DNA of 41,660 nucleotides, taken from positions 1 through 41,660 of the forward strand of contig JAKAYS010000009.1 in assembly GCA_021826695.1 (NCBI GenBank), written 5' to 3'. The position numbers and the translations under genes were made by a program. How positions within the stretch are numbered: position 1 is the stretch's first letter; every line of letters starts with the position of its first letter. The DNA comes from Acidobacteriota bacterium (GTDB taxonomy: Bacteria; Acidobacteriota; Terriglobia; Terriglobales; Acidobacteriaceae). Under the pieces are notes generated by a model that made no database searches, had not been told where the DNA came from, and saw only the letters and a list, made by a program, of their open reading frames with translations. This document shows positions 1-41,660 of this stretch, one piece after another.

Positions 1-1
1 A

Positions 2-121
2 GAGGAAGCCGCGCCCGGGGGGGAATTTTTTCTGGAACCAGAGGAACTTAAGATTGCCATAGGTCAAATCGGAATCGGCAGGTTAGCTCCAGTCCCAGGG
101 CCCAATCCATCGGTTAGATGA
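2..121 (+). CDS. C-terminal tail of an unidentified gene (5' truncated by window)
   Basis: One frame is open from the window edge to a TGA at 119-121 and encodes about 39 residues ending in a Pro/Gly-rich tail (..GRLAPVPGPNPSVR). The tail is acidic and then hydrophobic (EFFLEPEELK, IAIGQIGIG), which looks like a real protein end, but I do not recognise the family. It reads toward the hemD-GAF-ANTAR gene 57 bases downstream, so it may be an upstream member of the same operon. Nitrate or nitrite assimilation would fit the siroheme context, but that is inference only. A chance open frame of this length in GC-rich DNA cannot be excluded. Confidence 0.35.
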   Translation, partial: EEAAPGGEFFLEPEELKIAIGQIGIGRLAPVPGPNPSVR

Positions 122-177
122 CTTGCATCGGATGTAATTCCTGTTTCTTTCTATATCTGAATGAGCGAGGATAAGGG

Positions 178-1830
178 ATGCCACAAGCGAGCTTCCAGGG
201 ATTGCGTGTCCTTTCACTCGAAAGCAGGCGCGCCAATGAGATCGCCAAGCTGATTCGGATGTATGGGGGTGAGCCTACGGTGGCCCCCGCCCTGCGGGAA
301 GTCCCTCTCGCGTCCAATCGGGAAGCACTTGACTTTGCCGCGTCACTGATGCGTGGCGAGTTCGATCTGGTCATCTTTCTGACCGGCTCCGGTATCCGTT
401 GTCTGATGAACATCGTACAGGCGGAGTATGACCGGGATACTTTTCTGACAGCGCTTCGGGGAGTGAAGATTGCATCCCGGGGGCCCAAACCCTCTGCTGT
501 TTTGCGGGAATTCCATGTCCCGGTCACTGTCACCGCGCCTGAACCCTGTACCTGGCGAGAGCTGATTGGCGCGATGGAAAGCGAAATCGGTCAGGGTTTC
601 AACGGTCTACGCATTGCGATACAGGAGTATGGCGCTCCAAACCCAGACTTACTGGCTGCGTTGAAGGGACGCGATTGCATCGTGACCCGCGTGCCCGTCT
701 ACCAGTGGGCGCTCCCGGAGGACCTAAGCCTGCTCCGTGAATGTATCCATGCAATTGCCGAGCGGCGAGTCGACGTTGTTCTCTTTATGACTGCCGTCCA
801 GGTGGCCCATCTGTGGCAGGTTGCCGAACAGATGCATTGCCTGGAAGAGATGCTTGACGGACTCAATGCCACCGTTGTAGTTTCCATAGGACCCAGTACA
901 TCAGAGGAGTTGCGCCGGCACGGAGTATTGCCGGATTATGAACCCTCCCATCCAAAGATGGGTTTTCTCGTCAATGAGGCAGCGCAGCGTGCCGCCAAGC
1001 TGCTCGAAGGCAAACGGTCAGGCCATGCGCTTAAAAAACTGCCCCCGCAACAGGTGGCTTCTTCCAGCCCAATGGCCCGAGACCATGCCGTGGGCAAGAC
1101 AGCTTACGAACTTCGACACAAGAAGAAAGATCCTACAGATATCGAGTTCCTGCACGCCATCGGCAGCCGCATGGCCGCTGCCGACCCGTTCCACGCGGTG
1201 CTGGAACACATCGTCGATTTTGTCTCTACCCTGGTGATGTGCGATTCGTGCTTCATCTATGTATTGGAGAAGGACCGGCTCGTCCTTCGCGCATCGAAAA
1301 ATCCCCATGCGGACATAGTGGACCATCTTGGGCTGCGTCTGGGGCAAGGCATTACCGGTTGGGTCGGCCAACACCGCGAGCCTGTGGCCATCGCCATGAA
1401 CGCGTTGAAGGACCCTCGCTTCAAAATCTTCAAAGACCTGCCGGAAGACCTTTTTGAAGCGTTTCTCTCTGTTCCCATCCTCTGTCGCGGAAAATTGGTC
1501 GGAGTTATCAATGTGCAGCACCGGCAACCGTACCACCACACCCCGCGCGAGGTGCAGATGATCTCGACCATTGGATTTCTGGTTGGCGGGGAGATCGAGA
1601 TGGCGCGGTTGGAAAGCGAGAAGCTGAACCTCTCCGACCAATTGGAGACGCGCAAGCATGTGGAGCGCGCCAAAGGGATCCTACAGCGCGAGTTCGGCCT
1701 CAATGAAGAAGACGCCTACAAAACGATGCAGAAAGAAAGCCGCCAGCGGCGTAAAACGATGCGCGATATTGCCGAGGCAATCATCTTGAACGAAGAGCTT
1801 CGCCGCGACCAGTCTGCCAGAAAGCAATAG
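178..1830 (+). CDS. Uroporphyrinogen-III synthase (HemD) fused to GAF and ANTAR domains
   Basis: A 550-residue three-part protein. Residues about 8-275 are a HemD-type uroporphyrinogen-III synthase domain (start GLRVLSLESRRANE, then FLTGSGIRCL, and VVSIGPSTSEELRRHGV near 232-250). A basic linker follows. Residues about 335-475 form a GAF domain (GLRLGQGITGWVGQHREPVA; SVPILCRGKLVGVINVQH). Residues about 485-542 form an ANTAR RNA-binding antiterminator domain (HVERAKGILQREFGLNEEDAY). HemD makes uroporphyrinogen III from hydroxymethylbilane; ANTAR domains bind paired hairpins in leader RNAs to prevent termination. The ATG at 178 has GAGGATAAGGG just upstream. cobA follows, so synthase and methyltransferase of siroheme synthesis are adjacent. 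HemD domains attached to regulatory modules are known in nitrate-assimilation regulators such as actinobacterial NnaR, so a regulatory role in nitrogen assimilation is likely. Whether the HemD part is still catalytic cannot be judged by eye. Confidence 0.88.
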   Translation: MPQASFQGLRVLSLESRRANEIAKLIRMYGGEPTVAPALREVPLASNREALDFAASLMRGEFDLVIFLTGSGIRCLMNIVQAEYDRDTFLTALRGVKIASRGPKPSAVLREFHVPVTVTAPEPCTWRELIGAMESEIGQGFNGLRIAIQEYGAPNPDLLAALKGRDCIVTRVPVYQWALPEDLSLLRECIHAIAERRVDVVLFMTAVQVAHLWQVAEQMHCLEEMLDGLNATVVVSIGPSTSEELRRHGVLPDYEPSHPKMGFLVNEAAQRAAKLLEGKRSGHALKKLPPQQVASSSPMARDHAVGKTAYELRHKKKDPTDIEFLHAIGSRMAAADPFHAVLEHIVDFVSTLVMCDSCFIYVLEKDRLVLRASKNPHADIVDHLGLRLGQGITGWVGQHREPVAIAMNALKDPRFKIFKDLPEDLFEAFLSVPILCRGKLVGVINVQHRQPYHHTPREVQMISTIGFLVGGEIEMARLESEKLNLSDQLETRKHVERAKGILQREFGLNEEDAYKTMQKESRQRRKTMRDIAEAIILNEELRRDQSARKQ

Positions 1831-1887
1831 CGATGTGCCTGTGCTCGCATCTGCGCGGCAAACAAAAAACAATAGGTGAGGGTTGTA

Positions 1888-2685
1888 TTGACCGCTGAGA
1901 AAGGCAAGGTGTATCTGGTGGGCGCAGGGCCGGGCGATCCGGAACAACTGACCGTGCGCGCGCTTCGGCTCCTCTCGTCTGCCGATTTCATTTTTCATGA
2001 CGATCTTGTCCCATCACAGATTCTCTCGTTGGCCCGCAGCGATGCCGAGATTGCCAGCGTCGGCAAGCGCTGCGGCAGAAAATCGATCTCGCAGGATGAA
2101 ATCAATGCTGCGTTGGTCCGCGAGGCAAGAGAGGGCCACAGCGTCGTGCGCCTCAAGAGTGGCGACCCGTTGCTTTTTGGCCGCGCCGCGGAAGAGATCG
2201 AAGCGCTGCGGACAGCGTGCGTTCCCTTCGAAGTGGCTCCCGGCATCAGCGCGGCCTTCGCAGCGGCTGCTGCGCTCCAAACCCCGCTCACAGATCGTCG
2301 TTTGGCGTCGAAGGTAATCTTCCTGACGGCGCATCGCGCAGAACACTTCATTGCGCCTATGTGGAGTGGCGAATTGCCGGAGGACGCGACCCTCGCCATC
2401 TATATGCCGGGAGCAGACTATGGCCGGCTTGGGAGCGAATTGATGGCGTGTGGACTGCCCTGCAAAATGCCTGCCATGATCGTCTCGCACATTGGTTTGC
2501 CCGGTCAGCGCATTCAACAGAGCACGTTGTCCCAGCTTTTTCGGGTGGACACTCTTCCCGCACCAGCGCTCTTGCTGGTCGGCTGGGCAGTCGCCACCAA
2601 CATTACCCTCATCCAGAACGAGAGTCTATGTGCAACTCCAATGCACGACAGAATATCGGATTCCAGCCCCGATGCCATGGTTTGA
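1888..2685 (+). CDS. cobA: Uroporphyrinogen-III C-methyltransferase (SUMT)
   Basis: SAM-dependent methylation of uroporphyrinogen III at C2 and C7 gives precorrin-2, the branch point to siroheme and cobalamin. Family motifs are present: the N-terminal VGAGPGDPEQLTVRALRLL loop, DDLV, VGKRCGRKS, and the GDPLLFGRAAEE loop. PGISAAFAAAAALQTPLTDR matches the usual PGxS/PLTHR segment, although the His is replaced by Asp. I place the start at the TTG at 1888 because AGGTGAGG (1874-1881) lies six bases upstream; the in-frame GTG at 1876 lies inside that site and would add four residues. The protein is the short single-domain form with no CysG-type dehydrogenase or ferrochelatase part. It lies 57 bases after the HemD fusion and is probably cotranscribed. 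Confidence 0.9.
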   Translation: MTAEKGKVYLVGAGPGDPEQLTVRALRLLSSADFIFHDDLVPSQILSLARSDAEIASVGKRCGRKSISQDEINAALVREAREGHSVVRLKSGDPLLFGRAAEEIEALRTACVPFEVAPGISAAFAAAAALQTPLTDRRLASKVIFLTAHRAEHFIAPMWSGELPEDATLAIYMPGADYGRLGSELMACGLPCKMPAMIVSHIGLPGQRIQQSTLSQLFRVDTLPAPALLLVGWAVATNITLIQNESLCATPMHDRISDSSPDAMV

Positions 2686-2871
2686 ACAGTAGCGATGGAT
2701 CTTCTTAAGGACGATGCATCGCAGTCGTGCCCTCTGAATGAATTTGAGCGAAGCAAAAGAAGCCCGTTGTGAAGAGGGCAAAGTGAGGGAGCATCGGTTG
2801 CGCGGGGGCAATTTCCATCTGAAAAATCGACGCTTGCGCAGTGGCAAAATTAGTTTTACATTCGCACTATC

Positions 2872-2887
2872 TGTAACAAGTGTTACA
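2872..2887. promoter_or_regulatory. Perfect palindrome upstream of the STAS gene, candidate operator
   Basis: TGTAACA-AG-TGTTACA is a perfect seven-base inverted repeat with a two-base spacer, in the otherwise AT-rich 248-base gap between cobA and the STAS gene, 47 bases before the STAS start. Size and symmetry suit a dimeric regulator site. It could also lie at a promoter -10 region. No regulator is identified. The rest of the gap shows no gene. Confidence 0.4.
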
Positions 2888-2933
2888 AGATCGCCAAGGG
2901 TTTTTTCCAATAACAGGAGTGTGAGATAGATAT

Positions 2934-3305
2934 ATGGGCACGCAACCACCATTGATGACTCGTGTAAAGGTAGACCATGCCAAACGCAGCAATGACTCGG
3001 ACGTTGCCGTGCTGCGCTTTTCCGGCGATATTACAGGCACCTCCAACGATGCCGTTTTCAAGGCATATCGGAAGATTCCCGCAGGCGCCAGCAAGCTGGT
3101 CTTCGATTTCTCGAAGGTCGAATACATCAATTCCAGCGGTATCGCCCTGGTGATTGAGCTGCTGATGGCAGCCAAGAAGGACAACCGTACCATTCAGAGC
3201 TTTGGCCTGTCGCCCCACTTTCAAAAGGTTTTTGTCATGGTCGGCCTGAACCAATACACGCACCAGCATCCGGATGAGGCTTCGGCCTGCGCCGCTTTCG
3301 ATTGA
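2934..3305 (+). CDS. STAS-domain protein (anti-sigma-factor antagonist type)
   Basis: A 123-residue single-domain cytoplasmic protein of the SpoIIAA/RsbV class. After a short N-terminal tail it shows the STAS core: VAVLRFSGDI, ASKLVFDFSKVEYINSSGIALVIELLMAAKK, and FGLSPHFQKVFVMVGLNQY. In known family members the serine in the NSSG-type loop is phosphorylated by an anti-sigma kinase and controls partner switching; NSSGIAL is intact here. No partner kinase or phosphatase lies in the window, so the target pathway is unknown. An AGGAG sits at 2915-2919, 14 bases before the ATG, which is long, so translation may use a weaker site. The palindrome at 2872-2887 suggests regulated transcription. Confidence 0.85.
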   Translation: MGTQPPLMTRVKVDHAKRSNDSDVAVLRFSGDITGTSNDAVFKAYRKIPAGASKLVFDFSKVEYINSSGIALVIELLMAAKKDNRTIQSFGLSPHFQKVFVMVGLNQYTHQHPDEASACAAFD

Positions 3306-3531
3306 GCCACTGCTTCTCGCCCTTACAGTTGTGGCGCAGAGCCAGCCAGACACGACGGCGCAACAGCAGGAAGCACGCAACCATTCGCATGGAAACCAGA
3401 AACTTCCATTAGGACGTTTGTAAAAAATATTTGAAACTACCGCGAAATCGGTCGCGCGAAATCACCGGCAGGCCGATTCGAGAGACGTGGGTAATGGCCG
3501 TTTTTCACGCGAAGGAGAAATTAATAGAAGC

Positions 3532-4449
3532 TTACGAACTGGATGTAGAAATCTTGTCATAGACGAGCTTTGCCGCCGCTATATCTTCTACCGCAATGCC
3601 AACCGACTTAAAAACGATCGGCCCATTCTTCTTCTGAAATTCTGCGCCTGCCAGCAACTCTCCGATTTCGGCGGTCACCTGGGCGCGTGAAAGAAGGATG
3701 TCCCCAGGTTCTCGCTGGGCAGCCTCGCGGGACTCCACCACCACGGAACCACGCATCGCCTCTTCATCAAGTTCGCGGCGATCCGGTGTGACCGCACCGA
3801 CCGCGCACACCAAGGCATCCTGCTTCAGCCATTTTCCGAAGAGAATCGGCTCTGGGGAGCTCGTGACGGTCAGGACCACATCGGCCCCAGCCACTGCTTC
3901 CTTAGCTGTCGTCACGCGGGCCCCAATTTCGGTGGCGAACCTTTGTGCATTGTCTCGTGAACGACTCCAGACCCGAATTTCCTGGAATGATCGGACACGA
4001 GACAGGGCTGCGACATGCGCGCGCGCCTGCACTCCGCTGCCAAGAATGGCGAGCACACTCGCCTGAGGATGGGCGAGTAGGTCAGCCGCCACCGCAGACA
4101 CCGCAGCGGTCCGCATCTCCGTTATCAGCCGTCCATCCATGACCGCCAATGGCTCCCCAGTATTGGAACGGAAGAGCTGAATGGTCGCCAGATGGGTGGG
4201 TTTTTGAAGGTCAACGTTTTTTGGATAGAAAGTGACCATCTTTGCGCCCATCACATTGCCGTATACCGCAGGCATGACAGCGAACCAGCCAGAATAAGCG
4301 GAGACCTGCATGACGGTTCGCAAAGGCTGGATCACTCGACCGGCGGAAAAATCAATCAGCGCCCGCCGGATCGCAGGAATAAGGTCGTCATAGGAGAGCA
4401 CTGCGCGGACCCGATCTTCATTGAGGACCATCAGCTTGTCGCCCAACAT
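3532..4449 (-). CDS. Ornithine cyclodeaminase / mu-crystallin family imino-acid reductase or lyase
   Basis: A 305-residue NAD(P)-dependent enzyme of the OCD/mu-crystallin superfamily. Visible features are the substrate half with MPAVYGNVMGAKMVTFYP, the LITEMRTAAVSAVA helix, the Rossmann loop ILGSGVQARAHVAAL, and the ADVVLTVTSSPEP segment. Members include ornithine cyclodeaminase, delta1-pyrroline-2-carboxylate or ketimine reductase, and alanine dehydrogenase; sequence alone does not separate these. It lies 122 bases downstream of proC on the same strand, and this pairing favours an L-proline route through pyrroline-2-carboxylate or ornithine. GAGGAACC lies just upstream of the ATG and supports the start. 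Confidence 0.85.
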   Translation of the reverse strand: MLGDKLMVLNEDRVRAVLSYDDLIPAIRRALIDFSAGRVIQPLRTVMQVSAYSGWFAVMPAVYGNVMGAKMVTFYPKNVDLQKPTHLATIQLFRSNTGEPLAVMDGRLITEMRTAAVSAVAADLLAHPQASVLAILGSGVQARAHVAALSRVRSFQEIRVWSRSRDNAQRFATEIGARVTTAKEAVAGADVVLTVTSSPEPILFGKWLKQDALVCAVGAVTPDRRELDEEAMRGSVVVESREAAQREPGDILLSRAQVTAEIGELLAGAEFQKKNGPIVFKSVGIAVEDIAAAKLVYDKISTSSS

Positions 4450-4571
4450 ATAGGTTCCTCAAAATTTTCTACTTCAGCAAAGGGAGCTCCAGGTGTATGC
4501 TCCTCAAGACGATGCGGCCACGATAGAAGCCGCAAGAAATATATCTATCCTGAAGTTGCATAAAGCCCGCT

Positions 4572-5396
4572 TCAACTCGATGCCAATTCTTTCGCTCGTT
4601 GCGCCGCGCGCATCACGGCTTTGATCAACGTTACGCGCAGGCCGCCTTCTTCCAGTTCCAGAATGCCGTCGATGGTGCAACCAGCCGGCGTGGTAACGGC
4701 GTCTTTCAATAGCGCGGGGTGGCTTCCTGTTTCGAGCACCATCGTAGCCGCGCCGAGCGTGGTCTGCGCCGCCAGCAGTGTGGCAATGTCACGCGGCAGA
4801 CCTACCTTGACGCCTGCTTCGGCGAGCGATTCCAGAATGATGTAGACGTAGGCGGGACCGCTGGCGGAAAGTCCCGTGACGGCGTCCATGTGTTTTTCAT
4901 CCACAGTGACGGTGCGGCCCACGCTTGCGAACATGCGCTCGGCCAGCGCAAGTTGGTCCGCAGAGACAAATTTTCCCTTGCACAGCGCCGTTGCGCCGCA
5001 GCCGACGAGAGACGGCGTGTTCGGCATGGCGCGAACCACCGCGAGGTCCACTCCAGCGGCTTGCTCGATGGCGCTTGTTTTGACCGAGGCGGCGAATGAG
5101 ACGATCATTTTTTTCGCCGAAAGAACAGGACGAATTTGTTCCAACACTTCCGGAATCGTCTGCGGCTTGACCCCAAGAAGTATCAAATCGCTCTGGCGCG
5201 CGGCTTCTAAGTTATCGGTCGTGACGGAAACGCCCCATTGCGCGGCGAGAGATTCGCAGCGAGCGGCATGATGCACGGTCGCGCAGATATTTTCCGGACG
5301 GAACAACTGGTTCTTCAAAAATGCTTGCAGCAGAATGCCGCCCATTTTACCCGCGCCCAGCAGGGCGACTTTTGTATCGAATGTTTGCTGTGCCAT
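4572..5396 (-). CDS. proC: Pyrroline-5-carboxylate reductase
   Basis: Reduces delta1-pyrroline-5-carboxylate to L-proline with NAD(P)H, the last step of proline synthesis. The 274-residue length is normal. The N-terminal Rossmann motif is VALLGAGKMGG (from residue 10). The middle has VRAMPNTPSLVGCGATAL, and the C-terminal dimerisation domain has AVTGLSASGPAYVY and TTPAGCTIDGILELEEGGLR, all diagnostic. AAAGGAAAT lies directly upstream of the ATG. The OCD-family gene follows in the same direction. The gene starts at the edge of the region carrying the IS110-type remnant. Confidence 0.96.
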   Translation of the reverse strand: MAQQTFDTKVALLGAGKMGGILLQAFLKNQLFRPENICATVHHAARCESLAAQWGVSVTTDNLEAARQSDLILLGVKPQTIPEVLEQIRPVLSAKKMIVSFAASVKTSAIEQAAGVDLAVVRAMPNTPSLVGCGATALCKGKFVSADQLALAERMFASVGRTVTVDEKHMDAVTGLSASGPAYVYIILESLAEAGVKVGLPRDIATLLAAQTTLGAATMVLETGSHPALLKDAVTTPAGCTIDGILELEEGGLRVTLIKAVMRAAQRAKELASS

Positions 5397-5529
5397 GAAT
5401 TTAATTTCCTTTAGACTTCGGTGTGAAAAAAAGGCTTGTCATTCTTTGCTGCGCTCAGATGGGATGAAAGAAGGCGTACCTTCCCGACATGTACTCGAAG
5501 CACAAAAACCACAGAGAGGAAGGTACGCG

Positions 5530-5718
5530 ATGACGATTCACATAGGAGTAGATCTTCACCAGAGATTTTGTTATATGACGGCGGTAAATGCAAGCGGGCG
5601 AAAGTTGCGGCAGGGGCAGGTGGCGAAAATCGCCCTGGCGCATAAGCTGTTGACCGCCGTCAGAGCGCTGCTCCGCCACGGCGTATGTTTCGACGAGAGT
5701 GTGTTTGCCCGCGGCTGA
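5530..5718 (+). pseudogene. IS110-family transposase remnant (N- and C-terminal ends fused by internal deletion)
   Basis: About 62 codons remain, against roughly 300-400 in a full transposase. The start (MTIHIGVDLHQRFCYMTAVN) is the typical IS110 N-terminus, with the first Asp of the RuvC-like DEDD site in GVDLH. After about 32 residues it passes in frame into AKIALAHKLLTAVRALLRHG and GVCFDESVFARG, which resembles the helical C-terminal end of IS110 transposases. The rest of the catalytic core and the Tnp_20 serine domain are gone, so the product cannot be active. An 11-base hairpin (5474-5484 with 5518-5528) covers the GAGGAAGG ribosome-binding site ahead of the ATG. Confidence 0.65.
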
Positions 5719-5734
5719 ATGATGCTGGCGGCTG

Positions 5735-5816
5735 CGGAATAGTTGAAGGTTGTACCCCAGGTGTTTGCGGCGGTTGCAAGGAGGACATGAGTAGAAGTCT
5801 GTCGGCAACTATTCGC
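5735..5816 (+). ncRNA. Structured right end of the IS110-type remnant, candidate bridge-RNA-like region
   Basis: In the non-coding stretch after the transposase stop, GAATAGTTG (5737-5745) pairs perfectly with CAACTATTC (5806-5814). The stem can be extended by a further GC pair across a one-base bulge, closing a 60-base internal region. IS110-family elements encode a structured bridge RNA in a non-coding end, downstream of the transposase in the IS1111 group. Position and long closing stem fit that, but no guide loops were matched to targets, so this is a hypothesis. Confidence 0.25.
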
Positions 5817-5890
5817 AAATTACCTCTGGGCAGGTGCGCCTTCTTTCATAGAAGAATGACACACGTAAGATTCGTATCCCCGCCGCGCGT

Positions 5891-6727
5891 TTATTCCCCC
5901 AACAAAAAATGGCGGATCGAATGCGCTCGCCCTGTGACAGGGTCACACTCAATCAGAGTGGCGCTCATCTTGGGATTTTTCTTGGCCGCTTCAAACTTTG
6001 CTGGCATGCCGTACAGGAAGCGCTCCAGCACTTGTTCGACTTCCACTCCAATCACGCTGTCGTAAGGCCCGCTCATGCCGACATCGGTTTGAAACGCGGT
6101 GCCATTCGGCAGCACGCGCGCATCCGCCGTGGGTACGTGCGTATGCGTGCCCAGCACCGCCGTTACCCGCCCGTCGAGATACCATCCCAGCGCCACTTTT
6201 TCCGACGTGGCCTCAGCGTGAAAATCGACGAGAATGACTTTCGCTTTCAAGCTTGAGAGAATGGCGTCCGCTGCGCGAAATGGGTCATCGCAGGCGCCCA
6301 TGAAAACGCGCCCCTGCAAATTGATGACAGCGTACAGCGTTCCATCCGCCAGCTTGCCTTCGTAGACCCCATGGCCCGGCGTGCGCGGCGCGTAGTTGGC
6401 CGGACGCAGCAGGCGGCGAGGCTGTTCGTGGCTGTCCGCAGGCACAGACTGCATCCAGTCGATGATTTCGCGCTTGTCCCAAACATGGTTGCCTGTCGTC
6501 AACACATGCGCGCCGAGCGCAAAAAGCTCGTCGGCAATGCCAGGCGTCACACCGAAGCCGCCCGCTGCGTTCTCCGCATTGATGACGACGAGATCGACCG
6601 CATGGGTCTCCAGCACATGATGCAGATGCGCGTGGACGATCTTGCGTCCGGCACTGCCAAAAACATCGCCAACAAAAAGTATCCGCAAAAACTTGGTCGC
6701 TCCCGTGTAAAAACTCGATGGTAGCAT
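5891..6727 (-). CDS. YmdB-type metallophosphoesterase (TIGR00282 family)
   Basis: A calcineurin-like phosphoesterase; the Bacillus subtilis relative YmdB is a 2',3'/3',5'-cyclic-nucleotide phosphodiesterase affecting biofilm and sporulation decisions. Metal-binding motifs are clear: LRILFVGDVFGSAGR, INAENAAGGFG, TTGNHVWDKREI, VDFHAEATSEK and LGTHTHVPTADARV. The family is normally about 265 residues. The ATG at 6727 gives 278 residues; a TTG at 6688 gives exactly LRILFVGDVFG with GGGAG 11 bases upstream and is an equally good start. An upstream in-frame extension to 6877 would run through the nested palindrome and is unlikely to be translated. Divergent from the Rrf2 regulator. Confidence 0.9.
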   Translation of the reverse strand: MLPSSFYTGATKFLRILFVGDVFGSAGRKIVHAHLHHVLETHAVDLVVINAENAAGGFGVTPGIADELFALGAHVLTTGNHVWDKREIIDWMQSVPADSHEQPRRLLRPANYAPRTPGHGVYEGKLADGTLYAVINLQGRVFMGACDDPFRAADAILSSLKAKVILVDFHAEATSEKVALGWYLDGRVTAVLGTHTHVPTADARVLPNGTAFQTDVGMSGPYDSVIGVEVEQVLERFLYGMPAKFEAAKKNPKMSATLIECDPVTGRAHSIRHFLLGE

Positions 6728-6781
6728 TCCACGGCGTCGGTGCTGTTCGTTAACAGAGAAATTGTGATAGCTTGGGGCACA

Positions 6782-6894
6782 GACCGGTTCTCCTGATGCG
6801 ATCGATTGCCGAGATACCGTTCGTGCAGCCTTTCTTTTACGGAAAGGCTGCGGGCAGTTCATTTTCCTTACATACATTTTCAGGAGAACCGGTC
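6782..6894 (+). promoter_or_regulatory. Nested palindromic leader sequestering the Rrf2 gene ribosome-binding site
   Basis: A perfect 15-base inverted repeat, GACCGGTTCTCCTGA at 6782-6796 and TCAGGAGAACCGGTC at 6880-6894, brackets a second perfect hairpin: 10-base stem 6825-6834 with 6842-6851, seven-base loop. The right outer arm contains the AGGAG of the downstream gene and ends directly before its ATG at 6895, so in a transcript starting upstream the site would be buried in the stem. This could be a cis-acting RNA switch, a DNA operator pair in the divergent ymdB/Rrf2 region, or a palindromic repeat element. Confidence 0.5.
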
Positions 6895-7386
6895 ATGGCG
6901 GCCAATCTGCGGTTTTCTACCGGAATTGAAGCGCTGGCGCTGATGGCGACAGAGCCAGAAAAGTATCGCACGTCGCAGGCGCTCGCGACCGTCCTCGCGA
7001 CCAACCCCGTAGTCGTGCGGCGATTGTTGTCCGCACTCAGCCGCGCCGGACTTGTCACCAGCGTGAAGGGTCCCGCTGGCGGTTCGCGGCTGGCGAAGAG
7101 CGCCAAACAAATCACGCTGCGCGATATCTATCGCGCGCTCGATTCCGGCGACCTGCTGCATCGCGGAAAGCATGAGTCCGAAGAAACGCGCGACCTGCGC
7201 AAGGCCATGCAAAGCGTCTTCAAAAAAGCGCAAAAGCGTTTTGAAGAGGAGCTGGATTCCACCACGCTGAACCAGCTCATCAAAAAATCTGGCAGGAAAG
7301 TCGCGAAGGCCGCTCCGGAAACCGCCGCCGAAAGCCCTATAGCGAATGCCGGTCGTCCCGCGCCGGGTCCCAGTTCGCTCGGATAG
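6895..7386 (+). CDS. Rrf2-family transcriptional regulator without iron-sulfur cysteines
   Basis: A 163-residue regulator. The N-terminal winged helix is evident: FSTGIEALALMATEPEKYRTS, SQALATVLATNPVVVRRLLSALSRAGLVTS, then the Rrf2 wing KGPAGGSRLAKSAKQITLRDIY. The middle helix (EETRDLRKAMQSVFKKAQKRFEEELDS, split here by its acidic and basic halves) is the usual dimerisation region, followed by a disordered Ala/Pro-rich tail. The protein has no cysteine, so it cannot bind a 2Fe-2S cluster as IscR or NsrR do, and its signal is unknown. The ATG at 6895 has AGGAG eight bases upstream, preferred over the in-frame extension to 6772, which would read through the palindromic leader. Confidence 0.85.
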   Translation: MAANLRFSTGIEALALMATEPEKYRTSQALATVLATNPVVVRRLLSALSRAGLVTSVKGPAGGSRLAKSAKQITLRDIYRALDSGDLLHRGKHESEETRDLRKAMQSVFKKAQKRFEEELDSTTLNQLIKKSGRKVAKAAPETAAESPIANAGRPAPGPSSLG

Positions 7387-7420
7387 TGGAACGATCAGTT
7401 GTGATGCTGGGCCACACGTA

Positions 7421-7606
7421 GAGGACCTTGCGTTTCCGGCCAACCGCAAGATCCCTATGCAGCAAGTGGGGGAGTCATTCTGAACCCTTCGGTCGCCGCG
7501 GCGACCTCAGGGTAAACTTCGTGAAGAATCCAGAGAATATTCGCGCGGTAAGCGCCGCCATTGCCCTCGGGTTCTTCCCCTTCACTTTGTTCAGGGTCAG
7601 AATGAC
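7421..7606. repeat. Dispersed intergenic repeat (GTCATTCTGA / GGACCTTG type)
   Basis: The gap between the Rrf2 gene and ispG carries GGACCTTG with GTTTCC (7423 onward), then GTCATTCTGA (7474-7483), and the inverted TCAGAATGAC at 7597-7606. Including flanks, about 16 bases at each end form an imperfect inverted repeat, GGAGTCATTCTGA.. against ..TCAGAATGACTCC. A related copy lies at 27088-27158. Such repeats are common in Acidobacteriota intergenic DNA. No gene is seen in this 278-base gap. Confidence 0.55.
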
Positions 7607-7664
7607 TCCGAACGGGGGCATCTTCACCAAGGGGAAGTTTGCAGTCCGTGGCTGAAAACAGATT

Positions 7665-8912
<1,248 letters not shown>

Positions 8913-9149
8913 ATGCGTATCCAGCTATAAGTTTACATCGGAGGGTGTCGGGACCGTCCGCTGTAAGCCTGTCTGACGCAGTACAAGGCCGCATCTCGTT
9001 GTTGGAAACTTGTCTGCTATGTCTATTGAGAAAATATAGTTCCCAGCGGGTCCGTTGCAGATATGGGGGTTTCCTGTTAGGTTAACGAGGGTCGGCATTC
9101 CCCGGGCATCTATACTGCCGTAAGAGTCTGTGAGACGAGTGAGTCTTCA

Positions 9150-9710
9150 ATGAAACAAACGCAACCCAAAAAGAAAACCACTGTGATGCCTCGTATTCTG
9201 GCGGGCAAAACCACTGTCAGTTCCGACCCAGCGCGGAAGCAACGCATCCAGCAATATGAGATGGCGGTCCGTTTGATGCGGGAAGGCAAGTATGAGAAAG
9301 CGAAGGCTTCGTTGCAGGCTTTGCTCACTTCCGATGTGGGAGAAATGGTGGACCGTGTCCGCGTGCATTTGACAGCATGTCAGCGACAACTGGAGAAAAA
9401 CAACATTACTTTTCACAGCCCAGAGGAGCAGTACGACTACGCAATTTCGCTACTCAACACTGGCAATTATGAAGACGCTCGCGAGCAATTGCAGATGATC
9501 CTGAAAGAGCATCCGGCAGCGGATTATGCGCACTACGGTCTGGCTGTAATGTATAGCCTGACCGGTCGCGCGGAGGACTGCCTGGAACAGCTCAGTCGCG
9601 CCATTGAATTGAATTCCCAGAACCGCATTCAGGCGCGTCTGGATTCAGATTTTCAGGAAATGTTCGATGATCCACGCTTCACAGAGCTGCTGTATCCTGA
9701 GATTCTGTAA
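9150..9710 (+). CDS. TPR-repeat protein of unknown function
   Basis: A 186-residue soluble protein with a basic N-terminus (MKQTQPKKKTT) and no signal peptide. Tetratricopeptide-like pairs are visible: YEMAVRLMREGKYEKAKASL, YDYAISLLNTGNYEDAREQL and AHYGLAVMYSLTGRAEDCL followed by ALELN-like RAIELNSQNRIQARLD. The C-terminus (FDDPRFTELLYPEIL) resembles the closing segment seen in other bacterial TPR proteins. TPRs are protein-binding scaffolds; no partner is evident. It sits alone between ispG (divergent) and yvcK (144 bases downstream, same strand). Confidence 0.75.
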   Translation: MKQTQPKKKTTVMPRILAGKTTVSSDPARKQRIQQYEMAVRLMREGKYEKAKASLQALLTSDVGEMVDRVRVHLTACQRQLEKNNITFHSPEEQYDYAISLLNTGNYEDAREQLQMILKEHPAADYAHYGLAVMYSLTGRAEDCLEQLSRAIELNSQNRIQARLDSDFQEMFDDPRFTELLYPEIL

Positions 9711-9853
9711 TCTTCCACTGGAAATAAATCCAGATCGTCAACTGTAAGAACGGAATTGCTGTCGGTATGATGAGTGAAGGCATTCACTACATCCCAGCCA
9801 GCGGCTTACGCGCGACCGTTCGACCCCGCTGGCGGCTCGAGAGTTGGTAATTC

Positions 9854-10978
9854 TTGGGAAAGTTGCATCCGTCCAGCGCGATCCCACTTCGTGAGCAACC
9901 CATTCCTGCGGCTGATACTGATGTTTCTTGCCTGCGGGTAGCGGCCATCGGCGGCGGGACTGGCCTTTCCACTCTGCTCCGTGGACTGAAACGGCATACC
10001 CAGTCGCCGACCCACGCTTTGCGCCCCACCGAAATCGATGCGGGCCTACCGGCTGTTATTTCCGACCTTACCGCAATTGTTACCGTCACGGATGACGGCG
10101 GGTCCAGCGGACGCCTGCGTAAAGACTTGAACATTCTGCCGCCCGGAGATTTGCGCAACTGCATGGTCGCGCTTTCTGAGGACGAGCATCTGCTCTCGCG
10201 ACTCTTTCAGTATCGCTTCGAGTCGGGCGAAGGGCTTGAAGGACATAGCTTCGGCAATCTGTTCCTTGCGGGTCTGACCGCCGTGACCGGCGACTTCGCT
10301 CTGGCGGTGAAGACTTCCTCGCAAATTCTGGCAACGCGCGGGCATTTATATCCAGCGACAAATTCGAACGTCACTCTGGCTGCCCGCATGGACGATGGTT
10401 CGCTGGTGCTCGGGGAAACCAACATTACCGCTAGCAAACGGCGTATTGTCCGCCTGATGCTGGAGCCGGAACATGCGTCCGCATTGCCGGAGGCGATTGA
10501 GGCCATTCTCCGCGCCGACATGGTCACGCTCGGTCCCGGATCGTTGTATACCAGCCTGATTACAAATTTATTGGTGGAGGGCATTGCGGACGCTTTGGTG
10601 GCCGCGCAAGGGCTGCGCGTCTTCGTCTGCAATTTGATGACACAGGCGAATGAGAGCGTCCACCTGACCGCCTCCCAGCATATTGAGCGCATCTACGAGC
10701 ACGCTGGTGGAGCCATCTTCGACTACGCGCTGATCAACACGGCCCCGGTTCCTGAGGCTGCGCGCGTACGCTATGCTGCCGAAGGCGCAGAACAGATACT
10801 TGCCGACATCGAGCAGATTGAAAAGCTGGGGGTCTGCTGCATTCAAGGAGATTATCTCCACGCCGAAGGCGTGTTGCGGCATGACTACGAACGGGTCACT
10901 GCGGCCTTATTGGATCTGGGTTTGCATCATCGCAGACCCACTCAGTCCAGCCTTAGTTCAGCCATAGTCCAACCTTAG
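9854..10978 (+). CDS. yvcK: YvcK/CofD-like family protein (gluconeogenesis factor type)
   Basis: A 374-residue protein of the YvcK branch of the CofD-like superfamily. In Bacillus subtilis YvcK is needed for growth on gluconeogenic carbon sources and for cell-wall homeostasis and binds UDP-sugars. Motifs: VAAIGGGTGLSTLLRGLKR (from about residue 30), TVTDDGGSSGRLRKDL, PPGDLRNCMVAL, GHSFGNLFLAGL, TLGPGSLYTSLITNLLV, and CNLMTQANES. The start is a TTG at 9854 with no clear Shine-Dalgarno site; the first recognisable domain residue is about 27 codons later, so the true start could be slightly downstream. The usual partners rapZ and whiA are not adjacent. Confidence 0.93.
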   Translation: MGKLHPSSAIPLREQPIPAADTDVSCLRVAAIGGGTGLSTLLRGLKRHTQSPTHALRPTEIDAGLPAVISDLTAIVTVTDDGGSSGRLRKDLNILPPGDLRNCMVALSEDEHLLSRLFQYRFESGEGLEGHSFGNLFLAGLTAVTGDFALAVKTSSQILATRGHLYPATNSNVTLAARMDDGSLVLGETNITASKRRIVRLMLEPEHASALPEAIEAILRADMVTLGPGSLYTSLITNLLVEGIADALVAAQGLRVFVCNLMTQANESVHLTASQHIERIYEHAGGAIFDYALINTAPVPEAARVRYAAEGAEQILADIEQIEKLGVCCIQGDYLHAEGVLRHDYERVTAALLDLGLHHRRPTQSSLSSAIVQP

Positions 10979-11012
10979 ACAGCCTTTAGATACAATCAAA
11001 CGCGAGGTACTA

Positions 11013-11510
11013 ATGATGCCGACACTTGCGCTTGTACTCTTCCTGCTGACGTCCACTCCGAAAACGCCAGCCCACGCATCCACCGATGTTTTCGCTCCAA
11101 TCGCACGCTATCAGGGGGCCTGGCGAGCGGCGCCCTCGATGTCCGGCTCCGGCGCGGATACGATTTCCAACCAGTGTCACAGGTTCAGCGAATATTTTGT
11201 CTGTCAGTTGACCGTCAATGGAAAAGTGGGCGCGCTGGTGGTCTACGTCTCCGCTGGGACTGCCGGGAATTATTACACTCAGGCCATCCTGCCCCAAGAC
11301 AACGCCACGGGCATAGTCGATCTGCGGATTGAGGGCGGACTCTGGACGTTTTCCAGCAAAGAAACGGAGAACGGCATAACCACCTACTATCGCACCACCA
11401 ACGATTGGCGCGGCAACGACCATATCCATTTTGAGGTCGCCCATTCCACCGACGGCAACACCTGGGTGGTCGATCACAAAGGCGACGAGACCCGCATGGC
11501 TGCAAAGTAA
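11013..11510 (+). CDS. Small exported protein of unknown function
   Basis: A 165-residue protein starting with a short signal peptide (MMPTLALVLFLLTSTPKTPAHA), then a beta-rich mature part. It contains YQGAWRAAP, two cysteines in CHRFSEYFVC, FSSKETENGITTYYRTTNDW and VAHSTDGNTWVVDHKGDETR. The pattern of alternating strands suggests a small beta-barrel or lipocalin-like fold, but I recognise no family. GAGGT lies just before the first of two consecutive ATG codons. It is the last plus-strand gene here and converges with the Ig/PQQ gene. Confidence 0.65.
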   Translation: MMPTLALVLFLLTSTPKTPAHASTDVFAPIARYQGAWRAAPSMSGSGADTISNQCHRFSEYFVCQLTVNGKVGALVVYVSAGTAGNYYTQAILPQDNATGIVDLRIEGGLWTFSSKETENGITTYYRTTNDWRGNDHIHFEVAHSTDGNTWVVDHKGDETRMAAK

Positions 11511-11543
11511 TTCCTTCGGGCCCAGCGGAAAAGCGATCGATGT

Positions 11544-13892
11544 CTATTTTGAAGAGAATGCTACAACCTTGTATGCCATGCCAAGGTATACATGTCCATC
11601 GACGACAGTAGGGACCTCCCATGTGACGGTGCTGCCAAGCATGGGGCTGATATAAAGAGCTTTACTCATATTCGTCGCATCGTAGGCCCGCAGTGTTTGC
11701 GACACGCCGTCCACAGCCCACACAATTGCGTTGGAAGTTTCGTTGGCGGAAACCACGGGCTGCGCCCCAGGGTAGGAATACCGAAAACTGCTTTGAGACA
11801 ACGGCGCTGACGATAGCAGCCCAGTGGTCGTGCTGAGAGAAAACATCTTCAATACGTCATAGTATCCGATGAAATAAACGTAATGGTTCCAGTATGCCGG
11901 GGTGGAGAAGCAGGCTTGATGCGTAGGGCCCTGGCCAATACCCGCCAGCTCTTGAATCACGTTGTCACTGGTCGTGCCGATCTCTCCAAGATGCTCTGCG
12001 TTCAGTAGGTAAACGGGGCTTGGCTTGCCACAGATGACGACTTCGTCAGGGAAAGGACCGGTCTGTTGGGGAACCAGAAGCGGCCCCCCCGCTCCCAAAT
12101 CCTTATCTGTGGAATCCAGCGTGGCCTGGTCATAGGGCGTAAAGTAATCCAACACCTGTAGCATAGAGTCCAGCTTGACAACGCTGTCTCCAAAGTTCGT
12201 TGTCCCGTTCCAGGTTCCATTCCCAGTCGATATATATACATTTCCATCCTGGTCGGCGGATGGGGCCGCGCTCGACATCCAGATGCCCCCATCCGAGCCG
12301 CTCGGCGTGTCGTTGAACGAGGCCACCTGGGCAAACGTATTGGCGTCATAGGCGATCAGGAACCCGTGATAGGGAGGACGGTCGCTGAAGCTGCCAAAGG
12401 CCACATATACTTTGCCATTGGACAGCAGCAGTCCGGGTCTCTGCATCTGGTGTACGCTGGCAAAGCCTGTGTCCGAAATGACGACCGGGCTGCCAGGTTG
12501 CTCACTCCCTGTAATTACATCCAGAGCGTGAAGCCGATGAACGAAGGTCGTGCCGCCGTTCTCACTGGTCATCGCGACGACGTATAGGGTATTGGTCGCG
12601 GCATCGATCACTGGAGTTCCCAAAATTCCTACCGACATTTTGTAGCTTATGGATGCGGCGCTGACTGATGTCACTCCTGCGGAAAGAAAGCTGATCTTCC
12701 AAAGCACAGCGCCGTTGTTGGCGTCCAACGCGTACACGCTGTCGTTGGAAGTTGCGATGAAAAGCGCGTTGTGCGGCGCGCCGCCAATGGAAAGACCGCT
12801 CATGTATAGCGGTTGGCCCCACACCGCTCCATCGGGAGTCATGGTCCAACTTACGCCGAAATGCGTGGAGTTCACATTTGCAGGAGTAAGCACGGTTTCC
12901 TGGGGCTGAAGGCCGGTGCGCCCGTTGTCATTTTTCCACGTCAGGTAGTTGAGCGCGCCAACTGCTGCGGTGACTGTGTCGGTCGCTTGTGCTGTGTATT
13001 GGGTCCCGCTCGATGCGGTCGCAAGAATGGTACAAGCACCGGCGGTTCCCGGCGCGGTAAACAGTCCAGCCGCATCGATGGAGCCGCACGAACTGCTCCA
13101 ACTGACTGCAATGTTCGCAGTGAACTGCTGGGTAGCAAGTGGGCTGGTGGTAGGCGAGACGGGCGTGATGGTAATGGGCGAAACGATATCGGCCAAGGCT
13201 GAGGCTGTCTGACCGCCGCTGGTTGCCGTGGCCGTAATGGTGCAATTTTCAGCGATCAACGGGGCCGTAAATAGCCCAACGCTTGAAATTGTCCCGCAAA
13301 TTGCGCTCCAGCCTGCTGCGGCGCTGGAAACAAATTGTTCCGTTGCTCCCTCCGTCACTGTCGCTTGTGTCGGCGTGACTGTGAAAGTAGTCGTAGGCGG
13401 CGAAAGGATCTTGTCATAGCCATAGACTGTATATTTAGTGCCGCTCAAAGCAATCCCCTCAATTGTGCAGTAGGTCCCTACAGGTGCTGAGGCTGTGTAG
13501 AGTCCCGTCGAGGTGATGGTTCCGCACCGGGCTGTCCAGTCCACAGGAATGCTGGAGGTGAACTGCTGCTGCTGCCCTTGCGGGGTCTGGGCCGCAGTCG
13601 GAGTCATAACGATGGGCGAGACGATAGTGACGACCGTGGAGGCGCTTCCGCTGCTCGCCGTTGCGGTCACAGTGCAATGGCCAGGATAAAGCGGCGCATG
13701 AAAAAGGCCACCAGTAGAGACGGAGGCGCAACTGGTTTTCCATGTTGCCGCTACGCTCGATGAAAATTGCTGGCTGGCTCCCTCTGAAACAATAGGATTG
13801 GTTGGGGAAATGGTCATGGCGCTTGCGTTGGAGAGAGAGAATAAGAACGCAGCAACAACGGCAGGACTTAGACACAAGGATGAAAGGCGCAT
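11544..13892 (-). CDS. Secreted protein with four Ig-like repeats and a PQQ-type beta-propeller
   Basis: About 782 residues. A signal peptide (MRLSSLCLSPAVVAAFLFSL..NASA) is followed by four tandem Ig-like (BIG_2-type) units of about 68-70 residues. Each unit repeats the plan QQF..V.W...CG.I...GLFTAP....CTI.AT with two cysteines that could form a disulfide within the repeat. The C-terminal 450 residues form a PQQ/quinoprotein-like propeller (GAPHNALFIATSNDSVYALDAN, split here; AVLWKISF; VYISTGNGTWNG; DSVVKLDSMLQVLDYF). I choose the ATG at 13892 because GGGGGAT lies just upstream and the signal peptide starts there. Such architectures are common surface proteins in Acidobacteriota, probably for adhesion or polymer binding. 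No enzymatic residues are evident. Confidence 0.8.
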   Translation of the reverse strand: MRLSSLCLSPAVVAAFLFSLSNASAMTISPTNPIVSEGASQQFSSSVAATWKTSCASVSTGGLFHAPLYPGHCTVTATASSGSASTVVTIVSPIVMTPTAAQTPQGQQQQFTSSIPVDWTARCGTITSTGLYTASAPVGTYCTIEGIALSGTKYTVYGYDKILSPPTTTFTVTPTQATVTEGATEQFVSSAAAGWSAICGTISSVGLFTAPLIAENCTITATATSGGQTASALADIVSPITITPVSPTTSPLATQQFTANIAVSWSSSCGSIDAAGLFTAPGTAGACTILATASSGTQYTAQATDTVTAAVGALNYLTWKNDNGRTGLQPQETVLTPANVNSTHFGVSWTMTPDGAVWGQPLYMSGLSIGGAPHNALFIATSNDSVYALDANNGAVLWKISFLSAGVTSVSAASISYKMSVGILGTPVIDAATNTLYVVAMTSENGGTTFVHRLHALDVITGSEQPGSPVVISDTGFASVHQMQRPGLLLSNGKVYVAFGSFSDRPPYHGFLIAYDANTFAQVASFNDTPSGSDGGIWMSSAAPSADQDGNVYISTGNGTWNGTTNFGDSVVKLDSMLQVLDYFTPYDQATLDSTDKDLGAGGPLLVPQQTGPFPDEVVICGKPSPVYLLNAEHLGEIGTTSDNVIQELAGIGQGPTHQACFSTPAYWNHYVYFIGYYDVLKMFSLSTTTGLLSSAPLSQSSFRYSYPGAQPVVSANETSNAIVWAVDGVSQTLRAYDATNMSKALYISPMLGSTVTWEVPTVVDGHVYLGMAYKVVAFSSK

Positions 13893-14222
13893 AGATATCC
13901 CCCAGCCTCTGGCGGGCTCGCCAGAGCTTACTGTGGAAGCTTGCACATTTAAGGGGGGAGGGGACTAGGCCAATGGGGAAACGCGGCCCGAAAAGTGGCG
14001 AGAATTTAGTTCTCTTTTGTAGATAGTAGATATATGAATGGCTGACTGAATGTACCACATACTTAAGACAATCATCGTATTTTTTTCTTAACAGAGAAGA
14101 TACTGTCGATCTTTCAAGAAACGCGCTAAAAGTGAGGTAGTACAGCTATATTTTTCGTTTCTTTTACTTTTTGCGTTCTCCGGTAGCCTGACTTGCGTAT
14201 ATGCAGGTAGAGGGAAAATTGC

Positions 14223-14795
14223 TTGGGGGAAATCGGATTGAGATCGGCGCACCCCAAATCGTTCGCGTCATCGGCGAGACCCTCCTCGCAAGAGTTCCGC
14301 GAACTTGTCGAAGCGCATCAGTCCCGCGTCTTCAGCATCGCATTTCGCATTCTGGAGGACCGCTGGACAGCGGAAGAGGTAGCGCAGGATGTCTTCCTCG
14401 CCTTATATAAGAACCTGGATCGCCTGGAGTCGGAGGAGCATGTGCTTGCCTGGCTGCGCCGTGTCACGGTCCATCGTGCTATCGATGCCCACCGACACCG
14501 CGCCAGCCGCGTGGATTTTACCGCCGAAGAGTTTTGCGAAGAAAGGACCATCGTTGCCAGCGAGATCGATGCATCCCCGTCCATAGCATCCAGGCGTGTC
14601 GAGTATCTCATTGCAACCTTGTCGCCAACGCAGCGCGCCATCCTTCTGCTTCGGTATCAGGAAGACATGCTACCAACGGAAATCGCCACAACGCTTGCCA
14701 TGCCGCTGGGCACAGTGAAAAGCCATTTGCAGCGCGCGCTGAAATTGTTACGCGCCAAAGCTGCACGATTGCAAAAGGAGGTTGCGCATGGTTGA
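14223..14795 (+). CDS. RNA polymerase sigma factor, ECF (sigma-70 region 2/4) family
   Basis: A 190-residue sigma factor. Region 2 is RELVEAHQSRVFSIAFRILEDRWTAEEVAQDVFLALYKNL; region 4 is IATLSPTQRAILLLRYQEDM followed by PTEIATTLAMPLGTVKSHLQRALKLLR (split at natural breaks). The start is a TTG; both 14223 and 14238 are possible, the latter with GGGGGAA upstream. The stop overlaps the next gene by eight bases (ATGGTTGA), implying translational coupling with the membrane protein that is probably its anti-sigma factor. The 276-base upstream gap shows no gene; the promoter is probably there. Confidence 0.9.
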   Translation: MGEIGLRSAHPKSFASSARPSSQEFRELVEAHQSRVFSIAFRILEDRWTAEEVAQDVFLALYKNLDRLESEEHVLAWLRRVTVHRAIDAHRHRASRVDFTAEEFCEERTIVASEIDASPSIASRRVEYLIATLSPTQRAILLLRYQEDMLPTEIATTLAMPLGTVKSHLQRALKLLRAKAARLQKEVAHG

Positions 14796-15183
14796 TTTTA
14801 GGAAATCCGCGAAGCGCCGACAGAACGATGCATCGGAAATCGATGATCGAAGCGCGGCGGACGAAGCCCTGTTCGAGCAGGAGCTACGCAATGTGCTGCG
14901 TCCTCTTGTGGCTCCGGAAGGCTTTGCGGATCGGGTGGTTGCGCGAGCGCGGGAGATATCGCTTCAACCCGTTCATTCATTCTCAACCCGGCGGCCAATT
15001 TTCCGCTGGGCTGTAGCTGCGGTCCTGCTACTGACAATTGCATCCGGCGGCTATCTGGAGCACCAGCGAGCAAGACGCATTGCCGGAGAACATGCGCGCC
15101 AGCAGGTTTTGCTGGCGCTGCGTATCACGAGCACTACTTTGCAAGATGTTCGAAACAAAGTGGACAGTAATCCCTCAAATTAA
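14788..15183 (+). CDS. Putative anti-sigma factor, single-span membrane protein
   Basis: A 131-residue protein with a charged cytoplasmic N-terminal half (FEQELRNVLRPLVAPEGFADRVVARA), one transmembrane helix (FRWAVAAVLLLTIASGGYL) and a short outer or periplasmic tail. The ATG at 14788 follows AAAGGAGG by six bases and overlaps the sigma-factor stop. No zinc-binding anti-sigma motif (HxxxCxxC) is present, so the assignment rests on coupling, size and topology. The PEGFADRVVARA segment recurs in small membrane proteins encoded beside ECF sigma factors in Acidobacteriota. Confidence 0.6.
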   Translation: MVDFRKSAKRRQNDASEIDDRSAADEALFEQELRNVLRPLVAPEGFADRVVARAREISLQPVHSFSTRRPIFRWAVAAVLLLTIASGGYLEHQRARRIAGEHARQQVLLALRITSTTLQDVRNKVDSNPSN

Positions 15184-15195
15184 AGGAGATCGATC

Positions 15196-15789
15196 ATGAT
15201 CGGAAATATTGTCAGACAGCGCCATTTCGTTCGCCGCCTCGGATTGCTTTTTGCCAGCGGCCTCCTGACGGCGCTTCCTATTGTGGCCCAGGACATGCAA
15301 CCGAATTTTCCCGTCACTCTGGACAAGAAGCTGGCTGCGCGGGCAGCCAATGTACATGAGGTGACTTTGAACAAAAATATGCTCGAATTTGCCAGCCAGT
15401 TCCTGAGCAATATGCAGTCGGGCGATGTACAGGCGCAGCACTTGATCCAGAAACTGAATGGCATTTACGTGCGCGAGTACGACTTCGCCGAACCCGGCCA
15501 GTACACCGCCGAGGACCTGCAAACCATTCGCAAGCAATTTTCCGGTCCGGAGTGGAACCCGATGGTGCGTGTCCATTCCAGCAAAGGCGGCGAAGGCGAT
15601 ACCGACGTCTATGTCCAACTGGTCAATGGAGTGATCCAGGGAATGTTCGTTCTCGATGCTAAGGCGCGAAAGCTGGATTTTGTCTACATCTCCGGCCCTA
15701 TTCGTCCGGAAGACCTGAAGGCGCTCAGCGGCAACTTCGGCATTCCGAATATCAACACCGGTAAAGGCTCGAAGGCGACAACCGACTGA
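15196..15789 (+). CDS. DUF4252-type exported protein
   Basis: A 197-residue protein with a signal peptide (VRRLGLLFASGLLTALPIVAQ). The mature part has LTKNMLEF-like LNKNMLEFASQFLSN, QHLIQKLNGIYVREYDF, the central WNPMVRVHSSKGGEGDTDVYV stretch (quoted to its edge), and ARKLDFVYISGPIRPEDLKAL. These fit DUF4252, found in Bacteroidota and Acidobacteriota. AAAGGAG lies just upstream of the ATG, 13 bases after the anti-sigma gene, so the three genes form one operon. The exported product is a likely target or sensor of the sigma system, by inference. Confidence 0.75.
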   Translation: MIGNIVRQRHFVRRLGLLFASGLLTALPIVAQDMQPNFPVTLDKKLAARAANVHEVTLNKNMLEFASQFLSNMQSGDVQAQHLIQKLNGIYVREYDFAEPGQYTAEDLQTIRKQFSGPEWNPMVRVHSSKGGEGDTDVYVQLVNGVIQGMFVLDAKARKLDFVYISGPIRPEDLKALSGNFGIPNINTGKGSKATTD

Positions 15790-15866
15790 TACGGGTTGGA
15801 AATTGCAATTGTCGCGCTTGTGCTCTACCCCACAAACTTCTGCGCTGTCGGTTGGGCCAGAGTTTT

Positions 15867-17042
15867 CTATTCGAGTGTCCGCTTCAACTGTCCGCAGGCG
15901 GCGTAGATGTCGCGTCCACGCGGACGGCGTAGAAAAGCGGGCACTCCGCTTGCAATGAGCTGTTTTTGAAATGCCGCGACATCTTCCGGCGTCGGCATCC
16001 GGTAGGGAATCTCCGGCCCAGGGTTCCAGACGATCAGGTTCACTTTGGCCTGCAAGTCTGAGCCGCGCAGCAATGTGGCCAGCTCCCGCGCATCTTCGCG
16101 GCGATCATTCACGCCGCCGAGCAGGACGTACTCAAACGTGACGCGCTCACGCGGGCGCAGCGGAATGGCCCGCATCGCTGCCAGCAGGTCGGCAATCTTC
16201 CACTTGCGGGTGATGGGCATCATCGCTTCGCGGATGGTGTCGTTCGGCGCATTCAGGCTCAGCGCGAGTTTAGGACGGAGCTTCTCCATCGCAAAACGCT
16301 CGATGCCCGGCAGAATGCCAGAGGTAGAGACCGTCATGCGCGACTCGGGAATGCCTACGCCTTCCACCAGTAGATGCACTGCGGCCATAAAGTTGTCGTA
16401 GTTCAGAAATGGCTCGCCCATGCCCATGAACACCAGGTTGATCCGATCACGGCCTATGCGCGCCTGATGGCGATTCAACACAGCTACGACCTGTCCGGCG
16501 ATTTCGCCCGCCGTCAGATTGCGCCTCACTCCCAACTTCGCTGTCAGGCAGAAGTGGCAGTTGACCGCGCAACCGACCTGGCTGGAAACGCAGATGGTCG
16601 CGCGGCGATAGGGAAGTGTTTCGCTTAATGTTGCACTTTGGGCAGCGGCCTCTTCACTGTCCGCGTCCGAGCCGTCGCCCATCTCGCCGTCATCGCCATT
16701 CGGCATCCAGACCGTCTCGACTGTTTCGCCATCGCCGCACGCGATCAAATAGCGCTCCGTTCCATCGCTCGACTTGAATGTCTGCGCAATCTTCGGCAGG
16801 CCAATGGAGTAGCCAGCGGCTGTAAGTCGATTGCGAACGGAAAGTGGCAGCGAAGTGATTTCCTCCAAAGTAGAGACGCGCTTCTTGTAGAGGGCGTGCC
16901 AGATTTGTCGCGGACGGTACGACTCTAATGTAAAGCTTTTAATAATTTCTTCAAGTTGTTGCAATTCAACGCCGAATAGAGGCATCATCGTATTTTCGAC
17001 GATGGCGGGAGAATTTTGATCGAACTGTGGAAAACTTGTCAT
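15867..17042 (-). CDS. rlmN: 23S rRNA (adenine(2503)-C(2))-methyltransferase RlmN
   Basis: A radical-SAM enzyme that methylates C2 of A2503 in 23S rRNA (and A37 of some tRNAs). The cluster motif CAVNCHFC (C158, C162, C165), the upstream C151 in CVSSQVGC and the C-terminal methyl-carrying cysteine in YAACGQLKRTLE are all present. N-terminal features are FTLESYRPRQIWHALYKKRV and EITSLPLSVRNRL; GMGEPFLNYDNF and FEYVLLGGVNDRREDA complete the fold. An acidic, low-complexity insertion of about 30 residues (roughly 115-145) precedes the cluster domain and is longer than in E. coli or B. subtilis. Divergent from the M16 peptidase gene across 82 bases. Confidence 0.95.
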   Translation of the reverse strand: MTSFPQFDQNSPAIVENTMMPLFGVELQQLEEIIKSFTLESYRPRQIWHALYKKRVSTLEEITSLPLSVRNRLTAAGYSIGLPKIAQTFKSSDGTERYLIACGDGETVETVWMPNGDDGEMGDGSDADSEEAAAQSATLSETLPYRRATICVSSQVGCAVNCHFCLTAKLGVRRNLTAGEIAGQVVAVLNRHQARIGRDRINLVFMGMGEPFLNYDNFMAAVHLLVEGVGIPESRMTVSTSGILPGIERFAMEKLRPKLALSLNAPNDTIREAMMPITRKWKIADLLAAMRAIPLRPRERVTFEYVLLGGVNDRREDARELATLLRGSDLQAKVNLIVWNPGPEIPYRMPTPEDVAAFQKQLIASGVPAFLRRPRGRDIYAACGQLKRTLE

Positions 17043-17124
17043 CTAATGTGGATAACTGCTTACGAAACTATACGTTGGGCGTGGCCCGGCACGCTCCCCC
17101 AGTCTGTGAAAAAATTATAGACAG

Positions 17125-18468
17125 ATGAGTACAACCTACATGTCGCAGGATACTACGCGCTTCAGCACGCATGGCAACTCGCTGGACAGCGCTCAGAGCC
17201 GAAATATTCGTCGCACGCAACTGGACAATGGGCTGGTGATCCTCACCGAGCGCATGGAGCATGTCCGTTCCGTCTCGATGGGGGTTTGGGTCAAGACGGG
17301 TTCGCGGGATGAGCAGCCGGAGATCAATGGCGTCTCCCATTTCGTGGAGCACATGGTCTTCAAGGGGACGAAATCCCGGTCCGCGCAAAAGATTGCGCGC
17401 GAGGTGGACGCCATCGGCGGGAACCTGGACGCATTCACCAGCAAAGAAACGATCTGTTTCAACATGAAGGTGCTGGATGAGCATGTACCCAAGGCCCTCG
17501 ACGTGCTGACCGACCTGGTGATGCATCCGGTGTTCGCTCCGGAAGATATCGATCGCGAGTGCAAGGTGATCCTGGAAGAGATCAAAATGGATGAGGACAA
17601 TCCAGACATGCTGGTGCATGAGATCTTTACGCAGAGCTTCTGGAAGGATCATCCCCTGGGCAAACCAATACTGGGGACCCGCGAAACCGTGCGGCGCTTC
17701 GATCAGGGCACGCTGTTCGATTTTTATGGTGGGCGCTTTCAGGGCGGCAACATGATTTTTTCCGCCGCTGGCAATCTTGACCATGAAGCCTTTGTCCGGC
17801 AGGTGGCCGAGAAGCTGGCGCACCTTTCGGCGGTGCCTGCTGCATTGGGTCCGTTATCCGACCATCCTAAAGTGCATGCGCGCATTGTGTCGAAGCAGAA
17901 GAAATCGCTGGAGCAATTGCAGCTTTGCCTGGGAGTGCCGGCCCCGGCGGTGAATGATGAGCAACGCTATACCGCCGCGTTGTTGAACGCGATCCTCGGC
18001 GGCGGCATGAGTTCGCGGTTGTTCCAGAATGTGCGCGAAGATCGCGGTCTGGCCTATTCCATCTTCAGTGAGCTGAGTTCCTTCCGCGATACCGGCTCGC
18101 TGTGCGTGTATGCTGGCACTTCCGCGCAGAACGCGGAGCAGGTGATTCGCCTGACGGTGGAGGAATTTCGCCGCATCAAGGAGCAGGCTGTCCCCGAAGA
18201 AGAACTTCAACGGGCCAAAGACCAGTTGAAAGGCAACATTCTATTGAGCCTGGAAAGCTCGGGCGCGTTGATGTCGAATTTGGCGCGTCAGGAGATGTAC
18301 TTTCAGCGCTTCTACGCAGTGCCGGAGATTCTGGAAAAGGTCGCCAATGTGACCAGCGAAGACCTGATGCGTATGGCGCAACAGCTTTTTGTACCGGAGT
18401 CCGTTGCCGTGGCCATGCTGGGCAATTTAAATGGGCTGAAAGTAACACGCGATCATCTTGCCTGCTGA
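17125..18468 (+). CDS. M16-family zinc metallopeptidase (processing-peptidase-like)
   Basis: A 447-residue insulinase/M16 peptidase. The inverted zinc motif HxxEH is HFVEH (about residues 72-76) within NGVSHFVEHMVFKGTKSR, and a downstream EE pair (CKVILEEIKMDEDNP) carries the third ligand. The C-terminal inactive-type half has NAILGGGMSSRLFQNVREDRG and AYSIFSELSSFRDTGSL. It is close to the bacterial mitochondrial-processing-peptidase-like group encoded singly. There is no signal peptide, so a cytoplasmic location is likely. It directly precedes the pilus-like locus, with a 112-base gap before the pilin. Confidence 0.93.
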   Translation: MSTTYMSQDTTRFSTHGNSLDSAQSRNIRRTQLDNGLVILTERMEHVRSVSMGVWVKTGSRDEQPEINGVSHFVEHMVFKGTKSRSAQKIAREVDAIGGNLDAFTSKETICFNMKVLDEHVPKALDVLTDLVMHPVFAPEDIDRECKVILEEIKMDEDNPDMLVHEIFTQSFWKDHPLGKPILGTRETVRRFDQGTLFDFYGGRFQGGNMIFSAAGNLDHEAFVRQVAEKLAHLSAVPAALGPLSDHPKVHARIVSKQKKSLEQLQLCLGVPAPAVNDEQRYTAALLNAILGGGMSSRLFQNVREDRGLAYSIFSELSSFRDTGSLCVYAGTSAQNAEQVIRLTVEEFRRIKEQAVPEEELQRAKDQLKGNILLSLESSGALMSNLARQEMYFQRFYAVPEILEKVANVTSEDLMRMAQQLFVPESVAVAMLGNLNGLKVTRDHLAC

Positions 18469-18580
18469 TGCAATTCTCCTGATACATTAAGGTGTTGCTC
18501 AGGCAATCGTCGAACAACTCACGTACGATTTCCAGGCAAGGGAATTCCGGGCAAGTACTTACGGGTCAGGATGAGACTTC

Positions 18581-19144
18581 ATGCATACATCTGTTGAGAT
18601 ATTTACTGGCAAACTTGAAAAGCACACTAAGGCTGGCCGAAAGCTGCAAGCAGGGTTTACCTTGCAGGCCGGTTTTACTTTGATGGAACTGCTCATCGTC
18701 ATGTCGGTCATCCTGATCCTGATGGCCGTCGTGATTCCGAACTTCATGAACATGCGCAGCCAGGCCAATGAGACTGCGGCGATGGAGGAACTTCGCACCT
18801 TGAACAGCGCGGAGATACAGTATCAGACAAATTATCCCGCCAACGGATTTGCCTGCAATCTGGCGCAACTTGGCGGCGATCCGAAATCGGGTCCGCCGAG
18901 TCCGCAGGCCGCGCAGTTGATTCCTTCCGACCTGGCGGCGGGATATAAGAGCGGCTACAACTTTGCTGTGACCAATTGCACCAAGGTCACGGTAAATAAT
19001 CATGATGTGTACACATCGTTTGAAATCACGGCGGTGCCCCAAGCTGTGGGCAAGACCGGCCATCGTGGATTCTGCCTGGATCAGGCAGGCGAGATAAGTT
19101 CCGATCCAAGCGGTGGAACGAACTGCACGCAGCCGATTCAGTAA
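18581..19144 (+). CDS. Type IV pilin-like protein with duplicated prepilin cleavage motif
   Basis: A 187-residue prepilin. The leader ends in LQAGFTL-QAGFTLMELL: the second copy has the canonical Gly-Phe cleavage site (G31/F32) with Glu at mature position 5, followed by a hydrophobic helix (LLIVMSVILILMAVVIPNFM). The first copy (G25/F26) lacks that Glu. The mature domain has ANETAAMEELRTLNSAEIQYQ, typical of Acidobacteriota pilins, and four cysteines (FACNL, TNCTK, GFCLD, TNCTQ) that may form two disulfides. CAGGATGAG sits five bases before the ATG. It heads the assembly locus, so it is a likely substrate of the downstream machinery; pseudopilin is an alternative. Confidence 0.88.
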   Translation: MHTSVEIFTGKLEKHTKAGRKLQAGFTLQAGFTLMELLIVMSVILILMAVVIPNFMNMRSQANETAAMEELRTLNSAEIQYQTNYPANGFACNLAQLGGDPKSGPPSPQAAQLIPSDLAAGYKSGYNFAVTNCTKVTVNNHDVYTSFEITAVPQAVGKTGHRGFCLDQAGEISSDPSGGTNCTQPIQ

Positions 19145-19206
19145 GACGCTTGTACCGTCAGCATTGCTTTCTGGAGATATACATCTCAGGGAACTACACA
19201 CCCTTC

Positions 19207-19878
19207 ATGACGCGCTTCCCACATCGGTGGGTACTTCTATTGCTGTTTGGCGGGTTATTCGCCGCAGGGTCTGGCGTTGCCCAACCAACCCTCACCGCGC
19301 CCTCTCTTGCGGAATTGGCGAAGCGCCTGGACGCACACTATAACCATCTGCACAGCCTCAGCGTCCAATTTTCTGAAACGTATCGTGGCATGGGCATGGA
19401 GCGTACCGAGCGTGGCGCGCTGTTGCTGGCCAAGCCTGGGCGGATGCGCTGGAGTTATACCCAGCCTGCGGGCAAGCTGTTTGTGATGGACGGAAAATCC
19501 GCCTACTCCTATACGCCGGGCGATGCACAGGCACAGCGCTATCCGGCAAAGCAACTGGATGATTTTCGCTCGCCGCTGCGCTTTCTGCTGGGCCATACGC
19601 AGATACAAAAAGAACTGCTGCACCTTACGATGACGCCAGATGGCCCCGATTTTCGACTAAGCGGTGCGCCTCGTGGAATGGAGCAGCGCGTATCTACCGT
19701 GGAACTTACCGTCACTGCCGAAGGAATCATCGAGGCCATGCGCTGGAAAGAGACCGATGGAGCAACCACGGAATTTCGTTTGACGGATGAGCGGCCGAAT
19801 CCGCATTTGGGCCCGCAAACGTTCGTATTTCAGCCGCCCAAAGGCGTGGTGGTTGTGAATGGCTTGGCTCCGATTTAG
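19207..19878 (+). CDS. LolA-like outer-membrane lipoprotein carrier protein
   Basis: A 223-residue periplasmic protein. The signal peptide (MTRFPHRWVLLLLFGG..AAGSGVAQ) starts at the ATG at 19207; an in-frame TTG at 19150 would add 19 residues ahead of it and is less likely. LolA features are LAKRLDAHYNHLHSLSVQFSE, RGALLLAKPGRMRWSYTQP, LFVMDGKSAYSYTP and a C-terminal KETDGATTEFRLTD stretch. LolA shuttles lipoproteins from the LolCDE complex to the outer membrane. Its place between the pilin and the assembly ATPase genes suggests a specialised role in this locus. Confidence 0.82.
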   Translation: MTRFPHRWVLLLLFGGLFAAGSGVAQPTLTAPSLAELAKRLDAHYNHLHSLSVQFSETYRGMGMERTERGALLLAKPGRMRWSYTQPAGKLFVMDGKSAYSYTPGDAQAQRYPAKQLDDFRSPLRFLLGHTQIQKELLHLTMTPDGPDFRLSGAPRGMEQRVSTVELTVTAEGIIEAMRWKETDGATTEFRLTDERPNPHLGPQTFVFQPPKGVVVVNGLAPI

Positions 19879-20064
19879 GTCCTGGGCCTGATGAAAACGG
19901 TTTACAAATCGCTGGATGTCTCATCCTCTTCACGGGAAGGATGGAAATTCCCGCAAGCACAGTGGTCGAGACGCCTGTTTCGAAATATGCATCCCACCCT
20001 TCGCATGAGATCGCGAAGGATGGGGCAACCGGCGGTCATCGTGTACCGAAGGGCCAGACACAAT

Positions 20065-21198
20065 ATGCGGCAAAAATTGCTTCCGCGAATCGGTTGTGGT
20101 GTAGCTTTTGTTTTGTTGTTGGGCACTGTAACACTGGCCCACGCGCAATGGCAGATGCAGACCAGCGGCACGAGTGCGAGTCTGCGCGGTATTCATGCGG
20201 TGGATGCAATGGATGCCTGGGCCAGCGGCGCGGGTGGGACAATCGTTCGCACAGAAGACGGCGGCCAGCACTGGCAGGCCTGCTCCGTGCCTCAAGGCGC
20301 TGAGAGGCTGGATTTCCGCAGCATTTGGGCGTGGGACACGCAGCACGCCATGGCGATGTCGAGCGGCCCAGGAAAGCAGTCCCGCCTCTACAGTACCCAC
20401 GATGGTTGCCGGACATGGAGGCTGGTCTTCACCAATCCCGATGCCGACGGATTCTGGGATGGCCTGCAATTCGATGGAACGCGGTTTGGCGTGGTCCTCG
20501 GCGACCCAGTTCACGGCAGCTTCACGCTTTTTGCGACCTATGATGGTGGAAACCATTGGACGCGCCAGCTCGATCCATGTCTGCGAACGATGGAGGCGCA
20601 GCAGGGAGCATTTGCCGCCAGCAATCAGTCGATGGACGTGCTTCCCATTCGCAAGGTAGGCGATCCAGCAGGTTCAGCCACGGACCATCAGGTCTGGTTT
20701 GGCGCCAGCGGCGGCTGGCTGTATAGCTTGCAACTGACGCCGCTGCGCATGATCGACGCGCAGAGTGGATGTGTCCATCTACAGCCGTTGTCCGCGCTGC
20801 ATGGTGACGGCGCGGGAATTTTTGCCGTCGCGTTCCATGACGGCGACAACGGCGTGGCCGTGGGTGGAGACTATACTATGCCACGAAGCGGAGACGATAG
20901 TGCCGCCTACACTACAGATGGCAAAGTCTGGCATGTGGCCCAGGGGCCTCCCGCAGGCTATCGTTCGACGGTGGCATGGAATGAGGGCGAGCAAGCCTGG
21001 ATCGCCGCGGGACCGACCGGAAGCGATATTTCCCATGATGGCGGCAAGACCTGGAAGCCTTTAGATCGCGGGAATTGGAACGCTTTGGGTCTTCCGTTTA
21101 TCGTCGGGCCGGACGGGCGCATTGCAAGACTGATATCGTGGGGTCAGCTACGTGCTAACAATGGCATACCAGGAAATAAACTGCGCAGACTGCGCTAA
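20065..21198 (+). CDS. Exported BNR/Ycf48-like beta-propeller protein
   Basis: About 377 residues from the ATG at 20065, which gives a clean signal peptide (MRQKLLPRIGCGVAFVLLLG..LAHAQ). The mature part carries BNR/Asp-box motifs: RTEDGGQHWQA, STHDGCRTWRLV, ATYDGGNHWTRQL and SHDGGKTWKPL. These build a WD40/YVTN-type propeller as in Ycf48-like photosystem assembly factors and sialidase-like proteins, but sialidase catalytic residues are not recognised. The frame extends upstream to 19891 without a signal peptide at that end. The role in the pilus locus is unknown; it might be a periplasmic assembly factor. Confidence 0.75.
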   Translation: MRQKLLPRIGCGVAFVLLLGTVTLAHAQWQMQTSGTSASLRGIHAVDAMDAWASGAGGTIVRTEDGGQHWQACSVPQGAERLDFRSIWAWDTQHAMAMSSGPGKQSRLYSTHDGCRTWRLVFTNPDADGFWDGLQFDGTRFGVVLGDPVHGSFTLFATYDGGNHWTRQLDPCLRTMEAQQGAFAASNQSMDVLPIRKVGDPAGSATDHQVWFGASGGWLYSLQLTPLRMIDAQSGCVHLQPLSALHGDGAGIFAVAFHDGDNGVAVGGDYTMPRSGDDSAAYTTDGKVWHVAQGPPAGYRSTVAWNEGEQAWIAAGPTGSDISHDGGKTWKPLDRGNWNALGLPFIVGPDGRIARLISWGQLRANNGIPGNKLRRLR

Positions 21199-21208
21199 GG
21201 ATTGAACG

Positions 21209-22414
21209 TTGGCAGAATACATCGCTAAAGTTGCGGATGAGCGTGGACACGTGCAGGAGAACGTCCACCTGGCGAATTCGGCGGAAGAACTTCGCCAGCG
21301 GTTCGCGCAGTCCGGACACTTCGTGTACTGGGTCAAGCCCAAGGGGATCGCGGGGAAGGCTGGCGTTTCCAAACGGGTCAAGCTGGAGCCATTCCTCATT
21401 TTCAACCAGCAGTTTTTAACGCTGATCCGCGCGGGCCTGCCTATTTTGTCCTCAGTGGACCTGCTGGCCAAGCGGCAGAAGGCCGCGGGCCTTCGCGCCC
21501 AACTGGAAGATGTCGCTGTGCGGGTGCGGACGGGGCAATCGCTCTCCGAAGCCTTTGAGTCCCAGGGTGGATTTCCTGTCATCTATACCACTTCGCTCCA
21601 GGCTGGGGAGCGTTCCGGCAATCTGGAAGAAGTGCTTACCCGTTATTTATCTTTCCAGCGGATCGCGCTCACTTTCCGCAAAAAATTGATTGCGTCTCTC
21701 TTTTATCCGGTCCTGCTGGTCATCATGGTCACGGCGCTTTTCATTTTTCTTATCAGCTTTGTGGTGCCGCGCTTTGCCGCGCTCTATGACCAGATTGGCA
21801 CCAAGCTGCCTGCGATCACGGTATTCATGCTGGCGCTGGGGAAAAACTCTCAGGAATATATGCCCTATCTGCTGGTAGGCGCAGCGGCCCTCGCCTATGG
21901 CATCTTTCGCTGGAGCCGGACCGATGGCGGCGCCAACAGCATCGATAGCATGCGCATTGCGATGCCAATCTTCGGCGGCATCTGGGTCAAGTATCAAGTT
22001 GCCTTGTTTGCGCGTACTTTGTCCACGCTGCTTTCCGGCGGCCTGCCCCTGGTGCCGTCGCTCGAAACGGCTGCGAGATCGATTGGTAGCCGCCGCCTGA
22101 GTCAGGCGGTACTCAAGTGCGTTGGCAGCGTCCGCGAGGGCAAAGGACTGGCCACCAGCCTGAACAGCACGAAAATCTTTCCAGAGCTTTCGATTGAAAT
22201 GATCGAGGTCGGCGAAGCGACTGGAGCGTTGCCGGGCATGTTGAATTCCGTGGCGGAGTTTTTTGAGGAAGATGTGCAGACCGCTTTGACCGCCGCGTTG
22301 TCCTTGATTGAACCGGCGATTTTAATTGTGATGGGTGGTGTCGTCGTCACCATCATGATCGCGCTGTATTTGCCGATCTTCAGCCTCGGCGCAGCCGGAG
22401 TAGTACAGCACTAA
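21209..22414 (+). CDS. Type II secretion/type IV pilus inner-membrane platform protein (GspF/PilC family)
   Basis: A 401-residue platform protein. Two T2SSF domains are visible: FLIFNQQFLTLIRAGLPILS..QAGERSGNLEEVL in the first and ALFARTLSTLLSGGLPLVPS..EVGEATGALPGMLN in the second. Transmembrane helices lie at the centre (LFYPVLLVIMVTALFIFLIS, split from FVV) and at the C-terminus (AILIVMGGVVVTIMIALYLP). It anchors the assembly ATPase on the inner membrane. The start is a TTG at 21209 preceded by AAGGA. The next gene follows after 22 bases. Confidence 0.93.
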   Translation: MAEYIAKVADERGHVQENVHLANSAEELRQRFAQSGHFVYWVKPKGIAGKAGVSKRVKLEPFLIFNQQFLTLIRAGLPILSSVDLLAKRQKAAGLRAQLEDVAVRVRTGQSLSEAFESQGGFPVIYTTSLQAGERSGNLEEVLTRYLSFQRIALTFRKKLIASLFYPVLLVIMVTALFIFLISFVVPRFAALYDQIGTKLPAITVFMLALGKNSQEYMPYLLVGAAALAYGIFRWSRTDGGANSIDSMRIAMPIFGGIWVKYQVALFARTLSTLLSGGLPLVPSLETAARSIGSRRLSQAVLKCVGSVREGKGLATSLNSTKIFPELSIEMIEVGEATGALPGMLNSVAEFFEEDVQTALTAALSLIEPAILIVMGGVVVTIMIALYLPIFSLGAAGVVQH

Positions 22415-22436
22415 CAGTATGGGTAAGGAGAACATC

Positions 22437-24071
22437 ATGGCGGACGTTGTAGTGATTCCGAATGCAAAACTTTCAATCGGCGATGAGACGGCGCAAGCTA
22501 AAGCCATGGCCGCGCGCTATCGCTGCGAGTTTGTCGACCTGAGAAATTTCCGCATTCAGCATGATCTGTTTCGCAGCGTCCCGGTCGACATCATGTTCCG
22601 CTACAACTTTGTTCCGTTGGAGCAGACGGAGACCCGGCTGGTGATTGCCGTCAGCGATCCCAGCCGTTTGATGGTCATGGATGAAATTGCCGGTCTGCTT
22701 GGCCAAAAAATTACCGTGCGGGTCGCTACGCTCAGCCAGATCACCGATCTGTTGAAGAAGACGGAGCAGTCGCAGCGCGTGCTGGACGAAGCGACGGAGG
22801 GCCTGACCTTCGATGTGCTTTCCTCCGAGGACAACGCGGACGAAACACTGTCGATTGAAAAGCTGACCTCTGAAGAAGACATTAGTCCGATCATCCGGCT
22901 TGTAGACACCATGGTTTTTACCGCGCTCGAAAGGAGGGCCAGCGATATTCACCTGGAGACCTTCGACGACAGTCTGCTGGTGAAGTACCGCATTGACGGT
23001 GTGCTGCAACACGCCATGGCGCCGATTGCGCGGGAGCACCATCAGACCATCCTGTCGCGCATCAAGGTGATGAGCGAACTGGACATCGCCGAGCGCCGCG
23101 TGCCGCAGGACGGCCGCTTTCGCGTGCGATATAAAGGCCGCCTGATCGATTTTCGCGTCTCCATCATGCCGACGGTGCATGGCGAAAATGCCGTTCTTCG
23201 TGTGCTTGATAAAGAATCGATGAGCGAGAAGTTCAGCCAACTCACGCTCGACGTGGTGGGATTCGCAGAGGACGATCTGTTTCGTTTCCGTCGATATATT
23301 CGCGAGCCCTATGGCATGGTGCTGGTGACGGGGCCGACCGGTTCCGGCAAAACGACAACTCTTTACGCGGCGTTGAATGAAATCAAAAGCGATGAGGACA
23401 AGATCATCACCATTGAAGATCCTGTGGAGTATCAGATTCGCGGCATCACGCAGATTCCTGTCAACGAGAAAAAGGGACTGACGTTTGCGCGCGGCCTGCG
23501 TTCCATCCTGCGTCACGACCCGGACAAAATTCTGGTCGGAGAAATCCGCGATCAGGAGACGGCGCAGATTGCCATCAACTCTGCGCTCACCGGCCACCTC
23601 GTTTTCACGACAGTCCACGCCAACAATGTCGTCGATGTCCTGGGCCGCTTCCTCAACATGGGCGTCGAGCCGTACAATTTTGTCTCCGCGCTGAATTGCA
23701 TTCTGGCGCAGCGCCTGGTCCGTATGATTTGCGAGGACTGCAAGCGCCCGGTGGCTTACGATCGCGAAGTTTTGCTGAACAGCGGCCTGGATTTGGAAGA
23801 ATGGTCCGGATTCACTTTTTATGAAGGAGCGGGATGCATCGAATGCGGTGGCACAGGGTATCGTGGCCGTACCGCAATCCATGAATTACTGGAACTGAAC
23901 GACAGAATCCGCGAAATCATTCTTGAGAAAAAGCCTGCTTCGGAAGTCCGCAAAGCAGCCAGGCATGAAGGAATGTCATTTCTCCGGGAATCCGCATTGC
24001 AGCGGGTCCGCAAAGGCCTGACCACGCTGAAAGAAATCAATAAAGTGACCTTTATCGAAGCGGCACGGTAA
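22437..24071 (+). CDS. GspE/PilB-type secretion or pilus assembly ATPase
   Basis: A 544-residue hexameric ATPase that powers pilin or pseudopilin polymerisation. The N-terminal MshEN-like domain (about 1-130) includes YNFVPLEQTETRLVIAVSDP. The core has Walker A GPTGSGKTTTLYA near residue 297, the Asp box TIEDPVEYQIRGITQIP, Walker B RSILRHDPDKILVGEIRDQE and the His box GHLVFTTVHANN. A tetracysteine zinc site (CEDC near 431, CIEC near 466) marks extension ATPases of the PilB/GspE type; PilT-type retraction ATPases lack it. The ATG at 22437 follows AAGGAG by six bases. pilM follows after nine bases. Confidence 0.95.
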   Translation: MADVVVIPNAKLSIGDETAQAKAMAARYRCEFVDLRNFRIQHDLFRSVPVDIMFRYNFVPLEQTETRLVIAVSDPSRLMVMDEIAGLLGQKITVRVATLSQITDLLKKTEQSQRVLDEATEGLTFDVLSSEDNADETLSIEKLTSEEDISPIIRLVDTMVFTALERRASDIHLETFDDSLLVKYRIDGVLQHAMAPIAREHHQTILSRIKVMSELDIAERRVPQDGRFRVRYKGRLIDFRVSIMPTVHGENAVLRVLDKESMSEKFSQLTLDVVGFAEDDLFRFRRYIREPYGMVLVTGPTGSGKTTTLYAALNEIKSDEDKIITIEDPVEYQIRGITQIPVNEKKGLTFARGLRSILRHDPDKILVGEIRDQETAQIAINSALTGHLVFTTVHANNVVDVLGRFLNMGVEPYNFVSALNCILAQRLVRMICEDCKRPVAYDREVLLNSGLDLEEWSGFTFYEGAGCIECGGTGYRGRTAIHELLELNDRIREIILEKKPASEVRKAARHEGMSFLRESALQRVRKGLTTLKEINKVTFIEAAR

Positions 24072-24080
24072 GCTAAGAGA

Positions 24081-25007
24081 ATGCGCCTTTTCCCAACCTC
24101 ACTGCAATCGGCAGCGCGTCCGCGGCTGGCCTGCGAAATCGCGCCTGACGGAATCCTCGCGGCTGGCTCCCCATCCATGGAGTCTCCACTGAGCGCGACC
24201 GCCTTCGTCCCGCTGCAGGAGGGCATGATCGCGGCAGGTTTGACGACGCCGGTGTTCCTTGACCGCGACGCCGCTTTTACTTCCCTGAAAAGCGCACTCG
24301 ACGCCGTCGAGATGCGCGGACGGAACTGGACCCTGATTCTTCCCGATGCCTGCACCCGCGTACTATTGCTGGATTTCGATACCTTGCCGACAAAATCTCA
24401 TGAGGTGCTGCCGCTGGTCCGTTTTCGTTTGCGCCGCCTTGTTCCTTTCGATGTCGATACCGCGGCGGTTTCTTTTCAGCTATTGAAGTCCTCAAGTCCG
24501 GACAATGGGAATGCTCCCGTGCAGGTGATTGCCGCCGCCATGCCCGCTGAGGTGAGAGTGGAATTTGAGTCCTTGATGCGCAGCGCAGAACGGGAACCGG
24601 GGATTTTGCTGCCAGCAACTCTGGCTGCGCTGGCTGCCTTACCCGATACAGGCTCGCACCTGCTGGTGCATACTGGGTTGCACTCGATGACGACTGCCAT
24701 TACCCGAGACGGGGAACTGATACTGTACCGTAGAACGGAACACTCCGAAACGGAGCCGGGAGAGATGGCGCAGGCCGTCCTCGTTGCCGCTGCGTACTAT
24801 GAGGACACATTGCATACGCAACTGGAAGAAGTCTGGGTGGCGGGCTTTGAAACTCCAGAGCAACTGCGGACACATTTGGAAGTGGATGGCGCCTGGCAGA
24901 TTCCGCTGCGCAGCTTAGTGAATTCCGAGGCATTTTCCGCGCAAGCCATGCCCGGCAAGGTAGCGGCCAGCCGCTTCACCAGCGTAGTGGGGGCGCTTCG
25001 CGGCTAA
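24081..25007 (+). CDS. PilM-like actin-fold pilus assembly protein
   Basis: A 308-residue cytoplasmic protein. The pattern LILPDACTRVLLLDFDTLPTK, then EVLPLVRFRLRRLVPFDVDT and VQVIAAAMPAEV, matches the PilM/GspL actin-like fold that binds the N-terminal tail of PilN. The nucleotide-binding residues look degenerate compared with classical PilM, and the N-terminal PilM motif is weak. The order ATPase, PilM, PilN, PilO supports the call. Its TAA stop shares one base with the start of the next gene (TAATG), so translation is coupled. Confidence 0.75.
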   Translation: MRLFPTSLQSAARPRLACEIAPDGILAAGSPSMESPLSATAFVPLQEGMIAAGLTTPVFLDRDAAFTSLKSALDAVEMRGRNWTLILPDACTRVLLLDFDTLPTKSHEVLPLVRFRLRRLVPFDVDTAAVSFQLLKSSSPDNGNAPVQVIAAAMPAEVRVEFESLMRSAEREPGILLPATLAALAALPDTGSHLLVHTGLHSMTTAITRDGELILYRRTEHSETEPGEMAQAVLVAAAYYEDTLHTQLEEVWVAGFETPEQLRTHLEVDGAWQIPLRSLVNSEAFSAQAMPGKVAASRFTSVVGALRG

Positions 25008-25726
25008 TGCGGATTACGCTCAATCTCGCATCGCGACCGTTTTTTGAACTGCGTCCGCTCTTTATGCGTTTACGCATACTGGCGGCGCTCTTAGTGCTGC
25101 TCGTGGTTGTATTGTTGGGCCTGTTGCGAGACGCTGAAGACAAAGCCGCGCGCGCCGAGGCAGCCGTCCATATTTGGACGCTCAAAACGCAGGCCCTGCA
25201 GCGGGAATGGCAGCAGGACGAGGTGTTGATGCGCGAGCCGGTCAACGCGGCGACGCTCGACCGCTCTCAATTCCTGAACGAGCTTTTTACGCAAAAGTCC
25301 TTCTCCTGGACGACAGCGCTGATGGACCTCGAACTGGTCCTGCCACAGGGCGTGCAGGTCATCAGCATTGAGCCGCAGATGACGAAAGAAGGGCTCGTCC
25401 AAGTCCGCCTGCGCATCAATGGGCCTCGCGACAAGGCGGTTCAACTGGTAGAAAATCTGGAGAAATCTCCCCACTTTCTGGATCCGCGCGTGGCTGGAGA
25501 AACAGCGGACATTCAAGGCCAGAACCGCGCCGGATTTCGCCCAACCATGTCTGCGACGACCGACGTCAACGTTGACATCCTCGCCGAGTTCAATGCTGGG
25601 GACCTTGCCTCCAAGGACGTAACTGCGGAAGAGAAGAAATCCGGCACGCACGCCACGCGCACAGGAAGCTCAGGAGTCAAGACTCTTCGCGGTACTCCAT
25701 CCCATGCAACAGGGGGTGCGCGTTGA
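25007..25726 (+). CDS. PilN-like inner-membrane pilus assembly protein
   Basis: A 239-residue bitopic protein. It starts with ITLNLASRPFFELRPLFMR, the short cytoplasmic tail typical of PilN that contacts PilM, then one transmembrane helix (ILAALLVLLVVVLLGLL). A coiled coil (AEDKAARAEAAVHIW and following) and a ferredoxin-like periplasmic part (MDLELVLPQGVQVISIEPQ; LVQVRLRINGPRDKAVQLV) follow. The C-terminal 50 residues are low-complexity. It overlaps pilM by one base and pilO by four bases. Confidence 0.8.
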   Translation: MRITLNLASRPFFELRPLFMRLRILAALLVLLVVVLLGLLRDAEDKAARAEAAVHIWTLKTQALQREWQQDEVLMREPVNAATLDRSQFLNELFTQKSFSWTTALMDLELVLPQGVQVISIEPQMTKEGLVQVRLRINGPRDKAVQLVENLEKSPHFLDPRVAGETADIQGQNRAGFRPTMSATTDVNVDILAEFNAGDLASKDVTAEEKKSGTHATRTGSSGVKTLRGTPSHATGGAR

Positions 25727-26421
25727 CCTTGAAATTGACACCGCCGAAATGGAAGCGGCCTGCAACGACCAGCATTCGTATTTCCGCTTTGCACTGGCAC
25801 TACATCGCGCTCATACTGCTGTGTATTGTCAATCTGACGCTGGCTTTTCGGCTCGTTTATGCATGGAAACGCGCTGAAGCGGGCGATGCGTCACGTCTGC
25901 GGGAGAGAGAAGCCCAATACAAAGTCATGCAGTTGAAAACCATGCCTCTGCGCGGCCTGGACAAAAAGATCACACAGGCGCAGGCGGACCAAAAGGCCTT
26001 CTACTTAAAAAGATTTCCCGCGACCTACTCCGCGGTCTTGACCGAGTTAGGCGCCCTGGCCGTCAAAAATAACGTGTTGTTGACCCGCGTGCAGTATGCC
26101 CCAGGCAAGCCGGACCAAGGTGTCTCGGAGCTGCGCATGGACGCCAGTCTCAGCGGAGACTACGCTCCTATCGTGCGTTTTATCAACGACCTGGAACGCG
26201 ACAAGATTTTTTTTCTGATAACCGGAATTGCTCTCACTGGGCAGGAGAATGGCATCGTGAGCCTGCGAATGCGATTGACCACCTATCTTCACGCCGACTC
26301 CAATGCCGCGCCCGGTGCCGACGGTGCAACGATTAAGAGCATCGCGGCGGGAAATTCCGTAACCGACAAAAAACGCGCCACGAAAGTGGCCCACAGTTCG
26401 ACAACCACGGAGCAGCGGTAA
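25723..26421 (+). CDS. PilO-like inner-membrane pilus assembly protein
   Basis: A 232-residue bitopic protein: a basic N-terminus, a transmembrane helix (ALHWHYIALILLCIVNLTLAF, quoted to 20 in part: HYIALILLCIVNLTLAF), a coiled coil, then a periplasmic PilO-type domain (FPATYSAVLTELGALAVKNNV; LRMDASLSGDYAPIVRFIND; LRMRLTTYLHAD). PilO pairs with PilN in the alignment complex. The start is a TTG at 25723 overlapping the pilN stop as TTGA, with AGGGGG nine bases upstream. The C-terminus is a charged tail. The next gene begins four bases later. Confidence 0.8.
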   Translation: MTLKLTPPKWKRPATTSIRISALHWHYIALILLCIVNLTLAFRLVYAWKRAEAGDASRLREREAQYKVMQLKTMPLRGLDKKITQAQADQKAFYLKRFPATYSAVLTELGALAVKNNVLLTRVQYAPGKPDQGVSELRMDASLSGDYAPIVRFINDLERDKIFFLITGIALTGQENGIVSLRMRLTTYLHADSNAAPGADGATIKSIAAGNSVTDKKRATKVAHSSTTTEQR

Positions 26422-26425
26422 CGCA

Positions 26426-27046
26426 ATGGCGATGCGTCTCGGTACAGAGGACAAAAAGAAGCGTCTCCTCGCGGGGATTTTGGTTTCCCTGGCGTTGACG
26501 GTGATCGCGCATCTGGTCTGGCAGTTGGCGGGCGGCCCATCCTCTGGGCCTTCGCTACCGGATGCAAGCTTTCCGGCGGCAAATAGCGCAACTCAGACGG
26601 CTGCGCCCAGCGGAGGCGCCGCCCATGCAGCTCAGCATCTGGTGAGCGCCGCGCTGCTGGACCCAACGCTGCATCCCGAGCGCATGGCGATGGCGGAAAA
26701 CACGAAATATACAGGCACTAGCCGCAATATTTTCTCCAAAGACTCTTTGCCGCCGGTCCCGATTGCATCCATTGAAAAGCCCATCGCATCGGCGCGCACG
26801 GGTGCTCCGCTGGCCCCCGTGGGGCCACCGCCACCGCCGCCGATCAGCCTGAAGTTTTATGGCTTCGCGACCCAGCAGAACGGACGCAAACTCGTCTTCC
26901 TGCTGAGTGGGGACGACGTGTTTATCGCCGGACAGGGAGACATCGTGGACCGTCGATATAAGGTGTTGCAAGTTGAAAATACCGATGTGGTTGTTGAAGA
27001 TCTCGCCTATAACAACCAGCAGACATTGCCTTTACAAACGAACTAA
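26426..27046 (+). CDS. PilP/GspC-like periplasmic protein closing the pilus locus
   Basis: A 206-residue protein with one N-terminal transmembrane helix (LLAGILVSLALTVIAHLVWQ), an Ala/Pro/Ser-rich linker that ends in a run of six prolines, and a compact C-terminal beta domain. That domain has ISLKFYGFATQQNGRKLVFL, DDVFIAGQGDIVDRRYKVLQ and VEDLAYNNQQTLPL. This matches the homology-region domain of GspC and PilP, which links the inner-membrane complex to the secretin. No secretin gene follows; the locus ends in a repeat island. Assignment is by position and fold pattern, not by strong motifs. Confidence 0.65.
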   Translation: MAMRLGTEDKKKRLLAGILVSLALTVIAHLVWQLAGGPSSGPSLPDASFPAANSATQTAAPSGGAAHAAQHLVSAALLDPTLHPERMAMAENTKYTGTSRNIFSKDSLPPVPIASIEKPIASARTGAPLAPVGPPPPPPISLKFYGFATQQNGRKLVFLLSGDDVFIAGQGDIVDRRYKVLQVENTDVVVEDLAYNNQQTLPLQTN

Positions 27047-27087
27047 AGCGTTCTCCTATTGCTATATAGCTACGCGCAAAAGAAGTT

Positions 27088-27158
27088 GTCATTCTGAGGT
27101 CGCCGCGCCGACGCGACCGAAGTGAAGGACCTTGTGTTTCCTGTGCAAACTGCAAGAG
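27088..27158. repeat. Second copy of the GTCATTCTGA / GGACCTTG intergenic repeat
   Basis: GTCATTCTGA at 27088-27097, then GGACCTTG-GTTTCC-CTGCAAGAG (27127-27158), shares its parts with the element at 7421-7606 but in the opposite order relative to the GGACCTTG block, so the family is mosaic. Further down the same gap, 27300-27335 has CCTGAGCGAAGCCGAAGGGG, another fragment of the type common in Acidobacteriota. Confidence 0.5.
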
Positions 27159-27194
27159 CATTTTCATGTCAGGCGTGAACAAAACTTGGGGTGC

Positions 27195-27230
27195 CCCATC
27201 CTAGCCGCGTTCTTTTGCGGCTAGGGTGGG
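27195..27230 (+). repeat. Strong 14-bp hairpin in the repeat island
   Basis: CCCATCCTAGCCGC (27195-27208) and GCGGCTAGGGTGGG (27217-27230) form a 14-base stem with an eight-base loop. The single non-Watson-Crick position is a G-U pair in plus-strand RNA. No U-run follows, so it is not a standard intrinsic terminator. It lies 149 bases after the PilP-like gene and may shield the 3' end of the pilus transcript or be a palindromic repeat. The 27047-27469 gap contains no gene. Confidence 0.5.
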
Positions 27231-27411
27231 AGAGGATAACTCTTTCCCCGAATGTTAATACTCTGAGCGAAAATACTCTTGGTACTTCGCCGGAGTTTAT
27301 CCTGAGCGAAGCCGAAGGGGCTCAGGACGACAAACCTGACATAACCTATCCCCCAACGGGAGAACCGCTCTAAATATAAATTGTTTTACAAAAGTAAAAT
27401 GATTTCTAAGT

Positions 27412-27449
27412 AAAAGGCCCACGCAGTTTAAATCTGCATAGACCTTTTT
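27412..27449 (-). terminator. Intrinsic terminator of the YflT-like gene
   Basis: Read on the minus strand, AAAAGGTCTATGCAG, a seven-base loop (ATTTAAA) and CTGCGTGGGCCTTTT make an 11-pair stem with three G-U pairs, flanked by A/U runs and ending in UUUUACUU. On the plus strand the three G-U positions become C-A mismatches, so the structure is directional. It lies about 20 bases after the stop codon at 27470. Confidence 0.7.
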
Positions 27450-27469
27450 GGATGCGAGTTGAACTTCGA

Positions 27470-28177
27470 CTAGTAGGTCGTCTTTGTCGGCGGGACCACC
27501 GTTGTGCGCTCTGTTCCCAACGGATCGGTAGTTAGGTCTGTCACAGCGACAGGAGCACGGTCTGTCACTACAACAGGCTTGCGGTCTGTTACAGGTATAG
27601 AAGTTGTACTCGTGCGATTGGTATTCACGCCATCGGTGTTGACGCCATGGGAACTGGCGGCCTTCTCTCCAGCAGAGGCAATGTCTTCCGCGCCGGTTGC
27701 CTTCAATATATCTTTAGCGCGGGAGATTTCATCGGAAGTATTGCAGTGTGCCGATAGCAACACGCCACCATCCTTCACGCGGCCTTCATACCGCTTTGCT
27801 TCGTATTCCGGAATGCCCATCCCGACCAGTCCGCCTATCAGGCCGCCGACTGCTCCACCAACGCCAAGGCCAGCAAGGCCGGCCATGATTGGACCTGCAG
27901 CGATGAGTGGTCCGACTCCTGGGATGGCCAGCGCCCCAATCCCCGCAAGCACGCCGAGTGTTCCGCCAATCACCCCGCCAGTTGTAACGCCAGTGGTTGT
28001 GCCTTCTGGAGCTTTCGTGTTTTTCTCGTGGGCAAACTGCCTGGAGCTTTCCTTATCGGCCATCAGGACGGAAATGTCCTGGTTGGTAAACCCCGATGCG
28101 ATTAAACGATCTGCTCCCTGTTCCGCCTGGGCTACCGTTCCATAGATTCCAAATACAGATGTATTTTTTCCTGCCAT
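27470..28177 (-). CDS. YflT-like general-stress protein with glycine-rich central membrane-like segment
   Basis: About 235 residues from the ATG at 28177. The N-terminus (TSVFGIYGTVAQAEQGADRL; GFTNQDISVLMADKESS) matches the heat-induced YflT domain. The middle is a very Gly/Ala-rich hydrophobic stretch (GVIGGTLGVLAGIGALAIPG; VGGAVGGLIGGLVGMGIP), of the glycine-zipper kind. YEAKRYEGRVKDGGVLLSAH and a second small domain follow, then a Thr/Val-rich tail with repeated VTDRxPV units. A longer in-frame extension up to 28378 reads through the BON pseudogene in another frame and is not real. It is probably cotranscribed with that gene. Confidence 0.75.
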   Translation of the reverse strand: MAGKNTSVFGIYGTVAQAEQGADRLIASGFTNQDISVLMADKESSRQFAHEKNTKAPEGTTTGVTTGGVIGGTLGVLAGIGALAIPGVGPLIAAGPIMAGLAGLGVGGAVGGLIGGLVGMGIPEYEAKRYEGRVKDGGVLLSAHCNTSDEISRAKDILKATGAEDIASAGEKAASSHGVNTDGVNTNRTSTTSIPVTDRKPVVVTDRAPVAVTDLTTDPLGTERTTVVPPTKTTY

Positions 28178-28244
28178 TGTATGTCTCGCTTTCTTAATGT
28201 CCTGCCGATTGGTAGGCAGAGACGGTTGCTCGTGCGGATTGCTC

Positions 28245-28754
28245 TTAGTTGCCGGATGTATCGACGGTATGCTGATTGGCGACCATGTCTGCGCTGCCGA
28301 CGACTGCTGCGGCCTTGCTCGCCACAGCCTGTTTTTCATCCTCGGATTTGACCGGACCTTTGAGGGTGACTTAGCCATGCCGTGTGATGATTTTTACGTT
28401 GTGCGCATAAGTCGACAGGGATTTGTCCGCGATGATAGACTTACGAATTCTTCGCGTTATGGCCATGTCGGAATGACGGTCGCTTTGCTGGTCCGCCGTG
28501 GAGCCGGGCGACTTATTCTGTCCGGAATTGTTTGGGGCCGTTGTAGTTTGGGAACTGTCCTGGGCCTGGCTGAATGCTGTCGGTGGAACTATCAAAAAAG
28601 TTGTGGCCAGCAGGGAAGCCGCGAATATCGCGCTTGCTCGTACCGATCGAGATAGAGATTGGGATGAAGGAATATGGGACACTAATTTCGCGATGTACCT
28701 CAGTAGTGAATAGTGCTCCCACAAGTCATTGTCATTGTAAAAATTGGGATTCAA
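28245..28754 (-). pseudogene. BON-domain exported protein interrupted by an in-frame stop
   Basis: The upstream part has a signal-like segment (VRASAIFAASLLATTFLIVP) and then the first half of a BON domain (ITRRIRKSIIADKSLSTYAH; NVKIITRHG). A TAA follows at 28371-28373. In the same frame the second half continues intact as VTLKGPVKSEDEKQAVASKA and AAVVGSADMVANQHTV to a proper stop at 28245-28247. In intact relatives the interrupted position is usually Gln, so one C-to-T change in CAA would explain it. BON domains bind membranes or polymers in stress proteins such as OsmY. The true start is uncertain; a GTG at 28682 directly before the signal sequence is plausible. A sequencing error remains possible. 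Confidence 0.8.
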
Positions 28755-28945
28755 AGCTTAAGGAACTGTAAATGCCAGCTATACCACTCTATTGAATGGA
28801 ATTAGCGACATGATCTGGAAACGGAAGGCTGGAAGTTGAAGAGCGCATACTTCTATCGCAATATCAATTAAGATGATTGCTTCATGCTTGCAGTTGTCCT
28901 GGTTCGATAGATTCACTAAATCTGTGCGTAAGTACCGGCGGAGTT

Positions 28946-28975
28946 GTGACAAAGGAACATAACGGAGTTTATACA
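28946..28975 (+). promoter_or_regulatory. Candidate sigma-70 promoter for the GH38 gene
   Basis: GTGACA (28946-28951) and TATACA (28970-28975) are 18 bases apart and sit 58 bases before the start codon, in an AT-rich gap. TAGGAG at 29018 provides the ribosome-binding site. Visual match only. The rest of the 28755-29032 gap shows nothing else. Confidence 0.3.
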
Positions 28976-29032
28976 TCCTTAATTTTGTGTAGTTATCGAT
29001 GTCTAATGCATGGCAGCTAGGAGCTTGTGTAA

Positions 29033-32000
29033 ATGAAAGCATTGTTTGTATCAAGATGGCCGATCTTCTGCATAGCTTGTCTTAGCGCTTCTATTGCTAT
29101 AGCCCAAGGCGGCCAGAGTGCAATTGTGTTTAGGATTGGGACGTTTGACCGATCTTCCGCGGAGTTTGCTGGAGGAGCGCCCAAACAGCCGGTCGATTTT
29201 ATCGTCGGAGAAAGTAGTCCCGCGAAAGACTGGTATGCCGCGCAGCCAGCGGAGCTTGTTTCGGCTATGGGTACACATCCTACGAACGATGCAGCGGCCC
29301 CGCGAACAATCACCTTTTCTCTGCCCCATGCACCTGCGGTGGCCTATCGGCTGCGCGTTTCTCTGCTGATTGAAGGCGCGAGCGTGCCCGCTTTGCGTGT
29401 CAACATCAATGGAAAACATGGGACTTTCTTTTTACAGCCCAAACTGGATTCGAACATGGGCGATATGATCGATTCTTTCGATCCCGCCTATTCACATGCC
29501 GACGTGACGTTCAATTTTCCTGGCAGTTATCTGCACTTGGGAACAAACACAATTACCTTGCAGGCAATCGAGGAGTCGGACAAAATTGTGCCCAATGCCG
29601 GGCTGACCTATGACGCGATCGAGCTTGACCGCGACGCGGAAGGCCTTTCTTCTCGCGCATCCTCCGCGCGGATCGTTCCGACCATCTTTTACCAGCAGCG
29701 GCAGGGCCAACTCGACGAGATGGTCGATGTGTTCCTGCGCTATGGTCAGAGGGTGAAGCCAGGAAGCCGCGTGGATATGACCATCGCGGGCAAGCACTAT
29801 CATCAGGCGTTTAAGGGCGATCAGGATTTTGGCGAGGAAAAGTTTACCTTCGCTGTTCCAGAATTTTCAACGCAGGCGAAGGCGCAGCTTATATGGAACG
29901 CAGCGGGGCATGCGCAGCACAAAGAACAAACCATCAATCCTGAAAAGAAGTGGACTTTGTTTCTGGTGCCTCACATCCATCTGGATGTAGGCTATTCGGA
30001 CTATCAGGCCAAAGTCGCCGCCATCCAGAGCCGGGTCATCGACGAAGCGATGGATCTGACGGCGCAGCATCCCGATTTCCGCTTCAGCATGGACGGGGAA
30101 TGGGACCTGGCGCAGTTTTTGAAAACGCGCACGCCCGCGGAACAACAGCGCGCGATCGCGGCCATGCGGAAGCGGCAATTGTTCATTCCCGCGCAATATG
30201 CCAATCTGCTCACCGGCTTCCCAACGGCGGAGACGCTGCTCCGCTCCTTGTATGCCAGCGCCAACTTCAGCCGCGAGCACGGGACGCCATTCAACTACGC
30301 CAACATTACAGACGTTCCCTCCTACTCGTGGTCGTATGCCTCGGTGCTGGCTGCGGCTGGAATCAAGTATTTGCTCTCGGGCAGCGACAACGTTCGCGCG
30401 CCGGTGCTGTTGCAGGGGCATCTGAATGAGAATTCTCCGTTCTGGTGGAAAGGTCCGGACGGCCAGAAGGTCCTGTTCTGGTACTCGCGCCACTACATGC
30501 AGATGCAGATCATGTTTGGGCTTCCTCCACTCGTCTCGGCAGGCCACGAGACGCTTCCTTTGTTCCTACAGATGTATGAACATCCCAGCTACCGCGCCAA
30601 TGCGACGATCATCTTTGGCACCCAGGTGGAGAACACCGACTTGTTTCCGCAGCAGGCGGAACTGGCACAGCAGTGGAACAGCGTCTACGCCTATCCAAAG
30701 TTGCAGTATTCAGGCTTTCACGACGCGCTCAAAAACATCGCGCGGCAGTTTGGCAATGACATTCCAACCATAAGCGGAGATGGCGGTCCTTACTGGGAAG
30801 ACGGCATTGCCTCAGACGCGTATTACGCGGCGATGGAGCGTCAGAATGAAAGCCGTGGCCCGTCGGCGGAAAAGCTCGCCACGCTGACTTCCCTCGTCGA
30901 TCCGCATCTTGCAGCCGACAAAAAAGACCTGGACAGGATGTGGACCGACATGGTCCTGATGGATGAGCACACCTGGGATTCGTACAACAGCATCTCCGAT
31001 CCCACCAGCAGGGAAGCCGTCCAGCAGTTGGCGGTGAAAGACCTGAACGCTGTCAAGGCCCATGCCTTGGCCGACTTCCTGACCCGCAACAGCATGGCGA
31101 GTCTGGCGGATTCGATCTCGACCGGACATGGCAGCCTGATCGTCTTCAATACCTTGAACTGGAATCGCAGCGGGCTGGTGACGATCGATCTGAACAAGAG
31201 CGATGAGATTGTCGATCCTTCGAACGGCCAGGTTGTTCCGGTCGAGGAGCTTCGCAACGGCAACCACTTCCGTCATGTGCGCTTTGTTGCCGCGGATGTA
31301 CCTGCCACGGGTTACAAGGTGTTTCAGCTACGCCATGCGGAGAAGCCAGCAACTCCCGCTGCAATTTCACAAACCGCGACTCTTGAAAGCCCATACTACC
31401 GTGTGCAGTTGGACAGCGAAACCGGCGCGGTGCGCAGCATCTATGACAAGCAATTGCAGCGCGAACTGGTGGACCGGCAAAGTCCCTATCGGTTTGGACA
31501 ATATCTCTATGTGACCGGCGGGGACAAGGAACCCAACAGCCTGTTGCAGTACCGCGTGGCATCGCCAAAGCCGGAGCTACAGGTACATTCCGCGCGCGAA
31601 GGCCGTCTTGTCTCAGTTACACGCACTCCCTATGGCTGGGTGGCGCGCATGGAAAGTACAGATACCAACACGCCGAAGATTGCCTCGGAGGTCCGGCTCT
31701 TCGAACAGGAGAAGAAGATCGAGTTCATCGAAGATGTGAACAAAAAGGAAGTGGACAGCAAGGAGGCCGTCTACTTTGCTTTTCCCTTCGCCATGGACAA
31801 GCCGCGGTTCCAGTATGAGATACAGACCGGCGTTGTCGATCCGGCGAAGGACATGTACCCCGGAGCAGGACACGAATGGTTCTCGGTGCAGCACTGGGTA
31901 TCTGTGCAACAGAATGGAATCTCGGCGACGGTGATGCCACTCGATGTGCCTCTGGTCACACTGGGCGACATCAATCGCGGCGCATGGCCGACCCAGTTCG

Positions 32001-32527
32001 GCGAGCGGACGGGGACCATTTTCTCCTATGTCATGAATAACTACTGGTTCACCAACTATCGCGCCGGGCAGGGAGGACACTTCCGCTTTCGTTATGTCGT
32101 CACCAGCGCATCTTCGACGGATCAAGCCCGCCTAAGTCGATTGGGATGGGAGGAAATGACGCCGCTGGAAAAGGACGAAGTGACATCCCAGGACAAGGCG
32201 CTGAATCTGCCGCGACCATTGGACGGCAAGCAGGGAAGTTTCCTCAAAGTGAATGACGCGGACTTGCTGCTCGAAACGTGGAAACCCGCCGAGGACGGGA
32301 ACGGCACGATCCTGCGCTTTCTCGATCTTGGTGGCGCTACACGCACTGTGACCGCGCAAACGCCGTTGCTACAGTTGCAACAAGCATGGCAGACCGACGC
32401 GGTCGAGAGAAATCAGAAGTCGCTGTCGCTGGTTGGGCCCAAAGGCTTCCAATTCACCATCCATCCACATGAAATTGTCACCGTGCGGATCGTAGGTAAG
32501 GATGCACTGGGAGCTCCCAAACTGTAG
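29033..32527 (+). CDS. Exported GH38-type alpha-mannosidase-like glycoside hydrolase
   Basis: 1164 residues. A signal peptide (VSRWPIFCIACLSASIAIAQ) is followed by about 100 residues resembling the lyase/carbohydrate-binding domain of PL4-like enzymes (IVFRIGTFDRSSAEF; YRLRVSLLIEGASVPALRVN; INGKHGTFFLQP). The catalytic N-terminus of GH38 starts near residue 310 with LFLVPHIHLDVGYSDYQAKV, where HxH binds zinc. DVPSYSWSYASVLAAAGIKY near 425 fits the nucleophile-Asp region, and NPFWW-like NENSPFWWKGPDGQKVLFWY follows. The C-terminal half is the GH38 beta-sandwich region (LIVFNTLNWNRSGLVTIDL; ETGAVRSIYDKQLQRELVD). Probable substrates are alpha-mannosides or plant or fungal polysaccharides; specificity cannot be told from sequence. 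It stands alone with its own promoter region. Confidence 0.85.
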   Translation: MKALFVSRWPIFCIACLSASIAIAQGGQSAIVFRIGTFDRSSAEFAGGAPKQPVDFIVGESSPAKDWYAAQPAELVSAMGTHPTNDAAAPRTITFSLPHAPAVAYRLRVSLLIEGASVPALRVNINGKHGTFFLQPKLDSNMGDMIDSFDPAYSHADVTFNFPGSYLHLGTNTITLQAIEESDKIVPNAGLTYDAIELDRDAEGLSSRASSARIVPTIFYQQRQGQLDEMVDVFLRYGQRVKPGSRVDMTIAGKHYHQAFKGDQDFGEEKFTFAVPEFSTQAKAQLIWNAAGHAQHKEQTINPEKKWTLFLVPHIHLDVGYSDYQAKVAAIQSRVIDEAMDLTAQHPDFRFSMDGEWDLAQFLKTRTPAEQQRAIAAMRKRQLFIPAQYANLLTGFPTAETLLRSLYASANFSREHGTPFNYANITDVPSYSWSYASVLAAAGIKYLLSGSDNVRAPVLLQGHLNENSPFWWKGPDGQKVLFWYSRHYMQMQIMFGLPPLVSAGHETLPLFLQMYEHPSYRANATIIFGTQVENTDLFPQQAELAQQWNSVYAYPKLQYSGFHDALKNIARQFGNDIPTISGDGGPYWEDGIASDAYYAAMERQNESRGPSAEKLATLTSLVDPHLAADKKDLDRMWTDMVLMDEHTWDSYNSISDPTSREAVQQLAVKDLNAVKAHALADFLTRNSMASLADSISTGHGSLIVFNTLNWNRSGLVTIDLNKSDEIVDPSNGQVVPVEELRNGNHFRHVRFVAADVPATGYKVFQLRHAEKPATPAAISQTATLESPYYRVQLDSETGAVRSIYDKQLQRELVDRQSPYRFGQYLYVTGGDKEPNSLLQYRVASPKPELQVHSAREGRLVSVTRTPYGWVARMESTDTNTPKIASEVRLFEQEKKIEFIEDVNKKEVDSKEAVYFAFPFAMDKPRFQYEIQTGVVDPAKDMYPGAGHEWFSVQHWVSVQQNGISATVMPLDVPLVTLGDINRGAWPTQFGERTGTIFSYVMNNYWFTNYRAGQGGHFRFRYVVTSASSTDQARLSRLGWEEMTPLEKDEVTSQDKALNLPRPLDGKQGSFLKVNDADLLLETWKPAEDGNGTILRFLDLGGATRTVTAQTPLLQLQQAWQTDAVERNQKSLSLVGPKGFQFTIHPHEIVTVRIVGKDALGAPKL

Positions 32528-32668
32528 CTTGGCGCAGGACGTTTTCCGCGCAGACACTCACCATAGTGAGAGGAGTGTCCGGAAGTGGACAGTACAGCGG
32601 GTGCTTGCAGCTTGCTTGCAAAATGCGCCCAGTGTTTCTCCCTTTGTTCGCGGAGAACCGCAGTGGCT

Positions 32669-32745
32669 TGGTGGGCAGTGAGGGACTCGAACCCCCGACT
32701 TCCTGCTTGTAAGGCAGGCGCTCTAACCAACTGAGCTAACCGCCC
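32669..32745 (-). tRNA. tRNA-Val (anticodon UAC), CCA encoded
   Basis: Reading the minus strand from 32745, the acceptor arm GGGCGGT pairs with ACTGCCC (one G-U). The D arm has AGCTCAGTTGGTTAGAGC, and the anticodon stem CCTGC/GCAGG holds the loop CTTACAA with anticodon TAC. GGTTCGAGTCC forms the T loop. CCA is encoded at 32669-32671 after discriminator A. UAC reads GUA and GUG-type valine codons. The remaining sequence of the 32528-32851 gap includes a weak inverted repeat, GACACTC (32553-32559) with GAGTGTC (32573-32579), after the GH38 gene. Confidence 0.96.
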
Positions 32746-32772
32746 ATAGGGCGTACTGTATGGCGCTTTCTC

Positions 32773-32801
32773 AGTCTATGGAAGGGATTCCCGTGGGTCA
32801 A
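32773..32801 (-). promoter_or_regulatory. Sigma-70 promoter of tRNA-Val
   Basis: On the minus strand TTGACC (32801-32796) and TAGACT (32778-32773) are separated by exactly 17 bases, placing transcription start about 20 bases before the tRNA. The -35 is a five-of-six match and the spacing is ideal. Confidence 0.6.
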
Positions 32802-32851
32802 GCCAACCTCTGCATTCCAGATGCGGAGCGCCCTCTTGGTAAACTCATCGA

Positions 32852-33730
32852 ATGCGCCGCCTGATTGTAAACGCCGACGATTTTGGACTGACCGGCGGAA
32901 TCAATCGCGCCATCCTCGATTTGTATCGCGTGGGCGGTCTCACCTCTTCGACGTTGATGGCGGCTTCGCCCCAATCCGCGGAAGCCGTTGCCCTCGCCAA
33001 GCAGGAAACTTCGCTCGGCGTTGGGTGTCATGTCGTGCTGCTCGATGGTTTTCCGTCTGCGGAACCAGCGTCGATCGCCAGCCTACTGTCGGCAAACGAC
33101 ACTTCCCGTTTTCGCTTCACACTAGGAGAGTTCGTCCGCGATCTGTATCTGGGCCGCATCGAACCAGCGCATATCGAAAGGGAAGCGACCGCGCAAATCC
33201 TGCATCTGCAACAAGCTGGAGTTCGTGTCACGCACGTCGATACGCACAAGCACACGCACATGTTTCCTGCTGTGCTGGACGCTGTGACGCGAGCGGCAAC
33301 AGCGTGCGGCGTCCGCGCAATTCGCAATCCTTTTGAACCGGCCTGGAGCATGGCGGCAACTCCCAGCGCTGGCTCGATTCGCAAGCTACAGGTGCATCTG
33401 CTGCAACGTTTCCACAAAATGTTTTTAAGACTCGTACAGGAAAGAAATCTCGCTACAACGGATGGCTGCATTGGCGTGCTGGCCACAGGAACATTGGATG
33501 AACACGCTCTGCATTCCATACTGTCCAGAATGCCCGAAGGTACATGGGAACTGGTCTGTCATCCGGCGTATCTCGATGACGAACTTCGCAGTACACGCAC
33601 TCGACTACAGGCATCTCGTCAAGTCGAGCTGAACGCGTTGCAATCTCTTTCGACGGTACTGGCGGGACTGAATAAAAATATTGAACTGATGCATTTTGGC
33701 CAACTGCCCTCAAGCAATTATGGAGCGTAA
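32852..33730 (+). CDS. YdjC/ChbG/HpnK-family carbohydrate deacetylase
   Basis: A 292-residue metal-dependent deacetylase-like protein. The N-terminal metal motif RLIVNADDFGLTGGINRAIL is diagnostic; GLTSSTLMAASPQSAEA, LGVGCHVVLLDG and VTHVDTHKHTHMFPAVLDAV carry the other ligands and catalytic His. HpnK-type members accompany hopanoid biosynthesis and ChbG deacetylates chitobiose; no hopanoid gene is in the window, so the substrate is open. It precedes bshA on the same strand with a MITE in between. Confidence 0.85.
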   Translation: MRRLIVNADDFGLTGGINRAILDLYRVGGLTSSTLMAASPQSAEAVALAKQETSLGVGCHVVLLDGFPSAEPASIASLLSANDTSRFRFTLGEFVRDLYLGRIEPAHIEREATAQILHLQQAGVRVTHVDTHKHTHMFPAVLDAVTRAATACGVRAIRNPFEPAWSMAATPSAGSIRKLQVHLLQRFHKMFLRLVQERNLATTDGCIGVLATGTLDEHALHSILSRMPEGTWELVCHPAYLDDELRSTRTRLQASRQVELNALQSLSTVLAGLNKNIELMHFGQLPSSNYGA

Positions 33731-33755
33731 GCTGTTCTGCTGCATCTACTACTAG

Positions 33756-33892
33756 GGCGTGTTTCATAAATACTTTTGGCCCGGATCAGTCAAAATCTTC
33801 AGGGGCTAAAGCCCACGATTCTTGAGCTTTTTGCGGCATCCGCCGCGGCGGAAAGCCATGCCTTGATACAAACCGTATTTATGAAACACGCT
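33756..33892. mobile_element. 137-bp MITE with 18-bp terminal inverted repeats and CTAG target duplication
   Basis: GGCGTGTTTCATAAATAC at 33756-33773 and the inverted copy at 33875-33892 match at 17 of 18 positions, and the four-base CTAG occurs directly outside both ends (33752-33755 and 33893-33896). The inside is non-coding, with a small hairpin GGGCT-AA-AGCCC (33803-33814) and a palindrome CCGCCGCGGCGG (33840-33851). A CTAG-type four-base duplication fits IS5-group transposition, so a related IS5-like transposase may mobilise it; this is inference. It ends 27 bases before the bshA start. Confidence 0.75.
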
Positions 33893-33923
33893 CTAGGACC
33901 TGGGAAGGGGAAGTCACTCGCGC

Positions 33924-35066
33924 ATGAAAATCGGTATTACCTGTTATCCCACATACGGCGGCAGCGGCGTAGTTGCCACGGAACTTGGAATCGAGCTTGC
34001 CAACCGAGGACATGAGGTCCACTTCATCTCTTATGCGCAGCCGTTTCGTCTCACTGGACGCGAGGACCGCATTCGATATCACGAGGTCTCGGTCTCGAAC
34101 TATCCGCTGTTCGAGTTTCCGCCGTACGATCTGGCGCTGGCGACGCGCATGTCTGAGGTTGCCGAATATTATGACCTGGACGTGTTGCATGTCCACTATG
34201 CCATCCCTCACTCGGTCAGCGCTTTGCTGGCGCGGCAGATGCTGGCGCGCAATGGTCGCAGGCTCCCTTTTGTAACCACTCTGCATGGCACGGACATCAC
34301 ACTGGTTGGCGCGGACCGGGCCTATTTGCCCATCACCAGCTATGCCATCGATGAGAGCAACGGCGTCACTTCCATCTCCGATTATCTGCGTCGCAAGACG
34401 ATCGAGACCTTCGGCACTACGCGTCCGATTGAGGTGATCTCGAACTTCGTCAACTGCGATATTTATGTGCGTGACCCAGTCATCACCCAACAGATCCGCG
34501 CCCAGTACGCGGCTCCGGGAGAGGCCGTGCTGGTCCACTTATCGAATTTTCGTCCGGTCAAACGAATTTCCGATGTCATTCAGATTTTTTCGCGCGTAGC
34601 GCGCGAAATGCCTGCCCGGCTGCTGATGATCGGCGATGGGCCGGACCGTTCCTCCGCTGAATGGCAGGCGAAAACTTTGAAGATCCATGACCGCGTCCTT
34701 TTCCTCGGCAAACACGATCGAGTCAATGAACTTCTCCCCATTGCCGACCTGATGCTGATGCCCAGCGAGCTGGAATCGTTTGGGCTGGCGGCGCTGGAGG
34801 CCATGGCCTGCGAGGTCCCCACCATCGCCACGGATGTTGGTGGAGTGCCGGAGCTGATTGAAAACGGGGTGACGGGCATGTTGTTTTCCGTCGGCGATGT
34901 CGATGCGATGGCCGAGGCAGCCATCACGCTGCTTAAGGACCGCGACCGGCTCCATGCGATGTCGAAGGCCGGACGCCAGGAAGCGCAGAAAACCTATTGC
35001 GCGACGCGGGTGATTCCGAAATATGAGGAGTTTTACGAATCGGTGCTGCGCGCTTCCGACAACTGA
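33924..35066 (+). CDS. bshA: N-acetyl-alpha-D-glucosaminyl L-malate synthase BshA
   Basis: A GT4 retaining glycosyltransferase that couples UDP-GlcNAc to L-malate, the first step of bacillithiol synthesis. 380 residues, full length. Diagnostic segments: KIGITCYPTYGGSGVVATEL at the N-terminus, HVHYAIPHSVSALLA, TLHGTDITLVG, VISNFVN, VHLSNFRPVKR, and the EX7E-type PSELESFGLAALEAMACEVP. The ATG follows GGGAAGGGGAAG after a spacer. The bshB-type (LmbE) deacetylase and BshC are not in the window. The promoter must lie inside or beyond the MITE upstream. The 3' end overlaps the convergent histidine-kinase gene by 34 bases. Confidence 0.93.
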   Translation: MKIGITCYPTYGGSGVVATELGIELANRGHEVHFISYAQPFRLTGREDRIRYHEVSVSNYPLFEFPPYDLALATRMSEVAEYYDLDVLHVHYAIPHSVSALLARQMLARNGRRLPFVTTLHGTDITLVGADRAYLPITSYAIDESNGVTSISDYLRRKTIETFGTTRPIEVISNFVNCDIYVRDPVITQQIRAQYAAPGEAVLVHLSNFRPVKRISDVIQIFSRVAREMPARLLMIGDGPDRSSAEWQAKTLKIHDRVLFLGKHDRVNELLPIADLMLMPSELESFGLAALEAMACEVPTIATDVGGVPELIENGVTGMLFSVGDVDAMAEAAITLLKDRDRLHAMSKAGRQEAQKTYCATRVIPKYEEFYESVLRASDN

Positions 35067-36391
35067 GTTCCCGCAATTTGCGTGTGAATTACGGGGATGG
35101 TCAACACGACCCTCGTTCCGCGTCCGGGACGGCTGAGAATTTCAAACCCTACCTCCGGCCCGCACAGGACCTGCATGCGCTCTCGCACGTTGCGCATGCC
35201 CACTCCGGTTCCAGAATGCAACAGGCCGCCCCTGCGCGGCTCCGGGCTGGACTCCGACTCCGCAGTCATTCCGACACCGTCATCTTCCACGGTGACAACC
35301 AGCTTGTCCTGCTGCAGGCGGCTGCGCAGCGTGATGGTGCCTCCTCCAATGCGTGGCTCCAGTCCATGCTTGATGCTGTTTTCTATCAAAGGCTGGAGCA
35401 ACATACTGGGCACAAGGATCTCCAGCGTCTCGTCTGGAATGTCCTTGACCACCTGGAGCTTCTCGGCCCCAAAACGCGCCACTTCAATATCGAGATAATC
35501 GTCGGCAAATTGCAACTCGTCTCGCAAGGGCAACAGGTCGTCGCGGTCCTGCAACAGCACGCGCAGAATACTGGCGAGCTTCACGATCAATTCTCTTGCC
35601 TGCTCCGGACGAAACCGGACCAGAGAAGCAATGGAGTTGAGAGTGTTAAAAAGAAAATGTGGATTGATCTGTCGTTGCAGTGCATCCAGTCGCGCTTCAA
35701 GCAGCAGTCTTTCCTGCACTTCCAGCTTGCGTTCGATACGAATGGCGTTCCATATTTTTAGCGGAATGCCAACCACTATCGGCGCGCAAACGAAGATTGC
35801 CAGCAGCAAGGGCCAACTGTTGGACCGTAGGGTGAACAGGCGACGCGGATAGTGGTCGCCGATCCAGTTGCGCAACATCTGCATGCCGAAAATCAACATC
35901 AGCAGAAGCACTTGCCTGTCGACGCGCGGTCGCATCAGGTTTCGCCGGATCCAACGATAGATACTGAGGTCCACGAACGGCGAGAAGGACCAAACATCTT
36001 CTTCCGAGACGAATGCCCGATACGTGCCGAAGATCAGCGCGACGATCAGGTTGAATGGAAGCGTTAAATATTCACGATGCAACACGGCGGGAATGGAAAG
36101 AAATGCGCCCGCAATGATCGCCGGCGTCGTGCCCAATAACAACCCAACGATAATGATTGCCTCAAAAGAAATGTCCGCGGCGTAAAAATTCGGGACCACC
36201 ACGCGCACCCAGACGCCCAGCGTCAGCGGTACGCAAATGCAGGCCAGCAGGCCAAGCATCTGCCCCGCGGTCCTGCGCTCGCTCAACAGCAGATTTTGGA
36301 AAACAGTAGAACGCGCCAGCGCGCTTGAAACCGCAGCAGCCACGCCCAACTTGATCAGCAGCGTGATGAGGATGAGTTTGGAATCAATCAC
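35033..36391 (-). CDS. LytS/YehU-type sensor histidine kinase
   Basis: A 452-residue membrane kinase. Six or so hydrophobic helices fill residues 5-215 (LILITLLIKLGVAAAVSSAL; AIIIVGLLLGTTPAIIAGAF), in the style of the 5TM LytS sensor module. A linker coiled coil leads to the His_kinase domain: LQRQINPHFLFNTLNSIASL with the phospho-acceptor H245. The ATPase follows (LQPLIENSIKHGLEPRIGGG; VEDDGVGMT; GTGVGMRNVRERMQVL). Family partners are LytTR response regulators; none is adjacent, so it is an orphan here. Divergent from ribA across 39 bases; tail overlaps bshA. Confidence 0.9.
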   Translation of the reverse strand: MIDSKLILITLLIKLGVAAAVSSALARSTVFQNLLLSERRTAGQMLGLLACICVPLTLGVWVRVVVPNFYAADISFEAIIIVGLLLGTTPAIIAGAFLSIPAVLHREYLTLPFNLIVALIFGTYRAFVSEEDVWSFSPFVDLSIYRWIRRNLMRPRVDRQVLLLMLIFGMQMLRNWIGDHYPRRLFTLRSNSWPLLLAIFVCAPIVVGIPLKIWNAIRIERKLEVQERLLLEARLDALQRQINPHFLFNTLNSIASLVRFRPEQARELIVKLASILRVLLQDRDDLLPLRDELQFADDYLDIEVARFGAEKLQVVKDIPDETLEILVPSMLLQPLIENSIKHGLEPRIGGGTITLRSRLQQDKLVVTVEDDGVGMTAESESSPEPRRGGLLHSGTGVGMRNVRERMQVLCGPEVGFEILSRPGRGTRVVLTIPVIHTQIAGTQLSEARSTDS

Positions 36392-36430
36392 GATTTCACT
36401 TTACTCCGTCCATCGATAGAGTCCATAGAA

Positions 36431-37117
36431 ATGGGCTTGGCACTGCAAAATCCATATAATCGTGACATGCCGTTTGAATCTGTACGGAAAGTTTCCGAAG
36501 CCGATTTCCCCACGCGATGGGGCCATTTTCGCATCTTTGGCTTTGTTGGAGAACGATCCAGCGTCACTCCAGAGGCAGGCTGCGAGGCCAGCCCAGCCCA
36601 GAGTGGACAGACCGAAGAAATGGTGGCGCTGGTGATGGGTGACGTTTCCAGCGCCCCGCCCATCGTGCGCATCCACTCGCAGTGCCTTACGGGAGACGTG
36701 TTCGGCTCCCTGCGCTGCGACTGTCGCCTGCAATTGGAACTGGCGCTGCGCACGATTGCCGATGCGGGCGCTGGCATTCTGCTTTATGAGCAGCAGGAGG
36801 GTCGTGGGATTGGCCTGATGCCCAAGCTGCAGGCATACGCCTTGCAGGACAAAGGCCTCGACACCGTCGAGGCGAATGAGCAGTTAGGCTTCAAAGCGGA
36901 CTGCCGCGCCTTCGAGCTTCCCGCCGAAGTCCTGAAGCTTATGGGCATCCCGCAGGTCCGCCTGATAACCAACAATCCAGAAAAAGTGGCAGCCCTGGAA
37001 GCAGCAGGCGTGCGCGTTGTCGATCGCATCTCCGCCGTCGTCGAATCGCAGGAGAGCTTTGAAAAATATCTCCAGGTCAAGAGGGACAAGCTGGGCCATC
37101 TGACCGACGAGGGTTAG
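36431..37117 (+). CDS. ribA: GTP cyclohydrolase II
   Basis: Catalyses the first committed step of riboflavin synthesis from GTP. The zinc ligands C85, C96 and C98 lie in RIHSQCLTGDVFGSLRCDCR. LLYEQQEGRGIGLMPKLQAY and ALQDKGLDTVEANEQLGF follow, and VRLITNNPEKVAALEAAGV completes the signature. The 228-residue single-domain protein lacks a fused RibB domain. Starts at 36431 and 36467 are both possible; no strong ribosome-binding site decides. An N-terminal insertion (about residues 40-62, TPEAGCEASPAQSGQTEE) is longer than in E. coli. Confidence 0.94.
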   Translation: MGLALQNPYNRDMPFESVRKVSEADFPTRWGHFRIFGFVGERSSVTPEAGCEASPAQSGQTEEMVALVMGDVSSAPPIVRIHSQCLTGDVFGSLRCDCRLQLELALRTIADAGAGILLYEQQEGRGIGLMPKLQAYALQDKGLDTVEANEQLGFKADCRAFELPAEVLKLMGIPQVRLITNNPEKVAALEAAGVRVVDRISAVVESQESFEKYLQVKRDKLGHLTDEG

Positions 37118-37154
37118 AGCAAAATCAGAGCGACGCGCCAGGAGGAGACACATT

Positions 37155-37652
37155 ATGGAGAGCGCATGGGCCGGAGCTGTTTTTACCGCCGGTGGAACAA
37201 TACTGGGCAGCGCTATCGCAGCCTGCGTTCAAGTTGTGGTCTCCCGCAACCAGCAAAGGGAGCAGAGGCGCAACGCAGAGATCATCCGACGGAATAAGCA
37301 AGCCGATGAACTTCGCGAACGCATCGTGGAGGTCATCAGTGCAGCGACTTGGTTCTATAGGGCGAAGTGGAAAGGCCGGCCTTCGGCCGCCGAGGATGGC
37401 ACTCAGTGGGATATCGAGGAGAATGGCTATACCATGAAGCTGACAGACGGCATCACGCGAGTTTGTCTCATGTTGGACGCAGAGGTCGCCACTCATGCAG
37501 AACTGATGAAGGCGTTGGCATCGGTCAGGTCTGCGGCGTTCAAGAGTGACACCAAAGATGTAACTCAGTTCGAGAATGCCGTTCACTCTTTACAAAAGAT
37601 CGCTTCTACTGTTATCCGTCAGGCGTCAACGCAGACCACACCTTGCCTATGA
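37155..37652 (+). CDS. Small membrane-anchored protein of unknown function
   Basis: A 165-residue protein with a strong AGGAGGAGA site upstream. The N-terminal helix (WAGAVFTAGGTILGSAIAACVQV, here only its edges WAGAVFTAGG and IAACVQVVV) is a likely membrane anchor. A charged coiled-coil-like segment (RNQQREQRRNAEIIRRNKQA) and an alpha-helical domain follow (LRERIVEVISAATWFYRA; LMKALASVRSAAF). I recognise no family. It is 37 bases after ribA and may share its transcript, but the function looks unrelated. Confidence 0.6.
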   Translation: MESAWAGAVFTAGGTILGSAIAACVQVVVSRNQQREQRRNAEIIRRNKQADELRERIVEVISAATWFYRAKWKGRPSAAEDGTQWDIEENGYTMKLTDGITRVCLMLDAEVATHAELMKALASVRSAAFKSDTKDVTQFENAVHSLQKIASTVIRQASTQTTPCL

Positions 37653-37712
37653 TTCGGGCCGCGAAGGAGATTCGGCTAGGTCACCATGACGGGTCGAAAG
37701 CAGAGCGGGGCT

Positions 37713-37734
37713 GAGAGCGTTTTTGGGCGCTCTC
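37713..37734. terminator. Short hairpin between convergent genes, possible terminator
   Basis: GAGAGCG (37713-37719) and CGCTCTC (37728-37734) form a perfect seven-base stem with an eight-base T-rich loop, between the convergent 165-residue and 466-residue protein genes. There is no following U-run on either strand, so it is at best a weak terminator. The remaining 37653-37804 sequence shows no gene. Confidence 0.3.
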
Positions 37735-37804
37735 AAGGGCGCTCCAACGAATCCGGCATAGGAAACCCATCACCGCTTGCTCGCGGACGCCCACCAAGAA
37801 ATAG

Positions 37805-39205
37805 TCACCGTTTGGCGCAAATGTCCTTCGCGATTTGGCCCACAATTGAACGCGAGGGGGCTAGCATCCATCCTGACGTTGTGGTTCCGGTTTCATCGTT
37901 ATTGATGAAAAACATATAGTGCCCATGACAATCGAAGATCATCGGTTTGGCAACGATGTCGATTCCCTGTATTGCTCCCCAGACCATTACGCCCAGTTGT
38001 GTGTGCCGAATGGTAGCCATGTTTACCCTGAACTTTTCGCCATTAGCGGCTTCGTATGTTTTCCAGCCGCTTCTCGATGCTGGCGTTGGTGTTAAATCTG
38101 TCGATTCGGGAGATGGTTGAAACGAAAGAACAGGAGCAGGCTCAGGCGTTTCTCTTGGTGCAGTTGAATTATCAACTGTGGTCGGCGGATTACCCAAGAT
38201 TTTGAACGAGTTCATGAACTGCGTATTTGGATAATGAGTAGGCGTGATCGTGGAAACCGTAAGCAGAGAATAGAAGCGGGTTCCGGCAAGAAATTCCTGC
38301 GCGATGTAAACGGCCCCGGTGGAATCGGCGGCTGTGAACGCGCGCGCGGGCACGCCGTTGAAATCGAAGCCGTAGTCTCCGCTCAAAGTTTTATCGACAA
38401 TGGCAGATTTCTCCATCATCTGGAGGAAGGCATCCGACGAAGCCGAAGCCCTGACTTCCTGTGGACAATCGGCGTACACCACAACGTACTTGATGTTGTC
38501 AGCAGTGGCGGAGAATTTGTAGAAAGTAACCGTTTCGCCGTTCCCAAGATCAATCGGTCCCGAAGATTGCTGCGGGGCCGAGGGAAACAGGATGCTGAAA
38601 CGCCCGTCGGCGGAGGTGAACGGCTGCCGGGCATCGTGTTGTGCTGGTTCGGCAGTGGAGTTGTCTGGTGTCGGTTGCGCTGGTCCCGTAGCCGTTGCGG
38701 TCGATGTGGAGTTCTGGATACCAGCCTCGGCAACGACGAACGCCCAAATTGCGCCGGTAATGCCAAGGATGAATAAAGCACCGAGAATAACGTTTCTCGC
38801 GCTCGCCGCGCTCCGTTCAGACTGCGAGGAGATTGGAGCGACAGCATTTACAACCGCGCCGCAGTATCCACACTGAAGAACGTGTTTCTTCATGATGAGG
38901 AGCCAGCCCAGCAATCCAGAAACGAAGCAGAAGATGCCAATGTATACAAAGGCTATAGTGCTAATACCAGCGAATGCGGTTGCGAAAGCACTCCCATGAG
39001 CGGCACCGGCAACACCGGCAAACAGGCTGACGACAAGCAGGATCGCGCAGCCCGCCATTCCGAGAATCGATGGGATGAGGAGAATATAGCCTATTGCAAC
39101 TGCTGGACCGCTCAAACGGCGAATCTTTCTGGGCATCAGAGTTCCACGGTCACAAATCTTGCAGGCAGGGTAGGCTCTGACATCGGATGTTCCGGGTGTT
39201 TCCAT
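37805..39205 (-). CDS. Membrane protein with two CxxC pairs around transmembrane helices and a PsbP-like domain
   Basis: About 466 residues from the ATG at 39205, where GGAGAG lies upstream. The N-terminus has CKICDRGTL, then transmembrane helices (AIGYILLIPSILGMAGCAIL; TIAFVYIGIFCFVSGLLGWL), then QCGYCGAVVNA, so the two CxxC pairs of a zinc-ribbon-like site flank the membrane part. Another helix follows (VILGALFILGITGAIWAFVV), then a linker, a PsbP/Mog1-like domain (RFSILFPSAPQQSSGPIDLG; FNGVPARAFTA; YSLLTVSTITPTHYP) and a separate C-terminal domain (GEKFRVNMATIRHTQLGV; VGQIAKDICAKR). I recognise no characterised family. It stands alone. Confidence 0.65.
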   Translation of the reverse strand: METPGTSDVRAYPACKICDRGTLMPRKIRRLSGPAVAIGYILLIPSILGMAGCAILLVVSLFAGVAGAAHGSAFATAFAGISTIAFVYIGIFCFVSGLLGWLLIMKKHVLQCGYCGAVVNAVAPISSQSERSAASARNVILGALFILGITGAIWAFVVAEAGIQNSTSTATATGPAQPTPDNSTAEPAQHDARQPFTSADGRFSILFPSAPQQSSGPIDLGNGETVTFYKFSATADNIKYVVVYADCPQEVRASASSDAFLQMMEKSAIVDKTLSGDYGFDFNGVPARAFTAADSTGAVYIAQEFLAGTRFYSLLTVSTITPTHYPNTQFMNSFKILGNPPTTVDNSTAPRETPEPAPVLSFQPSPESTDLTPTPASRSGWKTYEAANGEKFRVNMATIRHTQLGVMVWGAIQGIDIVAKPMIFDCHGHYMFFINNDETGTTTSGWMLAPSRSIVGQIAKDICAKR

Positions 39206-39241
39206 CTTGACTCTCCGGTTTGGCACGAGTTTACACCGGGT

Positions 39242-39340
39242 ACCCATTCAAGCCCTCTTTTGTCTTGAGTGGGTGGTGGCCCAGGTCTCATTTTGGCTCG
39301 GAAAGTTTGGGCGCCCCACATCTCGTTTTTGAGATGTGGG
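39242..39340. repeat. Pair of hairpins of a dispersed intergenic repeat
   Basis: ACCCATTCAAG (39242-39252) pairs with CTTGAGTGGGT (39264-39274; one G-U in plus RNA). CCCACATCTC (39315-39324) pairs perfectly with GAGATGTGGG (39331-39340) around GTTTTT. The connecting GGTGGCCCAGGTCTCATTTT resembles repeats in other Acidobacteriota gaps. It separates two minus-strand genes and may act as a transcript boundary, though no U-run follows. Confidence 0.5.
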
Positions 39341-39369
39341 ATATGCCAATCCCGGCGAGACGGTCTGCT

Positions 39370-41455
<2,086 letters not shown>

Positions 41456-41479
41456 CGCCATTGCAACGGATTTGTCGCA

Positions 41480-41513
41480 TCGAAGGGTTGTAGAGCGATC
41501 TGCTTCCCTTCGA
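41480..41513 (+). terminator. Possible hairpin terminator after gap
   Basis: TCGAAGGG (41480-41487) and CCCTTCGA (41506-41513) pair perfectly with an 18-base loop, 25 bases after the gap stop. A T-rich run (ATTTTGTTTT) begins only about 12 bases later, so efficiency is doubtful. Confidence 0.3.
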
Positions 41514-41550
41514 GAAATCTGTGGGATTTTGTTTTCTTAGGAGCCGCATC

Positions 41551-41660
41551 ATGCGACAGAACATCGCAGGCACATCACCGTACGAACCCATCATCGGCTT
41601 CTCCCGCGCCGTGCGTGTCGGCAATGCAGTGTATGTCTCCGGCACTGGCCCGGTCGGCGC
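41551..41660 (+). CDS. Rid-family (RidA/YjgF-like) protein, N-terminal fragment cut by window end
   Basis: The ATG at 41551 follows TTAGGAG by seven bases. The 36 visible residues, including YEPIIGFSRAVRVGNAVYVS and GTGPVG, match the start of Rid-family proteins, in which RidA deaminates reactive enamine/imine intermediates. The catalytic arginine lies beyond the window, so deaminase activity cannot be judged. Confidence 0.75.
   Translation, partial: MRQNIAGTSPYEPIIGFSRAVRVGNAVYVSGTGPVG

What the first reader, a model, noticed from the sequence alone, without database searches (positions are those of the whole stretch)
178..1830. HemD-GAF-ANTAR fusion beside cobA: tetrapyrrole enzyme domain joined to an RNA antiterminator
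Seen: one frame contains a full HemD domain, a GAF sensor and an ANTAR RNA-binding domain, followed by cobA. Known: ANTAR proteins control nitrate, amidase and ethanolamine operons by antitermination, and HemD domains occur in nitrate regulators of the NnaR type. Inferred: a regulator that senses a tetrapyrrole, nitrate or redox state through HemD/GAF and prevents termination in leaders of nitrite/siroheme genes. Neither the synthase activity nor the RNA target is known.
Basis: partly seen in the sequence, partly recalled or inferred. Interest (0 to 1): 0.65.

Follow-up and report, generated by a model that had tools for sequence, protein, structure and literature searches.

The report
Nitrite-operon RNA regulator with HemD domain
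A soil-bacterium protein joins an enzyme-like tetrapyrrole domain and a sensor domain to an RNA-binding domain; it is encoded inside the nitrite-reductase operon and most likely switches that operon on by binding a two-hairpin RNA found at the operon's start.

Summary
In detail: window 178-1830 is one frame with HEM4 (HemD), GAF and ANTAR domains, followed by cobA. It is not a frameshift: 75 of 298 genomes of the order carry it at full length, and I aligned 36 single-frame copies. The upstream part lies on contig C73, which overlaps the window's contig by 151 nt. The operon is leader - nirB - nirD - HemD-GAF-ANTAR - cobA. The genome has one ANTAR domain (this one), a separate canonical hemD, and one strong dual-hexaloop leader, at the head of this same operon. 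Elsewhere in the family the fusion sits beside the nirA-nasA operon and the same RNA lies in the nirA 5' UTR. A covariance model trained on these leaders hits, in other families, a nirB leader with separate HemD-like and GAF-ANTAR genes alongside, and ammonium-transporter leaders near GAF-ANTAR genes. The HemD part groups with nirBD-linked HemD of Deinococcus and NnaR, not with the housekeeping HemD. Both loops keep the G4 that ANTAR reads, but position 1 is mostly C, and intrinsic terminators are mostly absent; ribosome-site control is at least as likely as antitermination. Ligand, HemD activity and RNA binding are untested. Verdict: a new variant of the ANTAR-RNA system.

The parts
2..121 (+). 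3' end of nirD (nitrite reductase small subunit); the rest of nirD and nirB lie on contig C73, which overlaps window 1-151
   Evidence: 151-nt overlap of C73 and the window, 149 identical; reading frame continues NirD; nirB-nirD-fusion-cobA contiguous in the closest relative L113
178..1830 (+). HemD-GAF-ANTAR fusion regulator, 550 aa
238..972 (+). HEM4/HemD-like domain (residues 21-265), NnaR/nirBD-linked clade
   Evidence: Pfam 9.7e-37; tree
1027..1182 (+). disordered linker (residues 284-335), variable in relatives
   Evidence: pLDDT under 50; gapped columns in A3
1192..1593 (+). GAF domain (residues 339-472)
   Evidence: Pfam 1.5e-14
1240..1251 (+). Cys355-Asp-Ser-Cys358 of the GAF domain; both Cys invariant in 36 fusions, CDSC present in all 12 stand-alone GAF-ANTAR proteins inspected
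1630..1785 (+). ANTAR RNA-binding domain (residues 485-536); the only ANTAR domain found in the genome
1876..2685 (+). cobA, uroporphyrinogen-III C-methyltransferase (siroheme branch), 45 nt downstream, same strand
   Evidence: NCBIfam TIGR01469 232 bits, cut-off 185

Best explanation
The protein is an operon-encoded RNA-binding regulator of siroheme-dependent nitrite assimilation. Its ANTAR domain binds a paired-hairpin element (P1 and P2, each with a hexaloop carrying G at position 4) at the 5' end of the nirB-nirD-regulator-cobA transcript, and of nirA-nasA transcripts in relatives, and raises expression of the operon and of itself. The HemD-like domain, from the same clade as the HemD part of NnaR, is most likely a non-enzymatic sensor or dimerisation input tied to nitrite or siroheme supply. 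The GAF domain with an invariant CxxC gives a second input. Shown: the domain architecture, operon, single ANTAR gene, conserved leader and its association with the protein family. Inferred: binding, direction (activation), ligand, and the step controlled. Release of the ribosome-binding site is my preferred mechanism over antitermination, at about 55 to 45.
For: Operon: C73 and the window overlap by 151 nt, and L113 has nirB-nirD-fusion-cobA contiguous. One ANTAR gene in the genome and one strong leader (C73:3081-3148:-, E 1.8e-12; the next hit is E 0.05), at the head of the same operon (this leader is in the training set). Across 298 genomes 36 of 75 fusion carriers have a strong leader against 2 of 223 others (Fisher p 5e-23, not corrected for phylogeny). 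Independent hits outside the training family: G019, a nirB 5' UTR with a HemD-like gene downstream of nirB and a GAF-ANTAR gene divergent; G514, G476, G401 and G555, upstream of an ammonium transporter with GAF-ANTAR sequence nearby. G4 present in 27 of 30 P1 and 31 of 32 P2 loops. ANTAR residues aligned to those that contact G4 in EutV (R142, K149, E160, Y164) are conserved as R492, K499, E510, Y514. HemD domain clusters with nirBD-linked Deinococcus HemD (100/99) and next with NnaR (90/86), far from the own canonical HemD. NnaR is essential for nitrate/nitrite use, and its HemD is reported inactive in S. coelicolor (PMC6277429, PMC11162112). For translation control: pairing of the P1-P2 region with the RBS is stronger than in mismatched leaders and other windows of the same leaders (KS p 5e-5), and very strong in four leaders.
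Against: No biochemical or expression data. P2 loops used in training were found with a pattern that fixes G4. Loop position 1 is mostly C, not the A of known ANTAR targets, and EutV's essential Met172 is replaced by an invariant Arg (R522). The linker (17-41 nt; 23 in the window's genome) is longer than the 5-12 nt of eut. 39 of 75 fusion carriers gave no strong leader hit. The RBS pairing is only weakly above shuffled linkers overall (p 0.03-0.07), and pairing that would make P2 exclusive with a downstream hairpin is not above chance. In the window's genome an upstream small ORF separates the leader from nirB.
Confidence: 0.75

Rival explanations
1. Classical antitermination: the ANTAR domain stabilises P1/P2 and thereby prevents an intrinsic terminator downstream, as for EutV and NasR.
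For: Paired hexaloops at the 5' end of nir transcripts are the hallmark of ANTAR antitermination (PMC3369931). The own leader's lowest-energy fold disrupts P2 in favour of downstream structure. One relative (L134) has UUUU after a hairpin downstream of P2.
Against: Terminator scan of the own leader: 0 found. Almost no U-runs after P2 in about 25 leaders. P2-exclusive pairing not above chance. G019 leaves about 45 nt without a U-run. Canonical terminators are used in this genome (nirA-like leader on C88), so their absence is informative.
Confidence: 0.35
2. Bifunctional enzyme: the HemD domain is an active uroporphyrinogen-III synthase supplying siroheme, and the GAF-ANTAR part reports on flux.
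For: In-operon neighbours are nirBD and cobA. Motifs shared with the Thermus enzyme (TG-x-GxR, RG-x-K, Q-x-YG) are conserved. Deinococcus keeps a stand-alone HemD in nirBD operons.
Against: A separate canonical hemD exists (224 against 129 bits). The NCBIfam enzyme cut-offs are not met (132 against 233). The related NnaR HemD is reported inactive (PMC6277429).
Confidence: 0.2
3. The RNA element is the target of some other RNA-binding protein or ligand, and the association with GAF-ANTAR is only gene neighbourhood.
For: Most leaders lie close to the regulator gene, so association and linkage are confounded. Loop position 1 differs from known ANTAR targets.
Against: The genome has one ANTAR protein and one strong element, about 3 kb apart in one operon. 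The element follows GAF-ANTAR into unrelated ammonium-transporter loci in another family and in G126.
Confidence: 0.1

Closest known systems
NnaR (HemD-winged helix regulator of nitrate/nitrite assimilation, Actinomycetota)
   Same: N-terminal HemD-like domain of the neighbouring clade in the tree (90/86); linked to nirBD, nitrate transporters and siroheme genes.
   Different: Output is an ANTAR RNA-binding domain plus GAF, not an OmpR-type DNA-binding domain.
ANTAR antiterminators NasR, AmiR, EutV and their dual-hexaloop RNAs
   Same: ANTAR fold, G4-contact residues and paired hexaloops with G4 upstream of nitrogen genes.
   Different: Input is HemD-GAF; loop position 1 is mostly C, not A; Met plug replaced by Arg; longer linker; terminators mostly lacking.
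Actinobacterial ANTAR RNAs that overlap ribosome-binding sites (PMC8164766)
   Same: Proposed control of translation rather than termination; linkers of 2-25 nt accepted there.
   Different: Those RNAs are A1/G4; here the RBS lies roughly 60-160 nt downstream of P2 (nearer in G019) and the pairing is long-range and lineage-specific.
Deinococcus nirB-nirD-hemD operons
   Same: Closest non-acidobacterial HemD relatives found, third gene after nirD as here.
   Different: Stand-alone protein without GAF or ANTAR.

Membership tests
ANTAR-domain RNA-binding regulators | ANTAR domain (PF03861) | tested here: met
   E 1.8e-17, over the cut-off; sequence match to Rv1626, EutV, NasR, AmiR
ANTAR-domain RNA-binding regulators | Residues that contact G4 (EutV R142, K149, E160, Y164) | tested here: met
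   R492, K499, E510 invariant and Y514 nearly invariant in 36 proteins
ANTAR-domain RNA-binding regulators | EutV Met172 hydrophobic plug | tested here: not met
   Aligned position is Arg (R522), invariant
Canonical ANTAR target RNA | Two hairpins with hexaloops and G at position 4 | tested here: met
   27/30 and 31/32 loops
Canonical ANTAR target RNA | A at loop position 1 | tested here: not met
   C in 24/30 and 28/32; A only in a few, such as P2 of L226 and L219
Canonical ANTAR target RNA | Intrinsic terminator overlapping the second hairpin | tested here: not met
   0 terminator-like sites in the own leader; rare U-runs in relatives; exclusive pairing at chance level
NnaR | HemD-like domain of the NnaR-related clade | tested here: met
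   Tree; NF005568 alignment over residues 4-273, but below its cut-off (126.5 against 273)
[quoted passage not shown]
   GAF-ANTAR instead
Uroporphyrinogen-III synthase (enzyme) | Catalytic activity | not testable with these tools
   Fold and motifs retained; equivalog cut-offs not met

The most novel reading that the evidence does not exclude
An unreported class of nitrogen regulators in Acidobacteriota in which GAF-ANTAR proteins control ammonium-transport leaders through a C1/G4 dual-hexaloop RNA, and capture of a NnaR-type HemD sensor re-targeted the same RNA system to siroheme-dependent nitrite assimilation, working at the ribosome-binding site rather than by antitermination.
Probability: 0.4. 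Interest if true: 0.8.

Novelty: new variant of a known kind. Interest (0 to 1): 0.66.

Why it matters
What the HemD domain of NnaR senses is described as an open question (PMC11162112). Finding the same kind of HemD domain on an RNA-binding output, again at nir operons, argues that the domain itself is the nitrite/siroheme sensor module and gives a system to test it. It also extends ANTAR target RNAs to Acidobacteriota with a changed loop rule (C1, G4), a changed reading residue and probably a different step of control. My literature searches found no description of this protein or RNA; the library holds open-licence papers only.

Tried and rejected
Rfam search of the window and seven related loci: only a tRNA. 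Frameshift or joined genes: rejected. A mutually exclusive P2/P3 helix as a general rule: suggested by single folds but not above dinucleotide shuffles (a first version, tested an arm one base out of register). RBS occlusion as a general rule: significant by two controls, weak against shuffled linkers, so kept as lineage-specific. Covariation of the alignment: four of seven P1 pairs show changes on both sides, but control (a) is weak and P2 is invariant by selection. The nirA-like leader on C88 lacks the element. Class-scan hits G422, G375, G300 and G478, and order-scan hit G041, had no GAF-ANTAR or nir gene found nearby and are taken as chance. The G231 hit lies in another part of that genome than its fusion and was not resolved.

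Full report
1. What is there. Window 178-1830 is one 550-aa frame. Pfam finds HEM4 at residues 21-265, GAF at 339-472 and ANTAR at 485-536, all above cut-off. cobA follows at 1876-2685. The AlphaFold model has confident domains and a disordered linker at 284-335, and Foldseek ranks Thermus uroporphyrinogen-III synthase and GAF structures first. The fusion is not an assembly or frameshift artefact: 36 complete homologues in one frame were aligned, and by my count, 75 of 298 genomes of the order carry it at full length. Named carriers include Edaphobacter, Granulicella, Terriglobus, Acidipila, Paracidobacterium and Acidicapsa.

2. The operon. The window is a whole contig (C167) that starts inside nirD. 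Contig C73 of the same genome ends with the same 151 nt (149 identical). The closest relative found (L113, 90% identical protein) has nirB, nirD, the fusion and cobA contiguous. The operon is therefore nirB - nirD - fusion - cobA: the siroheme-dependent nitrite reductase, the regulator, and the first enzyme of siroheme synthesis. In most other genera the fusion instead lies beside nirA, a flavoprotein reductase, an Fe-S/membrane-anchor subunit and a molybdopterin nitrate-reductase-like protein, with porin, formate/nitrite transporter or MFS genes near. Function in nitrate/nitrite assimilation is inferred from these neighbours.

3. One regulator, one leader. The genome holds one ANTAR domain and a second, canonical hemD that scores far better on the HEM4 model (223.7 against 129.2 bits). 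Upstream of the nirA operons of relatives I found paired hairpins: P1, a variable stem with a hexaloop such as CATGCC, and P2, GCTC - CNNGAN - GAGC. The same pair lies upstream of nirB in the window's genome (C73:3081-3148, minus strand; P1 GAACAC-CGTGCC-GTGTTC, P2 GCTC-CACGAT-GAGC). A covariance model from 14 leaders finds this as the only strong hit in the genome (E 1.8e-12, next 0.05; the sequence was in the training set). In 298 genomes of the order, 36 of 75 fusion carriers have a strong hit against 2 of 223 others (Fisher p 5e-23). This is not corrected for shared ancestry, and most hits are near the fusion gene. The element begins about 120-220 nt before the nirA start codon.

4. Independent tests of the leader. 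Training used only the window's family. In G019, of another family, the model hits a nirB 5' UTR (E 4.7e-6). There a stand-alone HemD-like protein is encoded downstream of nirB and a GAF-ANTAR protein is divergent from it, so the two halves of the fusion are separate neighbours of the same operon. In a third family, four genomes (G514, G476, G401, G555) have hits upstream of an ammonium transporter with GAF-ANTAR-like sequence in the same locus and no HemD (in G401 only the ANTAR part was matched). G126, in the window's own family, has GAF-ANTAR - element - ammonium transporter, with a weak score but well-formed hairpins. A reasonable inference is that GAF-ANTAR plus this RNA is an older nitrogen-control pair and that the HemD domain belongs to its nitrite/siroheme use.

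5. RNA recognition. Known ANTAR targets have A at loop position 1 and G at position 4 (PMC3369931); in the EutV-RNA structure G4 makes the only base-specific contact (PMC8934654). Here G4 is kept in 27/30 P1 and 31/32 P2 loops while position 1 is mostly C (part of the P2 set was found by a pattern that fixes G4). The EutV residues that hold G4 align with R492, K499, E510 and Y514, which are conserved, whereas Met172, which is essential in EutV, aligns with an invariant Arg522. The stand-alone GAF-ANTAR proteins share this Arg.

6. How it might act. The own leader has no terminator-like site; U-runs after P2 are rare; G019 leaves about 45 nt between P2 and the start codon; and pairing that would exclude P2 is at chance level. 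The genome does use classical terminators, as before the nirA-like gene on C88. Pairing between the P1-P2 region and the ribosome-binding site exceeds mismatched leaders and other windows of the same leaders, and is very strong in L118, L121, L055 and L041, but is only weakly above shuffled linkers over all 24 leaders. In the own leader the predicted fold pairs the P2 5' arm with a Shine-Dalgarno-like GGAGC, but that site belongs to a small upstream ORF, not to nirB itself. I therefore hold ribosome-site release slightly ahead of antitermination, without proof.

7. The HemD domain. In a tree of 34 HEM4 domains the fusion groups with stand-alone acidobacterial HemD-like proteins and Deinococcus HemD proteins encoded directly after nirD (100/99), next to NnaR (90/86), and far from the canonical HemD of the same genome (plasmid loci). 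The 90/86 support for NnaR as the next group is below the usual strict bar. Motifs shared with the product-binding Thermus enzyme are kept, so ligand binding is plausible; activity is untested. NnaR is required for nitrate/nitrite use, its HemD is reported inactive in S. coelicolor, and its signal is unknown (PMC6277429, PMC11162112). The GAF domain has an invariant CxxC (C355, C358) also found in the stand-alone proteins, which suggests a redox or metal input.

8. Verdict. This is a new variant of the ANTAR-RNA kind, with a NnaR-type sensor on an RNA-binding output.

Noticed in passing
L037 (contig C88) about 15655-15692, minus strand: A nirA/sulfite-reductase-like gene followed by a second cobA has a strong intrinsic terminator (CACCCGTCGCAG...CTGCGGCGGGTGTTTTTTG) about 20 nt before its start codon and no dual-hexaloop element; possibly another leader switch.
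   Followed up: partly
L038 (contig C73) about 2890-3000, minus strand: A 41-codon ORF (MKLSFRHWNW...) with a Shine-Dalgarno-like sequence lies between the leader hairpins and nirB and overlaps the nirB start; possible leader peptide or translational coupling.
   Followed up: no
L221, L222, L224, L226, L219: GAF-ANTAR sequence without HemD near ammonium-transporter genes whose upstream region carries the same dual-hexaloop RNA.
   Followed up: partly
L221:696-1949: DUF4118-GAF-ANTAR architecture, another sensor arrangement in the same RNA system.
   Followed up: no
L169 and L176: The fusion occurs on contigs of two MAGs labelled Rhodanobacteraceae (53% identity): lateral transfer or mis-binning.
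   Followed up: no
G068, G065, G006, G045, G033, G105, G146 and others: Several genomes carry two full-length fusion paralogues; whether they divide targets is unknown.
   Followed up: no
L211:4899-7105: A stand-alone HemD-like gene directly upstream of an ammonium transporter on the same strand.
   Followed up: no
five other genomes of the window's genus (G078, G108, G163, G269, G277): None has the fusion or the leader at the thresholds used, so the operon was gained or repeatedly lost within the genus.
   Followed up: no
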